Assembly: GCA_902728285.1 (NCBI GenBank)
Contig: CACVBU010001295.1
Location: 1-64,000, forward strand
Direction of reading: 5' to 3'
From: Clytia hemisphaerica
Taxonomy: Eukaryota > Cnidaria > Hydrozoa > Leptothecata > Clytiidae
Length of the DNA: 64,000 nt
The position numbers were made by a program, and so were the translations under genes. Numbering within the stretch: the first letter of the stretch is position 1; each line of letters opens with the position of its first letter. Positions 1-64,000 of this stretch are shown here, piece after piece. Under the pieces are notes generated by a model that was not told the DNA's origin, searched no databases, and saw only the letters and a list, made by a program, of their open reading frames with translations.

Positions 1-309
1 AAAATAGTCCTTTTGATCTCAAATTTTGAACAGTGATTCACTGCAACGTTACTACGTAATGCTATAATGAGATCATTGGTACCTAGATATTTTCAAAACT
101 GTACGTTAAAATCATATTACACCTTAAAACCTACAAACATTGACCCCTTGCTCACAACTTACTGAAACTGTGAAATTGCAATTCAGGTGCTGAACCGTGA
201 TTCAATTGATAAAATACTTGCTAGAAATCCATTCCAAAAACAAGGGAAAAATCAAAATATAATAGCCGCATTCTTTTTCACCGTCCAACATAAAAATTAT
301 AGGTCTTAT

Positions 310-650
310 CGCCGTGTCAATTCAAGACAGACTTAAGTCCATTTTCTCGAAAATTGACTTAAGACCATAACCCCCTATTTTAGCATGCACGCTTTCCTAA
401 AACGGCCTTAAGTCCACAGAATTCTAATGGGAAAGAGGTGTATTTTGCAATTCAAAAAAATAAGAATTAGAATCAAGTTCATAATATATCAACATAACAG
501 CCTTAAGTCCTAAATTTTAGTGCAAATTTTATTTTCTATGAAGCATTGACATAAAATGTGTAGCCTTAAGTCCAACACATCTCAACCTTTAAAGTCAATT
601 ATCTCAAAATGGAAAAAATGGACTTAAGGCTGTCTTGAATTGACACGGCG
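310..650. mobile_element. MITE with TIR CGCCGTGTCAATTCAAGA
   Basis: The ends are inverted copies: CGCCGTGTCAATTCAAGA at 310 and its complement ending at 650, followed inward by ACTTAAGTCC/GGACTTAAG. TTAT flanks both sides (306-309 and 651-654), consistent with a 4-bp target duplication, although AGGTC also recurs in inverted form just outside, so the true end may lie a few bases further out. No coding capacity; the interior repeats CTTAAGTCC several times. Confidence 0.7.
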
Positions 651-929
651 TTATGACCTTAAATTCATTTGTGTAATCTCTAGGTCCGGAAAACTTGATT
701 TTTTGAAAGGATCTTTGAAAAAAATTTCAATGACTTCGAATTTACCGACACTTTGCGATAATTAAAATTCATGAAATTAGGTATTTTATGAAAGTACCTA
801 TATTAAAGATTGTAAAAAAGTGAATTATACAATAGTAAATTAAGTTTGGTGGTTAAGAGAACCCAAGACCCAACTTTGTAGGTTTTAAGGGGTATGTGGT
901 TTTTAAGGGGTATCCACTGGTAATTTTTT

Positions 930-1600
930 CTGATTTTTTGCAAGAAAGTAGGGTACCATCATCATACCGATGGCTCAAGCAGACTTTTGCAAAAAAATTT
1001 TGTTGGCTCAACAAACACATGTTTATCTAGAAGAACCACTATTAATAAGCATACATCAATGTTTTTAGTCAAATTACTCAATTTTTTTATGAGATAGATG
1101 TTTTTTTGCTCATGAGGGCTTGCTTTTGAAGAATGTGTGTGTTTAGACATGAAATTTTAGTTGCTTGGCTTGTTTTATATAAAAAAACTGGCGAAATTCG
1201 ATATTTTTTTATAAGCACATTATCAATTACTTAGGTATTAGCTTTTCTCGAGATTGGCTCTTTCATTCTTTATGATTTTTTTGCACAAAGATGCATAACT
1301 ATAAACCCTTGAATGTGACGGAGTTTGATTTTTTGGGTAAATTTTTTAGGTTTTTAGGACTATTGTTGGATTATTAGGAATATTGGATCATTGTTTTTTT
1401 CTGATTTTTTGCATTTTTATGGTAGGTAAAAGATGGCTCAAGCTAATTATTGTAAAAAAATAATTTTTCAGCTCAAAAAACGCATCTTTATCTATAAGAA
1501 TCACTATTAATAAGCGTGCCTCAATGTTCTTAGCCAAATTTAGATGTTTTTTGCTCACGAAGTCTTGAATATGAAAGAATATTTCAAGAGCATGAAATTT
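930..1600. repeat. Diverged direct duplication of about 230 bp
   Basis: Positions about 930-1165 and 1390-1600 share an ordered series of motifs: TTTTTTCTGATTTTTTGCA, GATGGCTCAAGC, CACTATTAATAAGC, TCAATGTT, and GTTTTTTGCTCA. The copies are clearly diverged and carry no open frame, so this looks like an old tandem or nearby duplication of non-coding sequence. Confidence 0.55.
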
Positions 1601-2308
1601 TTGTTTCTAAACGGTTTTTTATAAGAAACAAATGACTAATTTTGATAGATCGTCACTATTTGTGTTCTGAATGATTTTTTTAATGGTCACGTCCACGTAT
1701 ATATCAATTGTATATGTGTTAAATGCATAACCAGGTAGGTCCATAAAAGTATCACTTGTTTTACCGTAACTTGGCTCCGAGCCTGTAAATCCTTATTTTT
1801 CCAGAGAATTTCAGCCTCAAAGTTTGAGTTCCTTACATATTTAGCTGGAAAGCTTGGACTGATTTGATTATTTGTTAATACAGAAAAAAAACGAGCAATT
1901 GAACGTTATCTTATCAATATTTATCATTTTCTGTTTAGGTTTTCGTAATGTGTGCAAGTTCAATTTTAACTTTTAGTGTTTCTCAACTTATTTTTTTATT
2001 CTCAGCCTGAGCAGTTCCTTAGTAATTCCTTAATACCATATTCAGCCTCAAGTTCCTTATAAACGTGCTCCTTATAAAAAAGACGTGTGTTCTCACTTTA
2101 AAACACATTCGATGCAATTTTTATTAAACATATTCAAAAACCCCAGGAATATGAAGTAATTTCGGCAGACAGTGGGTGTAAACCGCAAAAATTAGTAGCT
2201 CAAAATGCGCCAATTTAGTACCCCGCACCGCGAAAATAAGTTCTCTTGATAAGAATTTGATCGTCTGTAACTACGGCTCTCTCATCTAGGAGCTTTTTGT
2301 GGTATAAT

Positions 2309-2502
2309 AGACCTTACATAAAATAACGTCACGAACATCACTTGCCTCGTGTTCAAAAATGGTGATTATATTTCGCGATACATTAAAGGATTTTTCTATG
2401 AATAGAAAGTAGTTTTAATAAAATCTGCTGGGAGTTAATCACCATGGCAATTATTTCAAAACGAGGCAAGTGATGTTCGTGACGTAATTTAGGAAAAGGT
2501 CT
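2309..2502. mobile_element. MITE copy 1, GACGTAA...GAGGCAAGTGATG family
   Basis: A nearly palindromic element of about 190 bp. Its left arm contains ACGTCACGAACATCACTTGC and its right arm the complement, bordered by AGACCTT and AAGGTCT. A second copy lies at 20113-20310 with the same interior (GAATAGAAAGTAGTTTTAAT, GAGTTAATCACCATGGCAA). It is non-coding; the transposase source is not in the window. Confidence 0.75.
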
Positions 2503-3444
2503 ATTTTTTTACAGGAAATCGCCTTAATTTTGCGTGGTGCGATGGTTACCATTCTGGAAAGAATTCAAACAATGCAATATTTTTGAATATTTTATCAAGC
2601 TTGTATCGTGAAAAATTAGTGGGAGTGAAAAACGTAATTGTAGAAATATTCGCACAATACTAGTCTTTGCTAAAGATTTGTGTAATTTCCATCCCAAATT
2701 TTCATCTGCCCTTAAAAAGAATTGCGACCTCTTTTGACGTCTTTTGTCCATCTGTATCGACCGAAATTTTCAATAACGTCTTTTAAAGTACAATTATCAT
2801 CTTTCCACAAGTTCAAAAAACCCAAAGGTTCATTAACTCCTCGTCAAGGTAATGCTAATTGATTTCTAATGACTATTGACCTTGAATGAGCATGACAATT
2901 ATTTAATAATAAGCTTGTCTTTAATCTTCTGCGCAAATTTTAAATGATCTTAAATTGAATTTACCTTGCTTTTTTTAGTTCTGACCTGGTCGAGTTCAAA
3001 GTGTAGAAAACGAGGCTTGTTTTCTAGCTTCTCTCACAGATATACATAAAATCTCGAGAAGACCTAGTTTAGCTGCTTTAGCCGCTTCAATCAGCCAAGC
3101 AAAAAAAGTAAAAAACTAGGAAGTCTTTTGCTTAATGGAAAGAAATTTTTCCAAGAAAATAAAATCAGGTATAAGCTTATGTTGCTGAACTCGTCAGAAA
3201 AAAAAACAATGTTAGCTTCAAAATGTATTTGAAATATTCCGGCCTGCTTTTGTAATGAATCTATCATTTTCCTACATCTCTTTATACCCTATAATCCATT
3301 GTAAAAACCACAGCTCATATGTATTTGAATTAATGAAGTTTTGCTTCGAATGAGCAAATTATATGGCTATTAATATATAGAGGACCCATAAATTGCATTC
3401 TTTGAGCGATTTGGAAAAGCGGAAAATGTAAAGGGCTACATACA

Positions 3445-3675
3445 CTACACAATATATTGCCAGGCAATATATTGATGATAAATTGCTGAGTGCCGGCAAT
3501 ATATTGAAAAGGTGTCCACTATATATTGCCAGCTTGATTTGCAATTTTCCAACAATATAGGGGGATTGTTTACAGGAAGAAAATTTCTTTTTATAATAGA
3601 GCACCTGTTAGTTACTTCGTAAATTACGGTCCGAAAACGATATTGTCAAATATTGTTGGTCAATATATTGTGTAG
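3445..3675. mobile_element. Small inverted-repeat element with CTACACAATATATTG ends
   Basis: CTACACAATATATTG at 3445 is matched by its complement ending at 3675, and the interior holds several further AATATATTG copies. The sequence is non-coding. It abuts the element at 3688-4036, which inserted immediately to its right. Confidence 0.5.
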
Positions 3676-3687
3676 TCTAAGTAACCC

Positions 3688-4036
3688 TAGGCTGCGCGCA
3701 TCCCCAGAATTTATTTTGTTATAGGGGATGCGTATCGTGTATGAATTTCTCGTCCGAGAGTTACCTCAAATTTGGGGTAACCAAAATTTGCATAAATTTA
3801 CATAATTTCGTCACATCCAATCAAAGAAAGAAAAAAATGAAGTCATTGTGCACTGTTGTTTTCATAATTATCAATGGTTTCATTCATTGAACAAAGAAAA
3901 AAAGAAGTCATTTTATTCCTATGACGCATAATCAAAAAAGAAAAAGAAAAGACGGGGGTAAGTCGGGACAGAAATATTTTAGACGATACGCATCCCCTAG
4001 ATATCAAATCATATCAGAGGGGATGCGTGCAGCCTA
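3688..4036. mobile_element. 349-bp element with 9-bp target duplication
   Basis: The terminal inverted repeats are TAGGCTGCGCGCATCCCC and GGGGATGCGTGCAGCCTA. The 9-mer AAGTAACCC lies exactly on both sides (3679-3687 and 4037-4045). A 9-bp duplication is typical of Mutator-like elements, so this is probably a non-autonomous MULE; that assignment is inference. Internal copies of the GGGGATGCGT motif occur near both ends. No open frame. Confidence 0.8.
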
Positions 4037-4185
4037 AAGTAACCCTTGAAGCAATTTTATGATTAATCCACGACACCTTCAAATCTTTTTTTTTACAAAT
4101 ATATAGAATAAACTGGATTCGATTACCGTTTCACAATTTAATTTAGAAATAAGTACTATTCGCAACTTGCTATTTTTCTTTTTAG

Positions 4186-4348
4186 GTGACGTCATCTGCG
4201 ATCCCATGTGTGGCGGAGGGTCCATTCCCTTAGAAGGCGCTCATAGCTTACCGGGTGTATTCAATTTGGGCGGTGACAACCATTCTTTGGCGGTCAGTAA
4301 TGCAGGCGAAAACATCCAATCATATTCTTCGAAGAAGACGAGAGAAGG
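4186..4348 (+). CDS. THUMPD3 tRNA (guanine-N2)-methyltransferase, SAM-binding exon
   Basis: This internal exon encodes the start of the Rossmann-fold methyltransferase domain of THUMPD3. Members of this family act with TRMT112 and methylate guanosine N2 in the acceptor stem of tRNAs (positions 6 and 7 in human). The exon shows the SAM-binding motif I as DPMCGGGSIPLEGA, followed by the acidic strand LGGDN and the helix LAVSNAGENI, in the order expected for the family. It begins after a polypyrimidine tract and AG at 4184-4185, with a glycine codon split after its first base, and ends at donor GGTATGA with two bases of a glycine codon left over; that phase fits the next exon exactly. The usual CGTG of motif I is CGGG here. 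The THUMP domain and earlier exons are not seen. Confidence 0.88.
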
Positions 4349-5868
4349 GTATGAAATTTTTGAACAATTATTATTTTCGTTGGTAGCTGAATACACCGTT
4401 TAGTAGTGTCGACTGCGCACGCGTCCAAACAATTTTCCATTGTTTTGATTTTAGCGACCGCAGGAAACTTCACTCTTTCCCGTAAAAAAACGGTAAGTAA
4501 AATTCCGGTTCTCATAAGGAAACCCAGCAGAGAAATGATAGTTAAAGAACTCCTTTTAATCATAACTTCTTTTCCTCTAGATGAATTTTCGGGAGAGATC
4601 CATAAAGTCATCATTGATATCATGTTCAGATATCTAAATCATTCTATTTAAAGGAAAGAAAAAAATTGACAACGTTTACATTCCTCTAACCTTCCACAGT
4701 ACTAAAGTGCGCATTTTTACCTACTCTCGGGTACCTAATAGCCGTCCCCCCCCGCTAATTAATTTTTCGAAAATTTTCCACCCAGGACATTGTTATTCCA
4801 ACCCCCCCGCTTATTAATTTTGGGGAAAATGTTTTTGAAAGTTCCCTTTTTTGTCTTAATTCTGTTGTATTAGCCTCCTTTTCAAACATTTTCCACCCAG
4901 GACATTTTTATTCCAACCCCCCCCCCCCCCGCTTATTAAATTTTAAGATTTTTTCCAACCCCCCGGCTTATTCCAACCCCCCCCCGGCTATTAGGTACCC
5001 GAGAGTACCGCCTTCACGGTGGAACACGGTGGAGACTCCTAAACGGTGTATTGTGTTATCTCTCTCACAATTTTGTTATAACACTAAAAAACCTATTGAA
5101 CTAAGGGAGGTGGTGGAGAAAACAGATTCAACTGGGCGACTTAATATTCTTTTTGCAAACAAAGAGCTTTTGCTTAACATTACATTACGCAAAAACGTCA
5201 TCTTTCACGTCCTTGTCATTTATGTTTTTGCTCATTAGCAAAAGGAGCAATAATAGCTAGTTTGTTGAAATTAGAAATGAACCAAAATGACACGTGATTT
5301 CGAAGGATCAATATTAGTATGTAATTTGTGATACCATCAGTTTCTTGATTTCTTGGCAACTTGGTTTAATTTGATTTGTAATGAAAATTTAATGACAGGC
5401 CATTATTGAGCGAGACGATTTTGAATATCTGAATGTTTGTTACGAAAACGGTCAAAATTAGTAACTGAGCACTCACTAAACCAAATAGAATTGCCAAGAT
5501 GTGCCTGGGTATGGAGTCTTTTCTTCTGATCTGTACCCACTGTCTGTTCATTGAGTATATCCTTCATTGGTTACTGGACGACCAAATTTCGTCAAAGTCT
5601 CTGCACCATTACCTTTCACTTAGTTATGATACTGATTCTTGTAAATTATTTACCGCCCCATTAACCTTTTTCTTTACCCTTTCATTACTAATCATTGTAA
5701 TAATATAATTAAAATCTTATTATAAAAATCATCCAGTAAGTCTTATCACAACTTTGTAGTTATCTCTCTAACGGTAGTAGAAACACCAAACACCCCATAA
5801 TATAATTTAATATAATGTAATATACGTGTAATATGTAGCGTACAATCCATCATTTTCTTTTCGTTCAG
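4349..5868 (+). other. THUMPD3 intron
   Basis: GT at 4349 to AG at 5867-5868, preceded by the pyrimidine-rich TTTTCTTTTCGTTCAG. It contains the C-rich foldback element at 4722-5008. Short open frames in it (for example 4406-4651 and 5029-5238) do not resemble proteins and are not needed for the spliced product. Confidence 0.8.
4722..5008. mobile_element. C-rich foldback element copy 1 (TACTCTCGGGTACC ends)
   Basis: The left end TACTCTCGGGTACCTAATAG and the right end CTATTAGGTACCCGAGAGTA are exact complements. Between them the motif of a C run plus GCTTATTAATTTT and CCACCCAGGACAT is repeated. A shorter relative lies at 7070-7221. It is non-coding and sits inside the THUMPD3 intron. Confidence 0.75.
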
Positions 5869-6334
5869 TGGTACTCCTTACACCATCAACATGTCTGCCG
5901 TACAATGGGACGTGTACTGTTTACCGCTACGTGACGCTTGCGTAGATCATATTGTCACCGATCTACCCTTCGGTAAGAAAATTGGTTCCAAAGAACGCAA
6001 CATGTTCCTGTACCCTAAAGCGCTCAAAGAAATGGCGCGCGTCTGTCGTCCTAGCGGCCGCGCTATCTTGTTAACACACCACAAAGAGGCTATGAAGAAA
6101 GCACTGAATAAATTACGTGACCATTGGCGTTTTATGGAGACACGCCGTATTAACATGGGCGGTTTGAACGTGGCGGTGTATATGTTAGTGAGGACTGATA
6201 AACCTTACGTTAAGTGGACGGGTGATAAAAAACAAGATGAAACGGTTAAAACTGACCCGGAAATGGACAAGGAAAAGAAGATAGAGTCTGTTAAGCAATC
6301 AGCTGAATCTACAGCTGTGACTACGGAAGAGTAG
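5869..6334 (+). CDS. THUMPD3 C-terminal exon with catalytic TDLPFG motif
   Basis: Last coding exon of the THUMPD3 gene. It starts one base before GGT at 5870, which restores the glycine codon split by the intron, and reads GTPYTINMSAVQWDVYCLPL, so translation is continuous with the SAM-binding exon. The segment VDHIVTDLPFGKKIGSK is the motif IV region that contacts the target guanine in this family. Then come a LYPKALKEMARVC helix and the C-terminal strands GGLNVAVYMLVRT. A Lys/Glu-rich tail of about 40 residues after TDKPY extends past the usual family end. The stop is TAG at 6332-6334. No convincing AATAAA is seen within several hundred bases downstream. Confidence 0.92.
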
Positions 6335-7069
6335 ATCTCGAATGAATGGGAGTGATTGATATCACAAATTTTTTGGAGTGATCAAAATTATCCGGATCCA
6401 TACCAATTGGGTTTAGTAAATTGCGGTAGATTTCTAAAGAATAGTTATACTTGTGACCAATATTCGGTTGCATGTCTTATTCGATACTTTTTGGATGCAA
6501 AATTGTGCTACTTATAGAAATTTTTTGAACAAATCGAAATTAACGAAGAAATATTTCAAATCATCTATAAAGCTTCTGCTACAAATGCTTCAAATTCTAA
6601 CTAAAGCCGTGTATACTTGCAGTCAACTCTCTCCATTTCGAACCTCTGTAGCTCGAATCTTTCTGCAATTTGAATTAAAAACATCGGCCCCTTCAGTTGA
6701 AAATTGGTGTGTGATGCTTCCTGTAATTTGAATATTTCTCTAATTCGAAAAGATGTCCCTTGAAAGTCGAATTAGAAGGTGAACTGTGTATTTAAAACGA
6801 GTCAGGATATTTTTTTATCGATAACAAGAAATGTAAATTTTCCAATATCGTAGAATCGCTCGTCAAAAAATTACTGCTTCAAAAACTCCTAAATGTTATT
6901 TATATACAGTGTTTTATATATTGGACGATGAAAAGGATCTGAGGCCGTCTATGCTTATATGGCGTTGTTTTTGTATATTTCTTAAAAATCTAGTTGCTTG
7001 TATAAGTTGTTTTTTGTTGATGTTGTTAGTTGATGTTGTGTTGCTTCCAAGGATAAACCAATGGGCGCG
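6335..7069. other. 3' flank of THUMPD3, no gene seen
   Basis: AT-rich sequence, expected to include the THUMPD3 3' UTR. A run between about 6600 and 6780 is rich in TCGAA and AATTCGAA words and may be an old transposon end, but no inverted partner was found. Confidence 0.4.
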
Positions 7070-7221
7070 GTACTCTCAGGTATCTATTAGCCAGGGGGGG
7101 GCGCTAATTAATTTTCCACCCAGGACATTATTATTCCAACCCTCCCGCTTATTAAGTTTTGAGATTTTTTCCAAACCCCCCGCTTCTTCCAAACCCCCCG
7201 GCTATTAGGTACTCGATAGTA
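7070..7221. mobile_element. C-rich foldback element copy 2
   Basis: A shorter relative of the element at 4722-5008. It begins TACTCTCAGGTATCTATTAG, contains CCACCCAGGACATTATTATT and CCCGCTTATTAA, and ends CCGGCTATTAGGTACTCGAT. The terminal complementarity has decayed at two or three positions. Confidence 0.65.
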
Positions 7222-7652
7222 AGCGTTTTTACGGGAACTACCACTGTCAACCTCATGTGATGTCTTTTTGATGACATACAGTGTCAGTGTTATATACAGT
7301 GTTTTAAATAGTTTGGATCAAGCACGAATAAGAATCATTAACAACCAAAAGCATAGTTTTGATAATAGTTTTGTTGACTAGCTAATCAATAAACCATTTA
7401 ATTTTCCTTACGTTTTGGTAATTTATGATACTAATGATCGGTCAAGGTCCTCCTCTTTTTCTCTTTTGAACGCAATTTATTTCATATTTTCACATGAAGA
7501 AATCGAAAACAATTTTATCAAGATGCATTTTGGGATGTAGAGCAAAGTTGCTACCAATAAGGAGATATTTCATTTTGACTCTCATCCGTCATTTCTTTCT
7601 GATAGCTGATTAAAAAACTAGTTATCTCCACAGATAGGATAGGTAGACTTAC

Positions 7653-7786
7653 CGTTCGTTCGTTCGTTCGTTCGTTCGTTCGTTCGTTCGTTCGTTCGTT
7701 CGTTCGTTCGTTCGTTCGTTCGTTCGTTCGTTCGTTCGTTCGTTCGTTCGTTCGTTCGTTCGTTCGTTCGTTCGTTCGTTCGTTCG
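7653..7786. repeat. (CGTT)n microsatellite, about 33 copies
   Basis: An uninterrupted 4-bp repeat over 134 bp, followed by two copies of CGACATGACAGATT. The repeating Asn-Glu-Arg-Thr open frame on the minus strand is only a reading of the microsatellite. Each unit carries a CpG, so the tract is an isolated cluster of about 33 CpGs in AT-rich DNA. Confidence 0.97.
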
Positions 7787-8016
7787 ACATGACAGATTTC
7801 GACATGACAGATTACGATATGTGAGACCTAACCATTAACAATTGTTTTTATTTCAATATTGGACTCTTGGTTTGCAAGGGTTGATAATAGGTTCATCATA
7901 AAGCAATAAAAATCATTCCTTTGACCACAATTATTACGTTCAGGTGGTGAAGTTTTCTCATTTGGCTCAGCATTTTTCCTCTTTTAAAGGCCCCATCCAA
8001 GAGGGTTTAATAAATA

Positions 8017-8293
8017 CTTTAATGGGATAAACTTTCGCGGATTTCGCGGATTTGGGTGTCATCTGCGAAATGTCAAATAAATAGTATTTGAATGGTTACT
8101 TGCATCAAAGAGGTGCAAATAATGTGTATTTCAACAACTAACATGTATGATTTGACAGTAAAAGTCACAAAATCGTGAAGATATTGCCACCCCATAGTGC
8201 CACCCGCGAAATTATGTCCCCGCAAAATTTTTGAATTTCGCGGATATGCTCAACCACGAAATTTAATCCCCGCGAAAGTTTGTCCCATTAAAG
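8017..8293. mobile_element. TA-flanked MITE copy 1 (CTTTAATGGGATAAAC ends)
   Basis: CTTTAATGGGATAAACTTTC at the left and the complement of a slightly diverged copy at the right (GTCCCATTAAAG), with TA on both sides. The interior repeats TTCGCGGAT and CGCGAAA words. The copy at 32787-33153 is the better preserved. TA duplication suggests mobilisation by a Tc1/mariner-type transposase. Confidence 0.8.
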
Positions 8294-9569
8294 TAAGTGA
8301 GATGGAAGATTTCTATGAAAATTGAAAATGTGCGTTTTTGTTCGATTCAGGTTCTCTAAGCCTTAACTGATAATTACAATCTTCCCCTCAGTGATTTTAT
8401 TCACGTGTCAAAACCCAATTTTAGCGCTTTAAGTACGTCAACTTTCAAACCACAAATCTGATTATAATCTTGTGCTATAATCAGATAAAATACACCTTTA
8501 TTTTTTAACCACAAAAACATAGCAATATCGATCACTTAACTTCAGTTTAAAGTACGTATTAGCGGCCTCGTTAAAGCGCCTCCAATATTAGGTCAAAATA
8601 TTTTCGTTCAATGCTCCTTTTGTACCATTTTTTCGTAATTTTTCTCCACCTCACAACAATCATATTCGTTGTGCGTCAAGTCATACGATAGCAAAATTAT
8701 TGATTTTCGCAAGAAGATTGGCAAATTTCTAGAGATGGCCCCATTCCATGTAGACTATGCTATAGTCTAAGACGAATTCGAATAATAAAAAATAACCTCA
8801 AACACGCAAATTAGCAGCCGGGCGGAAATTTTCTCCGCGCTGGCGAAAAATGGTCGGAGGGGCTCAATGTAAACGTTTTTTTTCGCCGGGCAACATATTA
8901 CGTTTTATAATATACAACTGTGTTATATCATAATATCATAATAGTATATTACACGGACGATAACATCGTCTAGATTCCATGCTGATTGTGCCTGTGCTTT
9001 CCCAAAAAATATAAGGGTTAAAAAAAGTCATTCAAGGGCGATGACCCATGGAGAATATATTTAAGTTTTTTATCAAGCGATGAGGCGAGACACGATTTAC
9101 TTCTACTGAAAATGACTGAAACTTATCTAATTTGGAATTTCACAGACCCAAAGCCCTGGTACCCTCTATGCAGATTGGTTATTAATTTATAACTTTTCGA
9201 TTTACAAAAAGGTGGAGCAGTGCAATGCAAAGAATACCATAGATATGTCTTTGATTGAGAAATTTTCCAATTAAGTTTCTAACTTTTCCCTTCCCTTATA
9301 TTTTTAAAAACCGACCCTATAGACCTTCTACTTAAGGTTGGCTAAAAAAGGCATAAAATTTCGGCTCACGTATGATTATGGGTTTCGCAATCACGATAAA
9401 CTGTAAAATTCACACCAAGTCTCCTAAAAAAATCTCGTTGCAATTTGCTTCCTTCACTAAAGAGGACTGGGCTCGAGCCACTTGACTTTTTCACAAGTTT
9501 TCGAGTACGCGTGGTGGTACGCATATAGCAACTAACTCTTTACAGGTAAAGAAACGTGAAATAATTGTC
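8294..9569. other. Gene-free stretch
   Basis: AT-rich sequence with no convincing exon, RNA gene or paired inverted repeat. A GC-richer patch near 8800-8890 (GCCGGGCGGAAATTTTC and TTTTTTCGCCGGGC) contains a short inverted GCCGGGC pair and could be a small transposon remnant. Confidence 0.4.
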
Positions 9570-10255
9570 GGGAGTTTCTAAACATCGACAAGAAATGGCT
9601 ACCACGACCGGCGACCGGATAAATTTGGGTTATCGAGTTTATATGATCTCTTCACCGTAGAGAACGTCCAAATCAAGCCCTGGCTTTCAAATGAACAATC
9701 AAGCTCGTGGCTAAAAATTATTCCCGTAGCTCAGAATACAAAAAAGTACCCTCTGAAGTAACCAGTCATTTTCTTGACAAAGTGACACTTTTTGACAAAA
9801 AAATTGACAGTGTCATTAAGCTTAATGTCTGTAAATATGAAAAGATAAAATTTGTCAGTCGGAAAATATTGAGAAGGGCAGTTTTAGAGATAAATCTAAT
9901 CCATTATTCTATTGTCTTTTTGATGACAAAATAACTAATTTGGAACAGAAATAATGATCTGATGATTAAATACAAAGCTTTTCAAACCAATTTCAGCAAA
10001 GTTTTCACCGCTAATAATTATGATGCTGATAGTACAAAAGGATAGAATTGACACCCTTTTCAAGTTTCAAGAGCGTCAAATTGGCTGTTGTACGCATTTT
10101 GCATGTGGGGCGAGCTTACTCTTCAATACAATTATATTCAAACAAGAAACTTGAGAGGGATACTCTACGCTAGAAAAAGAGAAAAACTCTATAACCTAAA
10201 TTTATCTGGTTCGCCGGTCGTGGTCGTCATTTCTGGTCGATGTTTAGAAACTCCC
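9570..10255. mobile_element. Foldback element, GGGAGTTTCTAAACATCG arms
   Basis: The left arm starts GGGAGTTTCTAAACATCGAC and carries CACGACCGGCGA and ATAAATTTGGGTTAT. The right arm is its complement, ending at GAAACTCCC, with matches over roughly 90 bp per arm. The interior has no credible protein; the small open frames there are chance. Confidence 0.7.
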
Positions 10256-10874
10256 CTAATGGTCCCAGATTCACGTAACTTTCACTAGGATAAACTATTT
10301 TTAAATGTTTTAAAGCTATCCCAAACAACTACTTTTTTTCACAAAAAATAAAGAATGAGAGACAAATTCAAGGGAATCTACACAAATCATCATTTTTTCA
10401 TTTGAAGGGCTGTTAAAAACGAAAGTAGTCAATGTTGAGTTTATATGACCAGGAAACATTGGCATTGCATACTTATCTTTTTATCGCTTATTTACAAAAT
10501 ATCACAAACTAAGTTCCAAAAAGGTGAACATATGTATTACAATGTATAGCAATGTGCCCTCCCGGTTATTACCATAATGGCTTTATGGCAACTCCTGAAC
10601 TTGGGCACAGGATGTACGGAACATATGTATTATCCAGCTAATTTTTGGGATCAATAATATAATCAGCAATCTTTCAGAACAGTCACTGAGTGTGAAGTTT
10701 CCATAAACCATGACCGATGCTCTGAAGCAAACAAAAAAAAAACATCACGCAATCCATCTTCAATTTTCATGCATGATACCATTTGTTTCTTGAGAAATAA
10801 TGCTAAAAACCCATGGACAAATGAAAAAGTCAACGAACGATGTCTCTTCATGGAAAAATAGCAAATCCACAAGA

Positions 10875-11190
10875 TGTATTCCCATTGAGTTTCAAGCCCG
10901 AAAGGCTAGAGGCGAAACTTTAACCCTTCTCAGGCAAGAGAAATTGAAGCCACTTATTTTCCATTCAAAACGCGTATAGAACGCGTCGTAATCATGACGA
11001 CGGATTGTATCTAGCGGTTCCTTTGTTTTGGAGGACTACATTTTTTGAAATCAAGCGATAGATTTTTGTTTCAATCCGGTGTTTGTGTAAAAACTACTCG
11101 CGGGTGTTCTGGATGGGAAATAAGTGGTTTCATTTCCCATCTAGGTGTCTCGCCTCTAGCCCTTCGGGCTTAAAACTCAATGTGTATTCC
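10875..11190. mobile_element. Inverted-repeat element with AAGCCCGAAGGGCTAGA arms
   Basis: The left arm has CATTGAGTTTCAAGCCCG and AAAGGCTAGAGGCGA; the right arm has the complement, TCGCCTCTAGCCCTTCGG and GCTTAAAACTCAATG. The interior includes GTATCTAGCGGTTCCTTTG and CAATCCGGTGTTTGTG. A relative in the other orientation is nested at about 13868-14120. Confidence 0.65.
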
Positions 11191-11329
11191 ATCCTTTTTC
11201 TGAATTCCAAAACCATTTTCAAGTTGTTTATCTGCAAGGAAAACTGCAAAGTTTGTTTAATTTTGAAGACTTGACTTGAGAAAACAACAGCATTCTCCTC
11301 TGGTCTGACACTAGGATGTATTACTTATC

Positions 11330-11540
11330 TGTAGCGGAAAAGGTTTCACGAATTTTGGCAAATTTTGATTTTTCGATGACGTCATCGTTTTATGACGTCA
11401 TTTTGCCTTATTTCCTTTATATCTCCTAATATATTCATTTTCAGATATAGGTTGTGACCTTTTTCTTCATCAGTTTTTCATGCTCTTTCGAATGAAACAA
11501 AAATTTTTCAATTTTGACGACTTTTTATTTTGGTTGCCAT
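11330..11540. repeat. TGACGTCAT-containing dispersed repeat copy 1
   Basis: This stretch contains TTTTTCGATGACGTCATCG, TGACGTCATTTTGCC, TTTCCTTTATATCTCCTAAT, TTTTCAGATATAGGTTGTGA and GAATGAAACAAAAATTTTTC. The same ordered words recur at about 17860-18000, with the last word rearranged to the front. It is non-coding, and its ends are not defined. Confidence 0.5.
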
Positions 11541-12179
11541 AGTAACCAATGACGTCAGTTTCCATGGCAACGAGTAGTCACACCCGGCCCCACCTCTCAA
11601 ATTTTGATCTTCTACATTCAAGGAGCAATATTCAATCATAAAATCCCTTTGCACAAGCTGCTGCACACGGGAAGACATAGTGGCCTCTACAGAATTTTTT
11701 GCATGAGCTAAATTTTGGTTAGCCTGTTTCTTAGACAAAAACCGCCTAATTCTATCGTGTTTTAACGATGGAAGGTACTGGCTAACTTTTGGTTTAGTGC
11801 TAGTCAAAATCTGCTTCTTCCATGCTACTAAAGTAGAAATATCATCTTGATCACGTGGATCTACTCTTACAGTACTGTAACAGGAAATGTAATGAGGTCT
11901 GGGGGAAGGGGGCTTGGAGGAGCAGTATGGTTATATCAAATTTTATAAACTCTGGGACCTAGTAATGTTTAGTCAACATGGTTAAAGTAGAGGTCTTTCT
12001 TTCAGTATCTACGCAAGTGAGAAAGCCTCTCGAAAACTTTTGGCTAGAAAGGACCAAGTACAACCGCGATTTGCGCTGACAGAGAAATTTTTGATTTTCA
12101 ACCCCTCTCGTTTGGCACTTTCCACGTTTTAAAATGACCATATAAGTCGGGTTAATTACAGTAAATATATTTAAGTGGA

Positions 12180-12607
12180 ACATTTGATGGCGAGCGAAGC
12201 TAGCAAATTTTTTTTGGCTTTTTCGGATATTTCACCATTAAAGAAGGGGAAGAAGAAAATTCTAGTGGGAGGATTTTTTGAAAGAAAATTCTACTGGGGT
12301 ACGTTAAAATAAGGGCTTTTCGAGTGGGGTATGTGTAAACTTTTTATCATTTTCAATGGGGTGCTTTTTACTACAACATTCCAGCGGGGTGTGTGATTTG
12401 TCCAGTGGGGCTGAAAAATGAGCCATTTTTGGGAAAAAAAATTCACTTTTTGCTGAATCCCGGAATCCCGAAAATTTAAAAAAATCACACCGGTTTGCAC
12501 AGGTTCAAATACCGGTATAATCACAAAAAATAAGGCCAAATACCGTCACCGTCTGATTTTAAAATACCGTTTTCCCGTCTTTTTTTTCGTCAAATCCCGT
12601 AATACCG
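12180..12607. repeat. Degenerate G-rich / CCCGT-rich repeat tract
   Basis: Two motifs recur irregularly: a GGGG-T(A/G) word spaced by 20-40 bases (12240-12410), and TACCG/CCCGT words (12465-12610). The style matches the GGGGTAC-ended repeats at 15395, 21320, 41920 and 62253. The CCCGT words resume after the element at 12608-12926, which suggests that element is nested in this tract. Confidence 0.45.
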
Positions 12608-12926
12608 TATAGTAGAGGGCATTTTGTAAAATCGCTCGATTGTTTTGTTAGAAGCACTTGTTATACATTTTTGGAAAGCTAGGGGGTAGGGGAATCAAAA
12701 TTACGATGTTTCCAATTTTTTTTTCGGACACTTTGGTGTGATTTTCGGACAAATATGACGGTCTCAGGCAAAACTCATAGGGTTAGAAATTAATGAAAAT
12801 TTAGCTTGAGAAAACGGAGACCTGTTGTATATTTTTGGAAAGCTCTCAAAAAATTAAGATTACAAGATAACAAAACAATTGAGCGATTTCAAAAAATCGA
12901 ACAAAATTCCCCCTACTAGTACTAAA
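12608..12926. mobile_element. Nested MITE with AGTAGAGGG / CCCCCTACT ends
   Basis: The left end reads AGTAGAGGGCATTTTGTAAA then ATCGCTCGATTGTTTTGTTA. The right end reads TAACAAAACAATTGAGCGAT, then TTCCCCCTACTAGTACT. The arms pair over about 40 bp with mismatches. The interior repeats TTTTTGGAAAGCT on both sides. Non-coding. Confidence 0.6.
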
Positions 12927-13867
12927 AAAGGGCCTATCCCGTCACACCGTAAAAGTCCACCCCCCCCTGCATATAGCAACCTAACCAATGTATTAATTGC
13001 CAGATCAAGTTATACCATGAATTTCTTAGCTACAATTTTAGCAAATTTGAAGTGAAGGAAAAGAACATTTATCACCTAAACGCGAAAGCAAGATTTGATT
13101 GATGATTCACCGTTCCAAGACGAGTAATTTTGTGTAACCATTGCAAGTATTGACTTAAAATTCTTTGAACAAACATACAACTGTCGGCTGTTTGGCAGCC
13201 AGTTTATTTCTTTTATTTCAAGCTCACTTTTTGGGCCATTTCAAGATATTGTCCAATTATTGTCAACTGCAATTATAAGAGTCTATGCCCGGCTGAACAA
13301 CTGTCTCTATGTAGGTTACTACTGGCATCTAGTAAAAAATGAGAGTGACGTTAGGTATCCTTTCTCTGGAATGGCCCTTTTGATTATTATTGTTGTTCAT
13401 CTTGCATCCATTGAAACATGGAGTTATCAAGATATTTGCTGGAGTTTTAATTACACAACGTGACATTGCACCTACATTAAAAGAAGAAATTTTGGTGGGA
13501 ATTTAATTTGGCGGATGGCCGAAAAAGTTTTTTCAGAGGGAATTTAATTTAGGACCCTCCCGGCGCTCCAGAAACGTCCGGAGCAAAAAGTGCCGTTTTT
13601 CTCGTATTTTGGCAATTGATTTGCACTGGAACTCCAGAGCTGTGTTAAGAATCACTTTGCTCCGGGAAGAGCTCCGGAACTTTCCAGAGATAAAAATAGT
13701 TGTTAGAATGGCATCTCATCTGAAGCAAAATTTAGTCTACAAATATTAGCAATTTATGTCCATCTCATAGCATATCTTCTTACAGAGATAAGATAAAGTT
13801 ATTTATCTGTTTTTTTTTTGTCATCTCCTCTTTTATTACCAAAATAATGGTTTTTTTAATATCAATG

Positions 13868-14120
13868 AAGTATAAGCCCGAAGGGCTAGAAGTCAATCTC
13901 CTTGGTAGGATTTGAAGCCAACAAATCCTACCAAAGTTGCGCGGCCTTGAGCGGCTCGCCTGGTTTTTACACAAATGACAGATTGAAACTAAAATTTACC
14001 GCTAAATTTCGAAAAAATTTCGTAAACAAAGGAATTGCTAGATTCAATCTGTCGTCAAAAATTCGGCGTATTTATTAAGGCTTCACTTTTTCTTGCCTGA
14101 GAAAGGTTAGAGATTAAACT
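13868..14120. mobile_element. Nested element related to 10875-11190
   Basis: The block contains ATAAGCCCGAAGGGCTAGA near its left side and CTTGCCTGAGAAAGG near its right, both words of the 10875-11190 element, plus interior matches in opposite orientation (ACAAAGGAATTGCTAGATTC). It is missing from the corresponding place in the repeat at about 45970-46005, so it arrived after that repeat. Confidence 0.6.
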
Positions 14121-14170
14121 CTACTGTACTAAACAGCCATTTTACTGTAATAGTCAAACGACAAGTTTTT

Positions 14171-15054
14171 ACTCTAGGGGCTGAGTTAGGTCTCGTATGC
14201 ACATCGGCGTATAGTCATTTTTTCTTTTGATCATGAAAGTATAGTCCTTGAAGAGTCAGAAAACGTGTGTGGCGTTATTTGGATCAGGCACAAATTTCCA
14301 TAATGGCGGATTTTAGATTTTCAACCCTTTTTAGCCCTCTTGCTTGAAAAAATTGATCTATCTCGAGCTATGAAGTACTTTCGTTTTCAAAACTTAGAAA
14401 ACGTAAGTACTTCGTATCTCTTGATAACGAAATTTTCAGACCATAGTTCTGACCTTTTTCTTAATCAGTATAAAATTTCTGATCGATTGGTATGTAATAT
14501 GCAGGGTTTTAAGCTCAAAAAATATTTTTCTTAGCCTAGCAGAGCCTAAGAGCCCATGTGACGAAAGAAAATTTTGAATCCGCCATTATGGATTTCGAAA
14601 TTCATGTAGAAAAAAAACTTTTCCTGAATTTTATTATTTGAACGGTAGGCAAGACCCTCTGAAAATTTCAAGTAAATTAAGTAAGCCAATCAAATGTTAC
14701 AGCCACGCAAATCTGGAACCAAAAGTAGTCATTTCAAAAAATCGAAATCGAAAGTGCTTCATATCTCCAGATAACGAAATTTTCAGACCATGAGTGTGAC
14801 CTTTTTCTTAATCAGCATAAAATTTGTGATCGATTGGTATATAATATGTCTATGTTTAAAGTCAAAACAATTTTTTTTTCAAGCAAGAGGGCTAAAAAGG
14901 GTTGAAATCTAAAATCCGCCATTATGGAAATTTGAGCCTGATCCAAGTAACGCCACACACGTTTTCTGACTCTTCAAGGACTATACTTTCATGATCAAAA
15001 GAAAAAATGACTATACGCCGATGCGCATACGGGACCTAACTCAGCCCCTAGAGT
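14171..15054. mobile_element. 884-bp foldback element with 180-bp arms
   Basis: Begins ACTCTAGGGGCTGAGTTAGG and ends in the complement CCTAACTCAGCCCCTAGAGT. The arms pair for about 180 bp, up to the CCCTCTTGCTTGAAAAAA region. Two internal direct repeats (about 14395-14530 and 14745-14885) share GATAACGAAATTTTCAGACC and CTTTTTCTTAATCAG. The empty site in the copy at about 46040 (CGACAAGTTTTTGAAGGG) suggests a short T-run target. Non-coding. Confidence 0.85.
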
Positions 15055-15394
15055 ATTTTGAAAGGATACAACTTTCTAATTTGCGTTGCTCAGAGCGGTT
15101 AATAACTACTTGTGGTTTAAATAGGGAATTTCCCAACAAAAAGGAATTTCCCTTAATTCGACTCCCTCAGGTAATAAAAAAAGACATATAGAGCTTTGAA
15201 AATGGGTAATCAGATGAAAACAAATCCGGAAAAGTGTTTTTAATGATGATAAAACAATAGAAATACAGTCAAGCTAAGAATGTTAACGGTACACTATTTA
15301 ACCGGAACTAAAATACTGAAAAACGTGGAAGCTATGAATGCCATCCTCGGAAGCTTTAGGCTTCCTGCGGTGGCAATAATAATTTATTGAAACC

Positions 15395-15680
15395 CCGGGG
15401 GGGGTACTTAGGCAAAATGGGTGCCGGGTATGTGCGAGCCATAAGGGTACCTTTTCTCATTCCTCAAAAGTCTCTCAAAGGGGTACAAATTCAAAAGTTA
15501 GTCTCTGAAAGGGTCCCAAAATCACAAAAGTCAAAAATTTCTCTCTCAAAGGGTCACGATTTCCAAGAATTTTGACCAAAATTTGGTGAAAATCAAACCA
15601 AAATTTGGAAAAATGGACCAAAATTTAGGAAAAAGTCTCTCAAAGGGTCCCAAAATCACCAAAATTTTGTCCTTTTAGGC
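15395..15680. repeat. G-rich repeat, GGTGCCGGGTATGTGCG family copy 1
   Basis: Starts at a CCCCGGGGGGGGTACTTAGG run. It shares GGTGCCGGGTATGTGCGAGC and CATAAGGG with 21320-21600. The interior is a loose tandem of TCTCTCAAAGGGTCCCAAAA-like units. The overlapping open frames are by-products. Confidence 0.6.
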
Positions 15681-16182
15681 TCTTTAAAAAGCTATTTCAT
15701 TTAGGCGACCTTCCAGCGCAGCTGGTTTATTGATCTTGATTTGGGAGATATTTTTCACCTTTGTCTTGTCATTAGGACGGGGTAGAATCAAGATTGTGGA
15801 TCCCTTCGTGCAATTCCAAAGGCAAAGGCACCTATCGCGTTAAGTCTTCACACGTGGTAGTAACGCCAGAAAAGATTAATCGGGGTCGTTCACGCCTTTA
15901 CACCAAACTAAAAACTAGAACTGGCTCCATATACTTTTACATTTGGCATTGCACGTAAGAAATATGGGAAACGAGTATGGTAGTTTTTGCGATTTTCGAA
16001 ACAGAGCAAAAATTGGCGTCACAAACTGAAAGACCAGAGTGACGTCAAATATTTTCATTCAGCATCAAAACTCTCCGTCAAAAACTTTTCACTAAGTTAA
16101 ACATTGCCCTCTGCAAAGAGAAGTCGTGTTTTTGAAGCAAGGTTATTTTGCTGTGAATATTGTGTAAAATATTGTGATAAAA

Positions 16183-16938
16183 ATGAGAGAATTCGGTGAT
16201 TATCGAATTCAATCGGACGAGTATCGTCTCGTCTCTGTTCACCAAGCTGAACAAATCGAAGAATTGAAAAATAAAGATGCCCGCCGCAACTTTACAGTAC
16301 AATCTCTGCAACGTCGAATCGCAGAATTGGAAAAACTTGTTGTGAGCAAGGACAATAAAATTGAAGAAATTGAAGGAAAACTTGATGAACAGTCAAAAGA
16401 AACTGAAGAATGGAAAGAGAAATTTGAACTTCAAGATTTGAAAACAGAACGCGCTCACGAACGGCGAATGGAACAAGAACAGAGAGCTGATCGTTTAGAG
16501 AAAGTTGTTTCTGGATTGAAAAATGAGATGGAGAAAGTGAATTGCGTTCAAGTCTGTCTTGGAAGTCAAATCAATGGTTGTCGACAAAAGATTGCTGAGC
16601 AAGCTTCTTTGATCCAAATCATGGAAAAAGAAAATGTCAAATTGAAAGAGAAAGTTGGAGGTTTGAAAGATCTGGTCAAGGAAGCCAAAACGAAGATTGA
16701 TGTCGATGCAAAAACCATCAAAAACTTGAAGAATGTCGTCTCGGAACAAAAGGATGACATTTCCAAGTTCAACAACTTTATATCGGTGATCAAGAAACGT
16801 GAAAACAAGATCGTCAATCTCTTCAACAAATTGAAAAGACATTTTGAAGAGAAATATAATGGACGTTGTTTCAAGATTTTACGACGTCGACGACAAAGTG
16901 GTGCTTTAGATCTGGTGATGAGTCTTGATGAGTCGTGA
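16183..16938 (+). CDS. Intronless coiled-coil protein, copy 1 (3'-truncated)
   Basis: An uninterrupted frame of about 251 codons from ATG at 16183 (a GTG three codons earlier is in frame). Nearly the whole product is heptad-like and Lys/Glu-rich, for example RRIAELEKLVVSKDNKIEEI and KENVKLKEKVGGLKDLVKEA, so it should form long coiled coils. It ends in a basic patch ILRRRRQ. The spacing of the last helices is loosely reminiscent of ciliary coiled-coil proteins such as the CFAP57 C-terminus, but I would not name it on that. The frame stops at TGA just after the inverted-repeat arm ends at 16931, while the other copy continues for 23 more residues, so this copy has lost its natural C-terminus. 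The lack of introns suggests a retrocopy or a fragment of a larger exon. Confidence 0.6.
   Translation: MREFGDYRIQSDEYRLVSVHQAEQIEELKNKDARRNFTVQSLQRRIAELEKLVVSKDNKIEEIEGKLDEQSKETEEWKEKFELQDLKTERAHERRMEQEQRADRLEKVVSGLKNEMEKVNCVQVCLGSQINGCRQKIAEQASLIQIMEKENVKLKEKVGGLKDLVKEAKTKIDVDAKTIKNLKNVVSEQKDDISKFNNFISVIKKRENKIVNLFNKLKRHFEEKYNGRCFKILRRRRQSGALDLVMSLDES
16369..16931. repeat. Left arm of a perfect 563-bp inverted repeat
   Basis: Ten consecutive 60-base rows were compared with the complement of 17270-17832 and no difference was found; both arms are 563 bp. The breakpoints are sharp: ATTGAAGG at the outer edge and AGTCTTGATGA at the inner edge. The spacer is 338 bp. Confidence 0.95.
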
Positions 16939-17269
16939 ACCTTGGCAAGTGAACAAACCTTTGCCCGGATCAACCCATGCCATGTGAGGGGAATTGGGTA
17001 GTCAGTTCAAGGTGCTGACGGGATGCTTACTCAAAGCATCTATAATTGAGAGAATGGGCTCCCAGAGCCACCTGTAACTCAACCATAATAGATAGATAGA
17101 GAAGTAAGTTGTATTTTTGATGTTTCGATTTTAAGTGATGTTACAGTATATAAAAATCTAAAATACAAGTTTTTGGTTTGGAATGGCCTAAACCATTCAT
17201 ATTTGTTGTCTTGAAGAAGTTGTATGGAATAGTGGAGGATCAGGAATAGGTTCTTCATTTACCAGAAGA
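16932..17269. other. Spacer between the inverted-repeat arms
   Basis: On its left it holds unrelated non-coding sequence with a short TAGATAGATAG run. On its right it holds the complement of the natural 3' end of the coiled-coil frame (stop at 17197-17199). A transcript through both arms would form a 563-bp hairpin with this loop. Confidence 0.7.
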
Positions 17270-17847
17270 TCATCAAGACTCATCACCAGATCTAAAGCAC
17301 CACTTTGTCGTCGACGTCGTAAAATCTTGAAACAACGTCCATTATATTTCTCTTCAAAATGTCTTTTCAATTTGTTGAAGAGATTGACGATCTTGTTTTC
17401 ACGTTTCTTGATCACCGATATAAAGTTGTTGAACTTGGAAATGTCATCCTTTTGTTCCGAGACGACATTCTTCAAGTTTTTGATGGTTTTTGCATCGACA
17501 TCAATCTTCGTTTTGGCTTCCTTGACCAGATCTTTCAAACCTCCAACTTTCTCTTTCAATTTGACATTTTCTTTTTCCATGATTTGGATCAAAGAAGCTT
17601 GCTCAGCAATCTTTTGTCGACAACCATTGATTTGACTTCCAAGACAGACTTGAACGCAATTCACTTTCTCCATCTCATTTTTCAATCCAGAAACAACTTT
17701 CTCTAAACGATCAGCTCTCTGTTCTTGTTCCATTCGCCGTTCGTGAGCGCGTTCTGTTTTCAAATCTTGAAGTTCAAATTTCTCTTTCCATTCTTCAGTT
17801 TCTTTTGACTGTTCATCAAGTTTTCCTTCAATATTTTTTGTTCCCAA
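17197..17847 (-). CDS. Coiled-coil protein, copy 2 (5'-truncated, natural C-terminus)
   Basis: Inverted copy of the frame at 16183-16938, identical over the arm. It lacks the first roughly 60 residues; at the outer breakpoint the frame runs into unrelated sequence and the only start is a chance ATG giving MGTKN. It keeps a 23-residue tail beginning LLVNEEPIPDPP that copy 1 has lost. The two copies therefore carry complementary ends of one ancestral frame. Immediately beyond the outer edge (17832-17870) a TGACGTCAT-type dispersed repeat begins. Confidence 0.5.
   Translation of the reverse strand: MGTKNIEGKLDEQSKETEEWKEKFELQDLKTERAHERRMEQEQRADRLEKVVSGLKNEMEKVNCVQVCLGSQINGCRQKIAEQASLIQIMEKENVKLKEKVGGLKDLVKEAKTKIDVDAKTIKNLKNVVSEQKDDISKFNNFISVIKKRENKIVNLFNKLKRHFEEKYNGRCFKILRRRRQSGALDLVMSLDDLLVNEEPIPDPPLFHTTSSRQQI
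17270..17832. repeat. Right arm of the 563-bp inverted repeat
   Basis: Exact complement of 16369-16931 in all rows compared. Open frames on the opposite strand within both arms are identical for the same reason and are shadows. Confidence 0.95.
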
Positions 17848-17859
17848 GCAGGTCCTCTT

Positions 17860-18000
17860 TCAGATGAAACAAAAATTTTTCGATTTCGATGATTTTTTAA
17901 TTGCCGATGACGTCATTGATGATGTCATTTTTTGAGCTATTTTCCTTTATTGCTTCTCAAATATTGATTTTCAGGTATATGTTGTGATATTTCTTGGAAT
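17860..18000. repeat. TGACGTCAT-containing dispersed repeat copy 2
   Basis: Shares GATGAAACAAAAATTTTTCG, GATGACGTCATTGATG, TTTTCCTTTATTGCTTCTCA and TTTTCAGGTATATGTTGTGA with 11330-11540. It lies directly beside the outer end of the inverted repeat. Confidence 0.5.
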
Positions 18001-19295
18001 CCTTGGATGAATATCTTTCATTTGAGCCATATTCGAGCTTCTAATTTTCACTTTCATTTTCAAGCCCTAGCAAAAGTGATGACGTCACATGGGGACCAGC
18101 AAAATGGTCAAAATTTTTCTCACCACTCGTTTTTATGATCTTATAGACTTAATTGATCATTTAAAAAAGTTAGTTTGCTTTTAACAAGTCTGTGCACACG
18201 AAGAACAGTGTAGCTCTCACTAATCCAACGTTAATGGATTTCATGGACCAATGAACTTTTTTGTCAGCTACGCTTTTGTTTTAGTTACAGATGACATCAA
18301 ACCTTCAGCCTTGCCTCTGATCATTTTTCATTAAAGTTGACCGCCGTCTTTTGAAGCTTTGTGCCAATGTTTAGTAGTTGTCATTAGTAACACTAGTTTC
18401 TGATGAGATGAAAAGCTATTAAGGTTAATCAACTTTCAAACAAGAGTCTTCGTAACCAAACACTCTCTGTTTCTCTTTAATCACGTAATTGATAATTAAA
18501 TTCTATTATTAGTTTTTTAGGAATCGATTTCATACGCCTTCTTAATTTTCATTGCTTTCAATTTTAAAGTTTTACACCAGAGATACTCTGTTTGGACAAA
18601 ATTGTCAACTGAAATAGTTGACGGGAAGGATGTTTCTAGTCGTGTGTGTGCCTCAAAATATAGGAAAGAATATTGTAATTTTAGTTTCAGGCTCATCCCA
18701 AGTTAATCCCAAATATTTAACTCCCAAATATGGCACCTTGCAGCTCTTTCTTAATTCTTTTAAAATCACTATCAGAGGGGTACCTTAAAGAGAAGAAATT
18801 TTAGCGAAAAGAAATTTTTGGTGCAAGTTGGCGGAATTTATTTTGGCGATTTAATAAAATTTTTGATAACAAAATGCGGTGATGGATAACACAATTGTTG
18901 ACAGTACCTAAAACTTGAATGCATTATTAATGAGAATAACATTAGAAATAACGTGCAGTAGACATTAACTTGGCTGCTTTTCATGTTGAAATCCAGGGTC
19001 CAACCTGTGATTAACTTGAAAAGTGAAAGTACTTTCTAGTTATAATGTCATGTGAGTGTGTTGTGATACTGGTATCTCGCTGGCGTCAGTAGTTGCGATC
19101 GTGCAAAGCAGTACACAGGTCGCTAAGATCAAGGCCAGATCCCTGCTCACCATATTGGGAAAGTGAATTTTCTCAAGCCTTATGTTTCCGAAGCAATAGG
19201 GAAGAGTTAACCTCAGATAGGGTACGGAAATAATGACCAGAACATTTAATACCCTTGGTTTTAAAGCAGATCGGAGATTGGTTTCAAGGAGATTT
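18001..19295. other. Gene-free stretch
   Basis: No exon recognised. The part from about 19080 to 19295 may belong to the 3' side of the LINE fragment that follows on the minus strand, but no conserved protein word was found there. Confidence 0.35.
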
Positions 19296-19765
19296 TTAAC
19301 CCTTCTCAGAGGCTTTGTAGAGGTACCGTCTGGTTGTTTTCAAACATTTTGGTGGGGGACCAAGTCTCAGAGCCATACATGAATACATAAGAATTGGTTC
19401 AATAGTTGACTTGCAAACTTTGAGAGTCAATGAAAGAAGATGACCAAATACTTTGTAGCTTAATGCATGCACTCCAAGCCAAACCTTTGCCAATTTTGAA
19501 TTTGAATTTTGAATTTGTTTTCAGAAGAGGGGATGTAGGAACTCACATATTTGCAATCTTCTACCTTTTGTAAATTCCAATCGTTTTAACATTATCCAAT
19601 GAATCGTTGACATTAAGAGTCAAAAAGTCGGTATTGTATTCATTGAGGTATAGGTCTATACAGTTTGCAGCAGATTCAAGAGCTTTTAGAAGATTTTTTT
19701 TGCGTCCTCTCGGGTAGAGCTGATAGAAGGATATATCATCAGCAATGCTGTAGTCTAGAATGTTA
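19296..19765 (-). pseudogene. Decayed LINE reverse-transcriptase fragment
   Basis: Read on the minus strand, three frames together give successive blocks of a non-LTR reverse transcriptase: IADDISF (a degenerate YADD catalytic box), ALESAANCIDLYLNEYNTDF and LTLNV in the palm, then the thumb-side words LSLTLKVCKSTIEPILMYS, which match the usual LK-x-R-hydrophobic-x-xTIEPILLYGSE pattern of CR1/RTE-like LINEs. Frameshifts and an in-frame stop near 19545 separate the blocks, so it is not functional. The start of the element lies further right and is not recognisable. Confidence 0.7.
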
Positions 19766-20112
19766 GAGTACTAATTCAGACTCAATAAATAATAAGCAAA
19801 AAATGAGGGAAGGGACAAAATTATTCCAAATGTCGTATTAACAAATAACACTCATATTATTACACGGATGTACATGACGAATCAGGACGAATAGTACATT
19901 AACAAGTCTACTCTAACTAACGGTACAGACGTCGCCAAAGACAACTTTTCTCGATATTTCATTACTTTCATGATCAAAGACAACACTTTCATATAATATA
20001 TTCTCACCGGTCGTGAAAGACGACATATTCTCCGATGAAAAGTTATGGAATCAGCTACGATTAAAATAATAATCACATCTACTCCTTCAAATCATTTTCC
20101 CGTTTTTGAATT

Positions 20113-20310
20113 GACCCTTTCATAAATTACGTCACGAACATCGCTTGCCTCGTATTCAAACATTTATCACGGTGATTATGTCCCTTGAGACATTAAATGA
20201 TTTTTCTATGAATAGAAAGTAGTTTTAATAAAATCCGCTGGAGTTAATCACCATGGCAATAATTTCAAAACGAGGCAAGTGATGTTCGTGACGTAATTTA
20301 TGAAAAGGTC
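20113..20310. mobile_element. MITE copy 2, GACGTAA...GAGGCAAGTGATG family
   Basis: Same structure and interior as 2309-2502. The ends here read GACCCTTTCATAAATTACGT and TAATTTATGAAAAGGTC, making the inverted repeat about 40 bp. The two copies differ by scattered substitutions. Confidence 0.78.
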
Positions 20311-23278
20311 TTTTTTAAAAAAGGATTCCGTTGGGAAATATCATCCATTCCTACTGCGTTTCGATTCTATTGTCTTTTATCGTAGAATTTACATGGTGAC
20401 TGATGTGTTTGGAGTAATGATGTTTTTTCTTTATTTTACAATTAATTGTTTAGCGCGTAAATGGTGCGGGGGATTTATCTATTCACATTTTACTGAATTT
20501 TACTGGCAGAAAACTGTCGTTTTTAAAATGAAACAATTCCCCCTAATAAAAGTGCCACGACAGTTAGAATCGCTAGCGAAAACAAAAACGCTGCAGATAG
20601 AGGCTTTAGACACGTGTGGGTGTTTCTAGTCTAATAATGCCGTAATGCCTGTCGCAATACGCGTCAGTTTCTATCTTTCATGAAATGTAAGGAATGTACT
20701 TTGTCGTTTTAAGTATCTTTTCATACCATTATCTACGAAGTGTCGAAAGTGTTTCTCGCACACTCTTCCTAGAAGAGACGCAGAGACATTCGATTAATTC
20801 GTTTGCAAGTGAAACTATTAGGTTTCTCGGAATATTAGTCATGTTTGCTAGACTTGGTTTTGTTTGTCTGCGTGAGAAAATTACGATTACAAAACATTTA
20901 ATCATCTCAATCTTTCGATATTTGGTCAAGTTTCAGGATTTTGTTGCGTTATGGAGTTTGGTTACCGCAATCCTGGCACCACAATTTCTCATTAAATCGC
21001 ATAATGTAGTTTTCGGATGGTATTTTCGTAGAATTTGTCTTGCATCTCATTTTGTTTGTTTCGCTTGTTGCTATGGTAAAATCTGAAAAAATGTTGTAAA
21101 AATTGCAGCATTAGCTTTTTTTACTACACGGGACCCTGTTTCAGTAAAAACGAAATCAAGCCTTCCCATGTCTGATATTGCCGGGCTCGATGTGGAATTG
21201 AACTCGATAACAAAATGCTATACTGTATACATCAAGAAGACATTTCAAGTGCCGCGATTTTGACTCTCTATTTTCGGAGCGAAATCGACTATAGAAGTTT
21301 TGACTAAATAAACTAGAGAAGTGGGTGCCGGGTATGTGCGAGCCATAAGGGCCCTTTTTTCACACTCTCGAAATTTCCTCAAAGTGGTACAAAAACCATC
21401 AAAATGCAGTTGAGGCTCTGTAAAGGCTCCACGGTTACGAAAATCAAAAATCAACTCCCTCAAAGGGTCATAAATTCTTGAAATTCGGATTAAAACTTGA
21501 AAATCTTGGCTGAGACTTTGGGGAAAAAGTCTCTCTAAATGTGGCAAAAATGTCAAAAAATGGACAAAATTTTCGAAATTCAGTCTTTCTATGGGTCAAT
21601 TTTCGAACTTTGGCTCGGACATACTCGTCATCACTCATCTGTATCCCGATCTTCTGAAAAAAGTGCCAAAACTCACCATTAGCAGTCACTTTATCCAAAT
21701 ACAAATTGAAGAAAGCAAACAGCTCCAAATTCCCACAACATAAGCTCTATAAGAACTTTTAATATGACTTTATAAGTATCTCTTAGCACCGATAATCTGT
21801 TCTTTTAAAGATCCATCACGATGTGATATGTGATGAAAGACTCCGAAAGGAATAGATATTATGCCAAATGCTACAATATTACATATGGTATGCTCATCAA
21901 AGCTGGCTCAAAGCTGGCGTTTATGCAAAGTCCTTTACCATATCCTTAGAGGTTTAATTTTAATACTCTAGATCTACTTCAATGTATTTTTTCCTGTGTT
22001 GCTTAGTAGATCTGGCAAGTAATATAATCGCCATATTATCTTTCTACTTTGACCTTCAATATCCAATCTAATCTACTTTTTTTTTAATGCAAAACAGTGG
22101 TTAAGATACATTCTTCAGAGATTCTATTTATGCTGCTCAAAATAATGTACGTTTATTACAGAAAATAGTGCATGCGTCAATAAGTAGGCTGTAGTCAAAT
22201 TTTGTTACCAAAACAAAGCTATTTATAGGTCTTTATAGGACCTTTTAAATCTATTTTCGGCCATTAATGTCAACTCCAAGGTGATCAGGGTGATCAACGA
22301 CGTGTAATCTTTCGGTTCTTTTAGGGGATTTTGAAAACTTTTAAGACTTTTTTCAGACGAATTATATGAAATAGCTTTCTTTGATATTAAGATAATTTCA
22401 ATGTCCATTATCAATGAAATTTCTTTAAACTGATAGCGTTGAAAATAAGATATTCGGCTGAAGATCAACAAACAAGATATTGTTTTTCTTTAAATGTAAA
22501 ATTGAAGTGCAACAAAACTTAGACAAAATGATTTAACAACAACTTTCAAAGAAATAGATTAACACCGGTAGCAAAGATATCAACTTTACAAAATATCTCT
22601 GTTTTGAAATATTTTATCTTCCTTTGAAATCCTGTTGTTTTGTTGTGTTTATTTATTCGAATGAATTTCATATCTTATCCTCGCTTTAATCAGCTTAGAA
22701 ACATGCTGTTATTGTTGGTATTCTTAAAACTTTTGCGGCATTTGGTGGAGAATAATTATAATCCTGAATTTTATAAAAAGTTAAAATCTTTCTATCGAGT
22801 ATGATTTTTAGGAGATTGCAAATTTATTTAAAAGAGATTTAGAGTAAAGATCTCTGAAAGGCCAAAAAATAATGAAACAACTTGTAATTTTTAAGGGTTA
22901 AAAATACTTTTCTTATTTAATAACTATGCTATAATAGTATAAAATTTGTAGTTTATATGTAAAATATATACAAATATTTTGAAAAAAGTAAATATTTTTA
23001 GAAAGGAAATTTCAGAATCCAGCTAAATTTCTTTAAAAATTTTTTTGTAACATTTTTGAAAAAAGAGGTTTTTTAAAACTATTCTTAAATAGTGTTCTCT
23101 ATAAAAGGATGTAATTGTCAGAAAAAAAGTTTGTGTTTTCTTGTAGCAATGACAATATTTCAACGAAAGCTTTTACGGAATTGTACGTTAATGTACTTCC
23201 TTATTGAAAAGTATTTCTCATTGTCTTTGATCAGGAATTGACTCAAACGGAAGGAGCAGGAATATTCCAATGTTTTTT
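20311..23278. other. Gene-free stretch 3' of the heat-shock gene
   Basis: Contains the G-rich repeat at 21320-21600. The longest open frame (20694-21086, 130 codons) has no recognisable domain and atypical composition. The part nearest 23278 is expected to be the 3' UTR of the minus-strand gene; TTTATT at 22823-22828 would read AATAAA on that strand, about 450 bases past the stop. Confidence 0.45.
21320..21600. repeat. G-rich repeat, GGTGCCGGGTATGTGCG family copy 2
   Basis: Shares GTGGGTGCCGGGTATGTGCG and AGCCATAAGGG with 15395-15680, followed by diverged TCTCAAAGTGGTAC and CTCCCTCAAAGGGTCA units. The terminal G run seen in copy 1 is missing. Confidence 0.6.
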
Positions 23279-24215
23279 TTACTCGTCATCAAGAATATCC
23301 TCTCGAATGACACCTCTCTTGATTGTTGACGATTTTTTAATTTCAACCACTAATTGTTCGTCTTCCGTAAATCTGGACATGATTTGGTGACAGTTTGCAT
23401 TACGGGGTACGGCGTATCGCTTGTTGAACTCTTTATGTCGGACACGTTCATGACCATTCTCAACGGAACAGATTTTTTGACGTCCGTGGATGATCAATTC
23501 ACGACTTTGAATTTTGATATCTAAATCTTGGGGATCGTATCCACGGCAGTTGACTGTCAACATATAAGTGTTGTCAGCTGTTTCGTGAAAATCGTTATCG
23601 GAGATGTTTGAAGATATGGATCGGGAATCTTCACTGAGTCGGGATCGCGAGTCTTCCGAGTAGTCTGAAGTCGCGATTGATCTTCTTGATGGTGACGGTG
23701 ACAGTTTAGTGTGCTCACCACTCAGCATAATTTCAGGTGTAGTGTGTCCAGAAGAGGACAATGAACGCCGTAAGGCTGGTTCTTCGATCATCGGCTCATT
23801 AACGCGGCCAGTAATCACCAAGATTCCTTCATCGGTAATGGTTGATTTGATGTCAGCTTTCTTAATCCCATCAGGGATCGGATAACGTCGGTGGAATTGT
23901 AAGGATTCGAACCCATATTCCGATTCAGCGAAATGTTTACCGTTGACCACTAGTTTACCATCTTCCAATGTGACCAGAATTTCATCTGGTGCGTAATGGG
24001 AGACATCTAAACTGACTTTGAATTCACGTGGACTTCCTGGTGATTTAGGTGAGGATGGTGGTGAAGGTGTGCTTGGTGTGCTACTGTTGTTACTGCTCAG
24101 TTGAGACATCAAGTCTTTGTTGCGGCGACCGTATCTGTTTGGTGGTACTGTGGTGTAGATACCTGTACTTGATGGTGGTTGGTTGCTTGTGTTACCTTTC
24201 CATAACATGGAAGAC
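23279..24215 (-). CDS. Small heat-shock protein, exon with two alpha-crystallin domains
   Basis: Second coding exon of a minus-strand gene. It starts after acceptor TTTATAG with one base that completes a split ATG codon, and ends DILDDE-stop. After a Ser/Pro-rich linker there are two alpha-crystallin domains. The first (about residues 371-445 of the joined 618-residue product) has VSHYAPDEILVTLEDGKLVV and the C-terminal strand TDEGILVITG. The second (about 521-601) has CRGYDPQDLDIKIQSRELII and TEDEQLVVEI. Both keep the usual order: an early strand with D-x-PxE/D-like turn, the L-x-V strand, an H-x-F/R-x-Y-P/VP segment and G/Q-L-x-I/V. Small heat-shock proteins are ATP-independent holdase chaperones. 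Two domains in one chain are unusual and known in flatworms and some other invertebrates. The usual C-terminal IXI motif is not obvious. Confidence 0.92.
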
Positions 24216-25076
24216 CTATAAATGATAAGAATAAATAAATTGATTAAATTTTCATGTAACATACAATCAAGCTATTGCGTAAAGCATTAAACCTTGTAGT
24301 TCGAACGGAATTTTTATATGTATGAGGCATCACTTAACAGGTCAACTTATGGTTCATTTTTTTCTTTCATTGATTGATTGACTTATAATTTCTTTCACAA
24401 TATTCCCCATAGTATCTGAAAAACCAGATCATTTAAAATATTTCAAACCGCGACCTCTTCCCTACAGCGCCTTTAATTATCTAGTTATGTAAGGTGGCCA
24501 ATTAACACTCAGTGCTAGCATGACGGTGCTAATTGTTTGCCTTTTTTCCTTTCCCTTGAACTGGTATCATGTGTTTTCTTGAAGTTCGGTAGGGTTTTTC
24601 TTAATCAAATTTACAAATTAAAATTCTTCAGCTACGCGTGAGACTTTGTCGGAATTTTATCTTCCTTTTGGTCGTTACTTGTTATCAGAAAAACGCATGA
24701 TTTTACAATGTTTTAAAAAATTTCGGTTGCGCTGGTAACTTTAGTTGTAACAGTATGAGAAAATAGTGTTTCAAAGACTCGGAAGAATCCTAATTTGTAA
24801 CATTGAGCTTTTTAAAGTGATATTCTCATTGGTCATAATTACGGACATCAGAATGACGTCATAAGAAACAACCTTTTTCCTAACAACGTCCGGAAAAAAT
24901 CATTTAACTAGCAACGATGTCCGATTGTAATATCACAAACTTTTTGAAATCTACAATATTACTCAATATCATATGATCGAGTTCAATTCGTATTACCTCG
25001 AATAAAATGATGACCCTTTCGACCCCTTTACTTAGATTTCAAAATTTAGTGAGTACTATTTTATTTTTGAACTTAC
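24216..25076 (-). other. Intron of the small heat-shock gene
   Basis: 861 bases from donor GTAAGT (25076 leftward) to acceptor TTTATAG. The phase is 2 on the donor side and one base on the acceptor side, which restores an ATG methionine codon and keeps both large frames in register. Contains TGACGTCAT at about 24854 and no repeat pair. Confidence 0.8.
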
Positions 25077-25996
25077 ATTAAAGAGTGTGGTATATCTCGT
25101 TTAACTGACTTCTTTCCCATAGCTGTACTTTCCAAATCAGCTTTTAATTTTGAATATAATTCTTGGTTTTTACTATCAATGTCTATATGTTTTGGTGAAG
25201 ATGAGCGAGGACATTCGAAAGATATATGTTCATTATCAGAACTACTGTCTGTTTCATCGGAACTCTCCATCCTTTGTAATTTTTGTGTAAAATGGTTCGT
25301 TTTTCCCGTCGGTAAGGACAAAGATCGCGGACAGGGACTATATTTTCTAAATATTTCATTGTCTGTGTTCTCATTATGTTGTTGGTTTTTGGCGTTTGCT
25401 TCATCACCGAATTTACACGGCTCAAAATAATGTTTCTTATGATCGTTATATTCTTCGTCGCAAATGCCTGAATCAGCAATTGATAAAAGTTCATCATTTT
25501 CCGCTGCTTCTTCAATGCACGGCAAATTTGCAGGTGAATTTTTCCGTAAGGAATTTGAACAACTTGTTTGTCGACTTGTTTTTGGTGTTAAGTTAAAGTC
25601 TTCGTTATCTGATTGTGGCGAGCTTGGTGCACTTAAGTGTGCTTGCTCAAACCTTTTATATAAGTCTTCATACTGTAAATTAATAAACGGTGAACTATTA
25701 ATTGCTGGCGAACTCAAATTCTCGAGAATTGCCGATTTCGATTTTTGTTGTCGCATTTTATGGTATTGTTCGTCGTTTTCGTACGAATGTCTTCGATCAG
25801 CAAGCTCGCTTTGTGATCTGTACATTACAGCGTTCGTTTTACGGCTTCGACTCTTTGGTGATGATGGGTTACTCCTTGCTTCGGCTCTGATCCGACAACT
25901 TTGTGTCTCTCTTCTTGGAGTAGACATCGCATCAATTCTATCCAATCCCTCTGGCACTGATCCGCCATATTTAAATTTACTCGTCCACTTCAACAT
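25077..25996 (-). CDS. Small heat-shock protein, long N-terminal exon
   Basis: First coding exon, 306 codons plus two bases. It opens MLKWTSKFKYGGSVPEGLDR and then becomes a Ser/Asn/Glu-rich, probably disordered extension with many SP and RxxS sites (SNPSSPKSRSRK, SAPSSPQSDNEDF, CPRSSSPK), suggesting phosphorylation control; that is inference. It ends at an excellent donor (AAT|GTAAGT) in the phase needed by the alpha-crystallin exon, giving a joined product of about 618 residues, several times the 150-250 typical of the family. I could not assign a known domain to this exon alone, and no canonical heat-shock element was found upstream. Confidence 0.8.
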
Positions 25997-27383
25997 ATTT
26001 ATTTTAACTCAAAGATTTTCGTTTTCAGAAAGAATTTCTACTATACTATAATACTGTCATCTGTGCTATACACTTGTGTTTTTCTTTAAATGATCCTCAA
26101 GTAAGCGACCTCGTCCTGTTTTATTTAGTATTGCTCATCGGCCATTAAAAGACATTAGATACCATTTAACGAGCTTGCAAATAACCGCTATTGTTTCGAA
26201 TTCTATTCTTCCTATTGTCTGCTCAAATGGCCTCATTATAGAGACAAATTATGACAAAGTTCAATTTTTTTATACAAAGAAACTTGTAATTATGTGTTTC
26301 CGTGTTTTTATTGTCGATGAAAAACTTTTTTCTCGTGTTTTCATCCTCCGTCAAACGAGTTGTTTTAAAAAGAGAGAAATTGCAACATCTTCGAAATAAT
26401 ATTCACAACCCTACCAAAAATTTCTTAAATCGCATTGTTTTGACTTCAAATTGAAATTCGGTAAATCCTCTCACCTGGGGGTTACGCGTAATCAAATTGT
26501 CCTCAGGCCACAATCCCATGCTACGATTTTTTCGTTGTTTGTTTCATTTCATTTTGTTTTGTTTTGTTTGAATAATTTAATTAATTAGCCATTAATAAAG
26601 ATATGGATCTTTTTTCATTTTCAAAAGTTGAAAGTAAACAACGGCTGAACGTCTCCTACAGATTGATGTTTTTTACGACGTCTTCTTCGATAAACTACGG
26701 CGAGACGAATTGGTCCTCCCTTTTAATTTTAAACTGTGGACAGTCGGTTTATTTGATTTCATGTAAACAAGGTTTGCTTGTCTCGCCTTTTTAAGTCATT
26801 ATCCCAAAGTATTTATCTCGGTAACATTGTTTTTCTGAATTTCCTCTCTAAAGAGATGTTTGCTGTGTGATTCCATATTCCATTATTGCATGTAAAGCAC
26901 ATAACCGTACCACCACCATATTCTAATCTACCTGACTTACTTGAAGTATTCAATTACAATTAGGTGGTCAAGACATCTATATGCTATATATAATAAATGA
27001 ACATAAAAAACACAGTAGTGTACGACGTTTCGACGGTTGTCTTTATCAAGTTAAATGTAAGCGTATGTCTGCTATATATGATACATATTCTTGTTTATAA
27101 TTTAATATCCGGTTAGAATATTTCCTTCTGTTAGGATTTCCTTGGTGGGGACATCTTTTATTTTCAAATACGCAGTTTAATAATAATGAGAAGCTGTATT
27201 GGGCAAAGATATTGGTCATCGATTATTGAATGGTTGTCGAAGTATAGGTTCAAATATCGAATAATCGAAATTAAATCGAATAAATCAAATTCACACACCT
27301 TTTTTTTCTTTCAACCTTATTTTACTAATTTATTTTATGTCTGGATTACTTATAAATCATTTCTTTTACCTAACCCATATCTT
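25997..27383. other. 5' flank of the heat-shock gene
   Basis: Should contain its promoter. AT-rich, with no clear TATA box or canonical nGAAnnTTCn array recognised. A retroelement-tail-like motif on the minus strand lies at 27023-27050. Confidence 0.4.
27023..27050 (-). other. GAAACGTC retroelement-tail-like motif
   Basis: The minus strand reads CTTGATAAAGACAACCG followed by TCGAAACGTCG. GAC-AACC-GTC can form a short hairpin directly before GAAAC. This layout resembles the hammerhead-like 3' motif of Penelope-type retroelements (core CUGAUGA, stem II, GAAA), with the core degenerate here. No coding sequence of such an element is preserved next to it. Confidence 0.3.
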
Positions 27384-27749
27384 AAGGTCGGCGCAAATGA
27401 ATCCAACATTCAATCCAACATTTCCAATTCATTGTTGGACGAAATGTTGGATGAAAAGTCACGTGGAAAAATTCGAAAAATTGTATGAAAAGTCATTTGC
27501 GCAAAAACGTCAAACATTTTCATCCAACATGATTACGCAAATGCATCCAACATTGAAACCAACATAAAAATGACGTCAATCTCATTAAAAAAAGTTGGGT
27601 GAAAAGTTTGACGGCGATCAAACCTCATCCAACATGATTTCCAACAACTTTCTTAAAAAGTTGCAATTTTACGACTTGCGCAAACGAACCCAACATTAGA
27701 TCCAACAATATTGTTGGATCAAATATTGGATTCATTTGCGCCGGCCTTT
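27384..27749. mobile_element. MITE with AAGGTCGGCGCAAATGA ends and CCAACAT interior
   Basis: AAGGTCGGCGCAAATGAATC at the left pairs with GATTCATTTGCGCCGGCCTT at the right. The interior is dominated by CCAACAT, ATCCAACA and their complements. A lone related end (TGCATATGCGCCGGTCTTAA) lies at about 28122-28141. Confidence 0.78.
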
Positions 27750-30459
27750 ACTATACTAAATGAGTTTATGAAAAATGTCTGTAACGCTAGCCCAGTAACA
27801 TATGGTAAGGTTTCTAAAATTTGAACGCCGCGGCTGGAAAACCTATCCACCTTCGATACAAAAAGTCTCGCGCTAAGTTTGACAAGCGTAGAAAACTCGG
27901 ATTAGAGAAGACTCTACACTGCTATTTGTAAACGAAAAAAGTTCTGACGTCAATTTCATGAAAAAGTACTGCGACGTCACAAAGTTTCAAATAAAAAGGT
28001 GTGGCATCTTTGTTGCACGATTTCGAATTATCTTATATCAACACACGCAACAAAATCCAACATTGTTGTTCGATGATTAAACTTCGTCTAACATTATTTA
28101 AAAAGGTTTCAATGTTGGTTGCATTGCATATGCGCCGGTCTTAAGCTGTCCGCATGTGAAGCCAACAAACGGGTAAACCTTCAGTGCTCAATCGCAAAGC
28201 GCGAGCCTCTCCTTCACAACTAAGGCTTTTTCTTTCCTAGAAGCAACCCTCTCACCACCTCAGACACCTTTGGGGGTCTGCAACGACGGGTACCCTCGAT
28301 GATTTTGACAGGGTCACTATGGCATTTCATTGAACACAAACTTCCGTTATCTTAAAAAGACATATCGTCGAGGCTTACAGACACAAAATTTTGACTAATG
28401 TACAAAGTTTAGAAGTATAATTTTTATTATTGTATTCGGCATTTTAAGCCGAAACAATGTCAGGAATTAACCGACATTATAGTATTTTAAAGGCTTTTGA
28501 CGTGCAAGAAAAACCGTTAACCGGCGTTTGCGACGACGGGAACCGTCTAGTATACCCTAAAGATATTTTCAAGAATCTTTGGCATTGTTAATTTCAGAGC
28601 ATGTTTTTTGGTTGTTGCTTTTAATTCTAGACACATAGAACATAAATTCTTCCTTTTATCTTTATCCGACACGTATTCCTGCTCTGCAGTAAAGAGCTGA
28701 TATTTTTTGGAAACTTGTTAAAGTTGCAATAACTTTAGATAAATTACTGCGTGTTTTTATTACTCGAAACACGTTCAATCAAATACTTCGTTCAATGAAC
28801 GAGTCAATCCTCCCCCGACAATTTTTACTGTTTTTTCATAAAGTTGGAAGAAATGATAAAAGAGACATCATCACCATTTTCAAGCCCACACAATCTTGGC
28901 AATTGCTCAAAAAAAGCCATCTAACTACTTGTTAGCAATATGGATCATTAACCAGAAAGTCATTAGCAACTCTTTCGACAAATAAGAATGTTTACGATGT
29001 GTGGCAATATTTCTTTTTCATGATTATATTCCGGCTATTTAAGGTTGCTTGCTTGGGCTGGGTTTGCCGTCACCCGACCCTAAATTTTGGAGGTGGGTCG
29101 GTCAACAGTTTGTTTACATTTAGGTAATTTTGAATAAAAAACAGAAGTGCTAGCAGGAAATTTACGATTCTTATACTTGAGACAAACAAGACACGAGTTC
29201 TGATTTTTTATTGTTTGAAGTTTTTGAAGGAAAAGAAATCTTCTTTAAAATGGCGATAAAATTTTTTGGGTCTGCAGGTTTCGAGGTAGGGTCAGTCGGG
29301 TGACGGCAAACCAACAATTTTTTAAGTCCAGCCTTGTTAGACTATTTTAGCTTGTATACCTGAATTCTCAGTAGAAAAAAAACATTCTTATAACAAAAGA
29401 ACTTACATAATTCGAATCTGGCGACATTTTGAAAATTTTGATAATGCTGTGAGGACTTTTGACGTTTAAAGAAGTTCTAAAAGTCACTACCTAATTTAAA
29501 AAAGCTGATCGCAAACGATCAGTGTTTCAACTTACGAAATATTTGACTTTGGCCAAGGTTAATAGCAAAACCACACGATGCTATTTTCTCTTTGAACTCT
29601 GTCAATCCCCTATATGGTGGTAGTTCAGTGTCTTGGTTGACGTCAGTGAGCTATTTTCTACAACATTTTCCCTATTTTTTGATTGCCTCGTTTAGCTGTA
29701 AGGTCCTTTTACCTGCAGAACGAGTATTTAAACATCTTGCCTATTGTTTTTAAATTGGTCATTACTTGTACGGAAGGCCAATGACCAATTACAAGCTTAT
29801 GCAAAGTAAAAGAGGAAAATGCCTTAGGATTATTTTGGAAAATTCAACTGCGATTTTGTAATGCTACTTTTGGATTGGTTATGTAAAAAATAAAGAATTT
29901 GATAACCTTTTAATTATAAGTTGACGTGATTGGACTCTTTAATCTTGCTTAATGTGCCTCAGGATTTGAAGATCTTACGATTTCTTTTGACGTTAACGAT
30001 TTAAATTGAATTTGCTTTGTTGACCATATTTGAGACAACGCCGTTATTTCCTTTCACATCGAAGCTACTACTCCTAGTTTGGCCAACGGAAATTTCCCAA
30101 TCATTAAAAACCTTATTAAACACATTTATTTCGTTTCAAAACATTTATATCTCATCAAATTAGCGTTAAGCAGTTGGAAGTAAAAGTATGAAGTTGGAAA
30201 AATTAGTTTGGTAATTGGAAGTAAAAATATGTAGTTTCTTAAAATATCATAAGACGATTGAAAGTTTAAACATGAAGTCTACAAAATAGGGTCACTCATT
30301 TGGAAGTTTGAACCTTGATATCTTTAAAATATCACTATGAAATTGGTTGTTTAAAATCTAGCGTTGGGCAAGACATTGTGTCATTGATTTCTTCAAAATA
30401 TAGTGGCAATCATTTATGAATATTCACACAGTTAGTAAAACATTGGCGGTATCAAAATA
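27750..30459. other. Gene-free stretch with one MITE
   Basis: No exon recognised. Besides the element at 29061-29312 it holds the lone repeat end near 28130 and a CGACGGG-containing patch at 28280-28300 that recurs at 28530-28545 without obvious function. Confidence 0.4.
29061..29312. mobile_element. MITE with GGTTTGCCGTCACCCGAC ends
   Basis: GGTTTGCCGTCACCCGACCC at the left and GGGTGACGGCAAACC at the right pair as inverted repeats, with GGTGGGTCGGTCA and GTAGGGTCAGTCGG just inside. About 250 bp, non-coding, with no clear target duplication. Confidence 0.65.
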
Positions 30460-30683
30460 CACGCTTTTTATAAGAACATCCAACATTTTTAAAGTCTCGA
30501 ATGTTCTTAACTTTTTGAGTTTCAACTTCTTCTTATTTTCACCATTTTTCGAGAATTTTTGCCCATTTTCTTAAGAAATCGGGTGTTTTAGAGTCTGCAA
30601 AGCCCTAAAATGTTCTTAACTTGTTCTTAGTATTTTGGCCATCGAAGCCTAGTTTATATTGTTTGTTCTTATAAAAGAACGTG
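30460..30683. mobile_element. TA-flanked MITE, CACGCTTTTTATAAGAAC family copy 1
   Basis: Ends CACGCTTTTTATAAGAAC and GTTCTTATAAAAGAACGTG, each next to TA. The interior has GAAATCGGGTGTTTTAGAG, AAATGTTCTTAACTTGTTCT and GGCCATCGAAGCCT, which recur in the copies at 44920-45117 and 62883-63130. Confidence 0.78.
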
Positions 30684-32350
30684 TATAATTTTCAGTTTTA
30701 GTTTGATCATTAGAGTACTAATTATCATTAATGTATCAATTAATTAAAGTAATGAATAGTAATAAAAAGGAAGTAGAAATATATAAAAGCTGGCACAAAG
30801 TCAATATTTTTCCGCGGGGGTTAGTCGGAAGATATATTAGCGCTTCTGTCAGGATTTACATGGACGACTTGACGTTTTAATAGCTTCTGAGATTTCGAAA
30901 TCATTCTTAATCAAAAAAGTCATTATTGAAAATAAATAAAACTGTGAATATTACCCGTATAACAATGCTTACCCATCGCAAAAATTGCGTAAAACTAAGT
31001 AAGTGTTGATTTTTGAATCCAAGGGATATCTCATTGAAAATAATGGAAATATTTTGAAATACCGTACGTAAATCGGGTGTAGATTTTGGTTTCCTTGCAG
31101 TTAAGGCACATTAGGACATAACACCTAAAACCATAATACCTTTTAAAATACAATGACATCATTACATTGCCAGGCTACTTGACGTCATAGATTTTTTTAA
31201 GTAAGCTTCGACGTTTTGACATCAACTATTAAAATACTGGTAATGAACCAATATACATAATTCTAAAAAAAGCTTTTTTAAAAACTTTCTTAAAGCATGT
31301 TGGTTACTATATGACCATGCAAACGCAACATGTCATGATATTATTTTGTTTCAGCTTATGTTTCCTTAGCAACGACGATGCTTTATTTGCAAGAAACTTT
31401 AATAACTAACCCTACCTAAAAATGAAAACTTTCAAAAGTGAGTTTGTTTCTTAACTTGCCCGTATCCAATTTCCACCTGGTTTAAAAAATTAAGTCCAAT
31501 ATAAAAATTATTAAAATACAGCAACAGTCAGTTATTACGATGGTGGCAATCGGGAGGCACTCGATCTAACATTGTTCTTCTAAAAAAAATAACATCAAAT
31601 GACCAACTTTAATCCTTTTTAGCATTGATGCAAGTGTAACTATGCTTTCATATGCAATCAAAAATACTATGACATACATGTCAAACGCAATTTCCTATAT
31701 TTTGTCTCCTTTCTGAATTCAAACCAAGATTTTTCTTCCATATTCTTCATTTTAATTTTTTTCATAGGAAGATTTACGTCAATTCCTCACTTATTACTAA
31801 CGGATTTTGATTGTCTGCTATTAACCAGTTGAAAGTTCAACGTACTGTTGATATATTGTAAGAAGATGCCATATAAGGGCTCTGTGTATATAAATTTCCT
31901 ATACATAGTGTGAACTCAAATGCTAGGACTTTCCTTTTTTGAGGAAATTTACAATGTTAACAAGTGCACAAAACTCGTTGAGTCTTTTTCCAAAAATAAT
32001 TCCCAGCATCCCAAGATAGATTTTCTTAGTTGTTCGTATAATTTCATTTTTTCTAGTCTACACAATAGACAGCTCCAGCTTTTAGCTTACAGCTCGGCTT
32101 TTAGGCCTCTTGGTCTATAGGCACTGCTATAGGCGGCCACTAGTAACCCCCACCGGGAATAGCTTATTAATAGTTTTAAACCTAATAGACAACTTTCACA
32201 AAAGATGTTTATCAATAGAGATTTCAAATAAAAGAATGTTTAAAACACAGCTGATTGGCTTAAGTTTCGAAACCCTCTATTGTTTCATTAAAACCTCAGT
32301 GCGGATGCGATTTATCCGAAGAATTTCAATATTCAAAACAAGAGCAGTGC
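30684..32350. other. Gene-free stretch
   Basis: AT-rich, no recognisable exon. The part after about 31920 may be the eroded body of the retroelement whose tail-like motif follows at 32351, but its open frames do not show polymerase or endonuclease motifs. Confidence 0.35.
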
Positions 32351-32400
32351 TCATATCCCGAAGAGTAGGAGTTTTACGCTCGAAACGAGGGAAGATATGA
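32351..32400 (+). ncRNA. Possible degenerate hammerhead-like retroelement tail
   Basis: TCATATC at 32351-32357 is exactly complementary to GATATGA at 32394-32400, forming a 7-bp stem that encloses CCGAAGAG, a short pairing segment GTA...TAC, and CGAAAC. This is the arrangement of a minimal type-I hammerhead ribozyme as found at the ends of Penelope-like retroelements. The core is imperfect (CCGAAGA for CUGANGA, and no good cleavage triplet), so it is probably inactive. The identification is tentative. Confidence 0.3.
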
Positions 32401-32786
32401 CGTAGCCTAATTTTTCCGTGCTCGCAGGCCATATATACTCAGTAACTGCAATTGAAGACCAATTGCCACCTGTGTTCATTACTATAACGGATTCAAACTA
32501 ACTGTTGTTGACTGTTTTGTCATTTGGCTGTTTTGAGAATCAACATGATTTTGATGAACTCCGTTCATTGATAAATACTCTTTATACACTCCTAAACATT
32601 AAATACCAGCAGCATACAAAGTTAAGTAAACAAGTCAATAAAAATATTTCTGTATCATCCCGAGTCACGCTATTATCGCACCCATTATCATTAAATGATG
32701 CTCCATCCACCTACCATCCCATTAAAACATTAACTCTTATCCACAATCAACATAAATTGCTCACGAAAAATATTCGGAGAAATATA

Positions 32787-33153
32787 CTTTAATGGGATAA
32801 ACTTTCGCGGGGATTAAATTTCGCGGATTTCGCGGATTTGGGTGTCATCCGCGAAAATCCGCGAAATTAAGTCCCAATGGAAATTGGGAAGGGCCTTTTC
32901 CGCTAGATATTTCTAAACAAAACTCAAAATATGTCAGATAAATACTATTTGAATGGTTACTTGCATCAAAGAAGCGCTAATAATGTGTATTTTAACAACC
33001 AACATGCATGATTTGGCAGTAAAAGCCACAAAATCGTGAAAATATTACCACCAAATATTGCCTCCCGCGAAATTAAGTCCCCGCGAAATTTTTGAATTTC
33101 GCGGATAGGCCCAACTGCGAAATTTATCCCCGCGAAAGGTTATCCCATTAAAG
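32787..33153. mobile_element. TA-flanked MITE copy 2 (CTTTAATGGGATAAAC ends)
   Basis: The better preserved copy of the family at 8017-8293. Left end CTTTAATGGGATAAACTTTC, then GCGGGGATTAAATTTCGCGG; right end CCCCGCGAAAGGTTATCCCA then TTAAAG; TA on both sides. It carries about 90 bases (from about 32850) that copy 1 has lost. Confidence 0.85.
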
Positions 33154-33155
33154 TA

Positions 33156-34760
33156 ATTCGAAACTTAAAAGGTTTCTACAGAGTAGAAATTCTAAAGCTT
33201 TCCGACTTTTCGTCGTAAAAAATGAATGTGAGAAATGCGAGAGAAATCATATTGTTGACAGCCACTAACTAGGGGTTAATCTATCTATCTGGCGACTGGA
33301 TATTGGTATTATGTCTATTATAAATCATAGTCGTAAATTTAGTTGAAACACAGCTTGAAATTTGAAGAATTTCTGAAAATCTGTGAAAAAAAAAGAATTT
33401 GTTGGAACGAGTGACAATTTAGACAGGAATCTTAGCATAGCTACAATTAATCCAACATAGTAGGTGGGATAGTAGGTATTCGAGCAAGAATTAGCAATGC
33501 ATGCCGTTTTGTGTTATTGTTACAAATGCATCAAAATACAATTTTACAATGAATGACAGTAATGTGGTGTTCCAATATATTGATATATCAAGAGCAATCC
33601 CACAATTAACCACATTGACAAAAAGTTTAATTCCCAAATTAATGACCATAATCAAGGGCTGGTTTTGTTAAGGACTATTAAATGATTTTTAAATTACCAG
33701 TGAACCTTGTTTAGGGTTTGATTATACCAATTAGTTCCTACTCGTATTTATCATGTAATTTCTGTATTGAATTTTAATGCCGTTTGCAATGTATTCCAAA
33801 TTGCATGGAGTTATTTCATTCAGAAAGCTGTTAGCATTCTTTAGGATAAGGATTAGATTGTATTAGATTGGATTCGAATAGTCAATGTCATTGGGTTACA
33901 AAAAAGTCAAGAGTGAGGTAGATTTAGCTCTAATGATTGGTAACCTGAGAACAGATCGTGATTTTTATCTACCCAAAAACGTGCCTTTAAAACAAAACGT
34001 GTCAATAGCGAAATCCAAATCTTGTCAGTGGTTGAATGGTGCCACAATCAAAAAATAATTATATTTCTATCTAATAGACAGAAACTCCACCGGAATTGCC
34101 TGAAAATGGTACTTTGAAAATAAACTATTTTAACACTGATTTGGAAATGGCATGAATGATTCTTTCCCTCCCTTCCGATATGTCAGAAATGATTGTTGAT
34201 TAACCTCTCAAGGTCAAAGGGGTGGTCATCTGTTTCTATTTTGAAGTATGGTCTTAGAGATAAGGGACACCCAAAGAAAATTTTTTCAAAACTTTACAAA
34301 TTATTGCAAAAAGAAGTTCTCTGTGATCTTGACATGTGACATTGTTTACCATAAAGGCGTGCGCTGTAATAATTCTATGTCTAAAAATTAACCACATGCT
34401 AATTTTCTCATATGGAAGATTGGAGAATTACTTTGATTGCAATAATGAACTGTCAAAAAATGTCAAAAAGTCATTCTTTTCAATAGCAAACTATAACAGT
34501 AAGAACTGGCCCTGGACATACCATTGTAATTTTCAACCACTACAATTTGACCCTGAGTTAGTTTGAGATTTTTCGATTTTTCGTCCTGATAAGGTCCCAG
34601 ATTTACCAAACATTCATATACGACAGGATGCACTTCTCAAACTCAAGCGGCACGCCACCATCGGCCGTCAATGCCAGCGCCTCCCCCGGGACTTAGCCTA
34701 TAATAGACGTCACCCGCGTTTATTCTACGCAATTAACGTCTATTCCACTTTGCGACTTTT
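33156..34760. other. Gene-free stretch
   Basis: AT-rich sequence with no exon, RNA gene or paired repeat recognised. A CCCCCGGGACTTAGCC fragment at about 34685-34702 resembles the right end of the G-rich repeats. Confidence 0.4.
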
Positions 34761-35098
34761 TCGAATGTTTTGAGTCCAGGTTTTCGGCACTGACCTTTAT
34801 ATATCCCTAGATCAAGCTATATCTGCCATCTTTGATCGAAGTTTCCTTTTGAATTGGTACCCGTAAAGAAGTCATTGCAGTGTTAAAAATTAATGTCTAA
34901 CAGCGCTACATCATCAAAAGTTTTCGAGGGAAAGTAGATCTAGTGTACTCGATCTATTTACACCACTATTGAGTAGTGCCGCCATTAGGGTACCACTTTT
35001 CAAAAAAAAACTCCGATCAAAGATTTTGCTTGGCCGGGATTCAGAAGCTTGGTCTAGGGTATATAAAGGTCAGTGGTTTTCGGGCTCCAAACATTCGA
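34761..35098. mobile_element. Foldback element, TCGAATGTTTTGAG arms
   Basis: The left arm contains GTTTTCGGCACTGACCTTTA then TATATCCCTAGATCAAGCT. The right arm contains AGCTTGGTCTAGGGTATATA then AAGGTCAGTGGTTTTCGGGC. The arms pair over about 58 bp with a few differences. The interior is non-coding and contains GGTACC(C) words. Confidence 0.65.
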
Positions 35099-38000
35099 TT
35101 TTTTGACGTCACTTCAAACTTTTGAAGCCCTTGCAGTAGGGAAAAATCGAATTTGCGTCAAAACATACAAAAGGCTTCTATTTTTCAAAAATCGTCGTGG
35201 AACTCACTAAGAAACGAGATGAAAAATCCCGTTTTTAGTGGGGTGCTCGCTAGACGGGACTTGGACTAGCCATTAAACCCTTAGAACACTATAATAATAA
35301 TATAATTTACCACTCAAAAGTCAAATCATCAAAAAAATAATCACAATCCAAACATTCTTAACAACAGATGCATCACTCGCTTACTAAAGACGTCCCTAAT
35401 GGACAGGAAAGGTAGGCGACAACTAGTAAAAGTGAGTGAGTGAAAACACAGTGACGAAATCAAAAACAAAACAATCGGTACCTATTCTTTCTTACCGCTC
35501 ATCTTCATTTCTTGGCACTCTTCTACAGTTTCCAGAGACTAATGACTTTCTTTCTCTTGGTCAAACTCAGTCCTCTTAAGGCCAATAATGATTTGGCAAC
35601 CAGAGAGTTATTTTTGAGCAGACGAAACAAAGTAGTGTCTCCATATACACTTATTCTAAAAAGTTTCTTAAATTGGAAACCAACGTGTTTTAAACGAAAG
35701 AATAGAAACCTAATTGGTAACAATATCGTCCAGAAATATTCGTGGTACTTGCCAAAAATAAGTACGTTAATTAATTTTCGAAAGAAGCATTATCTTTTCA
35801 ATTACTTCACTATTTTACATTGGTTTTTGGAGTGGTCTATATGCAATTGGCTGGCAATTATTGGCATTATTTGGAAAGGTTGAAAAATTCTTTTGTTATG
35901 TCTTGAGACCGTTATAATGCGTACAATTAGTGATACATTGATACATGACATTATATATTATGACATGATATATATTTGTATATCTCAAACCTGGTTTACA
36001 GGTTAAATTTGAGATAATTCATTTACTTTAACCTTTTCATATATTAAACCCCTTTTATTAAAAGTAGTCCTTTGTTTTGGATGATATCAAATATTATCCA
36101 ATCCAATCGAAAGCTTGAAATTAGATTATATTATCCTTTCCGCCCTTCCTACTAAATTTGATTTGCAAACTGGGATACTATGGGCTTTCGCTATGGCATT
36201 CAATAGTGTCACTTGTTACCAATTGTCGTGGGGGGGGGGCAATTGTCCTGTTACTAATTTGCCTAAGTGCCTCCCCCGGGGGTGTGCATTGTTATTATGA
36301 ACATGTAGGAAACCATGTCAGTGTAATTTCCCTTGAGTGGTAGCATAAAGCGAATGAACTTTAATTATTTGAGATATGCTTAGTTAGAAGATAGAAAGTA
36401 AAAGTATTTTGTGGCATTTCCTTGCTTGAACACTTCAAGGAAAACCTGCTGAAAGATAGTGTAGTGTAAATGACTTTCAGTTATGATGATTATGTGTCTA
36501 TAAGGCTTGTTAGAGAAACTTCTGTGGTCATCTAAATAGGTTTCTATGTTTACATTTTTAGGCACAATAATGACAAAAATGACAAAGCTGAATTTAGCTC
36601 CTTAAAACAATTGAAAAATAAACAACATTCGACAATAATTTTCAAATGGTTGAAATTCTCTATGGATGGCTTGCCAATAACAATTTCAAAGTACAAGTGG
36701 TCAATTTTGTGCTTGATGTTTAGACACGAGATCCACTTGACAAAATGACGACTTAACAATATTCGAGGTAATAGAAAAGTAGAAGTAAAACATTTTCAAG
36801 TAGTTCTAGGCATTAGCTACCTCAAGAATTTTATAAGGAATCTCTAGTTATACACACTACTTGTTACTAATACTTCTATGATGTTTAAAACACAAAGGTT
36901 TAATGTTCAAAACCTAAAAAGCGAAACTGTTTCACTAAACTGTAAATGGTTTTGCTATTGCATTGCTAATTCGATTTCTAAAATCTTACACTTCTCACGC
37001 TACTATTTTGAATTTAAATGAAGTCACAGCAACGAATTTCAAAATGGTAGCCTAGTTGAAAAAAAAAATATTAAAGCTTATAGGGCTTATGCATGCGTGC
37101 GCTTAGTGAACCAGCGTAAACAAGGTGTAGTGCTTGGTCAGAATAATGGTTTAGCAAAACCAAAAATCAAATGGTCTAAAAATGTTTTTTTTTAATTGCT
37201 TTTTCAGATGAAGTAATGATTTATTTCAAGGATCTCGAAGTTTACAAGGACCAATATAGTAAGTTTTATAGACATTATGCATAGGGTCGCATTAATCCGC
37301 TCTAAAACCCCTACGTTGGAATTTCCATAATTCTTAACTAAAAACGCTACAAACTAGGTCATGTTCAACAGAATAAATTATTTTTGACAACGAAACACAA
37401 CTTAACATATTTAAGCCCGGTTACCAAGCAACCCTTAATTATTCCTGACGTCATTCATAACATACTTCATCTTCTTTTAATAATTATTACTTGTCATAGC
37501 ATCATTTACTTGTCATTTAGTTTGCGTATTAGCTTCCTTATAACTCATACTCGTTTTAATGTCTTCTTCATTAGAATGACCTCCTTTTCCTCATCCTTAT
37601 ATGCGTTCAAATACTCGAGTATTATTCTCAGGGATTTGACAAAGAATTACAATCGCCATCATAGAATTTGTAGCTAAACCTAAGATTGCCATTTTTAAAG
37701 CATTTTAACCTGCCAAGTTTCCTTAGTAATACTTTTCCAAAAAATCTATATTGTTGGTTAGAGTTAAGTTGTTTTTTGGAATTTAACCTCAAGAATACGA
37801 TTAAGAATATTTTTGCTTGATTTTCCTCAATAAGTTACGACTAGAAAACATAATTATTATAAAAAAGGGGGAAATTTATCATCAAATTAAGAGTTGTCCG
37901 AAATACATTGATTGATTTATACTCGAACCTGTGAAAGTCACATCATCAAATTCATATTTCACATCTCATACTTTTCAAAAGGCTGGGAAGATGATAATTT

Positions 38001-40210
38001 TTGGTTCTTTTAACATTTCCAAGCTTTTTAATCAACTGTGATGTACGATCTTTCCAAGAGCCATTTTTAAAAGCCACGATCGAGCTTTTGAGTCAGATAT
38101 ATAATGGATTGGTGGAGAAAGTCCAATGTTTTTAAATATCTTTAACGACTTCTAAGGGTTCTAAGTTTAATTAAAAAGTAGCCTTGAATTGCTGGCCATC
38201 TTTTGCAAAGGTCATAACGCAAAAGTGTGCCAATAGTCTACGGAAGTTCAGTCCTAGTTCTTTGAGCAATTTCTGAAACCAGTTACTTTTTAAAAGTAGT
38301 TTATATAACACTTCACATTGTTAGATCTTAAACCGCAAAACAAAATTAACGATCTATAATTTGAATCGTCTAATTAAAAAGAAAACGCTAATTCTGTATG
38401 GTCTTATCTCTTAGATTAATTAAATGCAATTGACGATATAAATAATACACAGTGAACATGCAGTGCTTCGTCTAAGTAACATTTCCTTTTATTTGTAATA
38501 AACAAAGATCAAAATCTCAACCTGTTGGTCTCACTCAAAACTGTTGACAATAGATAGCATCTTGTCAATACAATACATTCTTTTGTTCTTCATGTTAAAA
38601 GGGGGTTACATAACCCAATGATGATTTTTGTATTTTTTAATTGTATTTTTTTTGTAGCCAACCTGATTAGACGATGTACTATTTTTATCCTCCCTCGTGT
38701 CTGTAGAATGTTACTGAACTTACTGATTAAGCTTCATAATGATAATCCTGGAATTGTGGGAAATTATTGAGGACTTTTGTATCTATACCTTGGTCATCCA
38801 TAATCATTGACTTACTTAAATTGCCAATGTAACGACTGAAGATATCTCTGAACCTTTTTTGGAGTTATGTGCTCACATTATGTAAATAACCTCCATGCTC
38901 TTCTGATTTACTGGATTTGTGTTTCTTATTAAATCCCTTAAAGCCTTCATCAGTTTTTGGAAAAAGTATTAACTTGTTTCTGATGTCAACCTCCTTTCAT
39001 AGTAAAGTCTGTCTCAATATAATTTGCAGCGGAGACAAAAAAGGCTGTAACTTTGGATATTATAATTACATAGCGGCTTTCCTTAAAAAGATAATCTGGA
39101 TTGAAATTTTAGCAAATACGAAACAAATTTCTTGTGGAATAATGCTATAATCTTCATTTTTATATCGGATATTCTTTAATCTTGGAACGTCACAAAAAAA
39201 ATATAGTAATTTCAGTTAAAAAATACAGCTTAAAACTATGCCCTGGTTGACTTAAAGAAAGGGTTTTTTTTGTTGTTTTTTGATGGTTTTTATAGTCAAT
39301 CAGTGATAAACTTTGGACTATACCTTTCGATAGAATAAATTTCTTTGAAATTCTTTTTCATATTAGCTTTCATATCAGATGTTCTAAGATAAAAAAACCA
39401 CTCGTGTGAAAATGATTATTAAAGAAGTTGTTTTTCTTCTTCTTAATTTTTAATCTTCATTTTCCGATCTTTGATAATATTCCACTCCTGTTTATCTTTT
39501 CAACAACCAGTAAATCACTAATCTTATTCATGTTCTATCAAAAGTTACAGCCTTTTTTGTCTCTGCTGCAAATTATATTGAGAACAGATTCAATTAAGAT
39601 TTCTATTCCTCAACTCTAGTGCACTAAGAACCCGAATTTATTAGAGCCAATAGAATAGGCTGTTCATCAAGGAGCTTTAGTTTTCACAGTTTTCACTACA
39701 TCTTCGAATTAAGATACGATTTTAATGATAAGCTAATAGCCTCAATATTTCTTTAAATGTCTTAAATGTCTTACAACTATCTTAAAGATCTTGGGCCATC
39801 TTGATGATATTTAAGAGCTATAGTCTTTAAAACAATGTTCAATATAAATCGTTTAATTATATTAACCAGATTGAAAACGAGGGTGTTCTTTGAAAACCTA
39901 TTATATCGCTAAATTAGTAATTCAATTTATTTTAAATTATCTCTGAACGAAAATTATTTCGCAATCTTTATATTCTAGTAATTGAGTTTTCATTATAAAC
40001 GATGAAAAGTTGACATATTGACATTTTGACTTTATAATGTTGACATATCCTGGATCTGCCTTGGAAGCCAATTACCTGGTTACTGTAATATTATTGTTAT
40101 TTATGAAGTAAATTCTAGAAGTTTTACATCACCGTCTTTACCTATTTACCCGATGCAGTAGATATTTTAATCCGACTATGACAATTCTAACACTCCTTCT
40201 TAATGCCCTG
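35099..40210. other. Gene-free stretch
   Basis: Five kilobases of AT-rich sequence without a credible exon. A G-run fragment at about 36228-36286 (a run of nine or more G, then CTCCCCCGGGGG) is a short relative of the G-rich repeats. Open frames at 35512-35883 and 37384-37677 have no domain features. Confidence 0.4.
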
Positions 40211-40718
40211 TTAACCCTTTAAGTACCAATGACGAGTATAGGAGGGCGAAGCCCTCTTGTGATGCCAAGTTTAAGTTAGAAAACGTCATTTTTGGTCTAA
40301 CTAATAGGAATTGAATTGAGTTCCATGCTCAAGCAAAAAAAAATCAAGCGTGAATCTTTCTAGCGAGATTTTAAGCCAAAAAGTCAAAAAAAAAAACGCA
40401 AAAGTTTGACAAACATCCACTTTTTTAAGATTTTGACCGTTTTTTGACTATTTTTGGTCAACGAGTGATCCAAGAACCTCCAAAATTGGCCCTGCTTTAC
40501 TCGATTCTGTCATTTAGCGAAATAATTTGAAGTCTTACTACTGGGCACCTTTCTATCATTCAGGCAGGTCCGAGACTCTAAGCTATCCAACGAACTATAA
40601 ACGAGCTTTTAACTCCTTCTAGATCCGGAGATATAAGCCTTTAAAGTTTGAACTAGCGATTTTCTTTAAAAAATTTAGAAAAAAATGATCGTGGCACTTA
40701 AAGGTCTTGAAGGGTTAA
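40211..40718. mobile_element. Inverted-repeat element with TTAACCCTT ends
   Basis: Left end TTAACCCTTTAAGTACCA and right end TGGCACTTAAAGGTCTTGA then AGGGTTAA are inverted with small indels. The interior has paired AAGTCAAAAAAAAA and TTTTTTGAC-type stretches and no coding sequence. Confidence 0.5.
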
Positions 40719-40821
40719 GGGATCGGCCAATTTAAATATAATGACTCATAACTGGTATTTTTTAAATACTTAAAAAAATGTAATAATAAATAACAGAAAA
40801 ATGCCAGCAAGTCTTCTTATA

Positions 40822-41173
40822 CACGCTTTTTTTTACAAGAATACACTTTATAAGAATGTCCATGATGAAAATGGCCAAAAAACTAAGAATATGCTAAGAA
40901 TATCACCATCATGGAATTTTGCTACTGAAGCTAAAAATGCCATTTTAAGAGCATTTTCAATTATAAATTGTCAATTATCCCCAAGTAAGGCTCACTCCTT
41001 TCACAAAAATGCCATTTTATGCTTGAGACGTATGTACTAAATGTTAAATCTAGTATGAATTAGGATCCTAACCTAAGAATGTGCTGTAAGAATATTTTAG
41101 GATGATTTTCCCAAAAAACTTAAGAATATCCATGATGAAATGGATTTACACCATTCTTATAAAAAAAAGCGTG
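40822..41173. mobile_element. TA-flanked MITE, CACGCTTTTTTT family copy 2
   Basis: Ends CACGCTTTTTTTTACAAGAA and TTCTTATAAAAAAAAGCGTG, each next to TA. GAATGTCCATGATGAAA and GAATATCCATGATGAAA lie just inside the two ends. It shares terminal sequence with 30460-30683 but has a longer, different interior. Confidence 0.72.
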
Positions 41174-41889
41174 TAGCCTGGATATCCATGCTATGCTTTC
41201 TTCGTTTATATATTTATGGTGAAATTTGGAGCATGGTTCGGGTTGAGGGTTTGAATTTCCCAGATCCTAATGACAATTGAAGACACAGCCAATCAAATTT
41301 TGTTATTCTTTCAATGGTCACACTTTCTTAGAGAAAACCCAAGGTCTGTAATTTGGTTTTAATTGTAGTGAGTGAGGACTGCGCTAAATTATCAGATTAT
41401 AAAAATACAGGAGGGGTCTTCTCCTGTCTAGTCTTCTCAAAGTCTCTGTTTTTGAGTTTCGTACAGTAATTCAACTTTGTTGATTTCAGATAGGGTTTTC
41501 AGACTTTGTTGAAGAAGTTCTTTTTTTAAATCCAGGAAGTTCAAACTGGACATTTTCTAATTGCAGATACTTTGCAAGGTGGCCATTTTAATCTCCAACA
41601 AATAAAATACTGTCTAGAAATGCATACATCTAAAACAACAACAACAACAACAACAAGTATCCACAATAAGCAGGCGGATTAAAACATGCTCTTATGTTTT
41701 TATTTTCTTTATAGGAATTCATAATTCAACTAAGTAATTAGAGATTTTTCTTGGATTTGGAATTTGACAATGATACCTTAATGCGATCTGGCTAAAGTTA
41801 AAGTCGATATTTTAGTTGGCCTTATACATATTCTACAAAGATTCGACTCTAAGATCAAAAACAATTGTTAAGACATTTAAAACACGTTT
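41174..41889. other. Gene-free stretch with a short (AAC)n run
   Basis: No exon recognised. A simple (ACA)n repeat of about 24 bases lies at 41633-41656. Confidence 0.45.
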
Positions 41890-42428
41890 TTAAATCGACT
41901 CGGCAATGTGCACAACGCCCGGGGGGGTACTAGGGCAAGATGGGTTACGGGGATGCTCCGCTGGTCAGGGTACCTTTTTTAGCCTCCACGAGTCCCAGGT
42001 AGGGTCGCAAAAACACCAAAATAGAAAAATCAGTCCCTCGTAGGGTGCCTATTTTTGGAAAATTTGGGGAAAAAGTAGAAAATTTGAGAAAATTTTGGTA
42101 TTTCAGTCCCATTCAGGGTCACTTTTTTCGCAAATTTCGAGTCCCACGTAGGGTCCATTTTTCGAACCTCAGCGGAGCACCCCCGTCGGTCGGCAAGGGT
42201 AGTACCCCCCCCCCGGGGCACAACGCCACCCTGAAGTTGAGCTTTTCCTATAAAATCAAGGAGGTCGTGTAAAAACCTGATGTTGTGAATAACAAAAGGA
42301 AAAGCGAAAAGGTTATTGAGGGATTTACTGGATGGCGCCTTTGCAAACATTTTCAGAATCTCGCTTTCGGCTTTTATCAACTCACGGCGATAATTTTTAA
42401 TCAGCCGGAAACCGATTTCCCGTTTCAA
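41890..42428 (-). pseudogene. Unrecognised exon split by a G-rich element
   Basis: The minus strand from 42428 encodes KREIGFRLIKNYRRELIKAE, continuing with KMFAKAPSSKSLNN and HNIRFLHDLLDFIGKAQLQG, a protein-like, helix-rich segment of about 70 codons. At 42227 it is interrupted by the element at 41920-42217. Beyond the element the same frame resumes as HIAESI and stops at 41890-41892 once one copy of the 10-bp target duplication is discounted. So the frame was intact when the element arrived. No family was recognised; it may be the last exon of a host gene or a transposon protein. Confidence 0.5.
41920..42217. mobile_element. G-rich element with 10-bp target duplication
   Basis: Begins CGGGGGGGTACTAGGGCAAG and ends AGTACCCCCCCCCCGGGG. 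GGATGCTCCGCTGGTC near the left pairs with CAGCGGAGCACCCC near the right. GCACAACGCC flanks it exactly on both sides (41910-41919 and 42218-42227). The interior is a loose tandem of GAGTCCCA(C/G)GTAGGGTC units. Relatives at 15395, 21320 and 62253 are less complete. Confidence 0.85.
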
Positions 42429-45400
42429 AAAGGTATTGTTTGTTTTTACCCCGATTACAATTTGAAGAATTCTTTCTTGGATTTAACACATCGTGTAGTC
42501 TAGCAAGCTAGACGACTAATTCAGACATATTAGAAATAAAGCAAAAAAGTAAATTTTAGTCGTCTAGAAACCTTTGTGCACTAACTCCAAACAAAAAAAA
42601 AGTGTCAATATCGCAATTAAAATTTTTTCCCGCTCAAAAAAAATTCTTGAAAATAAAATGTGTGTGGATTTGTGTGTTAAAAATGTTTCATTTGAGTTGA
42701 TTTTATTTTGAGAGTTTGTTGTTGCTTAATAAATTGTTTTCTCGCTACGCAAGTTTCTGCGTAGCTAGGCCCGGTATCTATAAGGCCAGAACACCGGATT
42801 CTTCCAGTCGTTTATACAAACTAAATCCCGTATCATTATTTGTGTTTATTATTAGTATTACATGCATTATAAACGACTCCAGTCTACACATCGTGGGTCT
42901 ATGGAACTTTTCTTTAAATCTATCTTCGATTTTGCCTTCAACTTTGATACGGGTTAGACAAATTGGTCGGAAATTAAACCTGTGATACTTTCAAAATAAA
43001 GGTATGAACTCGATAGACTATTTTTAAACAGGCTATTTAAAGAAAAATGAAGAACTTTTGTCGACCGAAATTTTTTTAAATAAATGGGGGTGTCCCTATA
43101 AGGTTCATCAGGGGGTAGAAGAAATTCAAAAAATTAAGAACGGGGGCGGTAATTACGCACCTTAGAGAAACCAAAGCTTCCTCTGTTAAGGTATCTACTA
43201 AATTTCATAAGGTCAGCAACATAACTACAGATATCACATTAAAAATTGATGCCTTTCATATCTAATGATCGAAAGTGAATGTATTCAAACGTAATTGAAG
43301 GATTATTTTTATAACTATCGGATGTAATAGACTTCTATATCATTTTTTGTGCTACTTTTTAAAGATTTCCTGCAATTTCGAAACGCGTATATCACAAAAA
43401 TATCGTTTTGTGTGTATCTCTATTAAAAAACAATGCTGCTTTTTTATATTGATTTTGCTGGGATTGTCTTCTTTCTAAATTGTTTTGTACATTGTTTACA
43501 GGGTACTCTGTAGCGATGTAAATAAGACTGTGCGTATTTTGTATTAAATTGTTACATCCGCACCCCGCCCTCCGCCCCTATTCTTTGAAATTATTTCCAA
43601 GTTTCCGTTGGCATCAACGTATGTTCGATATAATGTTGATGCATGCACTTTTTCAGATTCTGCAGAATTTAGATTTAAAATCAGGTTCATTACAATTACG
43701 TCAATAAAGAAGCCAAAAGCCTTAATATTCGATAAAGATTAAGTTTACTGACATCATGTAATGCAATGTAAGTAGATTTTCTGCTTATGCATAGACTTCA
43801 AAAGTTGACAAAATTGGGCCTAAATACTACGTCAAGTAATAAATTAATTAATGAAATTCAAGAGATTCTTGCACGGAAGACAAAAAAGCACTTTGAATTT
43901 CAAAGGTTGCCAAACCTCACCACAAGTATTTTGCTTACAATATGGGTTTTTAATTTGCTGATGCCCTTTTTAGGGGTCGTTAGATTACTACTTTTTGCAA
44001 AACTCATGAAAACAAAACAAAATAGATCAATTACTTTTGGTCAAATTGTTATGAAGTTTATTAAATGCATTTTGTAAAACGGACAAGACCCCTACATTTC
44101 AATTTCCAAGGTTATAAATGGGGCTATAAATAGAAAAGAGAAATTAAATTTTTAACCACAATTTTGAATTCTGCTCGTAACATTTTTGGATTTGCTGATT
44201 TTTATAGTCACGGAACCAGAAAATGATTAAGCAGTCGCCAAGAGACAATCGAAAAATAGTTTCTTAGGGGTGATGACACCGCAGAAATTTGAAAAGCAGA
44301 TGTGATGTGATTTATTCACGATTCTAAATTGTTTTTTTTTACCGTTGAGTCTGACATACATTTGTACTTTATCTTAAATAAAATATTAGCAGCTCACATT
44401 GATTATTGTTCGATATTGTTCTTGAAATCGATTTTTCGCTTAGCTGGTCTACAATTAGTTCTAAAGGTACAATTTCTTGAGCACTAGAAAAATTAAACAC
44501 CGGAAAAATAGCTGTTAGAAATATTGAAGGAAAAAGACAACTTTGTCACAACCATTTCAAAGAATGTTAAAAAAAAGGATAGTTATAAAACGAGAATTTT
44601 TAATGGCTAATTAGTAGCTCCTTCGGAAATGCAAAAAGTGCCACCTGTTTAAATTGTTCTTAAAATACTCATCATCATTTTCCACTTTGTAAATTTTAAA
44701 TTTAGCTAATTAATTTTACAAGGGCGTTTCCGTACATCATTACTTATCCGGCCATTTCGAATGGAATTGCTACCATTTTTGAAATATTTCTGATATTGGA
44801 ATGGCGTTGAATTCTCCTTATAGTACACATCTAGTTAAACTAGCAATGGATCCTTGCCCTGTATATTTCTATTTTTCACAAGAAAACATTCGTGTTTCGT
44901 GATCATGATAAAAAATTTCCATATTTAAGCCTAAAAATATTCTTAACATGTTCTTATTTTCGCTATTTTTTGGGTATTTTGTGTGTTTTTCTAAGAAATC
45001 GGGTGTGTTTTAAAATCCCAAAAGCCTTAAAATGTTCTTAAAACTTGTTTTTAACATTTTGGCCATCGAAGCCTTATGCTATTTACATTACTTGCTTCTT
45101 AAAAAAAAAAAAACGTGTAAGCAAAATTCTGATACCGCACACAAAGAAACATTTTGACGTAAATTGCTTTTGTATTTAATCTGTTACAAATTAAATCTTG
45201 TAATTGTAACCAAGGTCTCTTGCAAAGAATTGCAGATTTTCGCAGAAATCGCCTCTGTTGAAAATGCCCAAAACAAAATGTGACACAGGCCTTTTCTACA
45301 AGATTGATCACAATTTTCTCTTATCTTTAGCCTTTTCACTATTCAGACGATTCATGTGGGGGGATCTCGATATTGTGATTGAGAAACATGATTGGAAAAA

Positions 45401-45748
45401 GCAAGGATGGGAAATGCAATGAAAAGAAAGGCTGCTCCATTAACATTGCGGTAAGGCTTAGAACTTCTCGATTGTTTAGCTTTTGCTAAACTGACAGAAA
45501 ACAGTTATAGTTTTTTAAGTTGGTTAGTGGTCTTAACAATACCATTAAAAAATTCCGAAAATTTCAATGGGCCCTTGTCCCTACAATCTCTGCAAAAGTC
45601 TCTGAATGGTCTTATCGTATAATTGAGTCTTTCCTGAAGAAAATTATCGAATTGCAGGTATTCGGTGATTTTTTAGTTTTAAGTTTTACCCCAGTCTACT
45701 CCATGAAATCAAAATTATGATTAAAACTAGCCATAATTTTCATTAAAG
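42429..45748. other. Gene-free stretch
   Basis: AT-rich; no credible exon. The open frame at 43787-44077 is Lys/Leu-rich without domain features. The MITE relic at about 44920-45117 lies within. Confidence 0.4.
44920..45117. mobile_element. CACG(C)TTTTT family MITE copy 3, left end missing
   Basis: Shares AAGCCTAAAAATATTCTTAA, CATGTTCTTATTTTCGC, GAAATCGGGTGTGTTTTA and GGCCATCGAAGCCTTA with copies 1 and 4, and ends in an A run plus CGTG next to TA. The left terminal repeat is gone. Confidence 0.68.
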
Positions 45749-46399
45749 TGCCACCGCAGAAGAACGATCAAATAAGTTGTTGAATTTGGAAAGAAATGTT
45801 ACTGATAGCCGTTACTTTTGTTAGAATGGCATCTCATCTGAAGCAAAATTTAGTCTACAAATATTAGCAAGTTGTGTCCATCTCATAGATATCTTCTTAT
45901 AGAGATAAAAAAGTTATTTATCTGTTTTTTTTTGTCATCTCTTTTATTACCAAAATAATAGAATATAATGGCTTGTTTATATCATACTAAACGCTACTGT
46001 ACTAAACTGCCTTTTTAATGCAATAGTCACACGACAAGTTTTTGAAGGGATACAAATTTCTAATTTGCGTTGCTCAGAGCGGTTAATAACTACTTGTGGT
46101 TTAAATAGGGAATTTCCCAACAAAAAAGGAATTTCCCTTAATTCGACTCCCTGAGGTAATAAAAAAAGACATATAGAGCTTTGAAAATGGGTAATCAGAT
46201 CAAAACAAATCCGGAAAAGTGTTTTTAATGATGATAAAACAATAGAAATACAGTCAAGCTAAGAATGTTACCGGTACACCATTTAACCGGAACTAAAATA
46301 CTGAAAAACGCGCGCAAAATTATGAGATGTTTGCCCAACTTCCTTATGCGTGAAGCTATGAATGCCATCCTCGGAAGCTTTAGGCTTCCTGCGGTGGCA
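45749..46399. mobile_element. CTGCGGTGGCA-ended element, uninterrupted copy
   Basis: TGCCACCGCAG at 45749-45759 and CTGCGGTGGCA at 46389-46399 form an 11-bp terminal inverted repeat. The body matches 13706-15375 apart from the two nested insertions there, and its last 120 bases match 48040-48167. A small hairpin (GGAAGC-TTTAG-GCTTCC) lies just inside the right end. It is inserted in the pseudogene at 46400-46903 and supplies that frame's stop codon. Confidence 0.78.
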
Positions 46400-46903
46400 A
46401 AAAATGCGAAAGAAGACTGACAATGCTACCCGTTTCTCTTTGTTCCTTCTCACTACCACAACTATTACAAGTACCCTGAATTACAAAACTTGTTTCAAAA
46501 ACATGTCTCTCTTCTTCTGATAATTCTTTGAAAATATTACTTCCAAAAATCTCTTGAAACTCTGCGTCGCTATTTCTTCTCACAAAGGTACCACAATTTT
46601 CAATAATCTTAGACCATACCGGTTCCCTAATTTCATCCAGCAGTCGAAAAGCATTACTTTCATATCGTAATCTTCAAGTGAAATTTCCATTGATCCACTT
46701 AATTGAAGCAGCTTAAAAAAATCACTTGATTTTTCATATGATACTTTAGCTTTCATTTCTGGAAGAAGCAAGCGGTAACATATTTCAAGAAAGCAATCAA
46801 CAGCGCAAGAATAGGTACGACTGCCAGTTGTCCTGCTTGAATTTCGGAAATGTGCAACATTCAATGCAGTGTCTAGATTAATCGCAAAGTCTTCCTCTGC
46901 CAT
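46400..46903 (-). pseudogene. Broken transposon-type YSCAVD protein with zinc-binding CxxC
   Basis: Begins MAEEDFAINLDTALNVAHF just after a good acceptor (TTTTTCACAG), then TGSRTYSCAVDCFLEICYRL. A cysteine box like YSCAVD, with an aromatic/Asn-Ser-Cys context, is typical of ubiquitin-peptidase-like domains in large invertebrate transposon-derived proteins. A one-base frameshift near 46670 separates this from the continuation LLDEIREPVW, then EFQEIFGSNIFKELSEEER and TCNSCGSEKE, where CNSC looks like half of a zinc site. The frame then runs into the repeat ending at 46399, which supplies the stop. Frameshift plus insertion make it a pseudogene. The family assignment is by motif style only. Confidence 0.5.
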
Positions 46904-49900
46904 ACTGTGAAAAATCTTCAAATTATTTTAGGAGCAAAAAGCAAAAAATGTAATTACAGTTGACACTGTCTAATTTGACGTTCTACTATTTGATAAGCCC
47001 GTTTTGGATAAAAATTTGAAGTCACTTTAAAGGTTTTGAAAAACCACTCTCTTATTTGATTTCTAGTAAAAAAAAAATGCCAGATATTTTGAAATTCAAA
47101 TGTTCGATTTTGTTGCGTTCAAATTAGAAACTCAAAATTTGACTCCTCAAATATTGCAAATATCAAAGATTTCTTCCAAAAAACTTATATAAATTTTCAG
47201 CAAGATCTTCGGTTATTGTACTGATTCGACGTTCAAAAACCAATCGCAATAATCAACCTTCGCTTCGCCTTCTTCTTCCCGTGTTACTCTATAATTCAAT
47301 ATTTACTTTAGGGATTTGGGAGACTTTCTCAATATTCAATATGCTGTGGTATTCGATGAGAATCCCTTGAAATTTGAATTAGAGAGTGTCAACTACTGTA
47401 TATATAGATTTTTGCAAAATGCAAACTTTCCTTTATGGAATTTCCCTTTTATAGGGCGCCTTGTTTTATACTTTAGTTCAGTTTCAAAAAATTCTTTTAA
47501 TTGTCAGCTGTGTGCTGTTCTGTATCAATAGTGTTAGAACGATGATGGAAAAAACTATATAAAAATAACTGTCAGACTGTTGTTCTGTCAGTCTGTGTTC
47601 TGTTTCGCTGGAAAATATAAATCAATCTCAATGTCTAAAAAGGATTCAAATTGTTTAGTTTTCCTTTCAGCAAACTCACACTGGATTGTTGGGTTTATAG
47701 AAAAGTAGTGCGATTGGACTACTGGACTGTGCTAATAACTGGAATAAAACAGATTTAAAGAAACAGGGAGAAATTCAAGATGTCTGCCACCATCACATCA
47801 GGTCCACCAACTTTCCTTTTTTATCGCTGACATTACCTTATACCTAAAGCCAGAGCCATCGGCTGATCGTTTGAAACATAGTCAATAGAAGAAATACCAG
47901 ATAATTCAATTGACATTGTTTGAAAGCTCCGACACGATAGGAAGAAACAAACGTCCGCCGCGCAAGCTAAAAAAGAGCTATCCTGTAAAACACGGCTTAT
48001 CGCTCTTCATTCCGGGAAATCAAATAACCGTTAATTGATAATGTTCCGCTAAGCGGAACTAAAATACTGAAACGCGCGCGCAAAATTATGAGATGTTTTC
48101 CCAACTTTCCCTCACGAGTGAAGCTATGAATGCCATCCTCGGAAGCTTTAGGCTTCCTGCGGTGGCAATAATCAAGCATAGTTTTCTATAGTAAGCACTT
48201 TAGGCCATGGAAAATAGTTCTCGTAATCCTTCTAACAGGAAGAATTTCAACGATGAATTTAGGCCGACAGTATGGGAATGAGAAGATTGATACGCTCCCC
48301 TAATAAAGACTTGTTGGGACCCACTAAGAAAGTAAAAAAATATTCCCTGATGAGAAAATACCCTGAAACCTCGTAAAGTTTGGACGTACGTTCAGATTCA
48401 CTTTTGATTAATGCTTAACTTTTTCCATGAAATATTTCACATTGTCAACATAAGTTCGACGAATGAAATTCCATTTTGAATTAGCAACCTGTCAAAATGC
48501 TAAAAATCTGATAATCACCATTTCAGATCTTAAAATAGACCATAGAAAACAAACAGATAAAATTTGCTGGTAGATTGCGGAAAAGTTTGTTATGAAATTA
48601 AAAAGCCCAAAATTTACGAGGTCTGTGTATATTCTTATACTCGAAAAGAATATTACCATTTTCTGAATAAAGCAAAGTTTCTCATTGCTAAACAAAAAGG
48701 CTCTATCAATCTATGTAATACATAGATAAAAACTTTACATATCGAAAGAAATCATTATAAAAACATCTTACATATTTCCGGCATTAAAATCCACCTTTTC
48801 CGAAAGAATCTACACTAATCCTCTTTAAAAAGAAAATATTCCAATCATTTAATAAATTTATACAGAATGACGAAAATTCTGATATTCAGGACCAATAATC
48901 TAATCTGGATAGTCATGGGTACGTTCTTTGGATGTTCTGGCGTGTTTTGATCGGATACAGATCATTGTAGATACACAAGTTCACGGATACATCAACTCCT
49001 AGAAATGAATTTTCCCGGAACTCGATAATATCCGTAGAATAACGATTAACTAATGCTTACCAACCCAGTTTTGCATTATATTGTAAACACATTAATTAAG
49101 ATTAAGATGTTTTAATTGAGTAAAGCTGGAAATTTTCAGCTTGTTTTTTGTTTGTTTGTTCTGTTTGACTTTTTTCATTTTAATCTAAAACGGTGTTATG
49201 TTTATTTCGGATATACGCCTTAACAATATTTTAAGTCTCCTAGCGCCGCCTTAATAAGCGGTGATTTAGCTCATAGAACAACGCTAGGGGATGTACACAG
49301 CAATATACCGTTTCAGGAGAAACTTCTTATAAGAGGTCCAAGTTGCTAGAAGCTGCAAAAGGTTTATAGGAGCTGTTTCGGTAACCTTTGGAGTTTGAAA
49401 AGAGTGTATCCGTCCGCTTCTACATGAAGAGTTCCTTCTGAACCTTAGATTAATAAAATATATCAAACAAAGTCTTAGGATCCAACATTTATGTTTAAAC
49501 TACCAAAGGAAACCGATGTCTTGAATTGTTAAATATTCGTAAAACTCAAAACTACCAGTTGTAGTCGACATTGGCCAATGCTAATTCAAGAAAAACCTTG
49601 TACACCAACAAAACAGAAAACCAAGGAAATAAAATATGATGCAAACCGATAATTGTGATCCATTAATAGAGAAAAAACAAGAAGAGAGTAAGGACGGGCG
49701 GTATATTAGCTGTGGCTTCCTAAAAACAGTAACAATTGAGTTGGCCTTGATCCAAAATAGCACTGTTCTCTATCTCTCCTTTTTCGTGTGTGAGAAAAAC
49801 ACTTTCTTTTAAGGTTCGCCGGGCTCCTAGGGCAACTTTGGAGTAAATAAACAAAGAAGCAATTTCAGAGTTCTATGACTAATAGTTGAATCTTCTATTT

Positions 49901-50135
49901 GGCTTAAGTTACGTATATACACTACATAAAGCTACTTTGTCCCTGGCTAAAGAAGAAATAAAGCGTCATAATTATAAGTGGACCACAGTTCGGTGCTGAC
50001 AATTTACTCAATCACGACAATTCTATTACCTCCTGGTTAGTGGGCGGGAGACAAGAAATTGACACAGAGTGAGTCTTATGACCCTGATTATATGTATTCT
50101 AAGGTATATCTGACGAATGCTATAATATACAAGTG
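46904..50135. other. Gene-free stretch
   Basis: AT-rich with no credible exon. It contains the repeat tail at 48040-48167 and an imperfect CTAGCG palindrome at about 49240-49290. Confidence 0.4.
48040..48167. repeat. CTGCGGTGGCA-ended repeat, 3' fragment
   Basis: Matches the final 120 bases of the element at 45749-46399, including CGCGCGCAAAATTATGAGAT, GAAGCTATGAATGCCATCCT and CTTCCTGCGGTGGCA. The rest of the element is missing. Confidence 0.75.
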
Positions 50136-50530
50136 TGGTGGAAGTAATGGGGTCGGGGCTTGTCAGAGGCAATCTGTTCCCGACAGCTATGAAAGTATAA
50201 CTCCAACAGGCTTGCCTAACAGAGGCCCTGTTGTATAGACGACTAGAGAATGTATGATATCTGGGTGGCTTGTCTAGCAGTCACCCGCCTCATGATGAGA
50301 GAATCTAGCCTAGCCCTCACAGTCATATGACCGACCGAGCTAGAGGAGAGACCCCGGCTATTTAAGTGTGTGTTAGGGTGGGGAGGATGGAAAACGCACT
50401 TCTCTTTCTGGTCGCAAATGAAGAAGCAAGAAGCAAGAAGGGGACTGGGTCTAGTAGCGCGGTCAGGCAAGACTGAGGCCGACGGCGTTCTCTTGTCTGC
50501 CACCACTAACCATAAGTTAAAGATAAATTT
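50136..50530. repeat. GC-richer, LTR-like patch
   Basis: Starts TGTGGTGGAAG and, near its end, has CTGCCACCACTAACCA, so short TGGTGG/CCACCA inverted ends can be drawn. In between are a TATA-like CTATTTAAG, purine runs (AGAAGCAAGAAGCAAGAAGG) and higher GC than its neighbours. This fits a solo LTR, but no target duplication or partner LTR was found. It could instead be a promoter-like island. The minus-strand open frame over it is not convincing. Confidence 0.3.
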
Positions 50531-51759
50531 TATTTTATAATATAAAAAGGAGGTGCGCCTCAAAAAAAACAAATCGTGTTCTCGCGCGACGTCAAAATCT
50601 TATCTTTCGACCGCCACCCTTTCCCCTCATGAATACGCCACTGAAAAAAATCATGTGGAACCCTGAAAATAACACTTTAATCACATCTTTAACCCAGGGA
50701 GGGTTGAATTTCATACGCTGGTTCCCTTACTTTTGTGTAATTTCGACGAAAATTTTAGAAACCGTATGAAACTTTCTGACTTTTAATAAAATATTTTAGG
50801 AGTACATGTGAAGATTTAAAAATGCTTCGTCTATTTTTATGATTTTATGACTGTGAAACATGACATAAAATCCAGCTAAAAAGAGTTTAATCTCAAAATG
50901 CTCATAACTTCAGAAACAATTATCCATCACACTATTAACGATTTAACCCGGCAATTTAAGAATTGCCCTTTTAAAAATCTTCAAAAAAGCATCTAAATAT
51001 CTTTATTTGTTTGTTTGACTTTGTGAGGCATTTGAAACTACATATTTGGGATATTCATCAGATAGGTAACAATTTTCCCCGAGGAAACAAAAAAAATAGG
51101 GTTGCGATGAACAGGGTTAAAGAGTAGCAGTATTGATCTTTGACTGAATTTATCTGGAAGTTGAAAATTCAATATTCAATATTCAGTTGCCCTAATTTTC
51201 TTAATTCATACTTATTTTTTAGTTTAATCATTTTGGAGTTTCTGTAATTTTAAATGGGAATAATTGACGGTACTTTCCGTTTTCAACCCGTTTTCCAGTT
51301 TTGACATTTTTCTTTCCTTTTTTTAGGATTAGGACAGATTAGGAAGTGGATTGAAAATTACTTCCTCTATAATGTGATGATTTTTCGAAAAGAAACGAAT
51401 AAAAATGTGTCCGTTATATTGGTGTCCAGTAAATTTATGTTTTGTATCTTCGTCATTTTAAATGTCTTTTTATTTTGATATAACATCCTTCATCAACTCG
51501 ATAACTCGATCCTACCCCCTAAAAAACTTTTAGTAGAAACCGCCTGGTTACTAGTTTCTCAAAAATTAATTTCAGTGTAGATGTGGATACTCGAGAAGTT
51601 TTTTGAAAACATCCTACCCCCATAATAACTATTCCTATACCCATCCCTATTGTTGACATTTTTACGTTTTTGACTTAGTTTTGACTCTGTTTGCCTTTTA
51701 TTGACTTTTTAAGAAAGTCTACGATAATCTTATACCCCTTGCTCAAATAAGCAATATGT
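50531..51759. other. Gene-free stretch
   Basis: AT-rich, no exon or paired repeat recognised. Confidence 0.4.
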
Positions 51760-52423
51760 ACTCAGGCAAATTAAGGCATGTCCAAATTTACCTGAATTTT
51801 TTTATCACCGTTTCCACTTGTCATAGCATATCACTTCATACGTCGAAAGAAGCTGTTGGAGTGTAGATCACTGGAATAGCTGTGCCATAATTAATTTTTT
51901 CACCCAAAAAAGATATCAGGCAAAAACCAAAAAATGTTGACGTCAGCAAAACTTGTTTTTTGAATAACTCCAGTTTGGCTTATGATATAAACATGAAATT
52001 TGTACCAAAGTTGCATATTATTAATAGGAACATTTTTGCATAATTTTTTTTCTCGAAATTTTGCTGAAGTCAGCAGAAATCACCAAAATACGAAATTTTG
52101 CAATAAAGTGCTGACGTCAGCAAAATTTCAAAAAAAAAAATTTTCAAAATGGTCCTTTTGATGGTGTGCAACTTTGGTCCAAATTTCATGTTTTTACCAT
52201 AAGCCAAACTGGAGTTATTCAAAAAACAAGTTTTGCTGACGTCAGCACTTTTTGGTTTTTGCCTGATATATTTTTTTGGGTGAAAAAATTAATTATGGCA
52301 CAGTCATTCCAGTGATCTACACTCCAATACGCTTCTTTCGATGTATGAAGTGATATGCTATGACAAGTGGAAACGGTGATAAAAAATTAAGGTAAATTTG
52401 AAAAATCTGGACAGGCCTGAGTA
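51760..52423. mobile_element. 664-bp foldback element rich in TGACGTCAGCA
   Basis: Ends TACTCAGGC and GCCTGAGTA. The arms pair for about 270 bp each, including TTATCACCGTTTCCACTTGT, GATATCAGGCAAAAACCAAA and CCAGTTTGGCTTATG with their complements. The interior carries TGACGTCAGCA in both orientations. It is non-coding; the whole unit could form a long hairpin. Confidence 0.85.
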
Positions 52424-53858
52424 GTCTCCGTATTTCAGACACGCCCAAAGTTTATTTTGTTAGAGTAACATAAAATCCGAGTTATAGAGACTTGTTTATA
52501 AAGGTTTAGTGCCTAAAAACCAGGAAACTTTTCGATGTAAGGAGACATTCGAGTTATAGATTTTTAATTTGAGAAGACTGTAATGTACAACCAATAATTA
52601 GCCTAATTATCAAAGTGAAAAGAGGTCAACGTGTCTCCTTAATGGCGTCCTTTGCAAAATTTATGACCCATACGAAATCATTATCCAGTCTACTGTAGAG
52701 GTCCAAATAACCTCAAAGTCATTAAGGTACATTATTACCGGAAAGAATTATCGGCGCTCGTCCCATATCTTGTGACGTCATTTTCATCATTTCATATGTG
52801 GAACTTTGCCAGACTCATTAAAGTTAATTAATTTTGAGCAATAATTTCCTAGGTTGAAATAATAAATGATCTTGCGTTTTACTCTTTGATTGCTAAATGA
52901 ATTTGATACATTGCAACATATTTTGTTTTCCATTCTTTCGAAAAGCAAGACACTTCTTCTTATTTTTCTTCGTGTTTCCCTTATCCTTCTCTTGGAAATT
53001 AAAGGCTGGATTTTGATGGATGATTACTTGTCTGTAAAATGAAATACTACTTTTGGTCATGGGTCATGGCTCGGCGATAAAATATCATTTTTTCACTGAT
53101 ATTGATTTTAGATATTTTTTGATATTAAACTGATTTCTGATCACGTTTGTGCGTGGAACAAAAATGTCAAACGGGGAAAAACAACGGAAAATTAAGGGAA
53201 ATATGGAGGGTATAATATTTTCAACAAAGAATGAATCTAATTTGAGGAAGATGTTTTCTTATTGCACGATTTTCTTTTTATTTCTACAAGGGCTAAAATT
53301 GAAGGCTGTTTTCAAAGCAACGGTTCCGAAAGAACCATTCATAAATGAAGGAAATTTAGGTGGGCAGAACTGAAAGAGAAATTGAAATTATTGAAGCTTT
53401 GTTAAGGATTAAGTCTGGCGGATTATGGAGTAGCTGCAAAATTTTCGAAATCGGCTTACAGCATAATCAAATACTGCAGTCAAAATATATGTAAAATGAG
53501 CATTCTTTAAGTCAAATATCAAGTAAGTTTTGTTTCGATGGGGTTTTAAAACTTTGCATGTCAAATTCACCCCCCTCCCCCACCAAAAATCATTTAACCG
53601 CCAATAAATATCCGCAAAAAGAAGCCTTTCAACCAAACTCAAAATTCAATTCGCCGAAATCAGCACACAGGCATAAGATAATCGCCACTGCACCATTTTG
53701 GCTGTGAACTGTGTTTTTCATTTTCCCATCAGTAATATTGCTGGGTAGAGGCTTGGGACTTTTTTCAGAAAAGAGGCGAAAAAAGAATGCGTCAACATCC
53801 CTTATATTGGTATTATAGCTATTGAAGAGGAGCCTTCGGGTCTCCATCGAAAAACCTA
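52424..53858. other. Gene-free stretch
   Basis: AT-rich, no credible exon; the open frame at 53149-53373 shows no family features. Confidence 0.4.
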
Positions 53859-54551
53859 CCCTTAAGGGCTCTGACCATAGCGATTTTTTAATATTTGCCA
53901 CTTACAAAATATAAAGTTCTACTTGATGTAGCCCACAAAACTGTGGCATGTTATACATTTTCTGTTAGGCCAATTATCCTTGAGTCTGAAAATTTAAGAA
54001 TCGCAATGAAAAAATTTGATGAAGAAGAAAATGAAGACTTTTGCGAAGAAGAGTATTTCAACTTTGAAGAGGTTGGTTTCGGTGAAGAAAAAACATTTTG
54101 AAAAGATTTTTGCGTTAGATGGTGTATCTTTTATCGAACTAAAATTATTTTTTCGGAAAATTTTTCTAAAAGCTTATTTGCTTCAAAATCCTGAAAATAG
54201 TGCTTTTTGACCAATTTTTAATCCCAATTTTTCGTAGAAAAACAGCCATAACTTTTGATGCATTAATAATTTAGAAAACTTTTCCAAAAAATTCAAAACA
54301 GTTCAATTCTTTGCGGACAGTTTGAAAAACTTCGAAACAAAAAGGTTAACTACCCATTAAAACTTAGCACTTTTATAAAAGAAGGTGATGCAACATATTA
54401 TTAACGTCTTTTGAAAGTTCATAAAGTCATTTTTGAAATTAAATTCTTAATTACTCTTAAGGGATTTGATTAAAAAGCAATTTATAAAGGCAAATCTTTG
54501 TTAAAAATATTAAAACATAAATTTTCCGACTATGGTCAGAGCCCTTAAGGG
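53859..54551. mobile_element. 693-bp element with CCCTTAAGGGCTCTGACC ends
   Basis: CCCTTAAGGGCTCTGACCAT at the left is exactly complementary to ATGGTCAGAGCCCTTAAGGG at the right over at least 22 bp. The interior has an open frame of 68 codons (53895-54101) with an acidic EEEN-rich run, and a second overlapping one. Neither resembles a transposase, so it is treated as non-autonomous. No target duplication was identified. Confidence 0.75.
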
Positions 54552-57500
54552 CGGCACATGCTGTTGGTCCGACCTAATGAGTACCCCCTCCCGTACAGGC
54601 CATCGACTAAGTTTACTTAAAAAGACGTTTTATTAGGCTTAACTATTGCTTCATTAATCAAGAATTTCATAAATTCGTCAGTAAGTCAATATTGCAGTGC
54701 ACGTACACAGGACTGATGATGCAATATACAAAACGTTGGAAAATGACACATTTTCTTCTTCAAAAGCAAGTTAAGTTTGTTAATGTTAACGTTTTAGATT
54801 AATTAGGTCGATTTTGTTGGACAGTTTTAAAGATGATTTATCAATCTAAATCGATCATGTGCCTTGATTATGTAATTTGTTTTTGAAAATAGTTTCGTCA
54901 CAATGACGTATCAAGACGGAGTTGGAAAATTTTTAACGATTTAATTGGCTTTCAAAACAAGGCAGCTGGGTGTTTTATCAGTTAAGTATGTCACGAAGAA
55001 GTGGAAGATGGTTTTTGCGTCAGGAAATAATTGATGATGGGGTGTCGATGAATCAGGAGAAAAGTATTAGCAAACAATTTCCATTTTGAAAACCCATTGA
55101 AATTTCCTTTTCAAGAAGTTCCAAAAGTTATCAGTCCATCAGATACACCTTATTCCCAACTTCAATTAAGCTAGAATCTGACACTGCAACTATCAAAGGG
55201 GCCTTCAAAATGTCTTGTCCATTCTACTTTTCCAATGAGGAGCAACTTTCAGGGTAATTTTTAAGACGAGGCCCGACCGGGTGTGCGAGGCTGGGATGTC
55301 TCTGTACTGTCATTTGCAAATGAATGAAAGTGTAATTTCTTTCTGATACCGAACCCAACGAAAGAAAAACCTGAATGTATAGGCGTGGGTGTTTTCCCAT
55401 ATTATCAATCTAACGGAAAGATGAAGCAAAAACAACAACATTATGAAAAATCTCAGAAGAAATCATTAAAACTTTTGCCAAATTGATTTTTTGATTGGTT
55501 TTTATTCATTCCGATGTCTCCCTTTTCAACGTCATCATCCATATTGCTTTCTTCAAATGCCTTTCAAACATGTTTTCTATCTTCTCCCACAACTTCGGAA
55601 AGGATTGAACGTTTGGTAAACCCATCTTATAGAACTATTTCTTGTCGTTATTCAATCTCTCTTTTGCAACTAAACAGGGTTCTCTGACTACAACGTTATC
55701 CCCATTTTAAGGGGATATTGACGATTTACAAACTTTTTCATAACACACGAGGGCCTTCACTCTATCGGCGATATCCAGGTAAAGAAGAGGTAAAATTGTG
55801 TAACCGCCACCCTTGCATTTGAATGCTTTTGGCTTAATATTTTAGCTACATTATTTAAATTTTAAAAGTAGTTTAGAAATCGTCTCATGTCACAAATTGC
55901 TAAAGATACAGTTAGATGAACTCTTCTTATGCAAAGAATCTGCAGAAATTCGAATTTAATTCAGTTGCATTCGTGCACCTTTCTCTGAATTGTAAGCGGG
56001 TAGAATGAAGCACCTACAGTACAGGAACATCTGTTGAAAGTGTACTGTTGTGTGTGATTTAGAATCGGGATTATAGCGCTCATTCAAATATATAACAAGT
56101 CCTAAAAGTTCTTACATAGAAGCAAAGCTTTAATCTTGTTCTCAGGCGATATAGAGTTATACCTTAAGATCTGCGCCACATTTCAGACAAATATTATATT
56201 GAATTTAGCGCTTTCTTTGTTTTTCCTTGGTGGCTTTACAAATATCTGACTGTTATTGATACTTTTAATCTATCATTTATGTGATAAGTACGTACGTGGT
56301 GCAACTTAGGTCAAGTTACTTTAGTATAAAGTAGATACGAATCCTACGAGATGTACTTTATAGCCTTTAACTATATATTTCATTTGTCATTGCATGAAAA
56401 ATCACGGCACTTTCCAATCAAACTTCATATTTTCCTTATGAATTCATTCCTCGAGTAACCGTGCCAAATGGTTATAATTAAGGTATGAATTATAAAGTAC
56501 GTAGGCTTTAAAAACACATTATCACATCATTTAAAAGTCGCCTATACCTTTAACTACTTCCGTCTTGGCCTCTACAATCAAAACAACATACCACATAGCC
56601 TGAAAAACCGAGCTGAAGTGAGAGTTTAAAATAGATCTATGTGAAGAATAACCTTTTCAACGTATAGAAATAATTCAAACATTCTCATCTAAAGTATGAC
56701 AATCCATGAAATGGGAGAAGTTTTATCAGAAATTATTACAAGAGCTTTCTCTTCGGTTGAATTTTGCCACAGTATTATCAAAAATAGTTTTTGGGGGTCT
56801 TATTCAGATTGATCAATATTTTATGCAAATATTCTTATCTTTTCCCCCCTTTTGGTAAGCTGATTCTAGAGCATTTATGTATAAACACTTTCTAAATTTT
56901 GTTGGCGAAACAACTAACCTAGAGTGTATCAAGGCAAAACGTAAAATTTTCCTAAAAACAAAAAAAAATAGCTTCCCCAAGCTAAGGTACGTAAAAACAT
57001 TAGAAATTCATTTCGATTTTTTGCGGTAGTAAAAAGGTTTATCAAAGCAATTTTACAGAAATGAAAGGAAGGGTCATAAATCGTCATAAATGGTAGATTT
57101 AAGGAAATGATTGATGGGTCAACCATCTAAACATACGTGTGCACGTCTATCTACAAAGTTTAATGACTATGTTAGTTAATATTCTTTCGGAAATCATTAT
57201 AAACCGATATTGATATTAGCTGAGGTTTTATCTACTTGGTATTTGCGTCAAACATGCGTGAGAAAGCAAAAAACGGCTTTATAATGTTATCCGGCTAACT
57301 TGGCCAAACTAATAATTAAAGTTTACATTGTATTTCCTGGAGAATCTAACTAACGGTTACCCAACTTACATTTTTCTCGGTCAAACTTCCTAAGGAACAT
57401 TCAACAAAATTTCTGTAGATTGTCATCAGATTTTTGTGCCTATCCTCGCGTATTGTAAAATAAGATTTCAACCAAGGGATTCTATTCAAGATGTGTTTCA

Positions 57501-60500
57501 AATGGGTCTTTTTAAATATCATTAAATTGAGATGCTCAACCTTAAAACCTCATTTAGATGTTCATAAAAAATCATTAAGAAACTTCCTTGATAAACACCT
57601 CTAGAGAGGATATACGTATAAGAGATTATACAAAAAGAACCGTTAGAAAACCGCTAACGGTAATTAGATAGTGGTCTCGTTTGAGAGCGTCATTAAGAGG
57701 TGGAACAAAGGAGCTATTACACGTGGTAAAGATATCAAACTTTACTCAAGGAAGTGAAACTGGCAGAATGAAGATTGCACATGATTAGCCACTATATTGG
57801 AAATAACCTCTGCAAAAATATTGGCCTCTTTAAATTAAGCTTGGTCACACTTTCAACGTTTTATTGTTTATTCTAAGGCATTTCAAATATATTTTGTTTT
57901 TGATATTACAAATCCAGGTCTTAAATAAAGACTCACGTAAATAAAGACATCAAGTGAATTATAAACTCGCCAACCCATAAAACCTTTGTCTTGATTATCC
58001 TTCTTTCTAATCTTAGAAGTACTGCCTACAATCGTTTTAAAACGTGATCAAGACCTCTGACTAGTGGGCGATTCTATTTCCAAGGTCGTTTATTAGTCAA
58101 TACCTGGTCAACAAAATCATCATCGATTCTGTGATCTTTATAAGGGAATTCAAGTGTGAGAACATTCGATCATAAAAATAAGTTTTCTATCGGTCACCAC
58201 AACAGCAATCACAACAGCTGATGAGCTGTACTGCCGCATTGATTTACTTTGATTAAGATTTTTAGGGATTTATCAGGGAAATAAGATTTGCGTACTTTTT
58301 TGTGATTTTTTGGTGTTTTTTTCCTGTCTTTTAATTAGGATCTTTTAAAGAGCCTGCCTGGTTAGTAGAACTCTATACTTAAATAAGAAACTTTTTTTTT
58401 TGGAGGAATGAGCAGAATCCTACTATTTATGCTTCAAAAGAGTATTTGTGAATTCAGAGATTAAAAGCGTTGTGGGCGCCGTATGCTAGAAGTTATAGAA
58501 TTGAATTTTTAAAATACCACCCAATTTTTGTGATCTTCATTGTTCATTACCAACATGATTAGTTCCTTAATTTCATTAAGAACAGCTTTTGCTGCAATTA
58601 AAGATTTATGATAATTTATAAATTAATTTATATTAATTTTTTAAGACGACCGCACTTTTCCCGGTTGTTCGAGAGGTTACATGAATGTCGCAAGTGCGTG
58701 GAATTAAATCTCCTTTGAATATTTGACAGCCGATATTCATGTGTATTTATTTGATTCAATAAATTCACCTGGCTTCAATTTCACATTCCAATTAAGCCGG
58801 AACCTGAAGCTTCCTGCTCGTTGTACTTGAAGAATTCGTAGCAGGCACTTTTGATTTTTTTAAGTCGTTTTCGTTTTCGAATTACCAATACGCCAGCATG
58901 ATTTTTGATCGTTATACTATACTTTAATGTCCGTAGATCTTATGCCATGGTTTTACCAGAACTAAATTTGCAATTGAGGGTGTCTAGATTACTCTATTCA
59001 CTCTCAAGAACAATAAAAATGTACTTGTAAAACAATATCATTATCCAAATGAAACTGGTTGGCATCAAATGAATTATTCTGTATTCTGCTAATTAAAAAA
59101 GGCTGGCAGACAGTCACTAAGACTATCCTATCTAATTAGCAGTAACCACATATCCTGGTCAAATTGATGTCTGTTGATCTGATATTCATCTAGATTATGA
59201 CTAGACTATGAAGCCACAATCATTTTGCAATATATTTGTTGCTTGTTTAAAATTTTCCTGTCAGCAGGAGAATCTCATTGTTATTTGAAGATAGGTCCAA
59301 TATACTCTACGCTCTGATTGTCGAGTATCAGAGTTTCAGGAAAAATATTCTCGTACTTCCCTATGCTATATTTATTTTTGAACAGATTTGAATTCAGTTT
59401 GAAATGCAAACACAGGAAGCTTACATACCAATTTAAAACTCATAAGATTTCATGTTAAAATCTTGTGAGCTCTTTTTAATTGTAGTCCATGTGTATACGT
59501 GATAGATACGAAGAAGAATTCTTTTTGCTGATACACTACGAAACATTAAATTTCAACATGAAATCGATTAGCGGGAGATCAAATGAAGTATCCTGCCAGT
59601 GGCGCTATTGGTAACGGAAACATCAACATTTCTATCCTCTCATAAAAATTGCCAACCACTCTCCAGGGGGAAGCAAGACTTGATTGAGATAATACATTGA
59701 AAGTGAGAGATTGAATCTTCTCCATTTTTGATCACAGTAATATCCTTAGATAATTTTCACTTAGTAGGACATCATCTTAAAAGTCAATTGAGAGTGATTT
59801 ACACCTGATAAGGTGAACAGCGGGAAAAAGTCTCATTTATATCCAACTCGTATCTAATAATTATATTTAGGCTTTGCCACTTTTTTGTTAATTGGATAAC
59901 TTTAAAATTGATTGCACTCCAGGCTGTTCCACGTAGGTAGAACCACGTTTATATTAATTTACAACTGTTGATATGATTGAAAGATTTCTAACGTTTTTTC
60001 CCTTTATCATGAAAAAGAGACTCAACCAAGATTTGTCAGTTCTGAGAAAAAGCATGAATGTGCATATTTAAAAAGAGATTTCTCGTTTTATTGGAGCTAA
60101 TGTTTCTGAAGCTCTTTTGAATGCAATCATGATAATGTCTAGGTGTTAGCCCACTTTAAATAGTTTATTTCTTTACATCGTGTATTAAGTCAAAGAAGAC
60201 AGACAAAAAGTAATGCATGACTCATTCTCTGTCAATCTTTTTGGATGAAGTTAGATGAGTCAATAATATAAAACAGGTAACGGTCGATTGACTGGTATTT
60301 AATGCTAATTACTGTTCTGAGGAAATGATCCAATTTCGAAGAATGAAACAAAATCAATAATTGGATAATTTGACCAAGTACCAATGAGAAAAACGTAAAT
60401 CAGCAGAATCCATATATATTGTTTGATTTTGTCAAGGTTTTTTTTGCTTAGAGTTTAATGAAAAGTCATTAGATGATGATTTGAGCTATATTTTTCCTTC

Positions 60501-60953
60501 TACAGAACTTATCATGTACAGCTTACTCGCCGAATTATCTTGAATTATTTTGAATATTTGAGAGCATGACAATGTGGACCGTTTGGCAAACCATTTTATT
60601 GTAGTTTTGTTTTTACAATACTATATTCAGTTTCTTCAATATCAAATATCGCTTTGCCCACCGGATTGAACGGAATGATAAGAAATGGTTCTTCCAGAAA
60701 AAAACCTGTATAATAAACCCCCTCTTTGAGGAGGTCCAACCTTTGTCACCTGCCTCCCCTCCGCTAGAATTCCAGGTAGAATCTGGCAGGAATTAAAAAG
60801 AATGTCCGAATGGGATTCCGCCATATTTCAAATCAAACCTAACCGTCATAGAATGGAGATATACCTCCTCAACATACTGTATGGTGTACGATTTTTCTCT
60901 AGAAATGCGCCTACTTCCAAACAGAATAAAAAAATGAAATAATTAAGTCTTAC
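54552..60953. other. Gene-free stretch, possibly one large intron
   Basis: More than 6 kb of AT-rich sequence with no exon, RNA gene, microsatellite or paired inverted repeat recognised. It would be intronic if the exon at 60954-61174 splices to the heat-shock gene. Confidence 0.4.
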
Positions 60954-61174
60954 CTGAATTTCATTCGCTCTTCATCAGTCATAACTTCTTTTCCATTCTT
61001 CTTCATCCCAACAACTTCACAAATCTTTTCCTCTTCAGCACATTTTTTAACATAACGACTACTAGTGCCAGACCCTTCATCACTAGACGAGTTATACCAT
61101 GGTCTACAACTTAAACGCCTCAACAATTTCGGTGGAGGTTTCAAAAATGTTCTCTTGACTTTATGTTTCAGCAT
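60954..61174 (-). CDS. First coding exon, possibly alternative start of the heat-shock gene
   Basis: Reads MLKHKVKRTFLKPPPKLLRR from ATG at 61174 (an in-frame GTG lies four codons before). It continues with CRPWYNSSSDEGSGTSSRY and an EEEKICEVVGMKKNGKEVM segment, and ends EERMKF plus AG at a strong donor, CAG|GTAAGA. No domain is recognised. The two leftover bases would combine with the single leading base of the alpha-crystallin exon at 24215 to give Arg and keep that frame, and like the other first exon it begins MLK. An alternative N-terminus for the same gene, via a 37-kb intron, is therefore possible. A separate gene with exons I could not see is equally possible. Confidence 0.55.
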
Positions 61175-62252
61175 TTTTGTGTTCACAAAATTTTCTCTTT
61201 ACTCTAAAAATTTAAAAGTTAGCTTTGAAAGGTATAATTCGAGTCTCAAATTCTACCAAAGATAAGAACAGGATAAAATTGATTTTAATGATAGCGCAAG
61301 CAAAACACAAAAATTTGTATATCGCCATCACCTAAACAGAATGATCAACTCAACTCGTAACACAGTGCTTATTAAACTAAATCTTTAAGCCTCCAGATTC
61401 AAAACCCCCATCCAAAACAACCACCATAAGTTAAGAATGACTTTATATAAATCGAAATCACTTGCCTCTATATTTGAACTCGACAATTAAAGCAAAATTC
61501 TTCTGCCTTATCAAGATAAGACATCAACGTAAATGATATGAATTAGCAATGTCAAAATGGTATACCATTTGTTTCTCTTTCATTCCAAATGGCTCCCCTC
61601 CTATTGCCTCCTATGGAGTCTTCAGCTTTGGCATGCAGTACATTAAAGTTTAATGCTGTCTACATTATTTTTTCATGTTGTTCTTCTTTTACTTTGTCTA
61701 GCGACTTTGATGACAAGTTTTTAATCTTGGATACACACATGTTCCTACCGATGTCGACTTCTAACCCTTCTAAGAATAGAATTAAATTCATTCTATAGAA
61801 TGAAATTCATTCGACTAATTGTTAAGGTGTAAACCCTTCTAATCTTAAAGAAATATAGGTAAGAATAAATTTAGAAGATTTCTTTTCGAGATCAGATAAA
61901 AGGCATAAAACGTCGAGATTTGTCAAAATCTTCTGAATTTCGTCGGTTCAAAATATATTATATAGGCTGTTTCTTGAGTTTTAGATTGAATATGCATGTC
62001 ATGTTGTAGCAGGTCAAAGTTTAACCCATTTTATGTATGAAGGGATGAACCAAAAAAACTAGAGGATATTATAAAAACCGATATCGTTTTTCTCCATTAC
62101 TGTATCTTTTTTTACCTGTGCATATATCATGATATTTTTTATGTAGTGGATTACGTGCAATATATTTTGCTATTTACAATTATATACCTATAATTACTAT
62201 ATACAATTATTACTATAAAGGTGTGTTCAACCTACGAGGTCGATCCCCGGGG
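61175..62252. other. Gene-free stretch
   Basis: Probably 5' flank of the exon at 60954-61174. Contains an AATTTCATTCTATAGAATGA-type short palindrome at about 61785-61812 and nothing else recognisable. Confidence 0.4.
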
Positions 62253-62515
62253 GGGGGGCACTCGATTTTGAAAACGACCGTACGTTCGGCCAAAAATCAG
62301 GTATCTAAAATCGGACCCTTACAGTGAAGGAAAAATTTGGCACCCTTATGGTGCAATTTTTCGAAATTTTTACCTCAGAATTTGGTATTTTCTCAAATTT
62401 ACCCTTACAATGCACTTTTTCCCACTTGCTCACAAATCAATCCTTACAGTGCACTTTCCAAAGTCCAAAAAACCTACCCTTAATGGCCGTACGTCCGGTA
62501 GGTCACTTACCTGGA
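62253..62515. repeat. G-rich repeat, GGCCGTACGT variant
   Basis: Starts CCCCGGGGGGGGGCACTCG; ACCGTACGTTCGGCC near the left pairs with GGCCGTACGTCCGG near the right. The interior is a loose tandem of ACCCTTACAGTGCA units. It resembles the element at 41920-42217 in architecture but not in sequence detail. Confidence 0.6.
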
Positions 62516-62606
62516 GTCTTGTACTTTTCGTTAAAAAAAAAAAACAAAGTCAAGTTGTAAGTTGTTTGGTATAGAATAATTTCATGTTTGATAACGGCTT
62601 CATATC

Positions 62607-62879
62607 TCATTTTGTTGTTAAATTTCTCTTGTTTTTACGTTTGTTGACAATGATTTGGTTGACAATAACACAAAGACAAGAGAAAACGAATGCTGAACCA
62701 ATACAAATGGTGAACGACTGGTGTTTGTACGTAAACAGTGGTTCCACCGGATCGTCTTTCTTGTTGATATCAGCCACAGTCTTGTGCCCATCTTCAAACC
62801 CTCGCCTCTTTGTTTTGATCTTTGAACAAACGTTTAAAATCAGTACTAAAGTTATAAACGTACTCCTTGTCCTTTTCAT
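62607..62879 (-). CDS. Possible C-terminal exon with a membrane segment
   Basis: The minus-strand frame encodes DGHKTVADINKKDDPVEPLF, then a hydrophobic run FTICIGSAFVFSCLCVIVNQ, and ends in a basic tail NKRKNKRN before the stop. That is the layout of a single-pass protein with a short cytoplasmic tail. Just upstream a different frame, DEKDKEYVYNFSTDFKRLF, also looks protein-like, so either an intron or a frameshift lies near 62808. The family MITE at 62883-63130 starts three bases beyond, which hints that the exon was broken by it. No family recognised; pseudogene or chance are both possible. Confidence 0.3.
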   Translation of the reverse strand: MKRTRSTFITLVLILNVCSKIKTKRRGFEDGHKTVADINKKDDPVEPLFTYKHQSFTICIGSAFVFSCLCVIVNQIIVNKRKNKRNLTTK

Positions 62880-62882
62880 CTA

Positions 62883-63130
62883 CACGTTTTTCTATAAGAG
62901 CATCCAAAATTTTTTAAGCCTTTGGATATTCTTAACTTTTTGAGTTTTAAGCCTAAAAATGTTTTAAACATGTTCTTATTTACGCCAATTTTTGAGTATT
63001 TTTGTCTATTTTCCTATGAAATTGGGTGTTTTAGAGCCCACAAAGCCTTAAATTTTTCTTAACTTGTTCTTAACATTTTAGCCGGCAAAGCCTTTATGTT
63101 CTTATATAGTTTGTTCTTATAAAAAACTTG
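62883..63130. mobile_element. TA-flanked MITE, CACG(C)TTTTT family copy 4
   Basis: Starts CACGTTTTTCTATAAGAGCA next to TA and ends TTGTTCTTATAAAAAACTTG next to TA. The interior words TTCTTAACTTTTTGAGTTTT, GAAATTGGGTGTTTTAGAG and CACAAAGCCTTAAA match copy 1. It adjoins a protein-like minus-strand frame. Confidence 0.75.
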
Positions 63131-63441
63131 TATGTAATTCGAATTAGAACAATTCGAATGGAGGTTTACTTTGTTCGAATTACAGAGAGATAACAATAAC
63201 AAAAATAAAGTTTTTTACTAGATTTCCCCTTTAAGGTCTTAAGGCTAGAGAGGAATCTTCCACCCTTTCTGAATCTAGCACTTTTTCATTTTTCCTGCGG
63301 CACATTTTTTGGCCCTTCAAAATCAAGATGGGAACTGTAAGTTATTTCGGATCATAAAAAGTTTAGAATACTGGAGACTCGGATTAGCAAGAATCCATTG
63401 TAACATTTAGATTGACATGAAAAATGTGTATCTTATCTTAC

Positions 63442-63656
63442 CATTAATTCGTCAACAATGGAAAACCACAGATCATATATATTATCGTGGTTTGCGCCAT
63501 AAAAGCTATTAACCAAAGTTCGAATAGGACTATCATACGTGCCCACTCCTATCCCTGCCTGTAGTGGTTTTTTCGCCATTTGGATAGCAGCTTTGGGAAT
63601 AGCTTCTTGGATATCTGAGATATAGTAACCTGTCATGTATTCGTCCAATGCGATTG
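63442..63656 (-). CDS. Internal exon of an unrecognised gene
   Basis: A 215-base exon on the minus strand, from acceptor TTTTTAACAG to donor ATG|GTAAGATAAG. It encodes, after two bases of a split codon, about 71 residues including DEYMTGYYISDIQEAIPKAA, LQAGIGVGTYDSP and SFYGANHDNIYDLWFSIVDE. The composition and strong splice signals make it credible, and the mix of GxGxGTYDSP and FYGANH words suggests a folded enzyme-like domain, but I do not recognise the family. If the next exon is the one after acceptor TTACAG at about 63343, it would read three residues and stop. Confidence 0.5.
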
Positions 63657-64000
63657 CTGTTAAAAAGGATGAAAATATTGATTATATACCATGGACTATT
63701 TCTTATAAATTTTCAGGGTTCTCTTTAAATCCAGCGGATAGTTATCCGTCTTATTACGCTATGTGTTTGCTTTATATGAGGAAAATTTTCATTTGGTAAC
63801 CAAAAACTGTAAATGCTTGGGGACACGAGAAATATTTTCGCGTTGGTACAATGCAACATTACCATACCACCAACCTGAAACGCTTTCCCGTGTCTCCACC
63901 TCGTTCTTCTTTCTATCAATAAAAGTGAGATCGACAACACTTTTAATAAAATTTGTGTGTCATTCACTTTGTCCCAGGGACAAAATTAGCGTGTCTTTTG
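63657..64000. other. Window edge, intron or upstream exon region
   Basis: Upstream of the exon at 63442-63656 on the minus strand. Open frames occur (for example 63725-63967), but none joins that exon with a valid acceptor/donor pair that I could find. Confidence 0.35.

Follow-up and report, generated by a model that had tools for sequence, protein, structure and literature searches.

The question raised by this locus is how two identical, oppositely oriented stretches of DNA, each holding a different part of one coiled-coil-like reading frame, came to lie side by side, and whether a transcript running through both could act as a silencing hairpin. The stretch of DNA analyzed (64,000 nucleotides, referred to as the window) opens contig C885 of a genome assembly of 417 Mb and 951 contigs. 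Comparison of the locus with the window by blastn aligned 16369-16931 with 17832-17270 over 563 bp at 100% identity in inverted orientation, which reproduces the repeat of the original prediction exactly, coordinates included. Self-comparison thus defines arm 1 (16369..16931, plus strand) and arm 2 (17270..17832, minus strand, copy 2 from residue 63), separated by a spacer of 338 nt. The repeat search outlined 568 nt (16364-16931 and 17270-17837); since a string test found the outermost 5 bases not all identical, 563 bp is the exact arm length. Identity over this length excludes chance as its cause. The view that the other repeats of the window are diverged held for the remaining pairs longer than about 110 bp, which were 88-97% identical in a megablast self-comparison, a method that detects fairly similar repeats only. 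It did not hold for two repeats with 100% identity, one a short-period tandem array (7653-7786), the other 53 bp long and present at 15328-15380 and 48120-48172.

Reading frames, alignment and residue periodicity were used to describe the gene content of the arms. Copy 1 (16183..16938, plus strand) is a coiled-coil-like frame of 251 amino acids with a full N-terminus. It begins with the ATG at 16183, follows the family over residues 1-249 and lacks the last 24 family residues, in place of which it has the residues ES and a stop ending at 16938. As judged from this frame, copy 1 can still encode a truncated protein of 251 residues. The open frame of copy 2 (17859-17197, minus strand) starts within a foldback element, aligns with the family from residue 63 onward and retains the final 24 residues absent from copy 1, together with the stop and the 3' flank. 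This 3' part (last codons, stop and 3' flank; 17110..17269, minus strand) is present once at the locus and is continuous with the arm in a paralog on contig C692, to which it aligned with 135 matches, 10 mismatches and 15 gap positions. Frames and family alignment therefore agree with the proposal that the N-terminus is kept in copy 1 and the C-terminus in copy 2. Both copies being partial, a tandem inversion of the whole gene was ruled out, as had been anticipated. As in structurally heterogeneous inverted duplicates, the copies are adjacent and in opposite orientation, each has gene sequence of its own, and the shared part, where little or no divergence is expected, differs at 0/563 positions.

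A search of the assembly with the 568-bp arm yielded 4 candidates, all of which were scored: the two arms themselves and paralogs on C692 (96% DNA identity) and C832 (85%). In both paralogs a single exon holds an intact frame of 273 residues, counted from the ATG. Window positions 16038-16931 aligned with 3928-4822 of the C692 stretch, and 17831-17110 with 4261-4967 of the same uninterrupted stretch. Because C692 runs unbroken through both parts, copy 1 and copy 2 are fragments of one gene. The possibility that C692 is the second haplotype of the locus was rejected; nothing beyond the gene segment matches the window in the surrounding 9.5 kb, and C692 is therefore a paralog.

A protein search of the assembly gave 19 matches, 12 of them to longer members at 26-30% identity. 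None of the 19 contains an internal stop, and 16 start at query residue 1 in a single open frame, including a short one of 123 amino acids on C94; the other three (copy 2, C739 and C270) are partial. An intron-containing parental gene had been suggested as a search target. Related genes were indeed found elsewhere in the assembly, but they are single-exon, and this one six-frame search with its 19 matches returned no intron-containing parent. The dN/dS ratio was 0.30 to C692 and 0.18 to C832 (point estimates), and the source therefore looks like a real gene. Hydrophobic residues recur with a heptad-like period near 3.5 over residues 26-235, a periodicity reached by 0 of 1000 shuffles, and from its sequence the protein family looks coiled-coil. 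No Pfam match of the family protein reached its curated cut-off, the best (E 0.0069) scoring 16.8 bits where 31.6 is required; its best PDB match had an E value of 0.02, and Rfam gave 0 matches over the window at gathering scores. On contig C508 (1346000-1357267), four distant family members lie as same-strand tandem copies within about 11 kb. Elsewhere in the window, a 330-residue open frame on the minus strand (23279-24271) contains an alpha-crystallin domain with PDB matches to HspB6 and HspB1, and a second such domain was seen by eye.

The 5' flank of copy 1 (16014..16182, plus strand) was examined in a three-way alignment with C692 and C832 and by counting sites in 16 members with a 5' end, namely the window copy, C692, C832 and 13 distant members; the tandem copies among them are not independent. 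Copy 1 has an exact TGACGTCA at -143 (16040) and a one-mismatch TGGCGTCA at -169 (16014). No member of the 16 lacks an exact TGACGTCA in the 220 nt 5' of the ATG, and 12 have two, with starts 28-32 bp apart in 11 of these 12 and 19 bp apart in C692. The remaining four, the window copy included, combine one exact TGACGTCA with a one-mismatch partner. In 220-nt slices of the window, at least one TGACGTCA occurred in 5.4% and at least two in 0.6%. The palindromic pair is found near -110 and -140 in the 13 distant members, and farther from the ATG in the window copy, C692 and C832; it is kept despite an identity of no more than 26-30% between the distant members and the window protein. From its sequence, the paired TGACGTCA looks like a shared CRE-type promoter of the coiled-coil family. 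Since the pairing is family-wide, copy 1 stands behind its own family's sites, and copy 2 lacks any of the family's TGACGTCA-type sites. The whole window holds 18 exact TGACGTCA.

Dispersed repeats next to the breakpoints had been noticed in the original prediction, and a SINE-like repeat and a foldback element were found at the junctions. At the inner junction, a 9-nt filler, GTCGTGAAC (16932..16940, plus strand), comes after the terminal GATGA of arm 1 and resembles both of its sides. On the left, the arm end is repeated over 9 nt (TGATGAGTC) once the first 3 nt of the filler are counted in; on the right, the last 6 nt of the filler repeat the GTGAAC present in the adjoining dispersed repeat. 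Fold-back inverted duplications are expected to have an inverted microhomology where spacer meets arm, with a templated filler in some cases; at this junction the filler resembles both sides, and a direct inverted microhomology is not evident. Among 20,000 random 9-mers of the window, the left test (at least 8 nt) was passed by 1018, the right test (at least 6 nt) by 291 and both by 12, the tests having been chosen post hoc. The dispersed repeat (16941..17104, right limit approximate, plus strand), which from its features we take to be SINE-like, is 5'-truncated and ends in an ATAG-type tail. Its best other copy in the genome search was 97% identical (best 40 scored of 1581 first-look candidates). 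Fuller copies extend upstream with GGTTCGATTCC-like sequence and likewise finish in an ATAG-type tail; the window copy begins inside the palindrome GTTCACTTGGCAAGTGAAC. Some 5-10 nt, assigned to neither part, separate its tail from the 3' flank of copy 2. Otherwise the spacer consists of the filler, the truncated SINE-like repeat and the 3' flank; in C692 the 3' flank adjoins the arm without a break, and the SINE-like repeat has no counterpart there.

The outer junction adjoins half of a foldback element, which we call MITE-like (about 17833..18222, plus strand; best other copy 98% in the genome search, best 40 scored of 327 candidates). A second inverted arm lay within the fetched stretch in six of the seven other copies opened and was absent in that on C743. 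The window half has the same outer end as the other copies, with no second arm adjoining it; in a self-search of 16001-18200 against the window, its sole relative was a partial, same-strand piece at 11363-11530. Gene and foldback element have a 3-nt microhomology, AAT, in common at 17830..17832, identified by eye. The inner break therefore lies within a small palindrome and the outer break within a foldback element. TGACGTCA also occurs inside the foldback element: the window half has it at arm positions 71 and 243, copy L039 at 71, and copies L044 and L045 at 71, 83 and 243. The element could thereby spread such sites beside genes. A second palindromic element of the window (51783-52400), 89% self-complementary over about 620 bp, also has TGACGTCA sites.

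We consider it likely that this inverted partial duplicate arose recently, when one single-exon coiled-coil gene was rearranged by fold-back or template switching. Such an event would explain the arms, the spacer and both breaks at once, and a filler resembling both sides and the AAT microhomology are marks common in repair. The gene, copy 1 with its promoter, would have been interrupted near its 3' end, and synthesis or end-joining would have moved to the opposite strand inside a downstream antisense SINE-like repeat. Copying would then have gone back across the 3' flank and on through 563 bp of the coding part of the gene until a second switch, at the 3-nt microhomology, led into the inner part of the foldback element. 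A fold-back route with the 338-nt spacer as loop would give the same product. The outcome would be a tail-to-tail pair in which copy 1 has the promoter and N-terminus without the C-terminus and 3' flank, and copy 2 has the C-terminus and 3' flank without the promoter and N-terminus. From the observed mosaic, its junctions and the paralogs we infer the order of events, the enzyme pathway and an ancestor with both a SINE-like repeat and a foldback element 3' of the gene. When the surrounding stretches were compared, this assumed layout was present at neither paralog, C692 or C832. The surroundings of C832 do contain the repeat, in a diverged form (80%) some 325 bp past where the gene homology stops; it is in sense with the gene there, which is a point against a model that requires an antisense repeat. 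This C832 repeat is unlikely to be the same insertion, because the window copy is 97% identical to another family member. An ancestor with the SINE-like repeat in sense orientation is possible.

Events of this kind have been described. In the cited passages on Caenorhabditis elegans, tandem duplications of 1-4 kb were mostly inverted, 20 of 23 (20 being obtained by subtraction from the "3 of 23" given as head-to-tail; PMC2728738), and newborn duplicates often lay next to each other in opposite orientation, either copy having regions of its own (PMC2728529), precedents that may not carry over to the host of this locus. A search for the exact SL1 22-mer gave 0 matches, and a nematode host is not claimed. 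Human inverted duplications, as cited, have fold-back spacers, one junction containing a 16-bp filler derived from both sides (PMC3907307). The inverted partial duplicate, with its well-resolved junctions, is probably real and recent, a fairly ordinary DNA-repair scar of an already known kind.

The age of the event was assessed from the arms, which differ from each other at 0/563 positions and from C692 at 22/563 (Fisher p 4e-7). This difference points to youth or to conversion; the claim that the duplication is very recent is therefore upheld in so far as the arms are far closer to each other than to the nearest paralog, and recent homogenization would also fit. An older inverted duplicate whose arms were homogenized by gene conversion, so that their identity overstates its youth, appears unlikely to us. 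Conversion between adjacent inverted paralogs has a precedent in the hsp16 modules of C. elegans (cited passage of PMC3966223), and 563-bp arms 338 nt apart would probably be a suitable substrate. Identity nevertheless reaches both junctions without a decayed edge, an extent that conversion tracts need not attain, and in another study cited in that review 84% of converted adjacent pairs were in the same orientation. A single pair is too little to decide the matter.

The original prediction also allowed for an assembly or long-read foldback artefact, in which case the inverted arm would be absent from the genome. The perfect identity of the arms speaks for such an error, and the flank searches, in which the best 40 of 72 and the best 40 of 275 candidates were scored, returned neither a second copy of the flanks nor a second haplotype. 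A chimera of the foldback type should have a single axis of symmetry, whereas the center of the locus holds a SINE-like repeat and a single-copy gene 3' flank, and its outer end a foldback element joined at microhomology. A chimera also needs an undisturbed source with 100% identity; with all 4 candidates scored, the next copies were 96% and 85% identical. Because the two copies end differently, at repeats, and because no undisturbed 100% copy was found, an artefact fits poorly and is highly improbable. A chimeric retrocopy was considered as well, in which reverse transcription would have started on SINE-like RNA and switched to the mRNA of the gene, with copy 1 landing in the 3' flank of an original minus-strand gene. 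This would account for copy 1 and the SINE-like repeat lying on the same strand, for the truncated 5' end and intact tail of that repeat, and for the single-exon structure of the family members found. It would also call for insertion of the retrocopy into the very gene it came from, and copy 1 shares the -143 and -169 sites with the paralogs, which probably lie upstream of the transcript. Inspection by eye of the sequence near 16038 and 17105 revealed no target-site duplication, and we regard a retrocopy as very unlikely.

The proposed fold-back or template-switch rearrangement would leave a promoter pointing at an inverted copy. It has been suggested that read-through of the arms might form a double-stranded substrate for Dicer. 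In that case transcription from the copy 1 promoter would continue past the spacer, the transcript would fold into a 563-bp duplex, and small RNAs cut from it by Dicer would silence the C692 paralog. Copy 1 retains its promoter-like sites and has lost the gene's own 3' flank, and no AATAAA occurs on the plus strand from 16900 to 18400; however, variant signals occur twice in the spacer (TATAAA at 17149, AATACA at 17162) and once in arm 2 (TATAAA at 17419), and these could end the transcript early. The predicted RNA fold is a full duplex (-1118 kcal/mol), as would be the case for any perfect repeat. As in hpRNA loci, a long near-perfect inverted repeat is combined with a loop and with complementarity to a target gene, 256 of the 542 arm 22-mers being exact in the C692 locus; the corresponding counts are only 5 of the 542 for C832 and 0 for every one of five distant members compared. 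The genome has 11 RdRP matches, all above cut-off. One of them is a domain at 95087-96769 of contig C430 within a single open frame of 1973 amino acids, and further ones lie on C455, C472, C857 and C931. The Dicer evidence consists of a single weak match to the Dicer-dimerization domain (27.7 bits, cut-off 23.7), which is partial and has one internal stop. From these features a working hairpin-RNA locus seems doubtful. We give an equally low probability to a hairpin-RNA silencer at its birth, for which one rearrangement would have removed the terminator and added the inverted copy, so that the native promoter might make a 563-bp duplex silencing C692. The TGACGTCA sites of the foldback element beside copy 2 might also allow convergent transcription. 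Hairpin silencing of C692 is thus a fair hypothesis to pose and compatible with the rearrangement origin, albeit an unlikely one; as read from its DNA, the locus remains an ordinary duplication scar.

If real and recent, the locus is a base-resolution example of one repair event splitting a gene into complementary inverted halves, and a promoter left aimed at an inverted copy would be a plausible start for hairpin-RNA genes. It also offers a simple way to ask whether small RNAs directed at the paralog arise immediately in a newborn inverted duplicate, or whether such a duplicate just decays. As far as the cited passages go, the closest likeness is to the adjacent inverted heterogeneous duplicates of C. 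elegans (PMC2728529, PMC3449122), which are likewise adjacent and inverted, with zero divergence in the shared part and unique sequence in each copy; compared with what is described there, the present locus differs in that its junctions take in a SINE-like repeat and one half of a foldback element. Human fold-back duplications show the same succession of arm, single-copy spacer and inverted arm, one of them with a two-sided filler, but in the cited text they are Mb-scale with spacers of 0.8-70 kb (PMC3907307), whereas arm and spacer measure hundreds of bp here. The hpRNA loci of Drosophila, as portrayed in the cited part of PMC10317233, resemble this locus in consisting of inverted gene-fragment copies near their progenitor with arms partly identical to related genes. 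The targets of ERI-6/7-dependent siRNAs in C. elegans are, according to the cited part of PMC3213143, likewise recently duplicated, poorly conserved genes; they were defined by 26G/22G siRNAs in mutants, whereas the present locus, in comparison with both of these RNA systems, is known and defined by DNA sequence alone.
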